The notes beneath the pieces are model-generated. The model saw nothing but the letters and a program-made list of their open reading frames with translations. It ran no database searches and was not told where the DNA came from. 64,000 bases of DNA, from NCBI GenBank assembly GCA_903834135.1, contig CAILHZ010000024.1, positions 1 to 64,000 of the forward strand, written 5' to 3'. Position 1 is the first letter of the stretch, and every line of letters begins with the position of its first letter. Below are positions 1-64,000 of the stretch, one piece after another. The position numbers and the translations under genes are program-made. This DNA comes from an uncultured Opitutia bacterium. Its GTDB lineage: Bacteria > Verrucomicrobiota > Verrucomicrobiia > Opitutales > Opitutaceae.

Positions 1-2
1 AA

Positions 3-56
3 GCCATAGGTTTTAGTAGAGTGCCAAGCCTAAAGCGAACGAGCTATTTAAAGTGA
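3..56 (+). CDS. possible C-terminal tail of an upstream gene
   Basis: One plus-strand frame is open from the left edge to a TGA at 54-56, about 17 codons ending Ser-Tyr-Leu-Lys. It runs toward the next gene and ends just before a symmetrical terminator, as the end of a convergent gene would. The fragment is too short to recognise and could be chance. Confidence 0.2.
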   Translation, partial: AIGFSRVPSLKRTSYLK

Positions 57-70
57 AATTTCTTTCCACA

Positions 71-102
71 AAAAAAGCTCCTAGTTTCCTAAGAGCTTTT
101 TT
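71..102. terminator. bidirectional rho-independent terminator
   Basis: A perfect 10-bp inverted repeat (AAAAAAGCTC / GAGCTTTTTT, 71-80 and 93-102) has a short loop that can pair further (TAG/CTA). The A-run on one side and T-run on the other give a U tract in both directions. It lies 3 bases past the stop of the rsmB-like gene on the minus strand. Confidence 0.75.
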
Positions 103-105
103 AAT

Positions 106-1425
106 TTAGATTCGTTTAAATAAGAAAGCGGCTGCTCCATCGTGACCACTGACCCAAGGATAAGAGATTTCTTTTTTCTCTAAAACAAAACGGCCTTCAT
201 TCTTTTTAATAAAGGCGTCTGCTACCCGCTCATTCTCATCTGCATCAATACTACAAGTTGAATACACAAGTCTTCCACCCTCTTTTACATAGGTGGCTGC
301 TGCATCTAAGAGAAGCGTTTGTTGTCTACTGTGACGGCCAAAATCACTTTCCTGCAAACGCCAGCGTACATCCACACGGTGACGCATGACGCCTGTATTA
401 GAGCAGGACACGTCAATTAACACTGCATCATAGAGCACTTGTAAATTCTCCTGCCTTAAGCAGCGTGCACCTTCTCCAATAATATCTCCTATGACTACTT
501 CAGTCTTAAGGCCTTTTGCACGTGATAAATTTTCACGCAGTCTATCTACACGCGATTCTGGAAGATCCCAGGAGACAAGTAAGCCTTCTGTTTTCAAGCG
601 GTCAGCTATGAGTAAACTCTTTCCACCAGGAGCTGCACATAAATCCAATACCTGCTCACCTGGCTTTGGATCAAGTAAGTCTACAGCAATACGTGTTGCT
701 GGATCTTGTAAATAAATTGTTCCTGCTTTTAAAAGCGGTTCCACTTCAGACCATTTGCCTGATGCGATTTCATAAAAGTTTTTCCATGGTGTTGGCTTAA
801 GCCATTCAGGAACAGGTCCTGCACTTGCATCATCTCCTGCACGCCAACGTGCAAATACAGGTGCTGGAGATTGATTCCATTCTAGTAATGCACGTGTTGC
901 TTGTGCACCTAATGTAACAAGCCAGCGTTTTACGATCCACTCAGGATGAGAATAATAAGCAGCTAGTGAATCTGATGATGCAAGGGCCACAGGAGGCACC
1001 TCCTCAATAAGACTTTTGGCCATCTTTCTAGCCACCGCATTGACCAATTTAGCCTCCGGAATGCTAGTCAAAGACTTCGCATGTTGGACCGCATGATGCA
1101 CAATTTGGGCAATTTGGGCCGGTTCATCGATAATTTCGAAGCCTGCCACATAAAGAATTGCACGGGTCACAAACCGGGGGGGGTGTGCCACAAATTGACC
1201 CAGTGTTTTTTCGAGTCTTCCGGAGTGTCTTACGACCCCAAACACAAGATGTTGACAGCGAGCTCTTTCCGTATGTGGTAAAGAAGGAGACGCCTGTTCC
1301 ATGAGCCGGTCGATCCTTTCCTTCGTGGCAAACCAAGCTTCGATGAGTCTTACAGACTCTAACCAAGCTGACGGACGCTCTGGAGACAATTTGACAAGGG
1401 ATACCATTGTAATCTCAACTCTCAC
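106..1425 (-). CDS. rsmB: 16S rRNA m5C methyltransferase, RsmB/Sun family
   Basis: Predicted S-adenosylmethionine-dependent cytosine-C5 methyltransferase acting on 16S rRNA. The N-terminal ~150 residues form a helical NusB-like RNA-binding domain, and the Rossmann methyltransferase domain occupies the C-terminal half. Motifs are a SAM-binding DLCAAPGGKS, a motif IV DVSCSNTG (the usual Pro is replaced by Ser) and the motif VI STCSIDADEN, whose Cys is the expected nucleophile. The length of about 439 residues is normal for the family. The longest reading starts at GTG 1425; an in-frame ATG six codons later (1407) is an equally good start. It is divergent from greA with only 24 bases between the two starts, so they share a compact promoter region. 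Confidence 0.93.
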   Translation of the reverse strand: MRVEITMVSLVKLSPERPSAWLESVRLIEAWFATKERIDRLMEQASPSLPHTERARCQHLVFGVVRHSGRLEKTLGQFVAHPPRFVTRAILYVAGFEIIDEPAQIAQIVHHAVQHAKSLTSIPEAKLVNAVARKMAKSLIEEVPPVALASSDSLAAYYSHPEWIVKRWLVTLGAQATRALLEWNQSPAPVFARWRAGDDASAGPVPEWLKPTPWKNFYEIASGKWSEVEPLLKAGTIYLQDPATRIAVDLLDPKPGEQVLDLCAAPGGKSLLIADRLKTEGLLVSWDLPESRVDRLRENLSRAKGLKTEVVIGDIIGEGARCLRQENLQVLYDAVLIDVSCSNTGVMRHRVDVRWRLQESDFGRHSRQQTLLLDAAATYVKEGGRLVYSTCSIDADENERVADAFIKKNEGRFVLEKKEISYPWVSGHDGAAAFLFKRI

Positions 1426-1449
1426 CTTTACATCGCCACTCTCGCAACT

Positions 1450-3282
1450 ATGAATTCCGCCGCCGTATCAACTTTAATCTCAAAAAACCCGACCCTCAGA
1501 GGCCATAAAGCCAAATTGGAGGCGATGGAACCTAATGCCTATGTTGTTCACCGCAGCTGGGGTTTCGGTCAAATCAAAGCCTTTGATGAGGCCACCTACC
1601 GCCTCACGATTGATTTCGTAGGTAAGAAGTCGCATGACATGGATCCTACGTTCTGCGTGACGACGATGGAAGTGCTTCCTAAGAAACATATCTTAGTTGT
1701 GAAAGCAGAAGAGTCAGATCGTATCACACAACTCTCAGTTGATAGTCCTGCAGACTTAGTTGTTGAAGCTCTCAAGGGTTACGAGAACCACGCGACAACA
1801 GCAATTGATCTTGAAATTGTTTTAGCTCAAGTCATCGGCGAAGAAAAATTTAAGAAATGGTGGACCACAGCAAAGAAGGCTGTAGCAAACGATCCACGCG
1901 TGAGCGTTCCAGAAAAGAAAACGGAATGTTACATCCTTCGCGAAATTCCAGTTTCTGCTGAAGATGAAATCTTAGAGCAGTTCACTACGACCCGTTCGGC
2001 TCGTCGTAAGATTAGTCTCGTTGAAGAATTAATCACAGCATCCAAAGCAACTGACACGAAGGCTGATCTTTCCGCTATCCTTGAATCCTTAACGGACGCT
2101 GTACGTGATAGTAACCAGCTTGATGCAGCAGAGCGTCTCTACGGAGCATCTGTACGTGATCATTTAGCTAAATTAGCTAAGCACACAGCTCCTATTGATC
2201 CTACTCAGGCTTCCCTCATTGCTAATGTGCGTGACCTACCTGACATAGCAGAAAAGATTCCTGTTCATTTCCAGTCTGATTTCCTTGAACTCGTTAAAGA
2301 GACTCATCCGGTTGAATGCCGCGATTTAGTATTTACTCTGCTTAAAGTTTCCCAAGGTAAGTTCACGACAGAATGTATTAACTTTTTAGTCGAAAACGGC
2401 TACTCTGATGATTTAGCTGCAGCCTTAAAGCGCTGGCAGACTGAACAAAACTTACGTGCTCCAGTGCTATTATGGATTGTTAAGAATCGTCATTCAAAGA
2501 AGTTTGCAAAACTGCTTAATGATTTAATTGATCCACGTTTATTAAGTGCGATCTTCTTTGGAATCGATTACGAAGCACTCCAAGCAGCAAGTGCACGCCG
2601 CATTCCATTAGCTGATATCTTAAGTGAAGATCCTGATTTAATCAGTGACTTACTTTCTACAGCTGATCCAGAAACAGCTCGTGACTTAGCAAATACACTT
2701 CTTCTTAACCAAGGCTTCGAAGAGTTAACTAAGAAGTCACTGCTAGCTCGTTTCATTAAGATCTTCCCAAATATTCAATCCTTGGTTGCAAGTGATGCTG
2801 AATCAAAAGAAGAACAGCTCTTAGTTTCACGTGCTAGCTACGACCGTAAGCGTGAAGAATACGAAAATATCGTATCTAAGAAGATTCCTGAAAATTCAAA
2901 GTCCATTGCTGCCGCTCGTGAGCACGGTGACTTACGTGAAAACTCAGAATACAAAATGGCTAAGCAAGATCAGACCGTTCTTATGGCTCAGAAGAGCCAG
3001 CTTGAACGTGAACTTGCTCGCGCTCGTGTTACAGACTTCAAGGAAGCAACCGCAGATCAAGGCAGTATCGGTAGTATCATTGAACTGCTTCAAGGTGGCG
3101 TTAACACCAAGTACACCGTTCTTGGTGCTTGGGATAGCGATCCAGCTAACCATGTTATTTCATACAAGACTCCACTCGGAGCAGCTCTTCTTGGCCGCAA
3201 GGTCGGTGAGACTGTTAACGTTAAATCAGGTGGCGGTGAAGAATCCGTAAAAATCTTAAGCATCAAACGCTACGCTAACTAA
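1450..3282 (+). CDS. greA: transcription elongation factor GreA with long N-terminal extension
   Basis: Gre factors enter the RNA polymerase secondary channel and stimulate cleavage of backtracked RNA. Only the last ~160 of 610 residues are the canonical GreA: a coiled coil with the basic/acidic tip AREHGDLRENSEY, in which D494 and E497 correspond to the catalytic tip acids, followed by the FKBP-like C-terminal domain. Residues 1-450 are an extra, mainly helical region with a beta-rich start (HRSWGFGQIKAFDEATY). Ordinary GreA is about 160 residues. Chlamydial and verrucomicrobial GreA proteins also carry long N-terminal regions, so this looks like a lineage trait rather than a gene-calling error, and no stop separates the parts. 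The extension's function is not visible from the sequence. Confidence 0.9.
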   Translation: MNSAAVSTLISKNPTLRGHKAKLEAMEPNAYVVHRSWGFGQIKAFDEATYRLTIDFVGKKSHDMDPTFCVTTMEVLPKKHILVVKAEESDRITQLSVDSPADLVVEALKGYENHATTAIDLEIVLAQVIGEEKFKKWWTTAKKAVANDPRVSVPEKKTECYILREIPVSAEDEILEQFTTTRSARRKISLVEELITASKATDTKADLSAILESLTDAVRDSNQLDAAERLYGASVRDHLAKLAKHTAPIDPTQASLIANVRDLPDIAEKIPVHFQSDFLELVKETHPVECRDLVFTLLKVSQGKFTTECINFLVENGYSDDLAAALKRWQTEQNLRAPVLLWIVKNRHSKKFAKLLNDLIDPRLLSAIFFGIDYEALQAASARRIPLADILSEDPDLISDLLSTADPETARDLANTLLLNQGFEELTKKSLLARFIKIFPNIQSLVASDAESKEEQLLVSRASYDRKREEYENIVSKKIPENSKSIAAAREHGDLRENSEYKMAKQDQTVLMAQKSQLERELARARVTDFKEATADQGSIGSIIELLQGGVNTKYTVLGAWDSDPANHVISYKTPLGAALLGRKVGETVNVKSGGGEESVKILSIKRYAN

Positions 3283-3309
3283 GTTTAATCTAAAGTCTTA
3301 GTCCTTTTC

Positions 3310-3355
3310 AAAAGCCTTTAAGAATTTGTGATAGCACTCTTTCTTAAAGGCTTTT
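3310..3355 (+). terminator. greA terminator overlapping the next start codon
   Basis: A perfect 13-bp inverted repeat (AAAAGCCTTTAAG at 3310-3322, CTTAAAGGCTTTT at 3343-3355) is followed by more T. It has the form of a rho-independent terminator 27 bases after the greA stop. Its 20-base loop contains the GTG start (3328-3330) of the downstream exporter, and the 3' arm encodes that protein's Leu-Lys-Gly-Phe. Confidence 0.7.
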
Positions 3356-3942
3356 TTGCGGGTTTTATAATAGCGGTTCCTTTGGGACCAGTAGGACTCT
3401 TGTGCTTTAGGCGGGTGCTAACTCGCAGTCTTTGGGTAGGCATTGCAACAGTACTAGGGACTAGCTTAGCAGATATGCTATACGGCTCTACAGCAGCCTT
3501 TGGAGTGGGAGCTATAACGACAGCCTTAATTGCGCATAAAGTCTTTTTTAAAGCTGCAGGGGGATTATTCTTAATAGGTTTTGGAGCTAAAATTATTACG
3601 ACTAAGCCAGCTGACCCACTGAGTGAAAAAGAACCTACCGATATCACAGGTCCACTCATCTCTGCATTTGTTTTAGTTCTAGCAAATCCAATACTGCTGA
3701 TTTCTTACATCGGAGTCTGTGCTGCACTTGATTTGGGAGCAATTCACAGAGCAGAATTATCCTGGTTTTCTCCAGGAATTTTTTTAGGTTCAGCTGCTTG
3801 GTGGTTTATCCATAAAGCGACCGCTGCACTTTGGGGCGATACCTTAAAAAAAGTAGGCTTAAAGTGGATCGATCTTGGAGCAGGAATAGTAATTTGTGGC
3901 TTTGGAATTTGGCAGCTTATTGACTGCCTAATTAACAAGTAA
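3328..3942 (+). CDS. LysE/RhtB-family amino-acid exporter
   Basis: A 204-residue inner-membrane protein with about six hydrophobic segments. It begins with the LysE-family signature (FLKGFFAGFIIAVPLGPVG, then a charged CFRRVLTRS turn). The family exports amino acids or other small solutes, and the substrate cannot be told from the sequence. The GTG at 3328 is the only plausible start: an in-frame TAA lies at 3319-3321, and the conserved PLGP motif begins about 17 codons later with no ATG between. No Shine-Dalgarno is seen. The start sits in the loop of a 13-bp terminator hairpin, so expression may depend on read-through from greA and on melting of that hairpin. Confidence 0.85.
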   Translation: MIALFLKGFFAGFIIAVPLGPVGLLCFRRVLTRSLWVGIATVLGTSLADMLYGSTAAFGVGAITTALIAHKVFFKAAGGLFLIGFGAKIITTKPADPLSEKEPTDITGPLISAFVLVLANPILLISYIGVCAALDLGAIHRAELSWFSPGIFLGSAAWWFIHKATAALWGDTLKKVGLKWIDLGAGIVICGFGIWQLIDCLINK

Positions 3943-3950
3943 ACTACGCC

Positions 3951-3968
3951 AGTGCTCTAGCTAGCACT
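3951..3968 (+). terminator. small hairpin after the LysE-type gene
   Basis: AGTGCT at 3951-3956 and AGCACT at 3963-3968 form a 6-bp hairpin 8 bases past the stop codon. There is no T-run, so it is only a weak candidate for transcript end formation. Confidence 0.25.
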
Positions 3969-4081
3969 TGCTATGCTCGTATAAGAGAAAGAGCCAAGAT
4001 CACCTTAGGCTTAACATCCTCTGAAATAACACCTCTTACCCAGTTGCAATACTAACAACAAATAGCCACACTACATCCTAA

Positions 4082-5023
4082 GTGAGCGCTTCTTGGGATA
4101 CCTTAAAAATCTTATCTGATCCAACCCGCATGCGGCTTTTAGCCCTTTTAATGCGTGAAGAACTCTCCGTTGCTGAACTCCAAGAGATTCTTGGTATGGG
4201 TCAATCCCGCATTTCTTCTCAACTAGCCCTGCTTCGTCAGGCAGGCCTCGTCACAGACCGTAGAGATGGCAAGAAAGCCTTCTATTCACTGCGCTCCACA
4301 CTTCCCCTTAGCCAATACAATTTACTTAAGGCTGCCTCAGAATCCGTTTCTGAACTGCCTGTCATGGATGAAGACACAGAAAGTTTAGACCGCATTTTAA
4401 TTAAACGCAGAAAAGTTTCGGAGCAGTACTTTAATTTAATCGCAGGACGTTTAGGTAAAAATTATTGCCCAGGCCGCTCATGGGAAGCAATCGGACACTT
4501 AGCTTTACGGCTTACCCCATCCATCGAAATTGCTGATCTAGGTGCAGGAGAAGGCCTTATTTCTCAACTTTTAGCTAAACGCTCAAAGCAAGTATGGTGC
4601 ATAGATAATTCTCCACGAATGATCGAAGTAGGTACCGAACTTGCGAAGAAAAATGATCTCGCAAACTTAACCTACAAGTTAGGCGATATCGAAAAAGTTC
4701 CTTTAGCTGATGCCTCTGTTGATGTCGCAATCTTAAGCCAAGCGCTTCATCATGCTCAGCATCCTCAAATTGCGGTCCAAGAAGCTTTCCGAATTTTAAA
4801 ACCAGAAGGCCAAATCCTCATTCTTGATTTAAATGAGCACACATTTGAAAAAGCCAGAGAACTGTATGCAGACGTTTGGCTAGGCTTTAAAGAAAGTGTT
4901 TTACACCAGTTCCTTAAAAAAGCTGGGTTTCAAAATGTGGAAGTTTCTTTAACCGCAAAAGAAACAACAGAACCCTATTTTGAAACACTGCTCGCTTCAG
5001 GCTATAAGCCTAAAGCGAGATAA
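4082..5023 (+). CDS. ArsR-family regulator fused to a SAM methyltransferase
   Basis: Residues 1-90 form a winged helix-turn-helix of the ArsR type (KILSDPTRMRLLALL, then a recognition helix GQSRISSQLALLRQAG). Residues ~140-313 form a class I methyltransferase with the SAM loop IADLGAGEGLIS and a motif IV-V region ending in SQALHHA. Cysteine metal-binding motifs of classical metal-sensing ArsR proteins are not seen, so SAM, SAH or another metabolite is a more likely effector than a metal (inference). The GTG start is fixed by a TAA codon directly preceding it. The gene stands alone, convergent with the S9 peptidase 15 bases downstream. The methyl acceptor is unknown. Confidence 0.85.
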   Translation: MSASWDTLKILSDPTRMRLLALLMREELSVAELQEILGMGQSRISSQLALLRQAGLVTDRRDGKKAFYSLRSTLPLSQYNLLKAASESVSELPVMDEDTESLDRILIKRRKVSEQYFNLIAGRLGKNYCPGRSWEAIGHLALRLTPSIEIADLGAGEGLISQLLAKRSKQVWCIDNSPRMIEVGTELAKKNDLANLTYKLGDIEKVPLADASVDVAILSQALHHAQHPQIAVQEAFRILKPEGQILILDLNEHTFEKARELYADVWLGFKESVLHQFLKKAGFQNVEVSLTAKETTEPYFETLLASGYKPKAR

Positions 5024-5038
5024 TAGTTAGTCTCTTTT

Positions 5039-7135
5039 TTACTTTAGATATAGCGCAAGCCAGGCCTGCACTTGGCTATACCAGTAACGGCTGTCTTCTC
5101 CTTTGAGTATCCAGTGACCTGCATCTGGAAAAACAAGCAGTTTACTTGGGACTCCAAGGCGCTGCTCTGTAGCAAAATTCATGAGCGCATTATTCATTGG
5201 CACACGGAAATCTTTTTCTCCTACAGTAATCAGTATTGGTGTCATAAAACCAATCCCCTTAGCTTGGTTACCCCCTTGCATGACAGGACTTTGCTCACGC
5301 CAAATAGGACTATCTCCCCAAACAGGTGTGCCACTATTTACTTCACGGCCGTAAATTCCGTCGCTTGTCCCCCACTGCATAACAAGGTCCATCTCACCTG
5401 CATGAGAAATAATGGCTTTGTAGCGCGTTGTCGTTGCCTCAAGCCAGTTAGCTAAGTGACCACCGTAGCTAGCACCACCTGCAGCTTGCTTTGTTGCATC
5501 GATAAACGAATACCGTGCAATTGCCTCATCTGCTGCTTCATTAACCTCATTTGCAGGACCTCTAAGGGGATCAAACTGAATAGCCCGAGCGAAGGCTTCA
5601 CCATAACCTGTAGAGCCTTTATAATCGGTTAGAAGGACAACATAACCTGGTGCTGCGAGCAGATGATAGTTCCATCTTAAAACGAACTGATCTTTCCACA
5701 TGTTTGCTGCACCGCCGTGGATCACAACAAAAAGAGGATATTTCTTGGTTGGATCAAAGTGAGGTGGCTTAACTATCATGTTATGAATCTTTAATCCGTC
5801 TTTTGCCGTAAACCAGAAATGCTCCACTGGCTGTAAATCAATCGCTTCGCTGCGCGCTGTATTAAAGTTAGTCAGTTGCTTAGGTTTTACTGAACTGTAG
5901 AGATAAATTTCTGCAGGAGTTGTCGCACTATCCCAGGTGCCAATGAGTGCACTTGCACCTGCTCTTAAATTACCCGAGGTTCCCGTATCACATGAAGGTT
6001 CTTCTGTAATCTCACCTCCTGTTTGACTCACTGAATATATTTTCTCTAAACCTGCATGTTCGTAGGTAAAATACACTTTCTTTGTTTCAGTAGGAATCGC
6101 GAAGTTAGAGACCGATCTATCTAGACTCTGTGTTAAATTCTGCGCTTCAGAAACGTGCGGCCAATCAAAACGCACTAGGCGTGTTAAATCATACACCTTA
6201 TTTGGCGTCTCAGGACGCATAAGGCAGAATAAACTTTTACCATCATGTGAAAAAGTAAGCCCCTCATAACTTGCTGTTCCATGCGTGAGTACTTCAGGTT
6301 CACCTTTATTTAAACTTAATTTAAAAATCTGAACAGGCACAGTATCCCGAGGTGCATCCTGTGCATTAATGCATGCAGCAAAAAGGATCGCATTACCTTC
6401 AGGAGTCCAAACGCATTCTAGTTTTTGATCTTCACCTTCATGACTTCCAGCAAATCCTGGATTTTTCGAGAACTGTGATCCTGCAAGTAAATCTACTGCT
6501 TTAGCTCCTAATTTTACATCCTGAATAAAAGGATGCAGTTTTTTATCATCTAACCATTCATTCCAATAACGTGGTGGAAATTGTTCATAAGAGCGTACAT
6601 TGTACTTCCTTGCTTTGTATTGTTTATCCGCAGCTTCATTATCATTTTCGGTTAAAGCGCCCGGATAAGTAGGGCTAACAAATAAGAGCTGTAAGCCCGA
6701 TGGACTCCACTTAGGAGCACTAGCCCCTAGCAGAAGACTTGTAAGTTGAGTATCTATTTTATCAGCTAGATTTAAGCAGTGAATTTGTGAAGGAGCTGTT
6801 CCCTTGCCCTTCATTGAATAGGCAATTTGCTTACTGTCTGGAGACCAAACAGGAAGACTTTTTGCTTGGCCACTTGTAGTAAGTTTAACAGCAGCAGTAT
6901 CGTCAGTTAAGGATTTAATCCAAAAATCAGTAACCTGATCTTTGATGTCGTAAGCAGGAAGAGTAACAAGAATGACAGCCCACTTACCATCAGGACTTGG
7001 TACAGCACCACCAATGCGGTTCATAAGCCATACATCTTCATGGGTAATCGTGTGTTTACTAGCAGCAGAGTGCTCCACAGCATGAAGCACCCCAACAACT
7101 AGTAGACTTAAGAGATAGATTATTTTTTTCATCAA
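5039..7135 (-). CDS. secreted S9-family prolyl oligopeptidase-like peptidase
   Basis: Serine peptidase of the acylaminoacyl/dipeptidyl-peptidase type. A signal peptide (KKIIYLLSLLVVGVLHA) is followed by a beta-propeller (about residues 40-410) with WD40-like blades such as VWSPDSKQIAYS, and an alpha/beta-hydrolase domain (about 440-698). The catalytic triad is readable: S556 in GGASYGGH, D642 in VGEKDFRVP and H674 in PDAGHW. The length of 698 residues is typical. It is probably periplasmic and trims peptides for nutrition. The start could be either of the first two Met codons. A short ORF ends 3 bases upstream of the start on the same strand. Confidence 0.93.
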   Translation of the reverse strand: MMKKIIYLLSLLVVGVLHAVEHSAASKHTITHEDVWLMNRIGGAVPSPDGKWAVILVTLPAYDIKDQVTDFWIKSLTDDTAAVKLTTSGQAKSLPVWSPDSKQIAYSMKGKGTAPSQIHCLNLADKIDTQLTSLLLGASAPKWSPSGLQLLFVSPTYPGALTENDNEAADKQYKARKYNVRSYEQFPPRYWNEWLDDKKLHPFIQDVKLGAKAVDLLAGSQFSKNPGFAGSHEGEDQKLECVWTPEGNAILFAACINAQDAPRDTVPVQIFKLSLNKGEPEVLTHGTASYEGLTFSHDGKSLFCLMRPETPNKVYDLTRLVRFDWPHVSEAQNLTQSLDRSVSNFAIPTETKKVYFTYEHAGLEKIYSVSQTGGEITEEPSCDTGTSGNLRAGASALIGTWDSATTPAEIYLYSSVKPKQLTNFNTARSEAIDLQPVEHFWFTAKDGLKIHNMIVKPPHFDPTKKYPLFVVIHGGAANMWKDQFVLRWNYHLLAAPGYVVLLTDYKGSTGYGEAFARAIQFDPLRGPANEVNEAADEAIARYSFIDATKQAAGGASYGGHLANWLEATTTRYKAIISHAGEMDLVMQWGTSDGIYGREVNSGTPVWGDSPIWREQSPVMQGGNQAKGIGFMTPILITVGEKDFRVPMNNALMNFATEQRLGVPSKLLVFPDAGHWILKGEDSRYWYSQVQAWLALYLK

Positions 7136-7138
7136 TGG

Positions 7139-7366
7139 TTAATGCTTACTTGGCTTTGTTGTTCCAAAATCCATGTCAGTAAAGTCATTATGAATACCTT
7201 CATAATTTTTATCCTGTTTATATATCTGTAGGATTCTGAAGTGTTCATATTCACTGGTTGGAAAGATGCGCGCTTCTTCACCAGGCAAGAATATTGCGGT
7301 GTAAGACTGCTTACTGTCTACCATGCGGCGTATCACGACCATACAGGTTAAACTTATGCATTCCAT
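7139..7366 (-). CDS. hypothetical 75-residue protein, perhaps a gene fragment
   Basis: A short open frame ending 3 bases before the S9 peptidase start, with no recognised domain. The C-terminal half (EYEHFRILQIYKQDKNYEG...) reads like genuine protein, whereas the first ~15 residues look untidy. Other minus-strand frames just upstream (7311-7385 and 7392-7566) also give protein-like stretches, including a second 'HFRIV' segment. It may therefore be the surviving end of a broken gene rather than a working small gene. No signal peptide or clear ribosome-binding site is seen. Confidence 0.3.
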   Translation of the reverse strand: MECISLTCMVVIRRMVDSKQSYTAIFLPGEEARIFPTSEYEHFRILQIYKQDKNYEGIHNDFTDMDFGTTKPSKH

Positions 7367-7391
7367 GCTTACTTAAGTCGACCTAAAGTGA

Positions 7392-7566
7392 TCAGTTTTT
7401 TGGCTTAAACCAAACAGCATATCCCACAGCTTTATGAGAAGCTGGAAAACCTAATATTAGCTCAGCTTTTAGGCCAACACCTACAAAGATATAGTGGATC
7501 TTCAAGATTACTACCGTACTGCATTTCACCTGCTACAATCCTAAAGTGTTTAGCTTCATTCAGAAA
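7392..7566 (-). pseudogene. possible frameshifted gene remnant
   Basis: Two minus-strand frames complement each other. Frame A (7465-7566) reads NEAKHFRIVAGEMQYGSNLED and then degenerates. Frame B (7392-7529) continues plausibly with FVGVGLKAELILGFPASH, AVGYAVWFKPKN and then a stop. Joined near 7480-7490 they resemble one C-terminal domain interrupted by a frameshift. I do not recognise the family. The evidence is only the protein-like composition of consecutive frames. Confidence 0.28.
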
Positions 7567-7852
7567 CTAAGCTCCTTTGACCTATAAAAAAGCCCCTAAC
7601 AAATGAGCAATCCATGAAGCTAAATACTCAAAATCGCCAAAAATGAATATTCGAGGGCGTTTTTTCATAAGCAATCGCTGCATCTTAACCTAGAGTTTAT
7701 GAAAAAAATTACCCCAAGTTTCATCTTTTTTGAAACCTGAGGTCTTTATAGAAAAATAGCCCTAAAGTCCGTGAAACTATGTTGAAATACAGGCGTCATT
7801 GAGTTAAGTTAAAATCAGTTTTCCCACCCCTAAGTAAACGGCGCATAAGCCT
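7567..7852. other. AT-rich intergenic region before the PSD1 operon
   Basis: No gene is supported here. A hairpin with a U tract lies at 7630-7665 (AAAA-T-CGCC pairing with GGCG-TTTT). A 13-codon ORF (7699-7740, starting MKKITPSF) contains an inverted repeat GTTTCA/TGAAAC in its second half. The last ~100 bases probably hold the promoter of the downstream operon, but no convincing -35/-10 pair is seen. Confidence 0.4.
7630..7665 (+). terminator. isolated terminator-like hairpin
   Basis: AAAA-T-CGCC (7630-7638) can pair with GGCG-TTTT (7656-7663) with a single bulge, and a six-T run follows the GC part. No plus-strand gene precedes it, so it may be a leftover of a lost gene or an attenuator ahead of the PSD1 operon. 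Confidence 0.3.
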
Positions 7853-10800
7853 ATGATTTTTGCATCTTTTTTAGTTTACGATATAACCTCAGGCAAACGC
7901 GCTGCGAATACTGCAAAGACCTCTCAATTTAAATGGAGCGGCCGCTACTCCTGCGCACTTAGCATAGTACTTGGCCTTGGCCTAGTCGGCTGCGAAAACA
8001 CGGCTAACCAGAAGTCGGCTGCCCAAGTCACTTCACAAGCACCTATAAAAGTCGCTGTTCAAAAGATTTCATTTAACGACACAATCCAGCCAATCCTTTC
8101 CGAAAATTGCTACAGCTGCCACGGACCTGACCCAAGCGCTCGTAAAGCAAGCTTACGTCTTGATCGCCCAGAAGGTGCTTTCAATCCACACGGCAAAAGC
8201 ACCGCAGCGATTGTTAAAGGAAATCCAGACAAGAGTCCCCTGATTCAGAGGATTGAATCCAAGATCGAAAAAGAGGTCATGCCTCCAGCTGATCAGCACA
8301 AGACACTTAAAGCGTCTGACATTGCATTACTTAGACGCTGGATTTCTGAGGGTGCTCAGTATGAGGAGCATTGGGCTTTCATTACCCCTAAGCGTCCCGC
8401 AGTACCCACAGCATACTTACTACCAAGCGCAAATCCAATTGATGCCTTTATTCGGCAACGCCTAGTAAAAGAAAATCTACAGCCTTCCCCAGAAGCAGAC
8501 CGCAGATCTCTGATAAGACGCGTGAGCTTAGATTTAACTGGAATGATTCCTAGTGAGCTAGAAGTTAATGAATTCCTCACCGATCAAAGTCCAAATGCCT
8601 ATGAACGAGTAGTGGACCGCTTACTTGCAAGTACAGCCTATGGTGAACACCGCGCACGCTACTGGCTTGATTACGCACGCTACGCAGACACGCATGGTAT
8701 ACATTTTGATAACATGCGTGCTATATCGCCTTACCGTGATTACGTGATCCGTGCTTTTAATTCGAACAAACCCTTTGATGTGTTTGTGAGAGAACAACTC
8801 GCAGGTGATCTTTTGCCTGCACGCAATTTTGATCAATTAGCAGCAACAGGTTTTGTTCGTTGTAATCTAACAACTAACGAAGGTGGAGATATCCCTGAAG
8901 AAACTTACGTGAATCAGACTAGAGACCGCGTCGAAGCCTTTGGCGCAGCATTCTTGGGACTAACGACGGGGTGCGCAGCATGCCATGATCACAAATACGA
9001 TCCCTTCACTCAAAAAGACTTCTACAGTTTAGCTGCTATTCTAGGTAACACTGCGGAAAAACCATGGGATGATAATATTGCAGATCCTAGACCCGTTTTG
9101 AAATTTCCTAAAGCCGCTAACAAAGCAGGTGCAGAATTTATTTTTACTGAAGGTGCTGAGCTAAAAGCACAATTAATGAAGCGCAAAGAAAAATGGGCTG
9201 AGCTTATGACAACTTGGCTTACTCAAGGTAACAAGCCTAAGGCTGTCTCTGAAGATAAACTTGAAATGCGCTTACGCTTAGATGAAGGCCATGGAGATGT
9301 TGTAAAGAATTCTGCACCAGGTGCAGTCTTGAAAGAATTTAAAGCAGATACAAATCCTTTAGTCTGGGGTGAGAACTCCTGGTTTTGGCCTTCTATGCGT
9401 ATGGATATAAATACGCGTCTAAGTCTTGGCGACGTAGGCAATGTAGATACAGATAACGCCTTCTCAGTAGGAGGTTGGCTTATGCTTAGATTACAAGTTG
9501 CTAATGGAAACACAGGCTCAGGCACTCTTATTGCACGTATGGGTGATGAAAAAGATGGCGGCTGGTCAATCTACCACGACAAAGGCTTTATCACAGTAAG
9601 TCTACTTGCTGCAGATCATACGACTAAGGCGGATCCAAAAATGCCTGGCGCAAAAATGTCTGCTCCAAATAAACATGGTATCATTGTAACAACTAGTACG
9701 GGAATTAAACGTGATGAATGGGTACATTTATTTGTGACCTACTCAGGAAATGGTAAAGCATCCGGTGTACGTACATACATTAATGGTAAACTAACAGAGA
9801 CGCCTGTCACACAGGACACCCTAGATAAAAAAGATAGCATCAAGACAGTAGCCCAAACTTACCTAGGCAGCAAAGAATCGGGTACCCCAATGAAGGCAAC
9901 GCGTTTTCAAGATATTCGTTTATATAAACGCGCACTCACTGCAGACGAAGTTGCTCGCTTACTCTTTGAAGATAGAGCTGCTGAAATCGTAGCATCTAAA
10001 CCAAACCTAAATTCCTGGACTAGTAGTGAAAAATTTATCGCCGTTAATAAATACTTCTTTAGCAAGGTTGATCAAGAGGCGATCGATCTAGCAAATGCAG
10101 TTACACAACATGACGAAGCCTTTGATGCCTTAACTAGAGACGGACCTGCTACTTTAGTTGCAGTAGAAAAAGAAACTCCTCCCGCGGCCGATCTATTAAA
10201 GCGCGGAGACTATTTCTCTCGTGTCGGTCGTGTCGAAGGCGCCCCACCTCATTTCTTGCCAGAAGCGAAAACAGATACACCCATGAATCGCAAAGGTCTT
10301 GCTGAATGGCTTTTATCGCCTAATCAGCCACTGATGGGACGAGTTACAGTAAACCGTATGTGGCAAGAAATTTTCGGCAGAGGCTTAGTTGAATCTTCGG
10401 GAGATTTCGGAGTAATGGGAGCAAAACCGTCACATCCTGAACTGCTCGATTATCTGACGATTGATTTCCGCGAAAACAATTGGGACGTAAAACGACTTTA
10501 TAAATTAATTGTTATGTCTGAGACTTATAAGCAGTCAGCAAATTTGACCGCTGATAGCTTAGCAAAGGATCCATCAAATCGTTACTTAGCACGTGGTCCA
10601 CGTTTTCGTATGGATGCAGAAATGCTAAGAGATAGTGCTTTAAAAGCCTCTGGCCTACTGGTTGCTAAATTAGGCGGCCCTTCGGTTAAACCCTATCAGC
10701 CACCAGGACTTTGGGAAGAAGTAGCTATGCCTGAATCTAACACGAAGACCTATGTGCCAGATACCGGCGAAGGCCTTTACCGCAGAAGCCTCTACACGTT

Positions 10801-11233
10801 CTGGAAACGTGGCTCTATGCCACCTGCAATGGAGACATTTGATGCAACCTCACGTGAAACAGTATGTACACGCAGAGCACATACTAACACACCACTCCAG
10901 GCATTCGTAACAATGAATGATCCGCAGTGGGTAGAAGCAGCACGTAAATTAGCTGAGAGGACGCTTATAGAAGCAAAGCCAACAGACGTTGAGCGGATTA
11001 ACTTTATCGCTGAAACAACACTGAATCGTCCGCTCACTCAGACAGAGGCACTTTATTTACAAAAATCAGCAGCGACTTTTAAAGCTCACTTTATTAACGA
11101 TGAAGATTCCGCTAAGGCACTCATCAGTGTAGGCGCTTCACCTTACAACCAGTCACTTAAACCTAAAGAAATTGCTGAGTGGACATTAGTTGCCAGTGAA
11201 TTTCTTAACTTAGATGAATTTTTAACCAAATAG
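7853..11233 (+). CDS. PSD1-type cytochrome lipoprotein (PSCyt1-DUF1549-LamG-DUF1553)
   Basis: Large PVC-type exported protein. The N-terminal hydrophobic stretch ends in a lipobox (GLGLVGC, C47), so it is probably a membrane lipoprotein, although the n-region is unusually long. One c-type heme motif CYSCH (C86, C89, H90) lies in a PSCyt1 domain followed by the usual SLRLDRPEGA. Then come DUF1549 (~190-420), a LamG/concanavalin-like domain (~490-690, GGWLMLRLQ, WSIYHDKG) and DUF1553 (~800-1090, with NRMWQEIFGRGLV and the CTRRAHTNTPLQAF motif). The family's role is unproven; linkage with DUF1501 suggests a two-component redox or polysaccharide-processing system. It is the first gene of an operon, with the next start 8 bases on. 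Confidence 0.92.
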   Translation: MIFASFLVYDITSGKRAANTAKTSQFKWSGRYSCALSIVLGLGLVGCENTANQKSAAQVTSQAPIKVAVQKISFNDTIQPILSENCYSCHGPDPSARKASLRLDRPEGAFNPHGKSTAAIVKGNPDKSPLIQRIESKIEKEVMPPADQHKTLKASDIALLRRWISEGAQYEEHWAFITPKRPAVPTAYLLPSANPIDAFIRQRLVKENLQPSPEADRRSLIRRVSLDLTGMIPSELEVNEFLTDQSPNAYERVVDRLLASTAYGEHRARYWLDYARYADTHGIHFDNMRAISPYRDYVIRAFNSNKPFDVFVREQLAGDLLPARNFDQLAATGFVRCNLTTNEGGDIPEETYVNQTRDRVEAFGAAFLGLTTGCAACHDHKYDPFTQKDFYSLAAILGNTAEKPWDDNIADPRPVLKFPKAANKAGAEFIFTEGAELKAQLMKRKEKWAELMTTWLTQGNKPKAVSEDKLEMRLRLDEGHGDVVKNSAPGAVLKEFKADTNPLVWGENSWFWPSMRMDINTRLSLGDVGNVDTDNAFSVGGWLMLRLQVANGNTGSGTLIARMGDEKDGGWSIYHDKGFITVSLLAADHTTKADPKMPGAKMSAPNKHGIIVTTSTGIKRDEWVHLFVTYSGNGKASGVRTYINGKLTETPVTQDTLDKKDSIKTVAQTYLGSKESGTPMKATRFQDIRLYKRALTADEVARLLFEDRAAEIVASKPNLNSWTSSEKFIAVNKYFFSKVDQEAIDLANAVTQHDEAFDALTRDGPATLVAVEKETPPAADLLKRGDYFSRVGRVEGAPPHFLPEAKTDTPMNRKGLAEWLLSPNQPLMGRVTVNRMWQEIFGRGLVESSGDFGVMGAKPSHPELLDYLTIDFRENNWDVKRLYKLIVMSETYKQSANLTADSLAKDPSNRYLARGPRFRMDAEMLRDSALKASGLLVAKLGGPSVKPYQPPGLWEEVAMPESNTKTYVPDTGEGLYRRSLYTFWKRGSMPPAMETFDATSRETVCTRRAHTNTPLQAFVTMNDPQWVEAARKLAERTLIEAKPTDVERINFIAETTLNRPLTQTEALYLQKSAATFKAHFINDEDSAKALISVGASPYNQSLKPKEIAEWTLVASEFLNLDEFLTK

Positions 11234-11241
11234 GATTAACG

Positions 11242-12789
11242 ATGAACCATACTTTAAATGATCCTAATGTAGCGCTGTGTTCAGACCATTGTGGTGAACA
11301 CCCAAATGTCGCTAACTTACCTGAGTTACCCTTATCTCTTCAAAAAGAATGGCTCGAATTAGAAACGCGTCGCCACTTCTTAGGCCGCGGCACCAAAGCC
11401 TTAGCATGGGCAGGCCTTGCGTCGATTATAGGCCGTACTGCACCCCATCTTCTCGCTGATCCTACAGCACTACTGCCTCAAACACCCCATTTTGCACCTA
11501 AAGCTAAAAGGGCTATTTATTTGTTTATGGCAGGTGCTCCCTCCCAGCTAGAGACTTTTGATTATAAACCAAACTTAGCAGACCAATTTAATAAAGATCT
11601 CCCAGAATCTGTACGAGGTGGCCAAGTTTTAACGGGGATGTCCTCAGGTCAGGCCCACTTTCCTGTAGCTCCAAGTTTTGCAAAATTTTCACGCCAAGGA
11701 AAATCAGGCATGTGGATGTCTGAAATGTTTCCAGAACTCTCCAAGGTAACAGACGATCTTTGCATTATTAAGTCGCTGTATACTGAGGCGATTAACCACG
11801 AGCCTGCTATCTTAACGATGACAACCGGAAATATGTTTCCGGGCAGACCTTCCGTTGGAGCATGGCTAGCCTATGGTCTTGGTGCCATGAATGAGGAGCT
11901 TCCTACCTTTGTAGTGATGACCTCGAAAATGCCTCAAAAACAAAATGTTCAGGCTCTCTCCAACCGTCTGTGGTCTTCCGGTTTTCTTTCTCCAGAGTAT
12001 TCTGCTGTTCAACTACGCTCAGGCGGTGAACCCGTTTTATATTTAAAAGACCCTAAAGGAGTTACTTCGGATATACGCCGCACAGTCATTAGTGGCGTGA
12101 ATGATTTAAACAGGCAGCTATACGAAAAAATAGGTGATCCTGAAATCAATACCCGTATCGCTCAGTACGAAATGGCATTTAGAATGCAAACCTCGGTGCC
12201 AGAACTCACGGATATGTCAGATGAGCCTGCGTCAACGTGGGAACTGTATGGTCCTGATGCAAAAGAACCAGGTACGTTTGCATATAACTGTTTAATGGCA
12301 CGACGTCTTGCCGAACGTGGCGTACGCTTTTCGCAAATATTTTTACGTTCGTGGGATATGCATGGTGGCCTTCCTGGCAGTATGCGTGTTCTGTGCGGAA
12401 ATTCTGACCGTGCTACCTACGCCTTGATGACTGATTTAAAACGCAGAGGTATGCTTGATGATACCCTAGTTATCTGGGGTGGAGAATTTGGACGCACGGT
12501 TTATTCGCAAGGCACACTTAAACCAGATAATTACGGCAGAGATCACCATCCACGCTGCTTTAGTATGTGGATGGCAGGTGGAGGCGTTAAGCCTGGTATG
12601 AGTTACGGTCAGACCGATGACTTCTCCTACAATATTGTTAAAGATCCCGTTCATGTCCGTGACCTACATGCAACGATTTTAAAATTATTCGGCTTTGATC
12701 ATACGAAGTTAACTTTCAAGTTTCAGGGCTTAGAACAACGCTTAACCGGCGTGCTCCCAGCACGCGTTATTAATGATATATTGGTCTAA
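11242..12789 (+). CDS. DUF1501 family protein
   Basis: DUF1501 protein of the alkaline-phosphatase/sulfatase-like fold, almost always paired with PSD1 cytochromes in planctomycetes and verrucomicrobia. A twin-arginine-like signal sits at residues 43-65 (TRRHFLGRGTKALAWAG), behind an unusual 40-residue N-terminal stretch. Family landmarks are KRAIYLFMAGAPSQLETFDYKP, a WGGEFGRT motif and the metal-ligand-like GRDHHPRCFSMWMAGGG. It is predicted to be exported folded with its partner. It lies 8 bases after the PSD1 gene and overlaps the next gene by 17 bases. The enzymatic activity is not established. Confidence 0.93.
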   Translation: MNHTLNDPNVALCSDHCGEHPNVANLPELPLSLQKEWLELETRRHFLGRGTKALAWAGLASIIGRTAPHLLADPTALLPQTPHFAPKAKRAIYLFMAGAPSQLETFDYKPNLADQFNKDLPESVRGGQVLTGMSSGQAHFPVAPSFAKFSRQGKSGMWMSEMFPELSKVTDDLCIIKSLYTEAINHEPAILTMTTGNMFPGRPSVGAWLAYGLGAMNEELPTFVVMTSKMPQKQNVQALSNRLWSSGFLSPEYSAVQLRSGGEPVLYLKDPKGVTSDIRRTVISGVNDLNRQLYEKIGDPEINTRIAQYEMAFRMQTSVPELTDMSDEPASTWELYGPDAKEPGTFAYNCLMARRLAERGVRFSQIFLRSWDMHGGLPGSMRVLCGNSDRATYALMTDLKRRGMLDDTLVIWGGEFGRTVYSQGTLKPDNYGRDHHPRCFSMWMAGGGVKPGMSYGQTDDFSYNIVKDPVHVRDLHATILKLFGFDHTKLTFKFQGLEQRLTGVLPARVINDILV

Positions 12790-13633
12790 AATTTCTCTAC
12801 CATTGGCGATCGCCAGTGTTTGCCTTTCGCTGCAAGCAGAGACTGCAAGCTATACCCATGACATTAGCCCCGTTATTGAGAAGAACTGCATCTCATGTCA
12901 TGGTCCAAAAAAACAAAAAGGTGGCTTACGCTTAGACTCGTATAGTTTTGTTCTGCAAGGCACGGAAGATGGACCAATCGTAAAATTAGGAAACGCTCAA
13001 GATAGTGAACTTTATCGCAGATTAACTCTACATCCAGGTGATGATGATTTTATGCCAGCAGGGGGTAAACCCCCACTTAAAGCTCACGAAATTGAACTCA
13101 TCAAACAGTGGATTGCAGCCAGTGCTCCTGAAAAGTTAGCCTTTGAATTTGTTGCAGTTAAAAAATCTGTATTAGTAGCTAAACAAGCTGCTCCAGACTA
13201 TAGACCCAAAATTAAAGAAGCCTCTGCCAAAGCAGAATCACTTGGCGTTCGCTTAGTACCCCGCTCTTCAATTCCAACAGACGGTTTAGTTCTAAGAACT
13301 GCAAGTAACCCAAAACGCTGCACAGATGCCGTTATTGAACAACTCTCTAGCTACTCTGATTTAATTGTTGAAGCTGAACTCTCTAGGACTGCAGTCACGA
13401 GCAAATCCTTAGCCCATTTAAGTAAGTGGAAAAACCTTCAGCTTCTCGACCTTTCATATACGCACGTCTCTGACGATTACATTGATTCACTTGCACAGTT
13501 AAAAGACTTACAGAGTTTGAATATATCAGGAACTCAGATTGGTAAAGACGGGCTTGCGAAAGTAAATAAGTTAACTTCCGTTGCTCGAGTATGGGCTTTT
13601 ATGGAAGCACCTGCAGGTTTGCTAAAGAAGTGA
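12773..13633 (+). CDS. secreted cytochrome c-type protein with leucine-rich repeats
   Basis: Third gene of the operon, starting 17 bases inside the DUF1501 gene, which implies translational coupling. A signal peptide (SLPLAIASVCLSLQA) is followed by a PSCyt1 heme domain with CISCH (C39, C42, H43) and KKQKGGLRLD. Residues ~205-275 form leucine-rich repeats (LSKWKNLQLLDLSYTHVSDD, then LKDLQSLNISGTQIGKDGL). The heme part matches that of the large PSD1 protein, and the repeats suggest a protein-binding role, perhaps docking the cytochrome to its partners (inference). Confidence 0.88.
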   Translation: MIYWSKISLPLAIASVCLSLQAETASYTHDISPVIEKNCISCHGPKKQKGGLRLDSYSFVLQGTEDGPIVKLGNAQDSELYRRLTLHPGDDDFMPAGGKPPLKAHEIELIKQWIAASAPEKLAFEFVAVKKSVLVAKQAAPDYRPKIKEASAKAESLGVRLVPRSSIPTDGLVLRTASNPKRCTDAVIEQLSSYSDLIVEAELSRTAVTSKSLAHLSKWKNLQLLDLSYTHVSDDYIDSLAQLKDLQSLNISGTQIGKDGLAKVNKLTSVARVWAFMEAPAGLLKK

Positions 13634-13647
13634 AGCCTCTTCGCTTA

Positions 13648-13675
13648 CACAAGGTAGCGTCTACGCTACCTTGTG
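13648..13675. terminator. strong hairpin between convergent genes
   Basis: CACAAGGTAGCG and CGCTACCTTGTG form a perfect 12-bp stem around a TCTA loop. It lies between the stop of the cytochrome/LRR gene and the stop of the minus-strand YVTN gene. There is no U tract, so it may act as a transcript 3'-end stabiliser or bidirectional barrier. Confidence 0.55.
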
Positions 13676-13696
13676 CGAATGCCTAAATCAGTGAAT

Positions 13697-14698
13697 TTAT
13701 TTCACCCAAGCTAAACCGTCATCTCCTGCGCCAACTTTAATTAGTTTCTTAAGGGTAAAATGTTCGAGATCAATTTCAGCAACCTGTGCACTTGAATCGC
13801 ACGAAACATAAGCAACAAGCCCATCTGGTCTTACTAAGACTTCTTGGGGCGATTTAGGCATAGGAAGTGTCTTAATAAGACGCATGGTAGCTAGATCCAC
13901 CAATCCTGCTTTTTGTGCTCCTGGAATAGCTACAACCAAACTCTTGCCATCTGGAGTTACAGCAGTGCCGTAAGCAAGGCCTGGAAGAGCAACTGATTTT
14001 ACAATTTTTAAAGTCTCAGCATCAATAACTGCGAGTCTAAGAGCCGTTTGATCTGCAGTAATAATAAAGCGGTCATCCATAGTTACTGCAATGCGCTGAA
14101 TAACAGGAGCTACCTGAACAACTTGCTCTAACGTGCGCTTATCTAAATTAAGAACAGAAATTGTACCGCTTCGTACATTAGCTGTATACCCACGGTGTCC
14201 ATCGTGAGAGAGAACAAGCATATGCGATTCATTTTTGCCAGTAGGTATCGATCCAATAATGGCCAAAGTCTTAGGATCAATTACTGTCACACTTTGCTGA
14301 AGTTCAGTGGTTACATAAAGCAGTCCATCCTTAGGACCAAATAAAGGACAATGCGGACGAATCCCTTTCCCAAAATCAATTGTTCCTACAATTGAGCGGC
14401 TTTCTAAATCCATAATGCGGATAAGTTGTCCATCCGTACCGGGCTTACCTACTCCGGAATTTCCGTAGATCGGAACGTAAGCTAATTTGCCGTCTGGGGA
14501 AGCAATAAGCTCATGAGCTGTAACTGCATTTTCAGCGATTTTTGCAATTTGCATTTCGCTAGTGGGATCAACCAAGGAAACTGTTTTATCACCTTTATTG
14601 GCTACTAGAAGCATCTCTGCTTTTGAAGTAGATGCTTCGATGTAAAGCACTCCTAAAAGAAAAGTTAAACCAGCACGAATAAGGGGTATTTTTTTCAT
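13697..14698 (-). CDS. secreted YVTN-type beta-propeller protein
   Basis: Repeated blades of about 40 residues, for example LLVANKGDKTVSLVDP, LYVTTELQQSVTVIDPKTL and GYTANVRSGTISVLNLDKRTL, define a seven-bladed YVTN/lactonase-like propeller. I start it at the Met of MKKIPLIRAGLTFLLG because that gives a standard signal peptide; the frame is open a further 16 codons upstream (to 14746). The protein is probably periplasmic with a scaffolding or binding role, since no catalytic residues are evident. It lies behind the Spy-like gene but is separated from it by a terminator. Confidence 0.85.
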   Translation of the reverse strand: MKKIPLIRAGLTFLLGVLYIEASTSKAEMLLVANKGDKTVSLVDPTSEMQIAKIAENAVTAHELIASPDGKLAYVPIYGNSGVGKPGTDGQLIRIMDLESRSIVGTIDFGKGIRPHCPLFGPKDGLLYVTTELQQSVTVIDPKTLAIIGSIPTGKNESHMLVLSHDGHRGYTANVRSGTISVLNLDKRTLEQVVQVAPVIQRIAVTMDDRFIITADQTALRLAVIDAETLKIVKSVALPGLAYGTAVTPDGKSLVVAIPGAQKAGLVDLATMRLIKTLPMPKSPQEVLVRPDGLVAYVSCDSSAQVAEIDLEHFTLKKLIKVGAGDDGLAWVK

Positions 14699-14758
14699 GA
14701 AATATAAATATCCCTCAATCAAAGCTCTAAAGTCAAATGCTCCCAACCTCTAAGACAC

Positions 14759-14792
14759 AAAAAAGCCGCTTCGGGCTGCTATCCGAAGCGGC
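14759..14792 (-). terminator. rho-independent terminator of the Spy-like gene
   Basis: GCCGCTTCGG (14765-14774) and CCGAAGCGGC (14783-14792) form a 10-bp GC-rich stem. Read on the minus strand it is followed by six U (A-run 14759-14764). It lies just after the stop of the Spy-like gene. Confidence 0.88.
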
Positions 14793-14810
14793 AATGCTAT
14801 CACTAACCAA

Positions 14811-15272
14811 TTAGTTTGAAGGTGGCGGAGGATTTCCGCCTTTTTTCTTTCCATGCTGCGGAGGTCCTAGAGGTGGCATTTTATCAAGAATTGCTTGTTG
14901 ATCAGAGGTCAATTTAGCGCGCACCTGAGTTTGAATATCTTTGAAGATTGCCTGCGTCTGTGTGCGGCGATCCTCTTTTGAAAGCTCTTGATTATCACGC
15001 AGCGCTTTCATTGCTGCGTCATGTGATTTTACAATTTCGGATACTTCAGTCACTTGATCTTGAGTAAGATTTAATTTCTTAGTGAGCATATCGATCATTT
15101 GACGAGGACCGCCAGGACCCTTGCCACCTTTACCATGATGACCACCAGGGCCTCCTGGACCCTGAGCATCTGGAGGAGGCGCTTTGGATGCGTCTTGAGC
15201 TTTGATTAGCGGAATTGAAACAAGAAGCCCTACTGTGAGAGCGAGTAGACTAAGTTTATATGCTAATTTCAT
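14811..15272 (-). CDS. Spy/CpxP-like periplasmic LTXXQ protein
   Basis: Small (153 residues) exported protein. The signal peptide (residues 1-25, ending LIKA) is followed by a low-complexity Gly/Pro/His/Lys segment (GGPGGHHGKGGKGPGG). A helical domain then has LTQDQ and LTSDQQ, the LTxxQ motifs of the CpxP/Spy/Zra periplasmic chaperone and metal-stress family. The tail is again Pro/Gly/Lys-rich. The His-containing low-complexity stretch could bind metal. It is monocistronic with its own terminator. The role in envelope stress is inferred from the family. Confidence 0.82.
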   Translation of the reverse strand: MKLAYKLSLLALTVGLLVSIPLIKAQDASKAPPPDAQGPGGPGGHHGKGGKGPGGPRQMIDMLTKKLNLTQDQVTEVSEIVKSHDAAMKALRDNQELSKEDRRTQTQAIFKDIQTQVRAKLTSDQQAILDKMPPLGPPQHGKKKGGNPPPPSN

Positions 15273-15341
15273 AAGTGATTAATAATGAGTTCTAACACGA
15301 GACATACTATACGCTTTAAGACCTTAAGATTTGATTAAGAT

Positions 15342-16805
15342 TTAATCTTTCTGCAAATACAGGCCAAAGTGAGAAATTGCTACACACGCAGCACTGTGTT
15401 TGATTGTAAGACGCACCTTTGTTGTTGTAACAGTACTACCCTTAAAAATAGCACGGTGACCAATCGCTTGAGCCTGAGTATCAAGAACCCAAGCATTATT
15501 AATCCAGTGCTCAATTTGGTACGCATCTACACGCTGACCTAATGGAATATATTCTTGAATATTAATAAGATTATATGTGACGGGTTCTGCCCACTCAAAA
15601 ACTACATTAGCTTCTGTAACTGAATCATCCGTTGACCAATAGGTATTTCCACTTTCAGCTTTTAAGTGCTGTGCACTAAACAGTGAATCATTTGATCTCG
15701 TGTTTGAGGCTGTGATGTTAGCATCGTTAATTAAGTTAGTAGCAAATGTTGCATCTTTAAGTGCCTTAAAAGCTTTCAGACTGGCCACATCCTTAGCTGC
15801 TAATTGACCTCGTTTATCAGGTGGAACATTAAGCAGTAGATTTGATCCACGACCTACTGATTGGCAGTAAAGAGAAAATAACTTAGTAGCAGACTTAACA
15901 GTCGAATCTTCACTTTCATGATAAAACCAACCATGACGGATAGAAACATCAGACTCCGCAGGCACCCACAAATCTCCTGGTCTTTCGCCCGTTTTATTTC
16001 GCTTCGATTCTTTTGTGTTAAAAGTTAAATTTTTATTTTTAATCGTAGCCCAAGAAGTCAAAGCCTGCGTTCCTTCTTCATTTCCGCCCCACCGATTATC
16101 AGGTCCAAAATCACTATGGATAATACAATCGGGTTGTAATTCACGAATGATTGATACCCATGCATCAGGCCACTGATAGTACGAGGTAGCATCAACAACA
16201 CGTTTTTCTTTTGCACCACCGTAATAACCCATACCTCCATTAGCACCATCTAGCCAAACTTCAAAAATAGGGCCGTACTGCGTTAAGAGTTCACGCAGTT
16301 GATTTTTATAGTAGGTGAGATATTCGGGTTTTCCATAGAAAGCGTGATTTCTATCCCAGGGTGAAAGATAAATTCCAAAGCGCATACCAAGTCTGTGACA
16401 TGCATCTGAGACTTCTCTTACCACATCTCCTCTACCAGAACGCCAGGGACTATTTTTAACCGAATGCTCCGTATAAGCGGAAGGCCAAAGGCAAAATCCG
16501 TCGTGATGTTTGCAGGTCAAAATAACCCCTTTAAATCCACCGTCCTTAAAAGCTTGGACCATTTGATAGGCATTAAAATCCGTAGGATTAAATATGGATT
16601 CGTTTTCGCTACCCTCTCCCCATTCTTTATCCGTAAAGGTATTTACCCCAAAATGCATGAAAGCATACAACTCCTCATTTTCAGAAATAAGTTGCTTAGC
16701 AGACGGCGTTGGCCCGTAGGGTTTAGGACTTAAACTTTCAGCCTTAAGCCTAAAAGGCATTAAATTAAGACTCAAAATACACATTAAAAAGGTATAAAAA
16801 CGCAT
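15342..16805 (-). CDS. secreted GH29 alpha-L-fucosidase with C-terminal galactose-binding-like domain
   Basis: Hydrolyses terminal alpha-L-fucose. I start it at the Met of MRFYTFLMCILSLN, which gives a clean signal peptide; the frame is open 7 codons further upstream. The catalytic barrel shows YAFMHFGVNTFTDKEWG, LTCKHHDGFCLWPS and FEVWLDGANG, where D186 is the predicted nucleophile. Residues ~350-487 resemble a discoidin/F5-8 carbohydrate-binding domain (WSTDDSVTEANVVFEW). The sequence type resembles the GH29 branch acting on alpha-1,3/1,4-linked fucose, but linkage cannot be fixed by eye. It is divergent from the heparinase-like gene. Confidence 0.92.
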   Translation of the reverse strand: MRFYTFLMCILSLNLMPFRLKAESLSPKPYGPTPSAKQLISENEELYAFMHFGVNTFTDKEWGEGSENESIFNPTDFNAYQMVQAFKDGGFKGVILTCKHHDGFCLWPSAYTEHSVKNSPWRSGRGDVVREVSDACHRLGMRFGIYLSPWDRNHAFYGKPEYLTYYKNQLRELLTQYGPIFEVWLDGANGGMGYYGGAKEKRVVDATSYYQWPDAWVSIIRELQPDCIIHSDFGPDNRWGGNEEGTQALTSWATIKNKNLTFNTKESKRNKTGERPGDLWVPAESDVSIRHGWFYHESEDSTVKSATKLFSLYCQSVGRGSNLLLNVPPDKRGQLAAKDVASLKAFKALKDATFATNLINDANITASNTRSNDSLFSAQHLKAESGNTYWSTDDSVTEANVVFEWAEPVTYNLINIQEYIPLGQRVDAYQIEHWINNAWVLDTQAQAIGHRAIFKGSTVTTTKVRLTIKHSAACVAISHFGLYLQKD

Positions 16806-16936
16806 AAAATAGAATTCGGGGTACATGTGAGACGCTTTACTTCTTTTAGTGGATACAATCTGATTAAACTCTTACCCAAATAAAACCGACACCAGTTAAT
16901 CTTTCTGACGTCTTTAATGTTATACCTCACTTTTAT

Positions 16937-19099
16937 ATGAAACTGATCAGCTTAGGATTCCTCTTTATTGCTTTATTGCCTGCCTTAGTTAAGGCAGACC
17001 CCCAAGACTACGCAGAGCTGTGTAAAGCAATTACCCAGTCCCCTGCCAATCACCCTTATCTGTTATTTAGTGATGCTGATAAGCCTGCCATTAAAGAGCG
17101 CCTACTTAATGATCAGACCTCACGCGAAATTTGGGAAAAAATACGCTTAGAAGGTCTGCGCTATCTCAATGCTACTTTTGAGCCACCTGCACCTATGCGT
17201 GATCCCCACCCGCGCTTTGTAGGACAAGATGATTACTTAGCCTACATGACTGAGCACAGTAGGGCTGCCTTAGAATTAGCCTTTATCTATCAAATGACCG
17301 GAGATACCCGATTCGCCGAGAAAGCATTCGAATTAGCAGACAAGTTGTGCGCACTGGATTCATGGGTACAAAGCGCTCACCGCTTTGAAGTCATTGCAAC
17401 GAGAGTTTGGCCTTACGGTGCAAAAGATGATCAAGCAGTATTCACCTACGATATTACAACAGCAGGCATTTCTCGTGATCTATCCCTTGTTTATGATTGG
17501 AGCTATACCGCTTTAAGTAAAGATAAGCGCAACCGAATCCGTAGCGGGCTACTTGAAAAATCAATTACCCGAGTGCGTGGCTCTTATGAATACTTCTGGT
17601 GGAATACGGCTTCACGCTGTAACTGGTCTGGAATATGCCACTCAGGTCTAGGTCTAGCAGCACTTACTTTAATGCATGAAGATCCAGGTTTAAGTGACGT
17701 ACTCGCCCATTCCTGTGATGGTGTTAAAAATCTCTTAGATCACGTTGATCCACAAGGCGGTTGGCAAGAGGGCCGTGGATATTGGGCTTATGGGTTTGGT
17801 GAGAGTTCCATATTCATTGAAGCTATGAAGAGAGCCAGTGGTGGAAAAATTAATCTCTTCACACATCCTGCCTTAAAAGATTATCCCACTGACTTTGCTC
17901 TCTACGGCATGACTGCAGGTTTCGGAGATGGTACAGGCCAAATCGTAGGAAGCTCCTCCTTCATTAATAAACTCGCAACTGAGAGTAACAATCAAACAGC
18001 AGCCTACTATGCAAAGACTTACGTTCATCAGTCAGAAAGTGTCTATGACTTGATATGGCCAAAAACAAATGTCGCAGCAGTAACCCCAACAGAAGGTTCT
18101 AAATTTTTTAGCGGAATTAATTGGGCAATCTTACGTAAAGATTTTAATGCAAACAGTGTTACTGTTGCCTGCAAAGCTGGCTACAATGACGATCCCCATC
18201 ACGGCCATTTAGACTGTGGTACATTTAATATTACGTACAAAGGCCTAACTATCGTCGGTGAAGTTGCTCGCACTCCTTACGATGAGCAGTACTTCGGAGC
18301 TCTTAGATGGGAACATCTCGAAGCAAAAACCGAAGGCCATAACGTTGTGCTAGTAAACGGAGAGCAACAATTCTGCGCCAAATTAAAAGACGAACCCTGG
18401 AAACAAGATATCGGTGGACCGATTAGTCAATTCCATGCAGATCCTACCTGGGCTTATCTAGAAATGAACCCAACCAAAGCCTATCCAGGTAAAGAGTTAA
18501 AGAGCTGGCACAGGTGGATAGCCTTAGACAAAGCTCACAATATTGTAATAGTTTTAGATGAAGTAAAATCAGCACCCGGTGCTTTAATCGAAGTACGTTT
18601 TCATCCTGGCGTTGCCTTCGACATAGGTAAAACAAACGTATTCTTCCACGGCGGAGCTAATAGGATGACTGAAGCTCCAGCGCCTCGTAGACAAGGCCGT
18701 AAAGGCCAACCAAGTGATTCTAAAGAGCCTAAACAAACGCATGCCTTCTACACTCCAGAATCCTTAAATGATGTACCTGTAGGGCGCAGTAATTCTGATT
18801 TCGAAATGCTTAGTCTAAGTTCATCTGCTGCTACTTTAAAGCAAGGCAGAGAAGCCGATGTCCCTATGACCTTAAATGACATTTCAACGTGGGTCCCCTA
18901 TTACAGCACAAATGTTGTAGCGAGTGAACCTACCACCATCATCGCATCAATCTTTGCACCACTGGGAGCTTTTGCACCAACAAACACACATCTTACTGTT
19001 GATAAAGAAAATTACCGCGTGAGTTTTACAACACGCGGTAAAGTAGAGTCTGTTTCTTTCTCAGAGAGTGCTATCACTCCAAGTCAGCCTAATGAGTAA
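16937..19099 (+). CDS. secreted heparinase II/III-like polysaccharide lyase
   Basis: 720 residues with signal peptide (residues 1-20, ...ALVKA). The N-terminal alpha/alpha toroid (~35-380) includes an HPYLLFSDADKPAIKERL opening. The C-terminal half is the beta-sandwich heparinase II/III domain with the diagnostic DDPHHGHLDCGTFNITYKG (about residues 413-431). Relatives cleave uronic-acid polysaccharides such as heparin-like glycans, alginate or ulvan-like chains by beta-elimination, and the substrate here is unknown. A basic low-complexity insert (PAPRRQGRKGQ) lies near residue 580. It is convergent with the NIPSNAP gene, only 10 bases apart. Confidence 0.87.
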   Translation: MKLISLGFLFIALLPALVKADPQDYAELCKAITQSPANHPYLLFSDADKPAIKERLLNDQTSREIWEKIRLEGLRYLNATFEPPAPMRDPHPRFVGQDDYLAYMTEHSRAALELAFIYQMTGDTRFAEKAFELADKLCALDSWVQSAHRFEVIATRVWPYGAKDDQAVFTYDITTAGISRDLSLVYDWSYTALSKDKRNRIRSGLLEKSITRVRGSYEYFWWNTASRCNWSGICHSGLGLAALTLMHEDPGLSDVLAHSCDGVKNLLDHVDPQGGWQEGRGYWAYGFGESSIFIEAMKRASGGKINLFTHPALKDYPTDFALYGMTAGFGDGTGQIVGSSSFINKLATESNNQTAAYYAKTYVHQSESVYDLIWPKTNVAAVTPTEGSKFFSGINWAILRKDFNANSVTVACKAGYNDDPHHGHLDCGTFNITYKGLTIVGEVARTPYDEQYFGALRWEHLEAKTEGHNVVLVNGEQQFCAKLKDEPWKQDIGGPISQFHADPTWAYLEMNPTKAYPGKELKSWHRWIALDKAHNIVIVLDEVKSAPGALIEVRFHPGVAFDIGKTNVFFHGGANRMTEAPAPRRQGRKGQPSDSKEPKQTHAFYTPESLNDVPVGRSNSDFEMLSLSSSAATLKQGREADVPMTLNDISTWVPYYSTNVVASEPTTIIASIFAPLGAFAPTNTHLTVDKENYRVSFTTRGKVESVSFSESAITPSQPNE

Positions 19100-19109
19100 A
19101 GCTTAGGCC

Positions 19110-19880
19110 TTACTTTGTTGGTGAAAAGTCCGTTGGCACTAAGAATAAAGGAACTGTCTTAAGTGTGAGCGGACCGTGACCAACTTCAGAATCAGCTTTC
19201 ATTTTGATCCACTGAGGATCTTCCCTGAACTTTGTCCAGGAAGCTTTAGCTGCTTCACGACTTGCATGAGCAAGCATGTAAATTAAAATATGGCTTGAGC
19301 CCTTATTTAGATCGGTAGGATGCGAGAAAAAGATTTTGGTCATTCCCTCTTTTACAAACAGATCTGTTTCACCACCACGAAAGCGTGCATCTAAGTTAGT
19401 TAAAAGACCTTCAGGAGTTGTGTAGGTTCTTAATTCAAAGATACGTGCTGGTGAATTTTGCCCGATTGGAAAATCTTTAGAATAATCAGTCTGTGCAATA
19501 AAGGTGCTCTCGACATGACTTACAATCTTGCCCTGTGCTTCGCTGGCTTCACGCACTGTCTTCCATTCTGGATCAGCTTGAAATGCTTTCCATGATGCAG
19601 TCGCAGCGTCACGGCTTTTGTGTTTAATTAAATAAACTAGCGTATTGTCAGCACCCTTATCTGCATCTTGAGGAACCCAGTAACCAACATTAACGATACC
19701 GTGTTTTTCAAATATCGCCATCGTGTGATCACGAAAGCGAGCAAGTAGCTTAGGCAAATTGCCAGGTGTTGTTGTATAGACCCTAAGTTCATACACCGTA
19801 GTACTAGGTGCTTCTGTATCAGCAAAACTGACAGCACTGGTTAAACCTATCAAAGCAAGGAGGGATAATAATTTGAGCAT
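19110..19880 (-). CDS. exported tandem NIPSNAP-domain protein
   Basis: Signal peptide (LSLLALIGLTSAVSFA) followed by two NIPSNAP (dimeric alpha/beta barrel) domains: the first opens VYELRVYTTTPGNLPKLLARF and the second opens RIFELRTYTTPEGLLTNLDARF. Both contain the typical ASR-A--SW-F---P-W segment. The function is unknown, although the fold often binds small ligands or heme. Exported tandem NIPSNAP proteins recur in planctomycetes and verrucomicrobia. It appears to be a single-gene unit. Confidence 0.88.
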   Translation of the reverse strand: MLKLLSLLALIGLTSAVSFADTEAPSTTVYELRVYTTTPGNLPKLLARFRDHTMAIFEKHGIVNVGYWVPQDADKGADNTLVYLIKHKSRDAATASWKAFQADPEWKTVREASEAQGKIVSHVESTFIAQTDYSKDFPIGQNSPARIFELRTYTTPEGLLTNLDARFRGGETDLFVKEGMTKIFFSHPTDLNKGSSHILIYMLAHASREAAKASWTKFREDPQWIKMKADSEVGHGPLTLKTVPLFLVPTDFSPTK

Positions 19881-19951
19881 GTGATAAAATTTAAGATTTT
19901 AAAAAGCAGCTAATAATGAACTCAACTTTATGCTCAATAGCGAGCCAGACT

Positions 19952-20971
19952 TCAGTGAGTCATTTCTTCTCTAACTGCTGATATAAAGTTTGGCCAATTG
20001 AAGGCAGGACCTGGATCTATCTTATTAGTCTGCACATGGTAATGTCCCATAATGCCGTGGTAATTCTTAAGTTCGGAGTCGGCTAACTTATGATCAATCA
20101 AATTACCCTGGGAATCATGCGGGTAATCACAGGTAAGATTTGGAAATATTTTACACAAAGTTGCAGTTAAACGAATGAGTGCCTGGTACTGCTGAGGTGT
20201 ATAATCATACTGTTTAAGTAAATGCCCCTGAATCATTCCAACAACAGGTTCAGATCTTACAGGATAACCAGTAAATTCTGGTGTATGAATCCACTTAGTT
20301 TCAATTGACTGAGGGACTTTAATATAAGTCTTACCTGATGCATCTTTTGCGTACCAGTCCGTAAGTGCAGACTTACCCTCAGGGGCGTAAGCACCCATGT
20401 TAGCTATTTCAATTCCGATAGATCTATCATTAGAAGTCGTTGCATGCCTTGCTCTTTCTTTTAAATCCAGGGTTTGGTAAATCGTTCCATCTATATCGAG
20501 CATGAAGTGAACACTTAAGCCTCGGTGGTCATGCAGTACATCAAAGCAAACCTTACTAATACCACATTCATCATAGTGAATTACAAACTGATCCACCACG
20601 CGCTGAAGTGTAGCTAAGTCCCAACTTCCTCCCCTAAATTGCTCGACCTGCTTGGGTGTCAAAACTGCACTACGAATACTGTAGCGATTAGGGGTAGTGA
20701 TTTCTTTTGTTTTTTGCTGTGTTTTCTCCCAGCTACTTTCAGCTAAAGGCGAAAAACGACGCTCTACACGGTATGCATCAAACCCATCTGGATCCATCCA
20801 AGTAATCACTGGAGTGCCCGTGTGAAACATTTGTCCTGCTACCACAATTTCATCACCACTGCGTTTTAAGGCAGTACCCGGACTAAACGATGACACACTT
20901 GCACATCCTGCCAAACCCATGAGTAAGCTCGCAAGTACACCAATGAGGAGCTGACGTGTGTTAAAATTCAT
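19952..20971 (-). CDS. N-acetylmuramoyl-L-alanine amidase (amidase_2) lipoprotein
   Basis: Peptidoglycan amidase of the AmiD/PGRP type. The lipobox LMGLAGC (C23) predicts an outer-membrane or periplasmic lipoprotein. The amidase domain (~110-320) shows FVIHYDE (zinc ligand H132), ARHATTSNDRSIGIEIAN (H176 region, E188) and a closing GHYHVQTNKIDPGPAFNW with the last zinc-ligand region. It probably cleaves cell-wall fragments during turnover. The ~85-residue spacer between the lipobox and the domain is longer than in E. coli AmiD. It is followed by the TPR membrane gene on the same strand upstream, 42 bases away. Confidence 0.9.
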   Translation of the reverse strand: MNFNTRQLLIGVLASLLMGLAGCASVSSFSPGTALKRSGDEIVVAGQMFHTGTPVITWMDPDGFDAYRVERRFSPLAESSWEKTQQKTKEITTPNRYSIRSAVLTPKQVEQFRGGSWDLATLQRVVDQFVIHYDECGISKVCFDVLHDHRGLSVHFMLDIDGTIYQTLDLKERARHATTSNDRSIGIEIANMGAYAPEGKSALTDWYAKDASGKTYIKVPQSIETKWIHTPEFTGYPVRSEPVVGMIQGHLLKQYDYTPQQYQALIRLTATLCKIFPNLTCDYPHDSQGNLIDHKLADSELKNYHGIMGHYHVQTNKIDPGPAFNWPNFISAVREEMTH

Positions 20972-21013
20972 TTGGGTAAACTATGGCAACAATCTGGTAC
21001 AAAAGTGTCAAAT

Positions 21014-23305
21014 CTATCGGCCTTGAGCTTGAAGCATCTGAAGAGCCTCAACTGCGGGTTGAAAATGTGGATTATACTTAAGAGCTAATTTAAACTGTTC
21101 TGCAGCTTCATTAAGACGGCCCTGATTACCCAGTGTGGCTGCTAAATTATAATGCGCTTCAACGTAATCAGGCTGAGCAAAAATGGCCGCCCTGTAGTGC
21201 TTTATGGCTTCATCTACACGGTCTGGTATTTTATTGAGTACATTTGCCAAATTATTATGTGCTTCAGCGTAGTCGGGTTTAAGTCTTAAAGCGGTTTCAA
21301 AGTGCCCTATTGCCTTAGCTTGGCCCTCAGGCATCGAAGCTAACAGGTTTGCTACATTATTGTGCGCCATTGCCTGGCTTGGGTCTAATTTAAGTGCTAC
21401 TTCATACTCAGCGACTGCTGATTGCAGCTTATCAGGGAATCCAGAAAGCAAGAACGCCAGATTTACATGCGCTTCAACAAACGATGGATCACAATTAATT
21501 GCTTCAAGATATTGGCCAATTGCCTCAGCTTTTCTGGAGTCATTACTAGACAATAAAAGACCTAAATCATTATGCGCTTTAGCATCCTTAGGCTTAAGTG
21601 AGATTGCCTTTAAAAAATGAGCTTCTGCTTCTACTACACGTGAGGGAATTTGCGTAAGAGATATACCTAAATTATCCTGTGCCGTATAATTCTCTGCATT
21701 CAGTGCAACTGATTTTTCTAAGTGTTTGAGTGCTAATTTTTCTGCACCAGCAATATTACCAAGTTCGACAGCAAGGGCAGCTTCTGCCTCTGCATGCTTA
21801 GGATTATAGGCTGTAGCGCGGTCATACTTTTCAATCGCATCGCGTGTCTTGCCAAGCAGATGAAGTGTATTGCCCCAATTAAAATAAGCATCTGCGTAAT
21901 TGGGCGCATACTTAATACAGGCAGCATATTCACGGGAGGCTTCAGTTAACTCAGCTTGTGTTATATTCTCCGCTTTGGTTTTTCCCTTAAGTACAATTTG
22001 ATTCGCTAAATTATAATGGGCGAAAGCGTTTTCGGGACGCTTTACTGCTGTATCTCGATATAAAATCAGTACATTTTGGTACACCGCATTTCTGCTCAAA
22101 GTCATTGAAGCCAACCCAGCTGTAATACAAACGCAGATTATAAGACCTAGTTTGAGTAAATTATTTTTCTTCAACTGAACGTAGCCTACTAAGACTAATC
22201 CTATTATTACAGCAGCGAGTGGTAAGTACATACGGTGCTCTGCCATCGTTTGTCTTACCCCAGGAACAATTGAAGTCGGTGCTAAAACGCCAAAAAAGAG
22301 AGCTCCTAAAAGAGCATATGCTTTCTTCTGAATGATTGCCCAAATAGTAAAACTTAAAAGGGCCACTACAATAAGTGCATGAAACCAGTACTCCGATAAG
22401 CCGTGCGTCCAGACAACGCCGTAGTCAAAGATAAGATCTTTTGGCCATACACTTAAAAAAAGATAATGAGTAATGGCTTGAAACTGTGTTTGCCAGTACT
22501 GAAGCACACTGACTTGAAGTCCAAATCCAGCCGTATCATTACGTGTGCCTGTATTTATAGCGATTAGCCCCAGTATAAATAAACTTACCAGTAAAAAACT
22601 GTAGTACACTTTGCGCGTTTTAAGCGCCTGAGTGAAGGTGCCTGCAATTAATGTCCTATCATAGAGTAAAATTATAAATGGGGCAGAGACCATCACCTCT
22701 TTGGAACCCATTCCCAAAAAAACAGCGAGTACTGAAAGAACAATCCAGATCAGACCAGTAGACTTGCTTTGCCCATCTATTGAGCGAACAAACGCATAAA
22801 GACTAAACAAATAGAAAAACCCCATCAAAGACTCCGCTCGCTGAACCACATAGGTTACTGACTCTGTCTGCAGCGGATGCACTGCCCAGAGTAACGTAAT
22901 CAAAAGACTTAAGACATTTAGGTCTCTATCACTAAGCGCCTCTTTCATTACCCGTCCTAGACTTCGTCTTAATAAACCAAATAAACTGAGTGCGGCAGCT
23001 CCATGAATAATAAAATTAAGTACGTGGAAGCCAAACACCTCATAGCCTCCTAAAGCATAATTAAGTGCTAAACTTGCATTTACAATTGGCCTGCCTGAAA
23101 CAGTAAAGCCAGTTCCATGATGCAAGGAAAAGATCTGACTAAAATGCCTAAGGGACTCATTATCGATAATTGATGAGTTATCATCAAAAATAAAGGGTCC
23201 ATGAAAACTCGTGCAGTAAGTTGCTAGTAAAGCTGCTATAATAATAAAGCCGCTTAAAAGCGTCTGACTAGGGGGAGAAGTAAGGCGGGAGGAAGGGGAT
23301 TCCAC
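21014..23305 (-). CDS. TMTC-like polytopic membrane protein with C-terminal TPRs
   Basis: The N-terminal ~400 residues carry around eleven hydrophobic segments. The first loop, HGPFIFDDNSSIIDNESL, holds the Asp-Asp typical of GT-C O-mannosyltransferase-like proteins (TMTC/PMT group). The next ~350 residues are about nine TPR units (AHNNLANVLNKIPDR-type repeats with YAEAHYNLA). It starts with GTG. A role as a membrane glycosyltransferase modifying periplasmic proteins or lipids is suggested by family only. A paralogue with the same architecture lies at 43084-45237. It sits immediately upstream of the amidase gene on the same strand. Confidence 0.85.
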   Translation of the reverse strand: MESPSSRLTSPPSQTLLSGFIIIAALLATYCTSFHGPFIFDDNSSIIDNESLRHFSQIFSLHHGTGFTVSGRPIVNASLALNYALGGYEVFGFHVLNFIIHGAAALSLFGLLRRSLGRVMKEALSDRDLNVLSLLITLLWAVHPLQTESVTYVVQRAESLMGFFYLFSLYAFVRSIDGQSKSTGLIWIVLSVLAVFLGMGSKEVMVSAPFIILLYDRTLIAGTFTQALKTRKVYYSFLLVSLFILGLIAINTGTRNDTAGFGLQVSVLQYWQTQFQAITHYLFLSVWPKDLIFDYGVVWTHGLSEYWFHALIVVALLSFTIWAIIQKKAYALLGALFFGVLAPTSIVPGVRQTMAEHRMYLPLAAVIIGLVLVGYVQLKKNNLLKLGLIICVCITAGLASMTLSRNAVYQNVLILYRDTAVKRPENAFAHYNLANQIVLKGKTKAENITQAELTEASREYAACIKYAPNYADAYFNWGNTLHLLGKTRDAIEKYDRATAYNPKHAEAEAALAVELGNIAGAEKLALKHLEKSVALNAENYTAQDNLGISLTQIPSRVVEAEAHFLKAISLKPKDAKAHNDLGLLLSSNDSRKAEAIGQYLEAINCDPSFVEAHVNLAFLLSGFPDKLQSAVAEYEVALKLDPSQAMAHNNVANLLASMPEGQAKAIGHFETALRLKPDYAEAHNNLANVLNKIPDRVDEAIKHYRAAIFAQPDYVEAHYNLAATLGNQGRLNEAAEQFKLALKYNPHFQPAVEALQMLQAQGR

Positions 23306-23377
23306 AGGATCTTAAGCTTACCACTCAACCTTAGTTCGGCAATCTGTATGTATAAAATTGACCTCTATTTGACGTCC

Positions 23378-23407
23378 TTGACTGATTTCAAATTGCTACC
23401 TAATAAT
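23378..23407 (+). promoter_or_regulatory. candidate sigma-70 promoter
   Basis: TTGACT (23378-23383) and AATAAT (23402-23407) are separated by 18 bases, about 140 bases before the MFS start at 23548. Each box matches consensus at five of six positions. Confidence 0.35.
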
Positions 23408-23547
23408 ATACTAACTTTAACCCCCCTGTGAAGTTACCTCGGCCCGTCTAAAGCCGTCTTTTAGATTTAACCTTGTTCTACACGCATACCCCTTTTGTTA
23501 GCATATCCATTCAGTGTTAGATAGATTTAGAATTAACCCTTAAATCA

Positions 23548-25101
23548 ATGAATAATCGCCAAGATAAAATCCTGTTCTGGGGCTGTTTCATAGCCATCAT
23601 CACAACCGCTTACGCCTTTGTAAGCCGCATCATCCTCTGTGGGGGACAATTCGTTACAGACTTCGGTCTAGATAAAGTAACAGCCGGTGAATTAATCGGT
23701 GCAGGTATCTGGCCCTTTGGCGTCAGTATCATTATCTTCAGTCTGTTTATCGACCGTATCGGTTATAAAACAGCGATGATCTTCTCTTTCGTATGTTACT
23801 TAACGTACACGATCATGGCTTTCTCGGCCTATGGAACAATCCACGGTCTTACAGGAGCTGAACTGCTCATTGCTCAAAAGAAGGGTTATCAACTGCTTTA
23901 CTGGGGAAGTATTATTTTAGGTCTTGGTAATGGTACGGTTGAATCGTACGCCAATCCGATTGTAGCAACACTCTTTAGCAAAGAAAAAATCAAATGGCTT
24001 AACCGTCTCCATGCAGGTTGGCCAGCAGGCTTAGTGGCTGGTGGTTTATGCACCATTGCACTGGCAAACAATAGCGACTGGAGAATTAATCTAGGACTAA
24101 TTCTTATCCCAGCTATTACCTTCTTCGCAATCTTAGTGGGTTTAGTTTTTCCAAAGAGCGAACGCGAACAAGCAGGTGTCAGTTATGCAGCTATGCTTAA
24201 AGAATTAGGCGCATTCGGTGCATTCGTTGGTTTCGGTTTAGTGTTTGCACAAGTCGGTCAAGTCTTCGGCTGGTCTCAAACGCTGGTCTGGATCTTAACA
24301 GGCATTGTTGTGCTAGCATTTGCTGTAATCACAAAATCATTTGGCCGTGGCTTCTTAATGATGCTAATCGTCATTATGGTTCCACTAGCAATCACTGAAC
24401 TAGGCACCGATGGCTGGATTAGTTCACTGATGGAAACACCTATGAAAGCAGCAGGACATAATGCAGCTTGGGTACTTGTTTACACGTCAGCTGTCATGGT
24501 TGTCTTAAGATTTTTAGCGGGTCCTATTGTTCATAAACTCTCACCGCTTGGTGTTTTAGTCGGTGGCTCTACCCTTGCTGTTGTTGGTTTAACTGCACTC
24601 TCTAAGACTAGCTCTTCTGGTATGATTGTCATCTTCGCAGCAGCTACTCTATATGCCTGTGGAAAGAGTTTCTTCTGGCCAACCATGTTAGGTCTTACCT
24701 CAGAGCAGTGCCCTAAAGGCGGAGCACTTACACTCAATGCAATGGGTGGTATTGGTATGCTTGCCGTGGGTATTATTGGAGCACCCTTTATTGGATTTCT
24801 CCAAGAATCAACGTCAACAGACACACTCAAAGCACAGAACCCAGCTGTCTATCAATCTGTCACGGTTGAAAAGCAGTACCTGCTAGGTTCTTATCAAGCT
24901 ATTGATCCAGTGAAGGCTGCAACAGTTACAGACGCAGCAGGCACGTCATCGTTAGGTGCAGCAAACCTTGCAGGCCAATTTGGAGCACTTGCTCGTATTG
25001 CAATGTTCCCAGGCTTCGCACTGATATGCTTCATTGGTCTATTCTTATACTTCAAGTCTAAGGGTGGATACAAAGCGGTGCATCTAGATCACCATCAGTA
25101 A
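23548..25101 (+). CDS. MFS transporter, probable sugar or sugar-acid permease
   Basis: 517-residue, roughly 12-helix major facilitator. It opens with LFWGCFIAIITTAYAFVSRI, has the loop 2-3 motif as LFIDRIGYKTAM and an NRLHAGWPAG segment typical of a verrucomicrobial/planctomycete MFS group. A hydrophilic insert of about 50 residues (~425-475) sits before the last helix. It faces the GH78/barrel-protein operon and could import their products, but the substrate is not visible. It ends in a strong terminator. Confidence 0.88.
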   Translation: MNNRQDKILFWGCFIAIITTAYAFVSRIILCGGQFVTDFGLDKVTAGELIGAGIWPFGVSIIIFSLFIDRIGYKTAMIFSFVCYLTYTIMAFSAYGTIHGLTGAELLIAQKKGYQLLYWGSIILGLGNGTVESYANPIVATLFSKEKIKWLNRLHAGWPAGLVAGGLCTIALANNSDWRINLGLILIPAITFFAILVGLVFPKSEREQAGVSYAAMLKELGAFGAFVGFGLVFAQVGQVFGWSQTLVWILTGIVVLAFAVITKSFGRGFLMMLIVIMVPLAITELGTDGWISSLMETPMKAAGHNAAWVLVYTSAVMVVLRFLAGPIVHKLSPLGVLVGGSTLAVVGLTALSKTSSSGMIVIFAAATLYACGKSFFWPTMLGLTSEQCPKGGALTLNAMGGIGMLAVGIIGAPFIGFLQESTSTDTLKAQNPAVYQSVTVEKQYLLGSYQAIDPVKAATVTDAAGTSSLGAANLAGQFGALARIAMFPGFALICFIGLFLYFKSKGGYKAVHLDHHQ

Positions 25102-25120
25102 AGATACTAAGCTTTAGATC

Positions 25121-25158
25121 AAAGCAGCTAGGTCATTATGACTTAGCTGCTTTTTTTT
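25121..25158 (+). terminator. rho-independent terminator of the MFS gene
   Basis: AAGCAGCTAGGTCA and TGACTTAGCTGCTT form a near-perfect stem around TTA, followed by eight T (25151-25158). It also lies just beyond the stop of the convergent GH78 gene, whose transcript would get a shorter U tract. Confidence 0.88.
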
Positions 25159-25172
25159 GCGCCCTACTGGAT

Positions 25173-27407
25173 CTATCTCGGACAACTAAACGAGTACTGA
25201 CCAGATTTAACTAGGAGAACACGTTTACCTTGCTCTACGCCTGCATCTTCAATCTCAGTACTTAGGCTTAAGGGGTGATTAGATTCAGAGATTAGACCAA
25301 CTTCAGTGCAGGGAATATAAACATGAGCACATGTATTAGCAGGAATATTAACTGATAAATTCCACCTCTCAGCTGTCTGGGAAACACGTGCTGAGATTGA
25401 TCCTTTGATTGTTGGAAGCACCATTTCAAGATGGCTTAAAGACCCAAGACGTGGATCAAGTGTAAATTCACTGAAGGCTGATTTAAGAGGTCTAATTCCT
25501 AGGACGTAGCGAGGTACTAAATTTGCAGGAGCTGCGCCCCAAGCATGATTCCAATCTTCATTTGGCTTAAAGGAATCATCCCATGCTTCCATGGAGATTG
25601 TGCTGCCCACTCGAATCATATTATACCAACTGCGTTTTGATGTACTTGTTAATAAAGCTAGTGCTTCAGTGTCTTTATGATTTTCAAATAGTGATTCGAT
25701 TAAATACTGCGAAGCATAAACACTGCAGGCCATGCCTTTTGAAGCAACGAAAGTACTCAGTCTTTGACGCCTGTCTTCTGGAACAAGACCAAAGGCTAAA
25801 GCAAACATAGTTGCATGCATAGAGGAGTGACCTACTCCCTCCCCGTCACGGTATAATCCGGTTTTAGGATTATAGAAAACCTGCTCATAGATCTTACTTA
25901 CGTGCACAGCTTTATTTCTCCACAAAGCACTGTCTTCTGTTTTACCTAAGACATCCGCAATCTGAGCCATGAGTACTAAACTACGGTAATAGAACGCATT
26001 CGCCACAGAATCGATTTCAGTGACTTGATGCCCATCTCTTTCAGGATAGGGCCAATCAAGCACGATTCTTAAAGGAGCATAAAAGGAAATGGATTTTTTA
26101 AATTCTGGGGTTTGATACTTTGGACTGGCAGATATTAATCCATCACTGCGTGCAAGCCCTTGAAGCGTTTTTGCACTTAAGGCCTCATAGTTTTCTTTAA
26201 GCGGTGCTATGTCACCTGTGTAGAGATAATCAGCCCATGCCATAAAGACCATGTGCTGCTGCCATTCTACAGGCCATGTGGGGTGTTTAAGTAGAAACTG
26301 ATAGGAATGCCTATCTAAGGTATATTCTCTATCTACACTATAATGGCCTAGTTGATTAATATAAGCATCTGCCTCGTAAGCGGTACGTTCACGGTCTCCA
26401 TCAATATAGCAGCCCAAGTAGCTGGTTGCTTTCATGCTATAGTGGCATAACTCCCACACTGCATTTAAGACCTGATCACTTGACTGAAACGAAGCAGCCT
26501 GATCATTGAAATGATAATGCACCACACTTTGAGTGATGTCATCCGCAGTTAAAATTCCAGGATAGTTATCTATTTCACAGTACCTAAATGGGAACACTTG
26601 GTGTACCCCAGGCTGAACATGCACTGCTGCGTCGCGTGTATTATAAGGATCATTAGGCAACTTTAGCAGATACTCTTTATCACCTGATGAAACCTCTAAT
26701 TTCAAAGCAGCAAAACGCCTAGCTTTACCCGGCTTTTGATTAATTTGTATTTTATTAGGTAAAAGAACTTCACCTATCCTAATTGCGATTTGATCAGTAT
26801 GATCAACTTTAACTTTAAGTAAAATGGTGCCAAATGCAGCACGCCCAAAATCTATAAAGTACGAGCCATTACTTTTAGTTATAATAGAAACTGGTTTAAT
26901 TCGGTCGATCTGAAGCGGGTAGCGATTTGAAAAATCTTTATTTAAAGGTGATACATCAGGCTCTTCAGCATTAGCTAATAATTTACCTGTCTTAAATGAT
27001 TGAGCAGTAGAATAATCACTCACCTCGCCTGCATTATTCCATGTACGTACACGCCACTGATACTGTGCATCAGAAACTAAATGTAGCCCGCTAAGTGCAT
27101 TCGAACTTGAAGAGGATGAAACAACTTTACCTGAATCAAAGACAACGTCTTGAACAGTTCCATGATCAAGCTTTTGTACCTGCACTTGATAGGCTGTCTG
27201 TGCTGCACCACGACTTAAGTCATTTACTATCCAGCTTAAATGAGGTGACTCAGAAGCAATCACTGTAAGTTCAGGCTGAGCCAGTAGTTCTGTCATAAGC
27301 CCCGTTGGAGCTCCCAGTGTAGTTGCATGCACTAAATGCAGGGAAACGACAGACGAGAAGACTGCTAGCGATGCGATTATACGCGCAGATTTAAAAGTAT
27401 AAATCAT
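25173..27407 (-). CDS. secreted GH78 alpha-L-rhamnosidase
   Basis: Signal peptide (residues 1-28). An N-terminal beta-sandwich carries the GH78 fibronectin-like signature (ASESPHLSWIVNDLSRG, then DAQYQWRVRTWNN). The (alpha/alpha)6 catalytic barrel contains DGDRERTAYEADAY (about residues 337-350), the position of the catalytic acid region in GH78, and ISMEAWDDSFKPNEDWNHAW with the later conserved acids. A C-terminal beta-domain follows. It releases terminal rhamnose from glycans. It is co-directional with and 72 bases downstream of the unassigned barrel protein, so they are likely one operon. Confidence 0.92.
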   Translation of the reverse strand: MIYTFKSARIIASLAVFSSVVSLHLVHATTLGAPTGLMTELLAQPELTVIASESPHLSWIVNDLSRGAAQTAYQVQVQKLDHGTVQDVVFDSGKVVSSSSSSNALSGLHLVSDAQYQWRVRTWNNAGEVSDYSTAQSFKTGKLLANAEEPDVSPLNKDFSNRYPLQIDRIKPVSIITKSNGSYFIDFGRAAFGTILLKVKVDHTDQIAIRIGEVLLPNKIQINQKPGKARRFAALKLEVSSGDKEYLLKLPNDPYNTRDAAVHVQPGVHQVFPFRYCEIDNYPGILTADDITQSVVHYHFNDQAASFQSSDQVLNAVWELCHYSMKATSYLGCYIDGDRERTAYEADAYINQLGHYSVDREYTLDRHSYQFLLKHPTWPVEWQQHMVFMAWADYLYTGDIAPLKENYEALSAKTLQGLARSDGLISASPKYQTPEFKKSISFYAPLRIVLDWPYPERDGHQVTEIDSVANAFYYRSLVLMAQIADVLGKTEDSALWRNKAVHVSKIYEQVFYNPKTGLYRDGEGVGHSSMHATMFALAFGLVPEDRRQRLSTFVASKGMACSVYASQYLIESLFENHKDTEALALLTSTSKRSWYNMIRVGSTISMEAWDDSFKPNEDWNHAWGAAPANLVPRYVLGIRPLKSAFSEFTLDPRLGSLSHLEMVLPTIKGSISARVSQTAERWNLSVNIPANTCAHVYIPCTEVGLISESNHPLSLSTEIEDAGVEQGKRVLLVKSGQYSFSCPR

Positions 27408-27479
27408 AACTCAAATTTAGGAGGTAAAGGAGAACGGGGTATTTAAAAAATCTAACACTCAAAACATGAAAGGACAAAT

Positions 27480-29621
27480 TTAATTAAGCTTATCGAAAGT
27501 AATGCGCTTTAAAGAATCTCCTACACGCTTAAGTACACAATCCTCGCTAGTGTTAGTGTCCCAGATTAGCCCGCCTTCCAACGTAACACGTCTTAAGCCA
27601 CTAGCTGCAAGTTTTTCAATTTGCCCCTGATTATTTACCTTTATAGCAAGAAGCCCAGTACAGGTTACAAAGTAGGTTTTGCCACTTATTGTGCAGTGAA
27701 GCATGACCTCTTGATTACCCAGCACTGCTTTCTCGTTCACAATTAATACAGAGCCGTCAACAAGTCTACAGCCCCCTTCAATGTCATTTTTGAAAACACC
27801 TAATTGTTCAAGTGAGGCAGTTTCTAATGTCATGGGAGCGGCTTGCTTTCTTATCTGATTAAAGCGCTCTGTAATATCTGCTCCGTTAAAATCACGCGTA
27901 GCCTCTCCTTCAATAATTACATTAGCTTTGGCATTTGCTAAGGCTTCTAAAAATAAAAGATTCTTTTGCTTTGCATACTGAGGATACAAATAAACGACCT
28001 GATTAAAGTGATGTCCTCCATAAACGATATCCTTAGGCCCATTAATTGTAACTGCTCCTTCATCCACTTTATCGCTCGGGATTAGTGCACATAAATAGCC
28101 TTTGTTCCAAAGCTGCACTGCTTTTTCCTCAATATGTAAGTCTCCATTCAAATCATAGGCATTGCGTGCACTCGCTTTAGGATACCACGTTGTGAGTGCA
28201 GGAAAGCCAAAGATAACGAGCACATGCATATCAGGCTCTGGTCCATCAAACTGATTTAAAAGCCGCACCTTATTTTCGACTAGCGAAATCTGACTTAAGA
28301 TCTTTGGGTTTCTTAAATCAGCTCCCCAACGGTTATTGTCATCGTTATACGCGTGATAGTGAACACGACTATTAAATGATGCATCTAGAAGCGCTTCATG
28401 CTGCAGGGCATGAACACTGGAATCATAAAACATATTATACGGAATTTTATTAGGATGCCCAAGTGCTATTCCAAAGCGTGTGGGTAGAGGCGTATCTTCA
28501 TCGGTTTGACCGTACTCTCTTGGAATTGCCCACCAGTTTAAACCGTTAGCCCAGTATTCATCATTAGTTAAGCGGTTGTGAAAAGTGTCATGGACTCCAG
28601 CAAAACACTGCGCTCCAAAAACTGCTTTAGATTGCGTATAAAAAGATCTCTCAACTTTCAAAACACCCTGTCTCCATAAATCAAAATAGGAGGTAATAGC
28701 CTTAATCCTAGATGAGTCATTACCTAGGGGACTGTAGCTCATCTGAAATAATGCATCTTTAAGCGCTATGTGCGTATTTGCTTCATAGTATTTTGCAAAG
28801 GCTAAGGAATACCACCTGCCATGCCAGGATGGTAGATAGCGAATTAATAAAGGATTAATGCGAATCGTTCCGAATTCATCTAAAGCTGTCCCATCAAAGG
28901 GAATATCTTTATACGCAGAAAAAATTTGACTAAAACCACGTTCAAAAAAAGGTGAAAAAACATCACCAAACGGCAAATAATGCACGGTTGAAACATACAA
29001 AGAGTAACCTGCGTACTGCTCTCCTAAAGAGACCTTAACTTTTATGTGATAGGGATTTTTTGCCTGGATAGAATATTCACTAGGCTTAAGTAATCTAAGT
29101 GTTTTGGGGTCATATACGCCGTCAGCTAGAGTCTTAAATAGGTAGGCAGATAATACTTCTGAAGTGTACACGCTTTGTCCTCTACCGCCTCTTAAGTGAA
29201 GTGGCTCTGCCTCTATAGATCCCACCCCTACTCGGTCCAAGGTAGCTAGGCGCTGCTCAACAAGCCCTTGGGTTTCATCTGGAAAATGAGTACGTGTTTC
29301 AGTGAATAGCTGTAATCCAATTTTAAGCCCAAGTTTATGCGCATGGGCTACTAGCTCTTTAAAAACTGGGTGCATTTTTGCAGTATCATTAAACTGAGCA
29401 CCTTCCCTGGCGGTTAAAAAGATAAGCGTGAAAGGACTCTCCTTCGCTATTTGATCTAGATCTGAAAGGTAACGCTTACTTGCAATAGTCTGGGGAGTAA
29501 AAAACCAGTATAAAATTTGAGGGTGCTCAGCTGACTTACCTTCAGATGTAGCCTCGAGTGAAGCCACTGCATTATCCAAAGAAAGAAGGCAAAAGAGACT
29601 AAAAACCAAAAGATAACGCAT
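27480..29621 (-). CDS. secreted putative glycoside hydrolase, TIM barrel plus GATase-like domain, unassigned family
   Basis: 713 residues with a signal peptide (RYLLVFSLFCLLSL...AVA). Residues ~35-400 look like a (beta/alpha)8 barrel: ILYWFFTPQTIA, FTLIFLTAREGAQ, LGLKIGLQLFTETR, and a strand end PFDGTALDEFGTI where D243, D248 or E249 could be catalytic. Residues ~440-590 resemble the class I glutamine-amidotransferase-like domain found in GH42/GH106-type enzymes (VLVIFGFPALTTWYP, VVYLYPQYAKQ). I cannot place it in a CAZy family. Its position just before GH78 and divergent from the SGNH-GH29 fusion supports a glycan role. Confidence 0.6.
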   Translation of the reverse strand: MRYLLVFSLFCLLSLDNAVASLEATSEGKSAEHPQILYWFFTPQTIASKRYLSDLDQIAKESPFTLIFLTAREGAQFNDTAKMHPVFKELVAHAHKLGLKIGLQLFTETRTHFPDETQGLVEQRLATLDRVGVGSIEAEPLHLRGGRGQSVYTSEVLSAYLFKTLADGVYDPKTLRLLKPSEYSIQAKNPYHIKVKVSLGEQYAGYSLYVSTVHYLPFGDVFSPFFERGFSQIFSAYKDIPFDGTALDEFGTIRINPLLIRYLPSWHGRWYSLAFAKYYEANTHIALKDALFQMSYSPLGNDSSRIKAITSYFDLWRQGVLKVERSFYTQSKAVFGAQCFAGVHDTFHNRLTNDEYWANGLNWWAIPREYGQTDEDTPLPTRFGIALGHPNKIPYNMFYDSSVHALQHEALLDASFNSRVHYHAYNDDNNRWGADLRNPKILSQISLVENKVRLLNQFDGPEPDMHVLVIFGFPALTTWYPKASARNAYDLNGDLHIEEKAVQLWNKGYLCALIPSDKVDEGAVTINGPKDIVYGGHHFNQVVYLYPQYAKQKNLLFLEALANAKANVIIEGEATRDFNGADITERFNQIRKQAAPMTLETASLEQLGVFKNDIEGGCRLVDGSVLIVNEKAVLGNQEVMLHCTISGKTYFVTCTGLLAIKVNNQGQIEKLAASGLRRVTLEGGLIWDTNTSEDCVLKRVGDSLKRITFDKLN

Positions 29622-29688
29622 AGAAGAGCAGATTATTAATGCTAGAAAAGAATATATTTAGCAGTAACAATGCATGAACACCAGCCGT

Positions 29689-29700
29689 CTTAATATTAAG
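29689..29700. promoter_or_regulatory. palindrome in the divergent promoter region
   Basis: CTTAATATTAAG is a perfect 12-base palindrome within the 98-base gap between two divergently transcribed glycosidase genes, 20 bases before the plus-strand start. It could be an operator controlling both directions. AT-rich palindromes also occur by chance. Confidence 0.3.
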
Positions 29701-29719
29701 TCTAAGTCATTTTCACCCC

Positions 29720-31660
29720 ATGAAATTAATAAATACCCTACTCATTGCCTTACTGTGCGCATTGCCTGCAATCCAGGCAGCACCACCGGCAACCTCAACA
29801 CTACCCGATGACTCAAGGTACATCAAAACACCTAAGCTTATAGCGGGTTGCACTCAGCGTGTAGCAGACATTAAAGGTAAACCCTGCGATCTGATCTTTA
29901 TCGGTGATTCCATTACCGAGGGCTGGGCAGGCCGTGGTCGCAAAGTCTGGGACACGCACTACGCCCCATTGGGAGCACTTAACTTTGGTATTAGTGGTGA
30001 CAGAACCCAGAATGTCATCTGGCGCTTAGATAATATGGATATCTCAAACCTTCACCCTAAGGTTGCTGTTATCTTAATAGGCACAAATAACGGCTCGGAT
30101 ACACCTGCTGATATCGCTAAGGGAGTTAGAACGGTGATCAGTAGGACTCAGGAGAAATTTGAAGGTATCAAAATTATCTTAGTGAGCATTATGCCTAATA
30201 AGCGGGCTAATCAAAAGATGATGGATACTAACTCAATTATTAGAGAATACGAAAAAACAGAAGATGAATCTGTGACTTACTTAGATCTCGTACCGCTTAT
30301 GACTCCTGTGGGAGATAATTGGTTAGGCCTAAGTAAAGATCACTTACATCCAGATGAGAGCGGCTATGAACTCTGGGCCAAAGCACTAGATCCACTCATT
30401 AAAAAATCCCTTGCAGCTTTTCACACACTCACTGCAGAAGAACGTGCTGAACATAATCAGCGCATGGCTTGGTTTAGAGAAGCTAAGTTTGGTATGTTTA
30501 TTCACTGGGGCTTATATTCCGTGCCAGCTGGTGAATGGAATGGTAAAAAAGGCTACGCAGAATGGTTTCAGCTAGAAACTAAGATGCCTAACGCTCAGTA
30601 CGAAAAATTCGCGCAGGTTTTCAATCCTGTTAAGTTTGATGGCGCAAAGTGGGCTGACGTTGCTGCTAAAGCAGGTATGAAGTACATGGTAATTACTTCT
30701 CGTCACCACGACGGCTTTAGCATGTTCGATTCTAAAGCAACAGACTATACGATTGTTAAACAAACGCCGTATGCGAAAGATCCAATGAAGGAACTTTCTA
30801 CAGCAGCACGCGCAGCAGGCCTTACCTTCTGTTTTTACTATTCCATTGCTGACTGGCATCACCCTGAAATTCCAGCTCCCTATGACCAAGGTGGATTCCA
30901 CGGAAATCCAAATCCAAATGCAGATGTCAAAAAGTATGATCAATTCATGAGAGATCAAGTCTCAGAACTATTAACTAACTACGGCCCAATCGGGATCATT
31001 TGGTTTGATGGTGGTGGATCATTCCGCATTAAAGATAGAGCGAAAATACTCGAAGCAGATAAGATGGCTGCATTAATCCATGCAAAACAGCCTGCGACTT
31101 TAATTAATGACCGTCTTGGTGCTAGTGCCGATTACGGTACTCCAGAGCAGCGGATCCCAGGGGGTAAACTCCATGCAGACTTTGAAGTCTGCATGACTTT
31201 AAATAAACACTGGGGTTACAACAAAGCGGATAACAACTGGAAAGAAACTAAAGAGGTCGTGCAAAAATTGGCCGATATCTGCAGTAAAGGCGGAAACTTC
31301 TTACTCAATGTTGGACCAACTTCAGAAGGTGAACTTCCACCTGACGCAATTCGCATCCTAGGCCAAGTAGGCCAATGGATGGATAAAAATGGAGACTCAA
31401 TCTACGGTACAACAGCTAGTCCTTTAGATTACATTCCATCATGGGGCGTAGTCACCGCAAAAGCAGAGCACCTGTATTTGCATGTACTTAAGTGGCCAAC
31501 GGATGGCAAAATAACCGTAAAGACAAATCAGGTACTTACCCAGGCTTATGCCCTAAGTAATCACACTGCTCTCACAGTAAGCCAAGTGGGCGATGAGATT
31601 ACTGTAAGTGTTCCTTCAGCTCAGATCGATCCAAACGATACAGTGATCGTTCTTAAGTAA
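29720..31660 (+). CDS. secreted SGNH esterase-GH29 alpha-L-fucosidase fusion
   Basis: Two enzymes in one 646-residue chain. Signal peptide: residues 1-20. The SGNH/GDSL hydrolase (~35-232) has block I FIGDSITEG with nucleophile S64, block II FGISGDRTQN, block III GTNN (121-124) and block V DHLH (D207, H210). The GH29 barrel (~240-560) has MFIHWGLYSVPAGEW, SRHHDGFSMFDS, IIWFDGGG with predicted nucleophile D430, and the FEVCMTLNKHWGY segment (E489, likely acid/base). A C-terminal beta-domain follows. The sequence is continuous with no internal stop. This suggests removal of acetyl or another ester and of fucose by the same protein (inference). The gene ends in a hairpin shared with the convergent GH95 gene. 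Confidence 0.92.
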   Translation: MKLINTLLIALLCALPAIQAAPPATSTLPDDSRYIKTPKLIAGCTQRVADIKGKPCDLIFIGDSITEGWAGRGRKVWDTHYAPLGALNFGISGDRTQNVIWRLDNMDISNLHPKVAVILIGTNNGSDTPADIAKGVRTVISRTQEKFEGIKIILVSIMPNKRANQKMMDTNSIIREYEKTEDESVTYLDLVPLMTPVGDNWLGLSKDHLHPDESGYELWAKALDPLIKKSLAAFHTLTAEERAEHNQRMAWFREAKFGMFIHWGLYSVPAGEWNGKKGYAEWFQLETKMPNAQYEKFAQVFNPVKFDGAKWADVAAKAGMKYMVITSRHHDGFSMFDSKATDYTIVKQTPYAKDPMKELSTAARAAGLTFCFYYSIADWHHPEIPAPYDQGGFHGNPNPNADVKKYDQFMRDQVSELLTNYGPIGIIWFDGGGSFRIKDRAKILEADKMAALIHAKQPATLINDRLGASADYGTPEQRIPGGKLHADFEVCMTLNKHWGYNKADNNWKETKEVVQKLADICSKGGNFLLNVGPTSEGELPPDAIRILGQVGQWMDKNGDSIYGTTASPLDYIPSWGVVTAKAEHLYLHVLKWPTDGKITVKTNQVLTQAYALSNHTALTVSQVGDEITVSVPSAQIDPNDTVIVLK

Positions 31661-31672
31661 GAATATAACCTA

Positions 31673-31701
31673 AACGCTTACATCTTTAAGGTGTAAGCGT
31701 T
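31673..31701. terminator. hairpin at the junction of convergent genes
   Basis: AACGCTTACA (31673-31682) and TGTAAGCGTT (31692-31701) pair perfectly. The right arm lies within the last codons of the GH95 gene (stop at 31678). There is no U tract, so it is a weak terminator or an mRNA 3'-end stabiliser. Confidence 0.4.
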
Positions 31702-34158
31702 ACCAGGTTCAGTACTAAATTCAATTAAGTCCTTACTTAAACGAGTTACCGAAACTTCTTTCCCGTTAGCGTATACTTTTAAAGCAAGTGCAGAGCGTAA
31801 CCGGAAATTTCCACCAAGATCTGAATACACGGTGGCAGTTGCCAGCACTTGTTTAGACCACGTCATATCAACTGTAAAAGCTCCTCGAGCACGTAGACCT
31901 TTCACAGAGCCCTCTGCCCATGCAGCAGGTAAGGCAGGAAGTAACTTCACCTCCCCTTTCTGACTTTGTATAAGCATTTCAGCTATGCCCTCAGTGGCTC
32001 CAAAGTTTCCATCAATTTGAAACGGCGTTTCTTTCCTAGAATCATACCGGTTAAACAAATTTGGGAAGATATCAGTCGAGGTTAACAGAGCAATTTGGCT
32101 ATAAGCATGCTCAGATTCCTCTAGGCGGGCCCAAAGACTTGCACGCCACGCCAAGCTCCATTCGGTAGCTCCTTTATCACCACGAGCTAAAAGAGACTTA
32201 CGCGCTGCTTCTGCAAGAGCTGGTGTACCGCTGAGTGTAATTTCATCACCAGGATGTAGCGCAAACAAGTGAGAGGTATGACGATGATGCACGTCATTTT
32301 CAGCATAATCTTCAATCCACTCCTGTAAACGTCCGTCTTTACGACTAATCTGAAGTGGAGGTAATAAAGAAAGTGTTTTCTCACACTCAGCTCTAAAAGT
32401 TTCGTCTTTTCCTAAGACTTTAGAAGCTTCAATACAGTGGCTAAGTAAATCATAAATGATTTGTAGATCCATCGTAGCGCCGTAGGTCAACTGCGACTTT
32501 GTGTGATTAGGTAGATAAAAACTATTCTCAGGAGAGTGTGAGGGATTAGTCACTAAACGTCCTGGCATTGCAGTGCCTTCAGGAGCAACAACAAGAAAAT
32601 CCATAATAAAACGGGCCGCCCCTTTCATCAGTGGATAAGCACGCTCAGCTAGGAAAGTTTTGTCGGCTGTAAATTCATAGTGCTGCCAAGGATGCTGACA
32701 TAGCCACGCAGCTCCCATAGGCCAAACACCCTGAGGACCATCTGCTGGTGAGGTAAATGAGAAGGGGTCAGATAAGTGATGCACCACCCAACCGCGTGCG
32801 CCGTATTCGATTTTTGCAGTACGCGTTCCCGACTGCACTAAATTATCCATGAAATCAAATAAAGGAATGTGACACTCCGAAAGATTACAGACCTCTGTAG
32901 GCCAATAATTCATCTGAATATTAATGTTAGTGTGATAATCACTATTCCATGCTGCAGTCATGTCAGCATTCCATAGGCCTTGCAGATTTGCTGGCATACC
33001 ACCCGGACGTGAACTCGTCATAAGTAAATAGCGTCCAAACATAAAGTATTCAGCAACCATACCAGGATCAGGTAAATTTGAGCGCATACGCTGAATGCGT
33101 TCATCGGTTGGCATAGCTTCAACCTCTTTACCAGCACTACCTAAATCTAAATCCATTCGACTAGCAAACTTTGCAAAATCTTTTACGTGTGACTCTACAA
33201 TTTGATCCCATGTCTTTTGACTCACCTTATCGAGTACAGCTTTGCACTGCACTTCTGGATCAAATCCTCGGTAATCGGTGGCTGAAGCAATTACAATTAG
33301 CGCATTATCTGCACCACTTACTTCTAAACCGTTTTGATCTGAAGCAACTTTTCCACCTATAGCTGTAATTTGCATTTCACCTTCAAAGCGCATAGCAGGT
33401 ACAGGCTTTGGATCATTACCATATTGAGCCATGATCTGACCACGTAAGATATAACGATTAGGATTTTTTGGATCTACGAAAAATTTAGCATCTTTTGAGC
33501 GCGAAAGACGTGCCTTAAAATGAATCTGTCCTGAGTGATTTGCCTCTAAATTTACAGCAATAATTTGATTGGGCGCTGAAACTAGCACCGAACGTTTAAA
33601 ATCAGTTCCATTAGCAGTATAAGTAACAGTAGCGATTCCTGTTTTAAGGTCTAAGGTTCTGCGGTAGTTTTCTACCTGTGTTATTCCACTAAAGTCTAAA
33701 TATAGATTTCCTAAAGGCTGATAGGAGAGAATATTTTGAGGAACCCCCATCATGTTATCTCTGATAAGCTGAGTAGCTTCAGCATCTTTATTAGCGAAAA
33801 GTAATTCACGCACCTTAGGCAGCACTTTTGCCGAATTTGGATTATCTACATTATCACGCTTATAGCCTGACCAAATCGTGTCTTCATTTAGCTGAATATC
33901 TTCATTTGCAATTCCACCGTATACCATTGCGCCTAAACGGCCATTACCTAGTGCGAGTGCTTCACTCCAAACGGTTGCTGGTTTTCTGTACCACATAACC
34001 CATTTTCCAGCAGGCGCATCAGCTTGGCCAATAAGGACAGCTTTTTCATCATGCTGAATATAGGATTCTTTGGCACCCTTTGCTATTTTTGCGAAAGCAG
34101 AAACAGCAATACAAGCACTAGCACTATAAAGAAATATGAGTCGTAGACGATTGCGCAT
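31678..34158 (-). CDS. secreted GH95-family alpha-L-fucosidase
   Basis: 826 residues. After an N-terminal signal (residues 1-23) the GH95 beta-domain starts WVMWYRKPATVWSEALALGNGRLG and has IQLNEDTIWSG. The (alpha/alpha)6 barrel carries NINIQMNYWPTEVCNLSECH, with the Asn residues that activate water in this family, QEWIEDYAENDVHHRHTSHL with the catalytic Glu region, and QIDGNFGATEGIAEML near the C-terminus. GH95 inverting enzymes remove alpha-1,2-linked fucose, and some members act on L-galactose. It lies 3 bases downstream of the sulfatase gene and is clearly in the same operon, which points to a sulfated, fucosylated substrate. Confidence 0.94.
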   Translation of the reverse strand: MRNRLRLIFLYSASACIAVSAFAKIAKGAKESYIQHDEKAVLIGQADAPAGKWVMWYRKPATVWSEALALGNGRLGAMVYGGIANEDIQLNEDTIWSGYKRDNVDNPNSAKVLPKVRELLFANKDAEATQLIRDNMMGVPQNILSYQPLGNLYLDFSGITQVENYRRTLDLKTGIATVTYTANGTDFKRSVLVSAPNQIIAVNLEANHSGQIHFKARLSRSKDAKFFVDPKNPNRYILRGQIMAQYGNDPKPVPAMRFEGEMQITAIGGKVASDQNGLEVSGADNALIVIASATDYRGFDPEVQCKAVLDKVSQKTWDQIVESHVKDFAKFASRMDLDLGSAGKEVEAMPTDERIQRMRSNLPDPGMVAEYFMFGRYLLMTSSRPGGMPANLQGLWNADMTAAWNSDYHTNINIQMNYWPTEVCNLSECHIPLFDFMDNLVQSGTRTAKIEYGARGWVVHHLSDPFSFTSPADGPQGVWPMGAAWLCQHPWQHYEFTADKTFLAERAYPLMKGAARFIMDFLVVAPEGTAMPGRLVTNPSHSPENSFYLPNHTKSQLTYGATMDLQIIYDLLSHCIEASKVLGKDETFRAECEKTLSLLPPLQISRKDGRLQEWIEDYAENDVHHRHTSHLFALHPGDEITLSGTPALAEAARKSLLARGDKGATEWSLAWRASLWARLEESEHAYSQIALLTSTDIFPNLFNRYDSRKETPFQIDGNFGATEGIAEMLIQSQKGEVKLLPALPAAWAEGSVKGLRARGAFTVDMTWSKQVLATATVYSDLGGNFRLRSALALKVYANGKEVSVTRLSKDLIEFSTEPGNAYTLKM

Positions 34159-34161
34159 AAA

Positions 34162-35763
34162 TTAAGGAGTTGTTTCGTTTGGTACCCAGGCAAATGCATC
34201 GCCCGAATTTTTTGTGTTATCGTTTTTCTGAGGTACGCCAGGTGTACTTCTACCATCACGTTTATATTTTTCTAAAAGTGACTTTAGGCGGCTAACAATC
34301 TCGGGGTGTATTGCGTAATAGTTTTTACGCTCAGAAATATCCTCAGTTATATTAAATAATTGACCTGGATAATTATCATCTACGTAGCCACGCTGTTTAT
34401 TAAACCAATCAGATTGTGCACGCGCTCCATTTGCATTACCACTTTTTGCATCAATAAAGACCCAGTCGCCTTGACGAATTGCTAAATCTCCACTGCCGCT
34501 ATGGTGCACCATAGCCTCCCTAATTGGCTGAGTAAGTTTTTCTCCCTTTAGAGCAGGTAAAATATTAACGCTATCTACACCAGCCGAGTCAGGAAGCTTA
34601 ACTTTCAGGATACTTGCAACAGTAGCCATTAAATCAACATGGCTCACTAATTCATTACTGGTTGAATTAGCTGCAATCACGTTAGGCCAGCGTGCAATAA
34701 AAGCTACGCGGTGCCCGCCTTCCCAGGTATCGCGCTTAACGCCACGTAGAGGCCCCATACTGTAATGCCCGAAAACCCGGGTTCTTTCGTAAGCACCAAT
34801 CCCTATTTCAGCAGCTACTTCAGGTCCATTATCACTAGTAAAAATAACCAGCGTATTGTCTTCAAGCCCACTGGCCTTAAGTGCTTCAAGCACTTTCCCA
34901 ACCATTGCATCTGTTTGTTCTACATAATCACCATAGGCTCCAGCCTTACTCTTACCCATAAATTCTGGCGTAGGTACAATTGGAAAATGGGGTGATGTGA
35001 GAGTAAAATATAAAAAGAATGGTTTCTTAGATTTTCCTGCATCTTCAATATACTTAATGGCATGATCTGTAATGGTAGGTAATATTTTTACTAACTCCCA
35101 CCCTGGTATCATTGGGCCAGGGCGATTAAATCCTCCTTTTTTGCCAGTATCCCCTACAGAAGGAATACCTACAGTATGCTGATCTTCAATAAAGCAGTAG
35201 GGCGGAAAATTAGGAAGATCTACTCCAAAGTAATAATCAAAACCCCGAGTAACAGGTCCACCAATTGGCTTTGTAAAATCTACATTGCTGAGCCGATTAG
35301 AACCAATCTTTGGCTTAGATCCATCGACTGTTTGCCAATCAAAACCAAGATGCCATTTCCCAATGGCTGCTGTTGCATAGCCCTGCTGTTGAAAAAGTTG
35401 CCCTAGAGTAAACTGATTAGCATCGATTAAAGGTTTATCAAATATACCTAGTACTCCGTGCGTTAAGCGTGATCTCCATGCGTAGCGGCCAGTCAAAATT
35501 CCATAGCGCGTAGGAGTGCATAGTGAGCTAGGAGCATGAGAATCCGTAAAGCGCATGCCCTCTGTAGCCATATGATCCAAGTGTGGAGTCTGGATCTTGG
35601 AGGCAGAATTATAGCAGCTTAAATCTCCATAACCCAAGTCATCCGCAAGAATTAGAATTACGTTGGGGCGATTTTGAGCTTGGCTGTGCCCTAAAGTATA
35701 AAAACCAAGTAACAGGGTAAGGACAACTGACGTCTTTAAAGATGAAGACAGAGAAATAATCAT
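34162..35763 (-). CDS. secreted type I sulfatase (formylglycine-dependent)
   Basis: 533-residue arylsulfatase-family (S1) enzyme with signal peptide. Metal ligands begin at NVILILADDLGYGD (D41, D42). The formylglycine motif is S-L-C-T-P-T-R, with C82 the residue converted to the catalytic aldehyde, and GRYAWRSRL follows. VIFTSDNGPE supplies the C-terminal metal ligands. It removes sulfate esters from glycans before glycosidase action. It is the first gene of a two-gene operon with GH95. A maturation enzyme (FGE or anSME) must be encoded elsewhere, because none is in this window. The exact sulfatase subfamily is not assignable by eye. Confidence 0.94.
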   Translation of the reverse strand: MIISLSSSLKTSVVLTLLLGFYTLGHSQAQNRPNVILILADDLGYGDLSCYNSASKIQTPHLDHMATEGMRFTDSHAPSSLCTPTRYGILTGRYAWRSRLTHGVLGIFDKPLIDANQFTLGQLFQQQGYATAAIGKWHLGFDWQTVDGSKPKIGSNRLSNVDFTKPIGGPVTRGFDYYFGVDLPNFPPYCFIEDQHTVGIPSVGDTGKKGGFNRPGPMIPGWELVKILPTITDHAIKYIEDAGKSKKPFFLYFTLTSPHFPIVPTPEFMGKSKAGAYGDYVEQTDAMVGKVLEALKASGLEDNTLVIFTSDNGPEVAAEIGIGAYERTRVFGHYSMGPLRGVKRDTWEGGHRVAFIARWPNVIAANSTSNELVSHVDLMATVASILKVKLPDSAGVDSVNILPALKGEKLTQPIREAMVHHSGSGDLAIRQGDWVFIDAKSGNANGARAQSDWFNKQRGYVDDNYPGQLFNITEDISERKNYYAIHPEIVSRLKSLLEKYKRDGRSTPGVPQKNDNTKNSGDAFAWVPNETTP

Positions 35764-35887
35764 ATCAATGAGGCTTTAAGGGGTAAAACAAGACCAGTCC
35801 GAATTAAGAAATAAAGTAGCACATGCATTAGACGACTGCGAGCCTTGATAGTATCCCCCAATTCCTAAAAATCTCTTTTTTTATCCC

Positions 35888-38203
35888 ATGTTACCCCGCA
35901 CAATTTACACCGGTATTCTGACTCTCATTTTAGGCTCATATGGCTACAGTCAACAGGCCGTTGATTATATAAATCCGATTGTTGGAGCTACTACAGATAT
36001 GGCTCAAGGCGAAGGTAAGACTTTTCCTGGTGCGGCTACACCCTTTGGTCTTGTGCAGTTAAGCCCAGATACGATTACAGGCGGAGACAACGGCGCCGGT
36101 TATTCCTACCATCACACCTCAATTCAGGGCTTTAGCTTCACCCATATGAGTGGCGTAGGTTGGTACGGAGATTTAGGTAATTTTGAAGTTATGCCAACAG
36201 TAGGCCCCCTAAAGACATTTTCTGGATCACCCAACAAACCACATGAAGGCTACAGGTCAGCCTATAGTCATAGCACTGAAATCACGAAAGCCGGCTATTA
36301 TGCTGTGACTTTATCAGACTCTAACATTCGAGCTGAAGCAACAGCAGCTGCGCATGCAGGTATACTGCGCTTTACATTTCCAGAAAATAAGCTCTCAAGA
36401 ATTCAAATTGATTTAGCAAGACGTATTGCAGGTACCTCAACTTATCAATCCGTCACAGTCATTGATGATCACACAATTGAAGGCTACATGGTGTGCCCTC
36501 CTTCAGGTGGTGGCTGGGGGAATGGTTCTGGTCATGCTGATTATACCGTTTATTTTCATACAGAATTTAGTGAACCACTAAGAGAGTATGGCGTTTGGTC
36601 TGCAGCTATTCCTAATCACTGGAAGCGCACCAATAATCAAGTACCGCAAGATTGGTATCAAGAGAATGTCGCACATGCTGTTATCGTAAAACATGTGAAC
36701 CACTACGAAGGTAAGCATCTAGGGTTTTTTACTGAATTTTCGACGAAACCAAATCAGATCGTTTTAGTAAAATCAGGTATTTCGTTTGTGAGTATTGCAG
36801 GAGCTAAAGCAAATCTTTCACACGATATTGCAGATTGGGATTTTGACCGCGTACATAAAGAAGCTCGTACACTCTGGCAAAATGCCGTTTCAGCATTCGC
36901 AGTTGAAGGTGGTAGTGCTGTAGAAAAAGAAGCTTTCTACACAAGTATCTATCATTCTTTGATTGATCCACGCAGCGTCTCTGATTGTGACGGTACTTAT
37001 ATTGGGAATGATAAAAAAGAACATAAGACAGATAAGTTTACTTACAGAACAGTTTTTAGTGGTTGGGATGTATATAGAGCTGAGATACCACTATTAACGC
37101 TGGTTAGGCCAGACATTGTGAGTGATCAAATTAATTCGCTAATGGAAATCACTGAGCTAAGCGGCAAGGAGTCACTTCCTCGTTGGGAATTTATGGGAGT
37201 CGAGTCTGGATGTATGATCGGAGATCCAGCCATCTCAGTTATCGCTGAGGCCTGGCTTTCAGGCATTAAGAGTTTCGACATAAATAAGGCCTACACAATG
37301 GTCGTTAATTCAGCATCGGGACCAAACAGTAAGCGTAGGAATGAAGCGTTCTATGAAAAACATGGATGGGTACCTGCAGCAATGTCATGGACTTTAGAAA
37401 ACGCTTATTTCGATTACTGCGTTTCAAAATTAGCAGGAAATTTAAATCACCCTGAAGATCAGGCTTTATTTTATAAGCGCTCCCAAAACTACCATACTAT
37501 TTACGACCCAAAAGTAGGTAATATGCGCTCACGTTTAGAATCAGGAGACTGGATGCCTTGGAAAGGTAATACCGAATTTGATCAAGGCTGTGTAGAAAGT
37601 AATCCCTACCAACAGGGCTGGTTTGTTCCTCACGACGTACCAGGACTAATGAAACTGATGGGCAAAGATTATTTCATCTCTTATTTAACAGACTTTTTTG
37701 AAAAAACGCCAAAACAGATGCGCTGGAATAAATACTATAATCATTCCAATGAACCTGTGCATCATATTGCTTACCTCTTTGACTATGCAGGAGTTCCTTG
37801 GCTTAGCCAAAAGTGGAGTCGTTTTATTATGGCAAACGCTTATGGAAGCGGGGTAACCGGACTCTGCGGTAATGATGACGTAGGCCAAATGTCAGCTTGG
37901 TATGTCTTAAGTGCACTCGGCTTTTACCCCGTATCTGCAGTCGATGGAGTCTATATGATTGGCAGTCCTTTATTTGATAAAGTAACGATCACATTAGACC
38001 CAAAAAGCGGGAAAACCTTTACTGTTATTGCGCAGAACCAAAGCCCAAAAAACGTGTATATTAAGTCAGCTATATTAAACGGGAAATCGTTTAACCGAGT
38101 GTGGCTAAGTCAGTCGGAGATTACCTCTGGCGGCGTACTCACTTTCCAGATGGGGCCTAGCCCGAATAAGAACTGGGGCACTGATGCTATGCGTGTTCCT
38201 TAA
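35888..38203 (+). CDS. secreted GH92 alpha-mannosidase
   Basis: 771 residues with a signal peptide (residues 1-22). The GH92 opening is VDYINPIVGATTDM, PGAATPFGLVQLSPDT and GFSFTHMSGVG. The (alpha/alpha)6 domain has TYRTVFSGWDVYRAEIPLLTL and the catalytic region FDQGCVESNPYQQGWFVPHD, ending with GNDDVGQMSAWYVLSALGFYPV. Calcium-dependent inverting exo-alpha-mannosidases of this family trim high-mannose or phosphomannan glycans. It is divergent from the sulfatase-GH95 operon across 124 bases, so the two units may be co-regulated. Confidence 0.95.
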   Translation: MLPRTIYTGILTLILGSYGYSQQAVDYINPIVGATTDMAQGEGKTFPGAATPFGLVQLSPDTITGGDNGAGYSYHHTSIQGFSFTHMSGVGWYGDLGNFEVMPTVGPLKTFSGSPNKPHEGYRSAYSHSTEITKAGYYAVTLSDSNIRAEATAAAHAGILRFTFPENKLSRIQIDLARRIAGTSTYQSVTVIDDHTIEGYMVCPPSGGGWGNGSGHADYTVYFHTEFSEPLREYGVWSAAIPNHWKRTNNQVPQDWYQENVAHAVIVKHVNHYEGKHLGFFTEFSTKPNQIVLVKSGISFVSIAGAKANLSHDIADWDFDRVHKEARTLWQNAVSAFAVEGGSAVEKEAFYTSIYHSLIDPRSVSDCDGTYIGNDKKEHKTDKFTYRTVFSGWDVYRAEIPLLTLVRPDIVSDQINSLMEITELSGKESLPRWEFMGVESGCMIGDPAISVIAEAWLSGIKSFDINKAYTMVVNSASGPNSKRRNEAFYEKHGWVPAAMSWTLENAYFDYCVSKLAGNLNHPEDQALFYKRSQNYHTIYDPKVGNMRSRLESGDWMPWKGNTEFDQGCVESNPYQQGWFVPHDVPGLMKLMGKDYFISYLTDFFEKTPKQMRWNKYYNHSNEPVHHIAYLFDYAGVPWLSQKWSRFIMANAYGSGVTGLCGNDDVGQMSAWYVLSALGFYPVSAVDGVYMIGSPLFDKVTITLDPKSGKTFTVIAQNQSPKNVYIKSAILNGKSFNRVWLSQSEITSGGVLTFQMGPSPNKNWGTDAMRVP

Positions 38204-38259
38204 AGCTTCGCCCTTAGGAAAGGCTTTGCCTCAGATTAAGATTTATTAAAGATAGGCTA

Positions 38260-39540
38260 ATGGAAGACTCCCAGATTACCTCCACCTCTACCCTACCAGA
38301 TCAGACAAAAGTAAAAAAACAGTGGTGGAATCTTTCATTAACCCAGCAAATCTTAGTCGCACTCATCTTAGGCATTATCCTAGGTTGGTTAAAACCAAGT
38401 ATTGCGATCCAGACTGGTTTCTTAAAAGACATTTTTTTAAATTTAGTTAAGTCGCTTATTGCTCCGCTTATTTTTGCCAGTGTTGTTTCTGGCATAGCTG
38501 GTGGTGGAGATGCAAAGAAGGTTGGGCGCTTAGGCCTTAAATCTATTATCTATTTTGAAATAGCAACGACTTTGGCCCTAATTGTTGGCTTGGTTGTAGT
38601 AAACACTATCAAACCAGGACACGGTGTTATTTTACCTCCTGCTTCTGCAGAAGTGATCACGCAAGCACATCCGAAAACACTTACTGAAACAATAGTCCAC
38701 GTTTTTCCAGCCAGTGTAGTTGAATCCATGGCCAGTGGAGACGTACTGCAAATTGTAGCCTTCGCTGTTATCTTTGGCTTAGCAGTCCTTGCTGCAGGAG
38801 AACGCGCTAAGCTCATTGTTTCACTCTGTGATAGTGTCACTCAAGTGATGTTTAAGTTTACAAATATTGTGATGCGCTTTGCTCCACTTGGAGTAGGTGC
38901 TGCCATAGCAGTCACCATTGGAAAACAAGGTATAGGAGTTATCCTTCATTTAGGAGTTCTCGTTGGCACACTTTATTTAGCACTTATTATTTTCTTAATT
39001 CTACTGCTTGGTTCAGCTGTGCTCTTTCTTAAACTACCCTTTAAACTGTTTTGTAAATCTGTGCGTGAGCCATTCACTCTAGCCTTTGCTACAGCAAGTA
39101 GTGAAACAGCGCTTCCTAAAGCTTTAGAATCGATGGTGTCTATGGGTGTGCCACGTCACATCGCAAGTTTCGTTATCCCTACAGGCTACACCTTTAATCT
39201 CGACGGCTCTACTCTCTACTTAGCGGTCGCATCCGTATTTATCGCCCAAGCAGCAGAAAGTAGCGGAGCAGCTCATTTCGGATTAGAAAAACAAATTCTA
39301 CTCATGCTCACCTTAATGATTACATCAAAAGGTGTAGCAGCAGTGCCACGTGCATCGCTAGTTATCTTACTTGCAGCACTACACACCTTTGGACTCCCGC
39401 CTGAGGGAGTCGTTTTAATCTTCGGAGTCGATGCCTTTATGGATATGGCTCGCACATCCGTAAATGTAATCGGCAACTGTCTTGCCTCAATTATCGTAGC
39501 AAAATGGGAGGGTGAATTTTCCCCTCCCAAATTAACTTAA
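38260..39540 (+). CDS. dicarboxylate/amino acid:cation symporter (DAACS, GltP/DctA-like)
   Basis: 426 residues with the family fold: eight membrane helices plus two hairpins. Signatures are SLIAPLIFASVVSGIAG, ATASSETALPKALESM (serine-rich first hairpin), PTGYTFNLDGSTLYLA (helix VII) and MITSKGVAAVPRAS (second hairpin). It imports glutamate, aspartate or C4-dicarboxylates with H+ or Na+, but specificity cannot be decided. It is 56 bases after GH92 on the same strand, and possibly co-transcribed. Its stop codon overlaps the stop of the convergent ThuA gene. Confidence 0.93.
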   Translation: MEDSQITSTSTLPDQTKVKKQWWNLSLTQQILVALILGIILGWLKPSIAIQTGFLKDIFLNLVKSLIAPLIFASVVSGIAGGGDAKKVGRLGLKSIIYFEIATTLALIVGLVVVNTIKPGHGVILPPASAEVITQAHPKTLTETIVHVFPASVVESMASGDVLQIVAFAVIFGLAVLAAGERAKLIVSLCDSVTQVMFKFTNIVMRFAPLGVGAAIAVTIGKQGIGVILHLGVLVGTLYLALIIFLILLLGSAVLFLKLPFKLFCKSVREPFTLAFATASSETALPKALESMVSMGVPRHIASFVIPTGYTFNLDGSTLYLAVASVFIAQAAESSGAAHFGLEKQILLMLTLMITSKGVAAVPRASLVILLAALHTFGLPPEGVVLIFGVDAFMDMARTSVNVIGNCLASIIVAKWEGEFSPPKLT

Positions 39541-40601
39541 ACTTTTGGAGGTAAGCCACCCACTGGAGGTGACTTAGGAGGCAGCACCCAAGCGTCAGGT
39601 GTTACTTGATCAATATTAGGCGTTACATCTGCATCGGCTAGACCAGATGCCCAAGTAAGTCCGCCGGAAAGTATTGAGCGAAACTGCGGCATTTCCCAAT
39701 CATAGCCTGCATCAGGACCGTTATCGCCATGACCCATGGAGGTGTAAAATACACGGCCCTTGCCATGCTTACGTGCCCAAGTGGAAGGATATGCAGGTCT
39801 TAGGTAAGGCTTCCACGCATCTGCATTGTTCGTAAGAGACTTAACATCAGGTCCACCCATAGTAGAAGTGTCCTGCACTAAGAGTACGTGCAAATCATGA
39901 TTAAAGTCATTAAGTGAATACCACTCATCTTTACGGGTAAAACTAGAACCAAGTGCTTCAAAGCCAGGGAAGCTGTTATCAATAACACGCACGGTAGCTT
40001 TTTGCTGCATGCCGTGAATAATAAATCCAGCACCAATCATACGGGTATATGGATCTGCAGAGGCGCCAAAATTCTTATAACGCCATGTGCGTTGTTGGCC
40101 GGTATTGGTATTACCGGTTTCTCCTGTGTGAAATGTATCTGCTGCAGCATGGATACCAACAAAGCCTTTACCGCCAGCGACTGCATCAAGTAAAGCCTGC
40201 TTACCTGCAGGTGTCATAGCTGGATTACCGTCACCAGTATTCTTGGAGCCAGCGTACTTATGAGAGGATAAAAGATCTCCGCTTGTAAAAAAACAGAATG
40301 CATCAAACTGCGCTAAGTAAGCATCACTAAATAAACTACCATCTTTAGAGAAGGTAAATTCAATGTTATGACTTGGAGCAATACTTTGTAAGTATTGTTC
40401 AGCGTAGCTTGGTTTTCCGTTCTCCTGCTTAATGACTGCGTGCTCATAGTCTGATGACTTTGTAAAAAAGAGCACTTTTTTAGTTCCTTGTGTTGCTGCC
40501 CGAACCAGCGGGAATCCAGCAAAGCCTAATGCAGCTGCGCCTAATGAGGCTATAGCTTGGCGGCGTGTCATGCCAGAGACTGAAGAATGAGAAGTATTCA
40601 T
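39537..40601 (-). CDS. ThuA-domain protein with twin-arginine-type signal
   Basis: 354 residues. MTRRQAIASLGAAALGFAGFPLVRAA is a Tat-like signal starting about residue 11. The ThuA (glutamine amidotransferase-like) domain shows VLFFTKSSDYEHAVIK, GGKGFVGIHAAADTFHTG, EWYSLNDFNHDLHVLL and GRVFYTSMGHGDNGPDAGYD. ThuA-type proteins of PVC bacteria are exported and linked to carbohydrate catabolism, although ThuA itself was tied to trehalose utilisation in rhizobia. It lies 18 bases downstream of the MFS gene, so an operon is likely. A Pro-rich tail (PPKSPPVGGLPPKV) ends the protein. Confidence 0.9.
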   Translation of the reverse strand: MNTSHSSVSGMTRRQAIASLGAAALGFAGFPLVRAATQGTKKVLFFTKSSDYEHAVIKQENGKPSYAEQYLQSIAPSHNIEFTFSKDGSLFSDAYLAQFDAFCFFTSGDLLSSHKYAGSKNTGDGNPAMTPAGKQALLDAVAGGKGFVGIHAAADTFHTGETGNTNTGQQRTWRYKNFGASADPYTRMIGAGFIIHGMQQKATVRVIDNSFPGFEALGSSFTRKDEWYSLNDFNHDLHVLLVQDTSTMGGPDVKSLTNNADAWKPYLRPAYPSTWARKHGKGRVFYTSMGHGDNGPDAGYDWEMPQFRSILSGGLTWASGLADADVTPNIDQVTPDAWVLPPKSPPVGGLPPKV

Positions 40602-40619
40602 TAGATTAAGATAAAATTA

Positions 40620-42089
40620 TTATTTACGAATCACATGCCCTTTTGCTCCGTAGTAAGCGACGTACCCATAGGCAATCATAGGAATGATAAAAGAGAACTG
40701 TAAACTCTTAGTCACATCAGCGATATAACCTTGAAGTGGAGGCAGTAGTGCACCTCCTAAAATAGCCATAACCAAGAGTGATGATGCTTGGCTCTTTAAA
40801 GGACCTACTCCTTCAATAGCTAAAGAGAAAGTATTGGACCACCCAATTGAAGTAAAAAGTCCAACAGCAACAACACACCACATGGCGACTGTTCCACCGA
40901 CTAAAATAGCAGTCAGAAGTAACAGCACTACAGTCGTAGAAAAAATCATTAAGGTTCTACCAGCCTGAGATTTTCCAAATTGAAACAGTAACCAGCACAG
41001 TACTAAGAATGGTGCGTAGTGAGCAAAGATAGGCGCATCAGAAACGAAATGCTCTTTCCATAAATTAAAGGCAGAAGCATTTAAACCACTGCGTAGTGCA
41101 TCTAGGGGTGCACTCTGAGCAAGCCACAAAAAGACGCAGGAAACAATCGGGATGAGTATAAGGGCCATCTTCTTTGTAGAGGCTTTAAGATCGCTTAATT
41201 CAGCTGCTCCCATGAAGCGACCAATCAAAAGTCCACCCCAGTAAAGTGATACAAAGCGACTAGCCTGAATTGCAGAAAGTCCTGCGACACCAGGTTGACC
41301 TAGGAAATTAATAATTGAGCTACCTACAGAAACTTCTCCACCCACATACATGAAGATAGCGCCAATACCTAATACCACATGCGGATACTTAAGTGCACCT
41401 GCACCGGGTTGAATTTTCTCTTCAGCAATAGAAGGCAGTGAAAGAAAATAGAATATAATAGCGAGTACAACAAAGACGACACAGAAGGCTAAATAAGGAA
41501 CCTTGACTGAGTCTGCTCCATTAGCACCAGTCTTTGCAAAGTATTGAAAAATTAACCAACCACCAATGAGTGGCCCAATTGTAGTCCCAATTGAATTAAA
41601 GCCCTGAGCTAAATTAAGACGACTGGATGCTGTTTTTTCAGGTCCTAAAATAGTGACGTAGGGATTAGCTGCAATTTGAAGCATCGCAAAACCAAGCCCT
41701 ACAACAAACAGCGCAGCTAAAAACATCGGATAGGATCCAGCCGTACTTGCTGGCCAAAATAAAGCACTGCCTAAAGCGGAAATGAGTAGGCCAACAACCA
41801 CACCGTTTTTGTATCCTATCTTTGCAATAGGATCTCCCTTAGTGACTGAAATAATAAAATAGATAACTGAACCCACAAAGTACGCTCCAAAGAAAGCGAA
41901 CTGCACGAGCATCGCCTGAAAATAAGAAAGGGTAAAAGCCTCTTTAAAGCGTGGAATTAAAATATCATTAAACACAGTCATGAAGCCCCACATAAAAAAC
42001 AGGGACGTCATTATAGAAAACGAACTGCGATTACTAGGCTGGTTACTTGAACCAGCTGCACTTGAACTTGGGGCAGAGCCTATAGCCAT
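40620..42089 (-). CDS. FHS-family sugar:H+ symporter (GluP/FucP-like)
   Basis: 489 residues, about 12 helices, of the fucose:H+ symporter (FHS) branch of the MFS. SLFFMWGFMTVFNDILIPRF aligns with the first helix of FucP, and D42 matches its proton-coupling Asp. ALGSALFWPAS, ANPYVTILGPE and SRLNLAQGFNSIG are family blocks. The position that is a key Glu in E. coli FucP (LETAANP) is Gln here (LQIAANP, Q138), as in glucose/galactose GluP-type members. Fucose is therefore attractive because of the nearby fucosidases but not certain. A Ser-rich N-terminus of ~20 residues precedes helix 1. It is in an operon with thuA. Confidence 0.9.
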   Translation of the reverse strand: MAIGSAPSSSAAGSSNQPSNRSSFSIMTSLFFMWGFMTVFNDILIPRFKEAFTLSYFQAMLVQFAFFGAYFVGSVIYFIISVTKGDPIAKIGYKNGVVVGLLISALGSALFWPASTAGSYPMFLAALFVVGLGFAMLQIAANPYVTILGPEKTASSRLNLAQGFNSIGTTIGPLIGGWLIFQYFAKTGANGADSVKVPYLAFCVVFVVLAIIFYFLSLPSIAEEKIQPGAGALKYPHVVLGIGAIFMYVGGEVSVGSSIINFLGQPGVAGLSAIQASRFVSLYWGGLLIGRFMGAAELSDLKASTKKMALILIPIVSCVFLWLAQSAPLDALRSGLNASAFNLWKEHFVSDAPIFAHYAPFLVLCWLLFQFGKSQAGRTLMIFSTTVVLLLLTAILVGGTVAMWCVVAVGLFTSIGWSNTFSLAIEGVGPLKSQASSLLVMAILGGALLPPLQGYIADVTKSLQFSFIIPMIAYGYVAYYGAKGHVIRK

Positions 42090-42244
42090 AAGGATAGAAT
42101 TAGAGATATCTAAGGCGGGGTGAAGTCACTATCAAAGCAACCCTTAGCCAAAGGATCAAGCAGGACTATTGGCTTACTGATTATAACCGTTATCGTGATT
42201 CGGGGCGTGCAATCTTATCTATACCTATTCATTATTTAAAAACA

Positions 42245-42703
42245 ATGAGTCCTAATATCCTATTAATGGCACATGTTCTCTTAGGTGTTTTATGCTTACT
42301 AGGGGCAGTTTGGCTCTTTGTTGAGACCCTGCATATTTCAGATGCTAATCTTAGCCGCGTTCGTTGCCTAAGCCGAGTAGTAGCCATTACAATGTGGATA
42401 GGTTATGCGGTAGCAGGTTATTTTTACATTCTACACTACGCTCCTGATAAAGCTGTAATTCTTAAAGGTCCTTGGCCATTCGCACACTCCGTTTTTATGG
42501 AAGTAAAAGAGCACGTGGTTATTATGTTACTCTTACTTGTTACCTACTTACCAATCGCTGCACAAAGCAACTTAGCTCATAATGCCGGTGCTCGTAAACT
42601 TTTTCTTACAGTACTCGGTTTAATCGCAGTCATTGCATTTTTTGCTGACGGCTTTGGTGGAGTCATCGGCATGGGCGTAAAAGTAGGCCTTCTTTCTAAA
42701 TAA
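42245..42703 (+). CDS. hypothetical four-helix membrane protein
   Basis: 152 residues with four predicted membrane helices: residues ~5-27, ~45-65, ~90-110 and ~120-145. Conserved-looking His residues lie in the helices (LLMAHVLLG, YILHYAP, PFAHSVFMEVKEHVV), which could bind heme or metal as in small cytochrome-b-like membrane proteins (inference). I do not recognise a named family. It is followed after 18 bases by another small membrane protein, and the two look like an operon. Confidence 0.7.
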   Translation: MSPNILLMAHVLLGVLCLLGAVWLFVETLHISDANLSRVRCLSRVVAITMWIGYAVAGYFYILHYAPDKAVILKGPWPFAHSVFMEVKEHVVIMLLLLVTYLPIAAQSNLAHNAGARKLFLTVLGLIAVIAFFADGFGGVIGMGVKVGLLSK

Positions 42704-42721
42704 TTTAAATTCTTTCTACTC

Positions 42722-43063
42722 ATGGAACCTACATCGCAGACTGAATCCACCGAAGGTCTTTCAAAGTGCACCGTGAGCTTTGGTATCTCACTGGCTGTCG
42801 CTTGTATCTTTAATGCTCTATTAGTCGTTCTTAAAGAGAAGAGCCCCGCCACGATGGCCTGGATGAAGAAAACATCAGGACATCACTGGGCAACACATAC
42901 CCTTTTAAGTCTACTCGTGTTTATTATCTTAGGATTAATTCTAAATAGGACAAACAACGGGAATAGTTCGAAGAGTGATTCTAAGTCACTGCCTAGCCTT
43001 ATTGTAAGTAGCGTCGCGATAGGAGCTGCTATCATTCTAGGATTTTATCTCTTCATCGACTAA
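42722..43063 (+). CDS. hypothetical three-helix membrane protein
   Basis: 113 residues. Membrane helices lie at ~17-36, ~56-76 and ~92-112, separated by short polar loops (KEKSPATMAWMKKTSGHHWATH and NRTNNGNSSKSDSK). The conserved-looking His pair HHWATHTLL opens helix 2. No family is recognised. It is located 18 bases behind the previous membrane gene and convergent with the TPR gene, 20 bases away. It may form a complex with its neighbour (inference). Confidence 0.65.
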   Translation: MEPTSQTESTEGLSKCTVSFGISLAVACIFNALLVVLKEKSPATMAWMKKTSGHHWATHTLLSLLVFIILGLILNRTNNGNSSKSDSKSLPSLIVSSVAIGAAIILGFYLFID

Positions 43064-43083
43064 GCGAACTAGCCCTTAAATAA

Positions 43084-45237
43084 TTAAGGCCTAGAGCCAG
43101 CAAGCTGATCAAGATCGTCTTTTGCTTCCTGGAAATCTGGTTTTACCTTAAGAGCTAATTGGAATTCAGTCCTAGCATCCTGGAGTTGACCTAGATTTGC
43201 ATAGGCTACCCCGAGATTAAAATGTGCTTCAGCGTAACTTGGATTAATCCGAGTCGCTGCTTTATAGTGTATGACTGCTTCTGCTAAACGGTACGGATCC
43301 TTCACTAAGACATTGCCTAAATTATTATGCGCTTCGGCATAATTAGGATTTAATTTAAGAGCCGCTTCATAGTGTAAAATCGCCTCTTTAGCCTGTGAAC
43401 TAAAAGGCGCTAGTAAATTAGCTAGATTGTTATGCGCTGTAGCACTCGTTGGATCTAATTTTATAGCAATTGTGTATTCAGTAAGCGCTTCTTTAAGAGT
43501 AAGCGAATCCTTGGAATATTCAAAAGCGAGATTTTGATGGGTGACCGCATTCTGTGGCTCAAGCTTAAGTGATTCGAGATACTGAACAACCGCTTCCTCG
43601 TGTCTTTTAGGTAAACTGCCTAAGAAAATCGCATAATCATTATGCGCTTTTGCATCGGTAGTGCGCAAGTGAAGTGCAGTTTTAAATTCCTGTTCTGCAT
43701 CCCTTTGTTTTCCTGGCATTTGACTTAATTGGTTAGCCAAACTTTCATGCGCATCAGGATAACTAGGATTTAACAAAATCGCATGGTTGTATAGCGCCAC
43801 AGCTTCGGAATCATGACCACCTGACTTAGCGAGTTCATCGGCATAATTTTTGTATGACTGTGCGTACATTGGATTAGCAAGCATTGCTGCTTTAAAGTGC
43901 TCTAAAGCCTCACTGGAGGCACCCCGCTCCGAGAGCATTACTCCAAGATTATTATGGGCTAAGAAACAATCAGGGGTAGTTTTAATAGTACAACGGTAGA
44001 GAGTCTCAATATCTGTATACTGCTTTGCCTGGGTGTACGTCTTCGTTGCAAGTACACTTAGTACACTCACTGCGAGTATTGCAGGTAAGCCACGTTTTAT
44101 TAAAGAATGAGATTCGCTACTACGAGAATCCCAACTAGCCCATAGTGCAGAAACACCTGCAAAGAAAGCTAAGGATGCGTGATACGTGAAGTGATCTGCT
44201 ACGTAGGAATAAGCAAAAGGATAGATATTAAAAAAACCAAGCACTGGAAAAAGAGTTCCAATAAATAAAAGAGCCGCACAAAGACTGCTAGAATACTTAC
44301 GTCTAAAATAAATAAGTGCGATTAATGTAAATAAGCATACAAAAAAAGCAGCATATTGGCCCATAGCATCTGCATCTATAGTCCAATGTGAATAGATAAA
44401 CGAAAGATCTTTTGGCCAGCAAAGCTTGTAGCAATAAAATAATATTATTTTACCAGACAAGATTACACGAGCAAAAGGACTAAGCGTATAATTTAAGCCC
44501 TCAGCCCCAATCACATGACGCTCTACCCAGGCTGTAAATAAACCTGAAATAAGAGCTAAAATAATCCAGGGCGTAAGTGGTAAAACATATTTTTTAAAAC
44601 TTAAAATGCCCTCTTTCCACATGACAATTACTACAAGAGCGCAAGGCAGTGTTGCAGTAATACTCTTACTTAAGAGCGCTAAAATAAAAAACAGCAGAGC
44701 AAGTGCATATGTCTTATTACTTCCAGATTTTATCCATCTAAAATAAATAAGCGCAGAGCTTAGATAGAATAATAAAGATAATGTGTTTTTTTGTTCTGAT
44801 ATCCAGGCAACCGTTTCTACACCTATAGGATGAAGCAGAAACAAGAATGCTGCCAAGCAACTGCCTTTGATATCTAGATGCCTTAAAAGAAGAAAAAATA
44901 AATATGCATTAAAAGCATGTAAAATAACGTTAGTTACATGGTAATAGATTACCGACTGCCCCCATAGCAGATTTTCCAACCAGAAGAAGGAATGTAAGAC
45001 TGGATAGTACTGCTGAGTTGCACCCAATTGAAACCAAATATGACCAAGGCCAGAAAGTGAGCGAAGACCAGGAGCAGTTAAATGAAATGCGTCATCCCAA
45101 AGCTGTGATCCATGCAGTGAAGGAAAATAGATAACAAAACTTAGCCCACATAAAAGAGCTGCAATTACTCCTGAATAATTCCCGGTAGTAGAAGGCCGCG
45201 ATTCACCTGGATTGGAGTTATTACGTGTAAATACCAT
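43084..45237 (-). CDS. TMTC-like polytopic membrane protein with C-terminal TPRs (paralogue)
   Basis: Same architecture as the protein at 21014-23305. A GT-C-like N-terminal ~400 residues has about ten hydrophobic segments, and the first loop LHGSQLWDDAFHL retains the Asp-Asp. About eight TPR units follow (AHNNLANLLAPFSSQ, YAEAHNNLGNVLVKDP, YAEAHFNLGVAYANLG). The TPR blocks of the two paralogues are very similar, suggesting duplication or gene conversion. It is probably a periplasm-facing glycosyltransferase, though acceptor and donor are unknown. It is monocistronic, divergent from the glycosidase at 45446. Confidence 0.85.
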   Translation of the reverse strand: MVFTRNNSNPGESRPSTTGNYSGVIAALLCGLSFVIYFPSLHGSQLWDDAFHLTAPGLRSLSGLGHIWFQLGATQQYYPVLHSFFWLENLLWGQSVIYYHVTNVILHAFNAYLFFLLLRHLDIKGSCLAAFLFLLHPIGVETVAWISEQKNTLSLLFYLSSALIYFRWIKSGSNKTYALALLFFILALLSKSITATLPCALVVIVMWKEGILSFKKYVLPLTPWIILALISGLFTAWVERHVIGAEGLNYTLSPFARVILSGKIILFYCYKLCWPKDLSFIYSHWTIDADAMGQYAAFFVCLFTLIALIYFRRKYSSSLCAALLFIGTLFPVLGFFNIYPFAYSYVADHFTYHASLAFFAGVSALWASWDSRSSESHSLIKRGLPAILAVSVLSVLATKTYTQAKQYTDIETLYRCTIKTTPDCFLAHNNLGVMLSERGASSEALEHFKAAMLANPMYAQSYKNYADELAKSGGHDSEAVALYNHAILLNPSYPDAHESLANQLSQMPGKQRDAEQEFKTALHLRTTDAKAHNDYAIFLGSLPKRHEEAVVQYLESLKLEPQNAVTHQNLAFEYSKDSLTLKEALTEYTIAIKLDPTSATAHNNLANLLAPFSSQAKEAILHYEAALKLNPNYAEAHNNLGNVLVKDPYRLAEAVIHYKAATRINPSYAEAHFNLGVAYANLGQLQDARTEFQLALKVKPDFQEAKDDLDQLAGSRP

Positions 45238-45445
45238 AGCAATAGAACTTAAACCTCTTAGATTCTCAGCAAATTGCCATCTACCGCCAATTCAAAAAGC
45301 TATAATCACTTCATTTAACACCTCAATAAGACCAGCAGATCGGCTTATTTTGATCATTTTAAGACCTCAAATCTTTCAAAAGACTTGTTGAATACACACT
45401 CCTCTAACACCATGTGATACTGCCATTAAGCCCATTCTTCTTCCT

Positions 45446-48220
45446 GTGAAAAACTGCTTACTTATTTGTCTACTACTGCTTACTTATACACAGAGCACAT
45501 ACGCTCAAACAAAAGAGCAAAGCCCTCTTAATCCCGCATGGATTACTGCTGTAAAAGGTAGCCACGATCTGACTTTACCTCAGTGGGGTCCCTATACAAA
45601 ACGCTATATCGGTATATCTCATATACCTGACTCTACTTCAGGCATTCGTTTTGATCTCAGTGTTTTCCCTGGTCTTTATAACCGAAGAATTATTGTTCCC
45701 AACGTCTTATTTGCATCAGACTATCATCCCTGGGAAGCAACATCCGATTTAAGCTACTTTAGCTTTAGACACGAACTAGAATGGAAGGATCAAGTCTATG
45801 CAGATATTTCGTATTCAAAAATTACAGATACGAGCCGACTTATCCGTGCTGAATTTGTTAACAATACAGATTTACCTCAGCCACTAGAGCTGCACTTAAT
45901 CGCAAGTCTTAATTATCCTTCAATCACGCCAGCGCAGATTACTCTTCCTAAAAATGCTGTTAGACTGAGTGCATTAGACTACACGGAAATGCATTTTGGG
46001 AAACCACGTGCAACCGACAATTTAGTTCCAGACGGGAAAAAACGAGGCGAAGTCAGGTTAAGTGGATTAGTAAACGGCTCAGGACTTGGTGATGGATTCG
46101 GCCTATTAGATGGAGATACCGTATCCTATACAGTAACACTATTAGCTCCGATCTCGAATGCTTGTCTGATGGTTCGCTACAGAATGGAGCAAGGTACAGA
46201 GACAACATTTGAAATTTCTGGTCTAACAAAACAGAGCCATACCTTTAAAGGAACAGGGAACCTAAATAATGAACTTATCAATCTAGGAGATCTACCAGTT
46301 GGACCTCAAACACTCACCCTAAAAGCAAAAGCAGGTGGAGCTATAGTAATTGATGGATTCATTATTTTACCCCATTCGGAGAATAACCAAGTAAGCTACA
46401 CTACACCCACTCAGGATTTAAACCCTACTCGCGAGAGTGGCCCTATTCCTCAAAGTTTAATACTCAGCTATAAAGCAATTCCTACAGCATATGGTGTAAG
46501 CTGGACAACCTCGGATTATCAAATCAGGGAATACATCACTAAAGACCTTGATGTACTGTTGCCTTCAATGATTCAAAATCATGTGAAGGAGCATTTTGAA
46601 GGTGAGGGTCATGGGAATTATACAGAAATTTATTTAAGACCTATCATCATTACTGCACACACAAAACGTACTTTTTTTGCTGAAGTATGTAGTGGTAGTA
46701 TAGCTGAAGTTAAACGTGAGTTATCTCATTCAGCGAGATCAGTGGATGAAAATCAGATAATTTGGAACCAAAGACACAATCCACTTACTAGCAAGAAGTC
46801 CTCTAAGGCTGGTGATCCTTACCTTCAAAGCCAGACTAGGCTCAATGCTACCCTGCTTGAGAACGTAGTCTACCCTACTTACATTCAAGGCAGTTACATC
46901 AAACATAATACCCCAGGACGCTGGTGGGATAGTTTATACACCTGGGACTCAGGATTTATAGGTTTAGGTCTAGATGAGTTAGATATAAAACGAGCTTTTG
47001 AATGTCTAAATACTTACCTCAATGACCCAGGCTCTCAGTCCGCCTTTGTACACCACGGCAGTATGGTTCCTGTGCAGCACTACTTATTTTTAGATCTATG
47101 GAATAAGACTCAGTCTAAGGAACTGCTCGAATATGCTTATCCACGTTTAAAACAATATTATGAATTTTTTGTCGGCCGTATGGGCACATCCCAAATGGCA
47201 AAGTTTCATTCAGGGCTATTAAGTAGCTTTGATTATTTTTATAACTCTGGAGGTTGGGACGATTACCCACCTCAGCGCTATGCTTACGATAACCAGAATG
47301 CAGGAACCCTTGCACCTGTTATTAACACAGCTCAAGCAATCCGTATTGCAAAGATTATGCGTATGGCTGCGACTGCACTAGGTAACGCTTCAGATGTAAA
47401 TGAATACACTTCTGATATCTCAGCTTTCACATCCAGCCTGCAAAAATATTCGTGGGATGAAACCTCAGGCTACTTTAGCTATGTCGTACACGATACTAAG
47501 AATGAACCTGTTGGTTTTCTAAAATACCGTGACGAAGTTAACTACAATAAAGGCTTAGATGGTGTATATCCCCTAGTGGCAGGCGTGGGTACAGTAGCAC
47601 AGACGACACGGATGCTTTCAGCTCTAAAGTCCCCACTCCACATGTGGAGTTCAGTTGGCTTAAGTGCAGTCGATCAAGCAGCACCCTACTATAAAACGGA
47701 TGGCTATTGGAATGGAACTGTATGGATGCCTCATCAGTGGTTCTTCTGGAAATCGATGCTAGATCTAGGTGAAAGTGATTTTGCATGGGCTATAGCTAAA
47801 CGAGCCCTTGATCTCTGGAAAAAAGAAACTGACGCCACGTACTACAGCATGGAATACTTCCAAATACAGACAGGTCGTGGTGCAGGATGGCATGAATTTG
47901 GAGGCTTATCCTCACCAATCGTCAAGTGGTTTGCTACGTACTATAAACCAGGAACCTTTACCACAGGTTTTGATGTTTGGGTTGAACAACAAAACTTTAA
48001 CGCAGAAGAAACTGAATTAACTGCGAAGCTAAAACTATTCTCTAAAGATTCAAATCGAGATCAAGTAACAGTTATTGCTTGTATGAATCCGAGTAAAAAC
48101 TACAGCGTAAAATTAAATAATAAAGAGGTCACTTCTAGAAGGCGCCTACCTGGAGTTTTAGAAATCAATCTCTCGACTAAGGTCACAGAAGGTACACTTC
48201 ATATCACTGAAATACCTTAA
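45446..48220 (+). CDS. secreted GH63/trehalase-like (alpha/alpha)6 glycosidase with internal CBM-like domain
   Basis: 924 residues starting at GTG, with signal peptide KNCLLICLLLLTYTQSTYA. Residues ~30-190 are a beta-sandwich. Residues ~195-310 resemble a CBM35-type module (DGFGLLDGDTVSYTVTL ... GAIVIDGFIIL). Residues ~450-830 form the (alpha/alpha)6 barrel with GRWWDSLYTWDSGFIGLG, SSFDYFYNSGGWDDYPPQ, DGYWNGTVWMPHQWFFW and GRGAGWHEFGG, a layout like GH63/GH37 or MGH1-like hydrolases. A terminal beta-domain follows. Likely substrates are alpha-gluco or alpha-manno oligosaccharides. The family assignment is approximate. Confidence 0.75.
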   Translation: MKNCLLICLLLLTYTQSTYAQTKEQSPLNPAWITAVKGSHDLTLPQWGPYTKRYIGISHIPDSTSGIRFDLSVFPGLYNRRIIVPNVLFASDYHPWEATSDLSYFSFRHELEWKDQVYADISYSKITDTSRLIRAEFVNNTDLPQPLELHLIASLNYPSITPAQITLPKNAVRLSALDYTEMHFGKPRATDNLVPDGKKRGEVRLSGLVNGSGLGDGFGLLDGDTVSYTVTLLAPISNACLMVRYRMEQGTETTFEISGLTKQSHTFKGTGNLNNELINLGDLPVGPQTLTLKAKAGGAIVIDGFIILPHSENNQVSYTTPTQDLNPTRESGPIPQSLILSYKAIPTAYGVSWTTSDYQIREYITKDLDVLLPSMIQNHVKEHFEGEGHGNYTEIYLRPIIITAHTKRTFFAEVCSGSIAEVKRELSHSARSVDENQIIWNQRHNPLTSKKSSKAGDPYLQSQTRLNATLLENVVYPTYIQGSYIKHNTPGRWWDSLYTWDSGFIGLGLDELDIKRAFECLNTYLNDPGSQSAFVHHGSMVPVQHYLFLDLWNKTQSKELLEYAYPRLKQYYEFFVGRMGTSQMAKFHSGLLSSFDYFYNSGGWDDYPPQRYAYDNQNAGTLAPVINTAQAIRIAKIMRMAATALGNASDVNEYTSDISAFTSSLQKYSWDETSGYFSYVVHDTKNEPVGFLKYRDEVNYNKGLDGVYPLVAGVGTVAQTTRMLSALKSPLHMWSSVGLSAVDQAAPYYKTDGYWNGTVWMPHQWFFWKSMLDLGESDFAWAIAKRALDLWKKETDATYYSMEYFQIQTGRGAGWHEFGGLSSPIVKWFATYYKPGTFTTGFDVWVEQQNFNAEETELTAKLKLFSKDSNRDQVTVIACMNPSKNYSVKLNNKEVTSRRRLPGVLEINLSTKVTEGTLHITEIP

Positions 48221-48227
48221 AATTAAA

Positions 48228-48255
48228 AAGCCACCGACTTTACAATCGGTGGCTT
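48228..48255 (-). terminator. rho-independent terminator of the small membrane protein gene
   Basis: AAGCCACCGA and TCGGTGGCTT form a 10-bp GC-rich stem. On the minus strand it is followed by TTTTTAATTTT. It lies 20 bases after the stop of the 75-residue gene and just after the stop of the convergent glycosidase, which it could also serve. Confidence 0.82.
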
Positions 48256-48274
48256 GTGAGATAATACAGCTGGA

Positions 48275-48502
48275 TTATTTCTTATTAAGCACACCGTAGA
48301 GTACGGCGGCTGCAATCAATCCAACCAATCCGCTTGATCCTAAAGCGGAAATAACGCCGGTCAGATTTCCGATAACATCTATCTTCAAGAATGGTACAGG
48401 AGTACCAAACACAACCTGCAATACTACGGATGTAGCTAGAAGCGCTACTCCGAGTTCAGTGATCTTCTTAAGGAAACCAATGATCGTATCGATGATTTGC
48501 AT
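48275..48502 (-). CDS. small two-helix membrane protein, unknown function
   Basis: 75 residues. Two hydrophobic helices (about residues 16-34 and 56-71) flank a glycine/proline-containing linker (VFGTPVPFLKIDVIGNLTG), and the protein ends LNKK. No family is recognised. The gene looks real because it has its own strong terminator and a long structured upstream region. Its ATG lies 3 bases after the 3' arm of an 11-bp long-range stem, with no Shine-Dalgarno. The size and shape would fit a pore, holin-like or membrane regulatory peptide, but nothing in the sequence settles this. Confidence 0.65.
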   Translation of the reverse strand: MQIIDTIIGFLKKITELGVALLATSVVLQVVFGTPVPFLKIDVIGNLTGVISALGSSGLVGLIAAAVLYGVLNKK

Positions 48503-48505
48503 TTT

Positions 48506-48621
48506 CTTATACTGGGGTTTTGGGGTTTATAAGAACACGTTAGACGTTATGTCTAATACGTCTTACGCAGGTGTTAGATGCTGCGTATGGGCTAACGTTC
48601 AATTAATCGGCCCAGTATAAG
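48506..48621 (-). promoter_or_regulatory. candidate structured 5' leader of the small membrane gene
   Basis: Read on the minus strand, CTTATACTGGG (48621-48611) pairs perfectly with CCCAGTATAAG (48516-48506), closing a ~94-base interior and ending 3 bases before the ATG. Inside, GAACGTTAG (48600-48592) can pair with CTAACGTGTTC (48543-48533) with a small bulge, ACGCAG pairs with CTGCGT (48586-48565), and TTAGAC/GTCTAA (48556-48540) forms a hairpin that excludes the GTTAG/CTAAC pairing. Alternative, mutually exclusive stems next to a start codon are what a cis-regulatory RNA would show. Confidence 0.45.
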
Positions 48622-48639
48622 GCCTTAATCACTTAAATC

Positions 48640-48664
48640 GTTGGCAAGAAGGTATCTTGCCAAC
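48640..48664. promoter_or_regulatory. inverted-repeat operator candidate upstream of iolB
   Basis: GTTGGCAAGA and TCTTGCCAAC are perfect 10-base arms around AGGTA. The right arm overlaps the proposed -35 box of iolB, the position of a repressor operator. It is also upstream of the divergent small membrane gene, so it could control both. As RNA it would form a hairpin without a long U tract. Confidence 0.5.
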
Positions 48665-48684
48665 TTTATAAAACACTATAAAAT
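48657..48684 (+). promoter_or_regulatory. candidate sigma-70 promoter of iolB
   Basis: TTGCCA (48657-48662) and TAAAAT (48679-48684) are separated by 16 bases, each matching consensus at five of six positions, 27 bases before the ATG. The -35 box lies within the inverted repeat described at 48640-48664. Confidence 0.45.
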
Positions 48685-48711
48685 ATATAAGATAATACAT
48701 TTTCATATATA

Positions 48712-49551
48712 ATGCCTTTACACATACAAGAAACACTATCCCAACCTGAAAACCTGACGGTTCATCCGTCCAAAAACGCTAGCTTATGCTACTTTAAACA
48801 ACTGCGCTTAATTCAAAAGAGTTCAGTTACCATTAAAGAAAAAGATATAGAGTTACTCTGCGTTGTTCTCTCAGGCATAGTCACAATTCATGTAGACAAA
48901 CAAGTCTTTGAATCAGTAGGCACAAGAAAAGATATCTGGTCTGGTAAAGCAGATAGTGTTTACGCAGGGACAAATTCAACAATCACAATCACTGCAAGTT
49001 CTGAACATGCTGAAGTCGCTATTTCCGGCGCTGTATGTAAAGACAACTATCAAGCATTTCGTATAACTCCTGATGAGGTACACATGGTTGATGTCGGCTC
49101 AAACGAAACACATTCCCATCGCCGCATCTTTCACATTCTCGGACAAAATGCAGCAGGCCGTGCAGGCAATCTTCTTGTAAGTGAACTCTACGCAGATCCA
49201 GGATGTTGGTCTGGGTACCCTCCCCATAAACACGATACCGAGCGCCCTCCCCAAGAGACCGACTTCGAAGAAGTGTATCACTACCGCTTTAATCCCAGCA
49301 CAGGTTTTGGAGCACAGTTTTGCTACAACGATTCTAATCAATCTAGTGTTGTAAAAACTCAGCACGGAGACACCTTTATCGTTGAAAAAGGTTATCACCC
49401 AACAGTTACCTCCCCAGGTCATCAGAGTTATATTTTCACTATCCTTGCAGGCAGGCACCAGCGCTCGCTTATCCAATTTTTTGAACCTAAACACACCCAC
49501 CTCATGAGTGCTATACCTGGCATTCAAGCAATGAGGGATAAATTTAAGTGA
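48712..49551 (+). CDS. iolB: 5-deoxy-glucuronate isomerase family protein (IolB)
   Basis: 279-residue bicupin of the IolB/KduI group. In myo-inositol breakdown IolB converts 5-deoxy-D-glucuronate to 2-deoxy-5-keto-D-gluconate. The second cupin shows GCWSGYPPHKHDTE, then ETDFEEVYHYRFNPSTGFGAQ with the metal-binding His/Glu set, and GYHPTVTSPGHQSYIFTILAG. The length is normal for the family. No other iol gene is present. It shares a 4-base ATGA-like overlap (GTGA) with a hexuronate-type transporter and is followed by a gluconate 5-dehydrogenase-like gene, so it may act on a uronate or keto-deoxy sugar rather than in inositol catabolism. Confidence 0.87.
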   Translation: MPLHIQETLSQPENLTVHPSKNASLCYFKQLRLIQKSSVTIKEKDIELLCVVLSGIVTIHVDKQVFESVGTRKDIWSGKADSVYAGTNSTITITASSEHAEVAISGAVCKDNYQAFRITPDEVHMVDVGSNETHSHRRIFHILGQNAAGRAGNLLVSELYADPGCWSGYPPHKHDTERPPQETDFEEVYHYRFNPSTGFGAQFCYNDSNQSSVVKTQHGDTFIVEKGYHPTVTSPGHQSYIFTILAGRHQRSLIQFFEPKHTHLMSAIPGIQAMRDKFK

Positions 49552-50795
49552 GCTTAAGACCCCCAAAAGATCAACCGAAAGAAGGACATCCTTGGCGATG
49601 GGTAATCATCGCCTTAATTTTTTCAGGTACTTTAATTAACTACATTGATCGCCAAACTGTTTCAGTTCTAGCACCTGTACTTTGTAAGGATTTACATCTC
49701 TCTAACACACAGTATGGAGCAATTGGATCATTTTTTCTTTTTACCTATGCCTTGTCGATGTGGTTATGGGGCGGCGTTTTCGATCGCATTGGTAATCGTC
49801 TAGGGTACGCCTTTGCTATCTCCATTTGGTCGATTGCTGAGATAGCACATACAACTGTGCGTGGCTTAGGCAGTCTTAGTCTAGTGCGTGGGCTGCTAGG
49901 CCTTGGAGAGGCGGGTAATTGGCCTGGAGCAACACGTACCGTGGCAGCTTGGTTTACACCAAGACAGCGTGCCTTAGGTATGGGTATAGCCAATGCTGGT
50001 GCATCTATAGGGCCTGCTCTTGCTCCTCCCTTAATTATCGCCTTACAGCTCGCCTACGGCTGGAGAGTTACTTTTGCTGCAGCCGGCCTACTTGGCTTCC
50101 TTTGGTTGATCATCTGGCTACCCTTATACCCTAAAGAGGCTAAAATCATTATTATAGAACCGCAGGAAGCAGCCGTACCTTGGAGAACTCTTTTTAGCCA
50201 CCGTGCTATGTGGGGAATTGTTATCGCACGATTCTTAGGAGATCCGATTTGGTGGCTTTATTTAAATTGGCTACCTAAATACCTCTCAGATGTTCGTCAT
50301 TTTAGTCTTCAACAAATTGGCGCATTTGCTTGGGTTCCCTTTTTATTCGCTGCCGCTGGAGCACTATTTGGAGGTTGGTTTTCTGGCTTTTTAATCGACC
50401 GAGGTCTTTCGGTAAATGCTGCACGTAAGATTGCAATCACGTTTGCTACCCTCCTACTTCCTGCAGGTATCATCGGAGCATGGTCTAATTCGCCTTATGT
50501 AGCACTGGCTTGGTTTAGTGTAACATTATTTGGATTTCAGTTTTGGGTCAGTAATGTACAAACACTCGCTAGCGACTTTTTCCCTGTTGGGGCCGTAGGT
50601 TCAATCGCAGGATTTTCTGGCACAGCTGCAGGCTTAGGCGCCATGATACTCACATTTCTCACGGGTTGGGTTGTAGATCACTTCTCTTATACACCTATGT
50701 TGATCACTGCCGGTATATTAGGGCCAGCATCAACACTGGCTTTATTTATTCTATCAGGGAAAATTCGGAAAATAGATATTTTACCGAAAGCTTAA
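49548..50795 (+). CDS. MFS transporter, anion:cation symporter family (hexuronate-type)
   Basis: 415 residues, 12 helices, of the ACS family that imports glucuronate, galacturonate, glucarate and similar acids. The opening GTLINYIDRQTVSVLAPVL is the ExuT/GudP signature. GLGEAGNWPGATRTVAAWF and NAGASIGPALAPPL are further family blocks. The GTG start overlaps the iolB stop (GTGA), giving tight translational coupling. With iolB before and an SDR dehydrogenase after, it probably imports the acid substrate of this three-gene pathway. Confidence 0.9.
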   Translation: MSLRPPKDQPKEGHPWRWVIIALIFSGTLINYIDRQTVSVLAPVLCKDLHLSNTQYGAIGSFFLFTYALSMWLWGGVFDRIGNRLGYAFAISIWSIAEIAHTTVRGLGSLSLVRGLLGLGEAGNWPGATRTVAAWFTPRQRALGMGIANAGASIGPALAPPLIIALQLAYGWRVTFAAAGLLGFLWLIIWLPLYPKEAKIIIIEPQEAAVPWRTLFSHRAMWGIVIARFLGDPIWWLYLNWLPKYLSDVRHFSLQQIGAFAWVPFLFAAAGALFGGWFSGFLIDRGLSVNAARKIAITFATLLLPAGIIGAWSNSPYVALAWFSVTLFGFQFWVSNVQTLASDFFPVGAVGSIAGFSGTAAGLGAMILTFLTGWVVDHFSYTPMLITAGILGPASTLALFILSGKIRKIDILPKA

Positions 50796-50814
50796 ACTTA
50801 GTTATTTTTTTAGT

Positions 50815-51576
50815 ATGGCACACCACACGCGTTTTTCTCTTCTAGGTAAGCGAGCTTTAGTTACCGGCTCCTCTCAAGGCATAGGACTAGCCATTGCTCA
50901 TGGACTTGCCGATGCTGGAGCTAAAGTAATTTTAAATGGACGTAGTCCTGACAAACTAGCTAAGGCAGCAGAGTCATTCAAGGCATCAGGCATTACTGTA
51001 GATACTTTATGTTTTGATGTCACAGAAGCTGAGGCAATAACACAGGCACTTAAGACAACAGGTAAAACAATTGATATCCTTGTTAACAACACAGGTATTC
51101 AAAAACGCTCTCTGCTTGTAGATATGCCGCTCGCAGATTGGAAGGCTGTCATTGATACTAATCTGACTTCAGCTTTTGTTGTAACTCAAGCAGTCGTTAA
51201 GGGCATGATGGAAAGAAAATCAGGTAAGATTATAAATATCTGTTCACTCATGAGTGAATTAGCACGCCCAACCACAGGAAATTACGCAGCATCTAAAGGT
51301 GGCCTTAAAATGCTAACAAAAGCTATGTGCGGAGAATGGGCAAAAGATAACATCCAGATTAATGGTTTAGCTCCGGGGTATATATCTACAGAATTAACCC
51401 AGGTACTTAAGAATGATCCAAAATTTGATACGTGGATTAAAGGCCGCACTCCCGCAAACCGCTGGGGCGAAGTCGAAGATCTTGTTGGAGCTTGCGTCTT
51501 TTTATGCTCGCCCGCTGCTGACTTCGTCAATGGACAAATCTTAACCGTAGACGGTGGACTATCAGCAGTGATTTAG
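50815..51576 (+). CDS. SDR oxidoreductase, gluconate 5-dehydrogenase-like
   Basis: 253-residue short-chain dehydrogenase with the classical TGSSQGIG cofactor loop, NNTG, and catalytic S144, Y157, K161 (CSLMSE, NYAASKGG). The block ICSLMSELARPTTGNYAASK and RTPANRWGE closely match gluconate 5-dehydrogenase (IdnO/Ga5DH), which interconverts gluconate and 5-ketogluconate; KduD-type 2-keto-3-deoxygluconate dehydrogenases are the main alternative. It lies 19 bases after the transporter and is the last gene of the iolB operon. The intracellular role is probably reduction of the keto acid made by the isomerase (inference). Confidence 0.88.
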   Translation: MAHHTRFSLLGKRALVTGSSQGIGLAIAHGLADAGAKVILNGRSPDKLAKAAESFKASGITVDTLCFDVTEAEAITQALKTTGKTIDILVNNTGIQKRSLLVDMPLADWKAVIDTNLTSAFVVTQAVVKGMMERKSGKIINICSLMSELARPTTGNYAASKGGLKMLTKAMCGEWAKDNIQINGLAPGYISTELTQVLKNDPKFDTWIKGRTPANRWGEVEDLVGACVFLCSPAADFVNGQILTVDGGLSAVI

Positions 51577-51584
51577 TGCGCTTG

Positions 51585-54269
51585 TTACTTAAGCGTCTTA
51601 ATATAGCGAACAATTGAATCTACTTGTTCGTCGCTTAAAATGCCTGCAAAACTTGGCATTACAATTTCTGATTTTTCATAGCCTGCAGCATATTTAGCTG
51701 CGGGCAAAACGATCGATTCCCGAATGTAGCCTTCATCTGCTACTATCGTTGCCTTCTTTGAGTCAGCGTAAACATCAATGGTTTTCCCATACAGTTTAAA
51801 CCACGATGGCCCTGGCTTTGGCGTATTACTTGCATCCACTGTATGACATGCAATACAGCCATAGCGTTCAGAAAGTTGCTTACCCTCTTCGACACTCGCT
51901 TTTTTAGTATTCGATTCGACTATTGGTCTTAGAGTTAAATCTACATTCAAAGGACTAAATCCTTCTTTAATAGGATTAAAATCGATGAGCTGGTAGGGAG
52001 TCGTGTAAATACGGCCTAAAAACGAACGGCCTTGTTTTAATTTAAGGTCATAGCTTACCTGAAGCTGCATGACTGGCTTCATGCCTGGAATAGCAATAAA
52101 GACACTCTTCTCATCTTTTGAAAGATACGCTGCAGATACAGGAAGTCGGTCATGGCCGGGCACTCCATTTGCTTTATATTCAGGCGAGCCATATTTAGAG
52201 GTTCTTAAATAGTGCCAGGCTTGTACTGCATAATTAGAAGCATCGAGTGCATATTGAGTATCAAGTGAACTATCAAAACGGATCAAGACGCCCTGAGTTG
52301 CTGGGACTACTTCAGAGGGAAGTGTACTTGGTAAACCTGTGTACCTAACGCGTCCTAAGCCTCCCTCAGTATCAATGACATTTCCCCAGCCAATGACTTG
52401 AAAACCGGTGACATAGAAATATCCGTCCTTTGGATTTACACTGCCATGCATTAAAGGAAAATCAAACTGCTGCGTAATTGTTACTACCGATGCCTGAAGC
52501 CGAGGATTACGGGCATTCAAAATAACGCGGTAGAGTTCAGGACGATCAAACGCTAAATGCACAAGCTCGTTATTGAGTGGCCCCATATTAGAATCCATAA
52601 GCCACTCCTGACCCATTGCAGAAGCACTCACCGAATGGGGCATCCAGGTAAGCGGCTCTTCAATAGCTGCAGGGTAAACTTCCTTCGGAAGAAAACCGGC
52701 GAGATATCCATAAAATTTATTATCACCTATCACGTGAATCGGAGTAGAAGGGATGTAATCGCCTTCCTGATCGCTTCCAGTAACAAGCCCTGTCTTTGGA
52801 TTAACACCTAGGTTAGGCTGTCTAAATCCGTAGCCTAATACTTCAGACCTAGTACCATCAGCAGACACACGCAGAATACTGCCATTATGCTTACCTAAGG
52901 TAGTTCCTTGCTGACCACCTTTTGCGATAACAAACGATCTATCTGGAGCTAGACGTATTGCGGTAGCAAATTCACGCATGTCAGCAGTCTGAGCAAACGC
53001 GTTAGAAAATAATTCATACCTCGTAGCTTCTCCTAAGTGCTGCGGATCGCTTAATTTCCAAATTCCGTTTTTATCTAAAACGAAAATTTCTTCATCACGT
53101 AGCGCGAGACTCATCGGCTCATGCAGTCCCGAAGCAAACCGCTTCCAAGTAGCTACTCCTTGTGCTTGATCAAGTCCTTTAGCAAGCCAGACGTCACCAT
53201 CAAAGGTAACGATAACGGCATCTCCATTTTTAAAGAACTGAACATCACAAGGCCTAACTTTTCTATTCCAAGGATTAGCGGTGGGTAATACTATATCATC
53301 TACTACGTAGGCGTCCTTATCGGCAGAGCGTTTTATCTCTGAAGTCACTTCCTGAGCCCAGTGTGGTTTATTTAAAGGCCTAGGTATTTTCAAATTTTCT
53401 ACGTCAGTTGCACTTTCTGTATTCGCAACATTTGAAAGACTTACTGTAAAAGACAGTTCAGTAGAATGCGGTTTTATTAGTGCATAGCTTACTGAAGCCT
53501 CATCTTTCAATTCTATAGAAGCGGTATCTTTAGCAGATCCCGAAATAGCCAAAGTGATTTCTTCTTTCTTACTTCCAAGAACAAGAAGAAGCGTGTGGTC
53601 ACTAGCTGCGAGTATTACATGCCGCTGTATTATTTTATTTAAAGAATCCCCCTTAGTAGTCCACCAGTCATGCACAGTCACTCCAGATACCGTGTAGTTT
53701 AAGACTACCCCACCTTCTACTTCTTCAATTGCTTTAAATTGACCAAGGCTTGCAGGTATTGGTCCTTTTCCCACTTCCTCTGGACTGGGTGCTGGTGTGC
53801 GTGGATCTAAAGTACTTAACTGTTCTGCTTTTTGCCAACCTGGATAAATTCCGCTAGTCATCCATAGTTCACCTAGTGGCACAGGCAGTTGTTTTTGTCC
53901 CGTAGGAGTCTTAGATTTTCCATCAGGATACGACAAAGGAGCTAAGGCTTTTGCAGAAACGCCTTTCCCCACCCATACTGCAGATACTCTGAGTAAGTCG
54001 GTATCAAAACAAACCCAAGAGTCATCCGACAATCTAAGGATAAGGCCGCGTGGAGTTAAATTATTTCCAGGGGAAATAGCACCAGCTTTGCGGCAATCTA
54101 AAACCGAAGAAAAAAACGGAAAATCTGACTCAACCCATGGAGTTTGCGTATATGATCCTAATTTCGACTTAGAATCAGGTGCTGCAGTTACCACACTAAA
54201 CACTGAAAATAGATATGCTGCTACTAAAGCAGAATATTTTAAGCGTGAATTTTGGGGTAAAATTCGCAT
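51585..54269 (-). CDS. secreted cytochrome c protein with propeller and DUF6797-like N-terminus
   Basis: 894 residues with signal peptide (ALVAAYLFSVFSVVTA). Residues ~35-300 are a beta-rich region that looks like the DUF6797 domain of PVC proteins (WVESDFPFFSSVLDCRKAG). Residues ~330-640 form a propeller of the sorbosone-dehydrogenase/NHL type (VQFFKNGDAVIVTFDGDVW, AIRLAPDRSFVIAKGG). The C-terminal cytochrome c domain has CIACH (C805, C808, H809) and a likely distal Met, M871, in IVMPSF. It may oxidise a sugar or sugar acid and pass electrons to the respiratory chain. It is the last gene of the minus-strand transporter-enolase cluster. Confidence 0.87.
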   Translation of the reverse strand: MRILPQNSRLKYSALVAAYLFSVFSVVTAAPDSKSKLGSYTQTPWVESDFPFFSSVLDCRKAGAISPGNNLTPRGLILRLSDDSWVCFDTDLLRVSAVWVGKGVSAKALAPLSYPDGKSKTPTGQKQLPVPLGELWMTSGIYPGWQKAEQLSTLDPRTPAPSPEEVGKGPIPASLGQFKAIEEVEGGVVLNYTVSGVTVHDWWTTKGDSLNKIIQRHVILAASDHTLLLVLGSKKEEITLAISGSAKDTASIELKDEASVSYALIKPHSTELSFTVSLSNVANTESATDVENLKIPRPLNKPHWAQEVTSEIKRSADKDAYVVDDIVLPTANPWNRKVRPCDVQFFKNGDAVIVTFDGDVWLAKGLDQAQGVATWKRFASGLHEPMSLALRDEEIFVLDKNGIWKLSDPQHLGEATRYELFSNAFAQTADMREFATAIRLAPDRSFVIAKGGQQGTTLGKHNGSILRVSADGTRSEVLGYGFRQPNLGVNPKTGLVTGSDQEGDYIPSTPIHVIGDNKFYGYLAGFLPKEVYPAAIEEPLTWMPHSVSASAMGQEWLMDSNMGPLNNELVHLAFDRPELYRVILNARNPRLQASVVTITQQFDFPLMHGSVNPKDGYFYVTGFQVIGWGNVIDTEGGLGRVRYTGLPSTLPSEVVPATQGVLIRFDSSLDTQYALDASNYAVQAWHYLRTSKYGSPEYKANGVPGHDRLPVSAAYLSKDEKSVFIAIPGMKPVMQLQVSYDLKLKQGRSFLGRIYTTPYQLIDFNPIKEGFSPLNVDLTLRPIVESNTKKASVEEGKQLSERYGCIACHTVDASNTPKPGPSWFKLYGKTIDVYADSKKATIVADEGYIRESIVLPAAKYAAGYEKSEIVMPSFAGILSDEQVDSIVRYIKTLK

Positions 54270-54282
54270 TGAAGAATACAGT

Positions 54283-55686
54283 TTACAGATAATCTGCCTC
54301 TACGGGTGGCAAGGTACGTTTAATTTCTGAAAGCCTATACCCGAACCCTGCCCCATGAATGGTTGATAGATCTACAATCCCATTACGACGCGTGTAAAGT
54401 CCGGGATGAATCTCATTTTCAGGCAAAGAAGCATCCGGATAAAACTGCATCGCATTACACTCTACTCCCAAGATTGTTCCTACATGGGATGCAAGTTGAA
54501 CATGCGGGATCATCGCAAGCATAGGATTAGTTAAATCCTGGACCATAAGTGCCATACCGTGCGCTTTTGCCCAACAAGCACTAAACAGAGCACCAGTCTG
54601 TGTCTTACAGGTCTTTAAAGCCACCCCGGTCCATCCTAAGCTGCGACCTAGTGCTATACAGGTCCAATCATGAGCACTCTCATCTAAAAATAACAATTTA
54701 AGCGCTGACAGAGCTTTTACATCAATTGGGTATTTCTCGAGATCGTAAGGGAAAGGCTGCTCGATATATAAAATCTTATCGTAAATACTTGGGTGAGATA
54801 ATTTTAATTTCTCTAGAATTGTGATTACATACTGAGGATCATGTACGGTGCAATTAAAGTCAGCCGTAAGTGTAGTGACTCCATTTTGCTCTGATATTTC
54901 ACCAACTTTTATAAGACGCTCATAGTCCCAAGCGCTGTCATTTCCACGTAATTTAATTTTTACGCATTTTAAGCCGTCCGTTTTTATCCAATCTTTAAAC
55001 AGGAAAGGGTGTCCATCCTTAGGTTCACTTCCTGTTAAGTCTGATTCTAACACCGCATCAATACCACCAACAAGATGCCATACGGGTAACTGTTTTGATG
55101 GATTTTTTACAAGAAAATCTGATGGGTATATGCCCTTAAATGAAACTGAAGAGTTAGCAGCAGGTGTAAGGTAATACGAAAGATCTTTATTGAGATATTC
55201 TTTTGTATAGAGCTCATAAATTGGCTTACCTGCTAATTGACCAAAACACTCGTGTAGCGCGATATCAAATGCAGAGCAGCATACAAGAGCCGCAAGCCAA
55301 GGAATTTCTTCTTGAGGTGCGAGTGCGTGATTGAGTTTCTTTAAAACATCAGGAAGGGTTTTCTTCTGGAAGGCATCGCCTACTTCTAAGACATCCCCAG
55401 TAAAATGAAACGTTGCCCAGGCTTGGGTAAGTAAAACGCAGAGCTTCTCTAAAGCTTTTTCGCGACTGTCTGAAGTCAGACTGCTCGGCCATACCCAGTT
55501 TACTGACAAGGGAGTCTCACCCCAGCCTAAAACCTCTTTGCCGCTTCTGTCTTTAGCCTTAAGACATACCCGAGCACACTTAACTTTAGTCAGTGTGTCT
55601 TTGCCAAATTTAAGCGGTATACGCGTAGTTACCGGCAATAGATATAAACTGGCTCCAGTAACCGTGATATCGGAATTTAAAGACAT
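54283..55686 (-). CDS. enolase-superfamily (mandelate racemase/muconate lactonizing type) enzyme
   Basis: 467 residues, longer than the usual ~380 because of an insert around residues 165-235. An N-terminal capping domain (RIPLKFGKDTLTKVKCARV) is followed by a modified TIM barrel with KIK (K243, K245), metal ligands D276 (TADFN), E309 (YIEQP) and D335/E336 (FLDES), and K358 (ALKTCKT) on the opposite side. Two opposed lysines are the muconate-lactonizing/epimerase arrangement rather than the Lys/His of mandelate racemase. The reaction on a sugar acid or related anion is not predictable. No signal peptide is seen. It lies between transporter and cytochrome genes with 13-20-base gaps. Confidence 0.82.
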   Translation of the reverse strand: MSLNSDITVTGASLYLLPVTTRIPLKFGKDTLTKVKCARVCLKAKDRSGKEVLGWGETPLSVNWVWPSSLTSDSREKALEKLCVLLTQAWATFHFTGDVLEVGDAFQKKTLPDVLKKLNHALAPQEEIPWLAALVCCSAFDIALHECFGQLAGKPIYELYTKEYLNKDLSYYLTPAANSSVSFKGIYPSDFLVKNPSKQLPVWHLVGGIDAVLESDLTGSEPKDGHPFLFKDWIKTDGLKCVKIKLRGNDSAWDYERLIKVGEISEQNGVTTLTADFNCTVHDPQYVITILEKLKLSHPSIYDKILYIEQPFPYDLEKYPIDVKALSALKLLFLDESAHDWTCIALGRSLGWTGVALKTCKTQTGALFSACWAKAHGMALMVQDLTNPMLAMIPHVQLASHVGTILGVECNAMQFYPDASLPENEIHPGLYTRRNGIVDLSTIHGAGFGYRLSEIKRTLPPVEADYL

Positions 55687-55706
55687 AAACAGGTGCTTTC
55701 CTAGCC

Positions 55707-57242
55707 TTAGGCTAATTCAGTACCCTTAGTTTCTGGTGCAAACCATATAAGAATAATACCAAGGAGATAAACCATCGACAAAACTGAATATGCATTTCCA
55801 AACGCTTGTAGCGATGAATGCGTGTACCCGCTAAACAACAAAGTCAGATTGCCTAGCTGCAAAGTACCAACAGCAGCAACCAATCGTCCAAAATTATAAC
55901 AAAAGCCCTGTCCTGTAGCTCTCAACTTAGTAGAAAATAACTCAGGTAGATAAAGTGGAAAAAAGCCATAGAATGAAGCTGTAGTACCGCCGAGTAAAAA
56001 TGCAGTAACAATAAAGCGGTACTGCTCAGCTGAAGTTTGAAAGGAAGTATTTGTCTTAAAGAAAATTAAGGCGGCGCATAAACTAGAAGCACTTAGTAGT
56101 GCGTAGGTAATGCGGCGACCCAAACGATCGGCAAAAAGTGGAGTTAAAAAGGCAAAAACAATGGATCCAAACGAACTCGCCATAACCGTATATTCCATAA
56201 TTGGAATAGCGCTGCCCTCAGCAATTAATCCACTCGACCAGCGAGCAGCTTGTTGAACAGAGCCCCAAGTACCTAAGAGAACAACAGAGGCAAGACCTGC
56301 ACCTATGAATAAATTCTTAAGTGTTTTCTTATCCAAATCTACAACTGAGTGCCCTCCACTATTAAGCCTTTTAAGATAATTTCTAAGCGGTAAGAGATAT
56401 CCCCATATTGAAATTAACCCTGCAACGACTGAAACAATCAAAGCACCTAATTTGCTAATACCACAAAAAGGTGACCATACATAAATAATTACTAGTGCAG
56501 CAATTGCAGCTATTAATACACCTGCAAGGTCTCTAGTTTCCCATAGTGCAGTACGCCCTGACTTCTTCTCTTCTTGCCAACCATGAGATTCTTTAACGAA
56601 TCTAAAGATAAATACATTCACTAAAGCAGGGATCGCCCCACTAATTGCCAGTAGTCTCCAAGCACGATTATGGGTCAAATAATTAATTGTTGATTGCGAG
56701 AAATTTAAATTAAGCAGTCCGTGACTAATTAAATCAATAGAACCGTTAAGCTTAAAACTAAAGATTCCAGTAATCATGAAACCAATATTAGAGGATGCTC
56801 CTATGAAGGCTGCCATCCAGCGTCTATCCCTTCCACCCCATGCTTCGTTTACGAGTGCGACACCAAGAGACCACTCACCACCCATACCAAGTGATGCAAT
56901 AAATCTAAGAATCGCAAAAGGCCATAGGTGTGTCGCGAAGCCACATAGTCCTGTAAAAATAGCGTAGCTGAATATAGCCAGCATAATGGCTTTAACCCTT
57001 CCTATCTTATCACCTAACCAGCCAAAAAGAACACCACCTGTAGCTGCACCAACTAAATATAATGCAATAAATACACTGAAGGTCTGAGCACGCACGATAG
57101 CACTCGTTCCAGGCATTAGATCCTGGAGCGCGGGCTGTCCTATTAAGGGAAACAGCCCCATTTCATAGCCGTCAAACAACCATCCTAAAAAAGCGGCTGT
57201 AAGAGCAGCGTATGCTGCACGTTGTGTATTAGTAGTGCTCAA
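55707..57242 (-). CDS. MFS transporter, sugar/organic acid:H+ symporter
   Basis: 511 residues, about 12 helices. AAFLGWLFDGYEMGLFPLI places it near the NanT/AAHS-type permeases for acidic sugars and organic acids. GWLGDKIGRVKAIM and LADRLGRRITYAL are the duplicated loop 2-3/8-9 motifs, and ASLGMGGEWSLGVALVNE is the helix 4-5 block. It is the first gene of the minus-strand cluster, 20 bases ahead of the enolase-superfamily gene, so it probably imports that enzyme's substrate. Upstream lies the TonB-receptor scar. Confidence 0.88.
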   Translation of the reverse strand: MSTTNTQRAAYAALTAAFLGWLFDGYEMGLFPLIGQPALQDLMPGTSAIVRAQTFSVFIALYLVGAATGGVLFGWLGDKIGRVKAIMLAIFSYAIFTGLCGFATHLWPFAILRFIASLGMGGEWSLGVALVNEAWGGRDRRWMAAFIGASSNIGFMITGIFSFKLNGSIDLISHGLLNLNFSQSTINYLTHNRAWRLLAISGAIPALVNVFIFRFVKESHGWQEEKKSGRTALWETRDLAGVLIAAIAALVIIYVWSPFCGISKLGALIVSVVAGLISIWGYLLPLRNYLKRLNSGGHSVVDLDKKTLKNLFIGAGLASVVLLGTWGSVQQAARWSSGLIAEGSAIPIMEYTVMASSFGSIVFAFLTPLFADRLGRRITYALLSASSLCAALIFFKTNTSFQTSAEQYRFIVTAFLLGGTTASFYGFFPLYLPELFSTKLRATGQGFCYNFGRLVAAVGTLQLGNLTLLFSGYTHSSLQAFGNAYSVLSMVYLLGIILIWFAPETKGTELA

Positions 57243-57299
57243 CTAATAAGAATTTCCGTAAAATGTATATGAACTATACTTAAACGCAAAACCTATTAA

Positions 57300-57425
57300 T
57301 TAATAACCAATATCGTAGCTGAAATAAACACCGCGGCCATCCGCCCGTGTTAGTCCAGACTGAAGGTAAGCTATGTACTGTTTATTACCAATATTCTTAA
57401 AGAATACATTCACATTTAGCTTAAG
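57300..57425 (-). pseudogene. C-terminal remnant of a TonB-dependent receptor
   Basis: A minus-strand frame from 57425 to a TAA at 57302-57300 encodes about 41 residues with the look of the last strands of a TonB-dependent outer-membrane receptor: LNVNVFFKNIGNKQYI, then TRADGRGVYFSYDIGY and stop. There is no start codon and an in-frame TAA lies just upstream (57428-57426). Its upstream end coincides with the 3' end of the TIM-barrel gene (stop at 57423-57421), as if a deletion or insertion removed the rest of the receptor. It is the only trace of such a receptor in the window. Confidence 0.6.
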
Positions 57426-58338
57426 TTAACCAAGCACGTAGTACTTTCAAATCGTGCTTCATATGCTTGATCATAGATTCTTGATCACCTAACGCATATT
57501 CATGGTGCTGACATAGAGGCCCATTAAAGCCGATCTGTTGTAGATGCTTAACGTATCCTTTATCTACCATACCATCACCTAAGTTGCACCATTTTGGCTT
57601 CCAACCTTTAGGTCCTTTTATCCAGGTGAAGTCCTTTACATATACAGACAATAAATATGGCTCAACTATACGCGCCTGGGTTGGCCAAGACACTCCTCCC
57701 TCAATTGTAGCATGGCCTATATCAAAGCAAAATCCTATGTTCTTAGATTGGGCGCCCTTAATTGCATTATAGGCATCCCATATAGGTGCTGCAAACATTG
57801 TAGCTCCTTCATGATTTTCTACTCCTGCTTTGATCTTTAGCTCAGCACAGGCATCTCCAATATCTTTAAGTTTTTTAGAAATTTCCGAGACCTGATCTTC
57901 GATTGATTTATCGGACACATATCTAGTCGCACCTAAACGTATAATTTTAATACCTGCCTGAGATGCAGCTCTTAAAACTTGTTCTGCATGAGGTTGATGA
58001 ATATCTGTTATATCCGATACCAAGATAGGAATAGAAAGTGACCTTCTGTTTAAAGCATCAATGTAACGAGGTAGGTCATCGAATACACGCTCAGGTTCAA
58101 TCTGGCCTTTGCTACGCACTGGACACTCAATGCCATTCCAACCGATGTTCTCGACAAAGGCAGCTGTATCCTCAGGTCCTAGATGCTGAAAAGGTTTCGA
58201 AAAAGCGATAATAGGCTTATCAACAGATGATACGTCTGAAGCTTTTACGCCTGAGACAATTGCCGATAATGCAAGTGCACTTGTATAGATAAAATCACGA
58301 CGCGATTTTAATTCAAAATTTGATAACGGGGTATTCAT
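57421..58338 (-). CDS. exported TIM-barrel sugar isomerase/epimerase
   Basis: 305 residues of the xylose isomerase-like/AP endonuclease 2 superfamily. It begins with a Tat-like signal (KSRRDFIYTSALALSAIVSG). The barrel has NIGWNGIECPVRSKGQIEPE, IIRLGATRYVSDKS, AGVENHEGATMF, FCFDIGHATIEGG and YVKDF, with Glu/Asp/His positions expected to bind a divalent metal. Family members isomerise or epimerise keto-sugars; exported forms are common in verrucomicrobia but their substrates are mostly unknown. Its stop directly abuts the TonB-receptor remnant, and it may be co-transcribed with the transporter cluster that follows. Confidence 0.88.
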   Translation of the reverse strand: MNTPLSNFELKSRRDFIYTSALALSAIVSGVKASDVSSVDKPIIAFSKPFQHLGPEDTAAFVENIGWNGIECPVRSKGQIEPERVFDDLPRYIDALNRRSLSIPILVSDITDIHQPHAEQVLRAASQAGIKIIRLGATRYVSDKSIEDQVSEISKKLKDIGDACAELKIKAGVENHEGATMFAAPIWDAYNAIKGAQSKNIGFCFDIGHATIEGGVSWPTQARIVEPYLLSVYVKDFTWIKGPKGWKPKWCNLGDGMVDKGYVKHLQQIGFNGPLCQHHEYALGDQESMIKHMKHDLKVLRAWLT

Positions 58339-58426
58339 GATGTGAAAGCAGTGAAGCCAGAGAAAAGACTACAACTAAAATCTCAATTAACTTTTTGTGT
58401 GAATTAATACCGAATTTTGGTACTAG

Positions 58427-59872
58427 CTAGTCTTTCTTAATTGTTTTTAGTGCTGCAAGTGCTGCATCCCTTGCTTCCCCATGATTTACAATCGGCTTAG
58501 GATAGTCGCGGCCTAATTTAATTCCTGCTCTTTCTAAGACTTCCGAAGGAGCATTCCATGGTTCATGTAAAAATTCGTTCGGAAGCTTACTTAACTCTGG
58601 AACCCATTTGCGCACATACTCACCTTCAGCATCAAACTTCATCCCCTGTAGGATAGGATTAAATATTCTAAAATAAGGCGCAGCGTCTGCACCACATCCA
58701 GACACCCACTGCCATCCCATAGTATTAGACGCTAGATCAGCATCAACTAAAGTATCCCAAAACCAGGAAGCCCCTTCCCTCCAATCAATAAGTAGATCCT
58801 TAACAAGAAATGAGCCTGCAATCATCCTGACACGGTTATGCATCCAACCTGTTGTCCATAATTCACGCATACCTGCATCCACAATAGGATAACCTGTATT
58901 CCCTTTTTGCCACGCTTTAAGGCCTTTAGCGTCTTGTTTCCAAGGGAAACGGTTGAAGTCAGCGCGCAATGCTTGCGTAGGTATTTGAGGAAAATGAAAT
59001 AACAAGTGATATGCAAATTCCCTCCAACCAACTTCACTTAAATAGACCTGTACCCCACGACTTAAACTTGAAAAATCTCCCGCCTTTAAATCAAGGCATG
59101 CTTTCCAAATTTGTCTTGGGCTAATTTCGCCAAAATGTAAATGAGGTGACAGTCCTGATGTTCCTTCATGGCTAGGAATATTACGTTGATCGGTATATTC
59201 ACTAGCTGCCTGTTTTAAAAAACGTTTAAGTCTTACATGGGCACCTGCTTCACCAGGCTGCCATTTTGAATAAAATAATTTATCCCATCCTAACTTCGGC
59301 AGAAGTCCTAGTAAATCTAGTTTAACGCCTTTAGGTATACCTGCGGCAGCAGTGAGTGACTTTAGGTTACTTTGAGTAGGAGCTTCTTTTTCGAGCGTTA
59401 AACAATGCTTCCAAAAAGGCGTGAATACCTGAAACGGAAGCCCTGATTTATTAGCTACCGTGTGTGGTTCATGTAAGAGCGAACCATTAAAACTTTTAGC
59501 CTCAATTCCGTTTTTATTAAGTTCTGTTTTAATGCCAGAATCTCGTTTGATAATTTCTGGCTCATACCTGCGGTTCCAAAAAACAGTAGTCGCTTTTGTT
59601 TTATCTATGAGTGCACGAAGCGCCTTCAGTGAATCGCCCTGGAAAATTACTAGTTCAGATCCTTTTTCCCTCAGTGATTCATCGAGTGCTTTTAGCGAAT
59701 AATGCAGCCAACAGCGTGTTGCTGCACCCTCTTTCCATTTCACATCAGCTTGCTCATCATGAATGTAAACAGGGATAATCGGCACGCCCCGCTGTAGTGC
59801 AGCATTGAGCGCAGGATTATCCTGAAGTCGTAGATCAAGACGAAACCAAACAACAACAGGTGAGCTACTCAT
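58427..59872 (-). CDS. phrB: deoxyribodipyrimidine photolyase (class I CPD type)
   Basis: 481-residue light-driven DNA repair flavoprotein that splits UV-induced pyrimidine dimers. The N-terminal antenna-binding Rossmann domain starts VVWFRLDLRLQDNPALNAAL and contains TVFWNRRYEP. The C-terminal FAD domain has SPHLHFGEISPRQIW, GVQVYLSEVGWREFAYHLL, GYPIVDAGMRELWTTGWMHN and SNTMGWQWVSGCGADAAPYF, with the conserved Trp electron-relay region. Length and motif order are canonical. It lies 18 bases downstream of carbonic anhydrase on the same strand, so the two may be co-transcribed. Confidence 0.96.
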   Translation of the reverse strand: MSSSPVVVWFRLDLRLQDNPALNAALQRGVPIIPVYIHDEQADVKWKEGAATRCWLHYSLKALDESLREKGSELVIFQGDSLKALRALIDKTKATTVFWNRRYEPEIIKRDSGIKTELNKNGIEAKSFNGSLLHEPHTVANKSGLPFQVFTPFWKHCLTLEKEAPTQSNLKSLTAAAGIPKGVKLDLLGLLPKLGWDKLFYSKWQPGEAGAHVRLKRFLKQAASEYTDQRNIPSHEGTSGLSPHLHFGEISPRQIWKACLDLKAGDFSSLSRGVQVYLSEVGWREFAYHLLFHFPQIPTQALRADFNRFPWKQDAKGLKAWQKGNTGYPIVDAGMRELWTTGWMHNRVRMIAGSFLVKDLLIDWREGASWFWDTLVDADLASNTMGWQWVSGCGADAAPYFRIFNPILQGMKFDAEGEYVRKWVPELSKLPNEFLHEPWNAPSEVLERAGIKLGRDYPKPIVNHGEARDAALAALKTIKKD

Positions 59873-59890
59873 AGATGCCTATACCTGGTA

Positions 59891-60544
59891 CTAGGGACGC
59901 GAAGTTACTTCAGCGATCGCTTTTTTGTAACTCTGTGAAGCTTCAAGAGGACTTGAGGCTTCACAATTCAAATTACGCATTTTGCCATCCACTATAGCGT
60001 AAATCCATCCGTGAACAGTGAGCTTCTGGTTGCGATGCCATGCATCTCTTACTATTGAAGTTTGGCAGACGTTAGAAACCTGCTCAATGACATTGAGTTC
60101 ACACAAACGATCAGCCTGAAGAGCAGTACCTTTGATACCGCAAATACATGCATCATGTTTTTCGCGCACATCCTGTACATGCCTAAGCCAATTATCAGCA
60201 AGGCCTACACTTTCACATCTTAAAGCTGTTCCTACACCACTGCAGCCGTAGTGGCCTACGACCATGATGTGTTTAATTTTAAGCATATCTACAGCGAACT
60301 GAATAACGCTTAAACAATTTAAATCGGTGTGAACCACCACGTTTGCTACGTTACGATGAACAAAGAGTTCACCTGGCATTAAGCCAACAATTTCATTTGC
60401 AGGAACTCTGCTATCAGAACAACCGATCCAGAGGTATTCAGGGGATTGCTGCTTTGCTAACTTCGAGAAAAAATCAGGATCCTGCTTGCACATTTTCTCG
60501 GCCCAAGCGCGATTCTGATCGAATAGTTTTTTGAGCGTATCCAC
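59891..60544 (-). CDS. can: beta-class carbonic anhydrase
   Basis: 217 residues. Interconverts CO2 and bicarbonate. The zinc ligands are C42 (IGCSDSRVP), H98 and C101 (VVGHYGCSGV), with the D44-R46 dyad that gates the active site. The order and length match E. coli Can-type enzymes. It is cytoplasmic with no signal peptide. It is transcribed toward the photolyase gene with an 18-base gap and divergent from the CE15 gene. Confidence 0.96.
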   Translation of the reverse strand: MDTLKKLFDQNRAWAEKMCKQDPDFFSKLAKQQSPEYLWIGCSDSRVPANEIVGLMPGELFVHRNVANVVVHTDLNCLSVIQFAVDMLKIKHIMVVGHYGCSGVGTALRCESVGLADNWLRHVQDVREKHDACICGIKGTALQADRLCELNVIEQVSNVCQTSIVRDAWHRNQKLTVHGWIYAIVDGKMRNLNCEASSPLEASQSYKKAIAEVTSRP

Positions 60545-60645
60545 GAAAAAACCCTAGCCTTATCCAGAGCTTTTGTCCACCCCCAAGGCAGTCTAATTTT
60601 ATGCTAAAAGATCGACCTTAAACAGCAGGTGTTCATTCTATTCTT

Positions 60646-61950
60646 ATGCGTTACACCTCTATTTTACGCGTCTTACTAGCGATTGTTATCATTTCGAGCA
60701 TTTCTCTAGATGCTCAAACATCCCAACCAGTAGCTTCCTTAAAAGACGCCAATGGCAATTCTCTTAAAAGAGCTAAAACTGGGCACCTTACTAATTATGA
60801 TGAATCCAAAGTAGGGACTTACATTCTTCCCTCATTACTTACACTAACTAATGGTCAAAGTGTAACAGACGCAGCAACATGGCTAAACGTGCGACGTCCA
60901 GAAATACTTAAACTCTATAAGGATAATATTTACGGTTACATTCCCACACGTGCACCTTCTGTTCGCTATGAAATAAGTGAGCCTGAAACAGGGCTATTAA
61001 ATAATACGGTTATTCGAAAAATACTGACTGTGCATTTTGGACCAGACACTTCCACTACAGTAGCTCATGTAGTCATCTATCTGCCAGCTAGTGCCAAAGG
61101 ACCTGTTCCACTGTTAGTGCACATGACTTTTGCAGGAGCATATCCAACAAAGCCAAATTCAGTGGAACCAGATCTACCACATAAATCACCATTTATTGAA
61201 TTAGGTCCAATTGATGAAATTATCGCGCACGGCTATGGCTACGCAGTCATTCATTACACTGAAATCGAGCCTGATATGGCTTGGAGTAAACCAGGCAGGC
61301 CCGTTGGTGTACGTTCCCTTGCATTAGCTCAAGGCCAAGCTGAACCTGGCAAACAAGATTGGGGTTCAATCAGTGCATGGGCTTGGGGTGTAAGTAAGAT
61401 GATCGATTACTTTGTTGCAGATCCATCGATTGATTCGAAAAAAATAGGTTTGCTTGGTCATTCACGTCTTGGAAAAACAGTAATATGGACTGGTGCACAA
61501 GATACTCGCCTTGCACTAGTTTTCTCTAGTTGTGCAGGAGAACTAGGCACTTCTTTAGCACGCCGAGATTATGGAGAAACTGTTGATGATATGGCTGAAA
61601 ATTTTCCTCATCAGTTCTGCGGCAGCATTCAGAAATTTAGAGGCAAATGGAATTCAATGCCGGTTGATACCCACATGATCATAGCACTGAATGCACCTCA
61701 CCCTGTTTTTATTACTGGTGGTACAAAAGATTTATGGGCTGATCCTAAAGGAGAATTTTTAGCAGAGGTTGAAGCAGGTTCGGTTTACCGCTTACTTGGT
61801 AAAAAAGATTTAGGCGAAACTGAAGGTCCTCCCTTAGATAAACCGCTTACTTCAGGCGACCTTGGATTTCATTTTCATACAGGTGGTCATGCAATTTTAC
61901 CTGCAGATTGGGCTGCTTTCTTAAGTTTCGCAGATAAATATCTGAAGTAA
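60646..61950 (+). CDS. secreted CE15-type glucuronoyl esterase
   Basis: 434-residue alpha/beta hydrolase with signal peptide (LAIVIISSISLDA). The nucleophile motif GLLGHSRLGKT (S273) is the bacterial CE15 version. E299 in SSCAGEL and H415 in HTGGHAI are likely partners of the triad. The opening (TWLNVRRPEILKLYKDNIYGYIP) is also typical of CE15. CE15 enzymes cut ester bonds between 4-O-methyl-glucuronate of xylan and lignin alcohols, which would extend the substrates of this region to plant cell-wall material. Acetyl-xylan esterase is a less likely reading. It is monocistronic. Confidence 0.85.
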   Translation: MRYTSILRVLLAIVIISSISLDAQTSQPVASLKDANGNSLKRAKTGHLTNYDESKVGTYILPSLLTLTNGQSVTDAATWLNVRRPEILKLYKDNIYGYIPTRAPSVRYEISEPETGLLNNTVIRKILTVHFGPDTSTTVAHVVIYLPASAKGPVPLLVHMTFAGAYPTKPNSVEPDLPHKSPFIELGPIDEIIAHGYGYAVIHYTEIEPDMAWSKPGRPVGVRSLALAQGQAEPGKQDWGSISAWAWGVSKMIDYFVADPSIDSKKIGLLGHSRLGKTVIWTGAQDTRLALVFSSCAGELGTSLARRDYGETVDDMAENFPHQFCGSIQKFRGKWNSMPVDTHMIIALNAPHPVFITGGTKDLWADPKGEFLAEVEAGSVYRLLGKKDLGETEGPPLDKPLTSGDLGFHFHTGGHAILPADWAAFLSFADKYLK

Positions 61951-62003
61951 GCGTATTTGGGTTGGCATAGTGCGCTTAAATCGAGAGAAATAACTCTCCA
62001 TAT

Positions 62004-62933
62004 ATGCCGACACGCCAAGGATCATTCCACCTGTTCCGCATTTTTTCAATAGATGTCTACTTGCACTGGTCATGGTTTTTAATAGCAGCCATAGAACTGT
62101 CCGAGAGAAAAGGTCAGTACCAGTCTCCTATTTGGAACCTTTTTGAATATCTCTCATTATTTCTCATTGTTTTAACGCATGAGTTTGGTCACGCCTTAGC
62201 ATGCAGAAGTGTCGGCGGAGTTGCAGATCAAGTGATTCTGTGGCCACTGGGCGGTGTAGCCTACGTTGCTCCCCCGCAGCGTCCTGGAGCTACACTTTGG
62301 ACCATTTTTGCAGGGCCTTTAGTTAATATTGTTTTAGCCCCGATACTTTGGTTTCTTCCTTTGTTCCTAGTATTAATCGGGTTTGGTGATCATACCTACT
62401 CTCAGGATCTGTTGCAATATTTGCATACCGTATTCTGGATAAATACAACTCTACTTTTCTTTAATATCCTGCCTATCTACCCTTTAGATGGAGGTCAGAT
62501 ATTGCGCTCTATTTTGTGGTTTCCTTTTGGGAGAGCTCGCAGCCTTCTGATTGCAAGTATCCTTGGCATTATTGGAATCATTGCATTTGTTGCTTTCATA
62601 CTTTTTGAAGGCGCAAATCAAATCTGGTACCTAATTATGGGAGCTTTTCTTTTATCCCAAAGTTATTCAGGCCTAAAGCGAGCACTCTCATTATCTAAAG
62701 TTGCAAACGCACCACGCCGTGCAGGTTATCATTGTCCGTCATGCCAGACCCCTCCTCCTGTAGGCAACCACTGGACATGTTCTGTGTGTAAGCAAAAATT
62801 TGATATGTTTAGTACACTGGGGACATGTGTTAGCTGCGGAGCACACTTTAGTGCAACGCCTTGCTTTGAGTGTAATACATTAAGCCCAGTAAGTATGTGG
62901 GCACCTTCTAGTCCGCCTGTTGTCGATATATAA
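62004..62933 (+). CDS. M50-family (site-2 protease-like) membrane peptidase with C-terminal zinc ribbons
   Basis: 309 residues, about six membrane helices. The intramembrane metalloprotease motif is LTHEFGHALA (H59, E60, H63), with the second ligand region YPLDGGQILRS (about residue 160). The core LWPLGGVAYVAPPQRPG is typical of rhomboid-like SpoIVFB/S2P group III enzymes. The C-terminal ~75 residues are cytoplasmic-type zinc ribbons with CxxC pairs (CPSC, CSVC, CVSC, CFEC). This addition could bind a substrate or nucleic acid. Ten bases separate it from the helicase gene, so they may be one operon. Confidence 0.9.
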   Translation: MPTRQGSFHLFRIFSIDVYLHWSWFLIAAIELSERKGQYQSPIWNLFEYLSLFLIVLTHEFGHALACRSVGGVADQVILWPLGGVAYVAPPQRPGATLWTIFAGPLVNIVLAPILWFLPLFLVLIGFGDHTYSQDLLQYLHTVFWINTTLLFFNILPIYPLDGGQILRSILWFPFGRARSLLIASILGIIGIIAFVAFILFEGANQIWYLIMGAFLLSQSYSGLKRALSLSKVANAPRRAGYHCPSCQTPPPVGNHWTCSVCKQKFDMFSTLGTCVSCGAHFSATPCFECNTLSPVSMWAPSSPPVVDI

Positions 62934-62943
62934 GCCGACTAGT

Positions 62944-64000
62944 ATGTTACGCTCTAAAATTCCTTCCAATTTTGATGATGATGATTCAGGTCCAACACCC
63001 GCAACGGTAGATGGATCAGAACACTTCCTAGCAATCACGCTGCCCTCGCGTGAACATTCACGGTACTCAGCGGTACTAGAGATGCTTAAATCACACGGCT
63101 TTGTTGCAGAACCTTCCAACGGCAAATGGTGGCTTCGTGATAGACATAAGACACTTAACTTCCTTGCTAAGTACGGCACAAAACTAAGAGGTGAATTTGG
63201 CGCAGAGATTCTTCCTAATTTCGAAAAAAATACAGCCCACTTACAGCCAGCTGAAATCGCCTGTACAGCAGTAGCCGCAGGAAAAGAATTTGATGTCACC
63301 TTAGAATTAAAAGCAGGGACAGCTAAACAAACTGATATTCATGCAGCCTTAATGACCGGCCGCTCGTATGTGGAGTCTGAAGGTAAGGTTATTTTAATTG
63401 ATGCTGCGAAACTAAAAACCTTAGGCGATGCCCAGCGCGCACTCTCCAAGGATGGAACAGCCAGTGTAACGACACGTAGAACACAGCGAATTCAGTCCAC
63501 TCGTTTAGTAGAAATCGAAACCTTAGTAGAGACTATTGCTCCGGGCTTTCAGCCTCCTGCAACGTGGAAAGCAAGAAGTGCTGCACTGCGTAATATTTCA
63601 GCGCTTAAGCCAGCTCCTATACCTGAGGCCCTAGACAACCTCATGCGCTCCTACCAAAGACTAGGCGCTGCGTGGCTATGGCATCTTTATAAAAATGATT
63701 TAGGTGGAATTCTTTCAGACGAAATGGGCTTGGGTAAAACGCTCCAAGCAATCGCTCTATTATCTGCAGTAAAAAGTGAAGCTAAGCCTAATAAGCAATG
63801 CGTCTCATTAGTCGTTTGTCCTGCATCACTGCTTGAAAACTGGAGACGTGAAGTAGAACGCTTTGCTCCACACTTAAAAACATTTGTGCACCACGGTGCA
63901 AAGCGCGTCACTGATCCTCAGACACTAACTCAGTGTGATATTGTAATCACGAGTTACGGTACATTAGTAAGAGACGGGAAAACATTTTCAGAGTTTGATT
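62944..64000 (+). CDS. SNF2-family DEAD/DEAH helicase, N-terminal part (cut by window edge)
   Basis: The frame is open from ATG 62944 to the right edge (352 codons) without a stop. Residues ~1-225 are a family-specific N-terminal region with no recognised domain. The SNF2 ATPase then begins: RSYQRLGAAWLWHLYKNDL, Walker A region DEMGLGKTLQ (about residues 260-269), then motif Ia VVCPASLLENWRREVERF and motif Ib-like VITSYGTLVRD. The DEAH box and the second RecA lobe lie beyond the window. Bacterial Snf2 proteins remodel RNA polymerase or other DNA-bound complexes. It lies 10 bases after the M50 gene. Confidence 0.92.
   Translation, partial: MLRSKIPSNFDDDDSGPTPATVDGSEHFLAITLPSREHSRYSAVLEMLKSHGFVAEPSNGKWWLRDRHKTLNFLAKYGTKLRGEFGAEILPNFEKNTAHLQPAEIACTAVAAGKEFDVTLELKAGTAKQTDIHAALMTGRSYVESEGKVILIDAAKLKTLGDAQRALSKDGTASVTTRRTQRIQSTRLVEIETLVETIAPGFQPPATWKARSAALRNISALKPAPIPEALDNLMRSYQRLGAAWLWHLYKNDLGGILSDEMGLGKTLQAIALLSAVKSEAKPNKQCVSLVVCPASLLENWRREVERFAPHLKTFVHHGAKRVTDPQTLTQCDIVITSYGTLVRDGKTFSEFD

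Follow-up and report, generated by a model that had tools for sequence, protein, structure and literature searches.

A long inverted repeat in front of an orphan gene for a putative small membrane protein in an uncultured Opitutia bacterium probably straddles a promoter

Does the DNA in front of a 75-aa orphan gene of an uncultured Opitutia bacterium encode an RNA switch? The preliminary description of this locus proposed that it does: on the minus strand, an 11-bp perfect stem spans the region upstream of the ATG and encloses two mutually exclusive pairings and a third hairpin, an organisation resembling that of a cis-regulatory RNA. We analysed the locus within its window (the whole stretch of 64,000 nucleotides) and compared it with the corresponding regions of relatives from the window's own family (f1) and from other families, among them the sister families f2 and f11. 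The letters had been read correctly, and every named motif was found at its position on the minus strand (Table 1), but the biology of the locus was most likely misread.

Table 1 Features at the small-gene locus and the evidence on which each was placed.
Feature	Position	Strand	Basis or remark
Small hydrophobic protein gene, 75 aa	48275..48502	-	ORF; ATG 48502-48500
Intrinsic-terminator-like hairpin, 12 bp, 4-nt loop, T-rich tail	48228..48255	-	Terminator prediction
11-bp perfect stem, CTTATACTGGG with CCCAGTATAAG	48621-48611 with 48516-48506	-	Sequence match
11-bp stem, 5' arm	48611..48621	-	Upstream of predicted promoter
11-bp stem, 3' arm	48506..48516	-	Overlaps C box and TTCTTATA/TATAAGAA hairpin
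Competing pairing, GAACGTTAG with CTAACGTGTTC	48600-48592 with 48543-48533	-	Sequence match
Local hairpin, TTAGAC with GTCTAA	48556-48551 with 48545-48540	-	Sequence match
Third hairpin, ACGCAG with CTGCGT	48586-48581 with 48570-48565	-	Sequence match
Promoter-like TTGAAC-N16-CATC	48577..48602	-	-35 48602-48597, -10 48580-48577; sequence conservation
Predicted 5' UTR, ~70 nt, start 5-9 nt after CATC	48503..48572	-	Inferred from promoter-like element
5'-proximal hairpin GCGT.AGACGT/ACGTCT.ACGT, alternative to TTAGAC/GTCTAA	48537..48568	-	Fold
Hairpin TTCTTATA/TATAAGAA (48535-48528 with 48511-48504), C box in 16-nt loop AACCCCAAAACCCCAG, excludes 11-bp stem	48504..48535	-	Fold
C box AACCCCAAAACCCC, shortly before ATG	48514..48527	-	Conserved ACCCC
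Palindrome, 25 bp, GTTGGCAAGA-N5-TCTTGCCAAC	48640-48664		Overlaps -35 of predicted plus-strand promoter upstream of kduI
kduI	48712-49551		Pfam KduI

The small gene and the repeats in front of it

The gene is a conserved, stand-alone unit. It is followed by a terminator-like hairpin of its own, as the preliminary description had held, and matches to its product were found in 54 of the 372 genomes sampled from the order (inferred to be Opitutales). Absence from close relatives, which had been named as counting against the proposed element, is partly observed: the gene is present in only 2 of the 13 genomes listed for its own genus, and 20 of the 252 f1 genomes carry it. The protein relatives with names come from MAGs labelled Opitutaceae, Cephaloticoccus, Opitutae or Verrucomicrobia. 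The hydropathy profile of the protein has two maxima, and the product is probably a two-helix membrane protein. It falls below every cut-off in Pfam and NCBIfam, its best match among PDB sequences has an E value of 0.46, and PHROGs gave no match. No gene is widely common among the neighbours at 14 f1 loci and the window; a shared neighbour was rejected on this basis, since only isolated pairs of loci (for example L003/L016 and L006/window) have one in common. The small gene is duplicated in many f2 and some f11 genomes, and most of those listed carry the two copies next to each other (such as G453:C7 (L047) and G321:C100 (L099)); f1 genomes gave one match each.

The 11-bp repeat is unusual locally without being rare across the window. 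A perfect inverted repeat of at least 11 bp occurs in 0.3% of 165-nt Markov sequences (local P ~0.003); the 64-kb window, however, holds seven repeats of at least 11 bp with loops of 3-130, where 20 simulations contained 2.0 on average. A single one is thus not rare at the scale of the whole window. The 165 nt from 48664 to 48500 fold with a z-score of -5.9 and beat 200 of 200 shuffles, a value owed in part to a separate 10-bp hairpin at 48664-48640; when this hairpin is excluded, the segment 48632-48500 has a z-score of -3.3.

The separate hairpin occupies the same positions as the 25-bp palindrome, for which the genome offers no other match even when 3 mismatches are allowed. Because it overlaps the predicted -35 on the kduI side and has no second copy, it was rejected as a part of the leader and is more likely an operator of the KduI/MFS/SDR operon.

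Comparison with relatives bears directly on the stem. We searched one sequence per upstream cluster for helices in the geometry of the window stem (-130 to -61 against -35 to -1), in which the window reaches 11 bp, a length equalled in 0 of 500 simulations (P = 0.008 when G-U pairs are allowed). The longest helices in the 13 other, independent f1 clusters measured 5-8 bp; the best was an 8-bp helix in L012 (P 0.034), and all remaining clusters had P values of at least 0.238. The proposal of a long-range switch element is therefore not supported for this sequence, as none of the 13 other clusters has a helix longer than 8 bp in this arrangement. None of the fetched relatives has a leader near enough to that of the window for changes in pairs to be counted. 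Among the relatives examined, the 11-bp stem is present in the window's genome only. From these comparisons, the stem most probably belongs to this one genome, arising by chance or acting at the DNA level, and is not part of an RNA switch.

The absence of a known RNA class, also claimed in the preliminary description, was confirmed. Rfam 15 gave 0 matches over the whole window, and a scan of 48200-48760 gave three matches, all far under the gathering score, so that a known Rfam class was ruled out for the window leader.

A promoter-like pair inside the stem

We next consider a sequence pair that lies between the two arms of the stem and recurs in relatives. Grouping with blastn reduced the twenty f1 upstream sequences to 14 clusters. 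The pattern TTGAACG-N15-CGTC, which was spotted by eye in the same sequences that were later used for counting, occurs with at most one mismatch in 7 of the 14 clusters, including the window, and 13 other spacings gave 0-1 each. The window version, TTGAACG-N15-CATC, is one base off CGTC. In the f1 sequences that carry the pattern, its end lies 40-74 nt from the ATG. With up to two mismatches it was found in 8 of the 14 cluster representatives, where 200 simulations gave 0.155 on average, yet the spacing signal is then weak, with 7 clusters each at spacings 18 and 22, and the count to rely on is that at one mismatch. The pattern is missing from five clusters (L015, L017, L018, L021 and L024); in L013 it differs by 2 mismatches and in L012 by 3. 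Sigma-70-like sites are absent upstream of the small gene on the minus strand between 47500 and 49500, where the sole minus-strand match is at 48288.

The pair resembles promoters of ECF sigma factors, for which AAC at -35 and CGT at -10 are given as a hallmark (PMC8103513). Many S. coelicolor sigma-E targets have AAC...CGTC and encode membrane proteins (PMC6767563). Like the promoters of S. coelicolor sigma-E and B. subtilis SigW, the window element combines an AAC -35 with a CGTC/CATC -10 at a fixed spacing in front of a membrane-protein gene. It differs from SigW promoters in the -35 box, TTGAACG as opposed to ATTGAAACCTTT (PMC8103513), and its AAC-to-CRTC spacer is 16 nt, compared with 17 in three S. 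coelicolor examples measured. By sequence, the element has the AAC -35 and the CGT-like -10 expected of the ECF type, at a spacing conserved in half of the ortholog clusters.

A further difference from ECF promoters is that no regulon was seen for the pattern in the window's own genome or in 12 genomes pooled. Its own genome contains 13 matches at this spacing against 19 for the reversed control, and 14 against 24 when the spacing is one base longer; a broad regulon in this genome was rejected on the first of these counts. The 12 pooled genomes gave 48 matches against 37 in the control, and 24 of the 30 that were inspected lie inside open frames of at least 150 codons on either strand. In four g39 genomes (G167, G168, G169 and G171), TTGAACG-N15-CGTC has 26 matches against 8 for the reversed control, an excess that may reflect composition because most of the inspected matches fall in open frames.

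The missing regulon would also fit a transcription-factor operator with the form TTGAAC-N16-CRTC in place of a sigma recognition site, as would the lack of a widely shared neighbour beside the small gene, which means that no ECF gene is found there either. We regard this as a quite improbable account, given that the AAC and CGT cores match those described for ECF promoters (PMC8103513), that the spacing is fixed and that the element lies as far from the ATG as would be expected with a short UTR.

If the ECF-sigma-type promoter at 48602-48577, which is enclosed by the drawn stem, is used, the RNA would most likely begin around 48572-48568. A transcript start within the stem was among the observations that the preliminary description itself had set against its model, and the predicted pair would place the start there. 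Three of the four drawn helices, namely the 11-bp stem, GAACGTTAG/CTAACGTGTTC and ACGCAG/CTGCGT, would then lack their 5' arms in the transcript.

The opposing model requires a leader of at least 120 nt made from a promoter further upstream, in which the 11-bp stem closes the structure and the exclusive helices switch translation of the small gene. Several observations agree with it: the local improbability of the stem, both as a repeat (P ~0.003) and in its own geometry; a fold that still scores well with the separate hairpin removed, which we also count against the promoter reading; the competition of the 3' arm with a local hairpin framing the C box; and the covarying structured leaders that precede most orthologs in two other families. 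We nevertheless consider it unlikely, because the 13 other independent f1 upstream regions lack a comparable helix, a conserved promoter-like element lies inside the stem, no sigma-70-like promoter is present upstream on the minus strand, the leader models of the sister families give no match at the window leader and the window contains seven comparable inverted repeats.

A short leader and its C-rich box

The mRNA leader predicted from the promoter-like pair would be ~70 nt long and would contain a 5'-proximal hairpin followed by a conserved C-rich box. The fold displays this C box in the loop of an 8-bp hairpin that the preliminary description did not mention (TTCTTATA/TATAAGAA), which would end one base before the ATG and shares bases with the 3' arm of the 11-bp stem. 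A 73-nt leader folds at -14.4 kcal/mol with a z-score of -4.1, and 0 of 200 shuffles were as good; a 92-nt version that reaches into the gene has a z-score of -1.8, calculated with a Markov control that differs from the control for the 73-nt fold. Among nine relatives that were folded, two form a strong hairpin at the corresponding place (L012, z -4.1; L022, z -3.2), and the others range from -1.7 to +0.6 with a weak hairpin or none; L014, L016 and L025 are almost unstructured. The TTCTTATA/TATAAGAA hairpin itself was not seen in any of the nine.

The C box is more widely conserved. Of the 14 f1 cluster representatives, 13 have ACCCC no more than 45 nt from the start, as do 12 of 14 f11 leaders and 1 of 4 leaders of family f8. 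The background is 12 of 185 genes, taken from the window's genome alone with starts picked by rule, and some of the relatives look more GC-rich. The C box was rejected both as a general start signal of the genome and as one for proteins with hydrophobic N-termini. The extended pattern AACCCCAA-N0-4-CCCC has three matches in the genome against 0 for the reversed control, located at the small gene, ahead of the start inferred for a membrane pyrophosphatase gene and within an open frame of 159 codons.

At L078:1500-1525 (G000:C16:68151), the H_PPase gene starts behind a similar box, AACCCCAAACCCC. Of 12 hppA matches in f1, the 6 close ones were inspected, that of the window's genome included, and 5 of them have an ACCCC close to the start.

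The small gene lacks a Shine-Dalgarno (SD) sequence, which is usual for this genome. SD-like motifs (-25 to -3) precede 17 of 185 genes, compared with 34 of 185 for the complementary motifs, in a set comprising the window and L081-L090. This agrees with the description of SD-scarce Verrucomicrobiota in two passages of PMC10783764, which mention no specific C-rich box.

Together, these observations suggest that the region comprises a promoter and a short C-rich leader of a stand-alone small membrane-protein gene, and not a conserved switch, a reading that we hold with somewhat better than even confidence. In it, the C box would serve as the target of the ribosome or of a protein or sRNA acting in trans. 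Half of the clusters conserve the promoter-like pair and nearly all of them the C box, whereas the stem is not conserved. Use of the promoter, the position of the transcription start and a function of the C box are what we infer from these patterns.

The same promoter might also precede an ordinary SD-less, C-rich start whose hairpins have no regulatory role. The almost unstructured leaders of L014, L016 and L025 and the generally SD-poor genome are in keeping with this, and the C box may be unspecific because the start of hppA is C-rich as well, with ACCCC in most of the close f1 genes. Weighing against it, ACCCC is rare before other genes of the genome and the extended pattern occurs only three times with an empty reversed control, and we find such a reading rather unlikely. 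The confidences that we attach to the competing readings overlap and do not sum to one.

Structured leaders in the sister families

Structured leaders with compensatory changes were found in front of the small gene in the two sister families. In f11 (L034:1285-1486, alignment A1), 12 leaders align over ~190 nt and support six helices, with 98.2% of cells paired and 12 pairs changed on both sides, 11 of which are held by helices 3, 4 and 6. On four of five measures, 0 of 500 shuffles were as good, whereas the further pair types were no different from shuffles (226/500); the tested alignment had also served to predict the structure, and the shuffles ignore relatedness. One predicted helix, CTTTG/CAAAG, pairs with the SD region and is unproven because four of its five pairs never vary. 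The count left out L036 and L039, whose upstream regions looked different, as well as L040 and L045. A covariance model of the f11 element (R2) matched L040 strongly and L045, a locus of g101, weakly (E 0.0033), and did not match L036, L039 or L093.

In f2 (L099:491-590, alignment A4), 15 leaders share a GTCAAGG...CCTTGGC hairpin in which a GATGGTGG-type bulge is conserved; 95% of cells are paired, and 4 pairs and 11 cells are changed on both sides. Percent paired, changed cells and the covariation score each beat 500 of 500 shuffles, while the number of changed pairs (98/500) and the pair types (70/500) were no different from shuffles. These 15 leaders come from 20 loci, of which L091, L093 (an f11 locus) and L110 were unmatched and L100 and L102 were left out because they look the same as L099.

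Both elements are confined to their families among the 344 genomes of the order that were searched. The f2 model (R1) matched 22 genomes, all f2, with one copy each, and every copy lies directly upstream of the small gene. R2 matched 14 genomes, 13 of them f11 (with two copies in G510) and one weak. The R2 match in G376 (E 0.0072) was treated as chance, as no convincing family gene lies beside it. The gene is present without a listed element in the f2 genomes G442 and G470 and in the f11 genomes of g101. Neither element matched the window's genome (G000); in the window itself, R1 and R2 gave E values of 0.41 or worse, all away from the small gene. Homology between the window leader and the f2 or f11 leaders was rejected in view of these chance-level matches.

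No leader reached the gathering score in Rfam scans of two sets of 15 and 14 loci sampled from the sister families; the f11 loci showed only four tRNAs, and the f2 loci gave matches below the gathering score only. Among titles and abstract openings in the literature, none was found that deals with leaders of this small gene. The f2 and f11 leaders are thus candidate structured RNAs, different from each other and supported by compensatory changes, that precede most orthologs and are absent from Rfam in the loci sampled. They resemble the riboswitches and cis-regulatory leaders of Rfam 15 in that a structured leader lies directly upstream of a single gene and, in f11, in that the SD region is predicted to be paired in one helix; they differ in that the leaders of the sampled sister loci score below the gathering threshold, and the window is unmatched. 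The idea of a cis-regulatory switch therefore survives in part, suiting the gene family better than the window sequence, since orthologs in the sister families mostly carry covarying leaders and the 11-bp stem has no counterpart of similar length in the other f1 clusters.

It is conceivable, if still on the unlikely side, that control of the small-gene family operates mainly on the RNA level, each lineage with a leader of its own, and that a longer alternative transcript in the window could use the 11-bp stem. Under such control, the lineage leaders may act through the possible SD pairing in f11, the GATGGTGG-type bulge hairpin in f2 and the C-box hairpins in the window. If this is true, several unlisted classes of cis-regulatory RNA would have arisen upstream of a single orphan gene.

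The results correct a tempting reading, in which a striking long-range stem is taken for a conserved RNA switch when it probably straddles a promoter. The notion that RNA structure controls the small gene still stands for other families, and perhaps for the pair of short hairpins in the window. The gene family itself, which occurs across an order, encodes a probable small membrane protein that is uncharacterised; most orthologs in two families have leaders, unrelated between the families, that are supported by covariation and unmatched in Rfam, and a C-rich box is shared in addition, here in an SD-poor genome.
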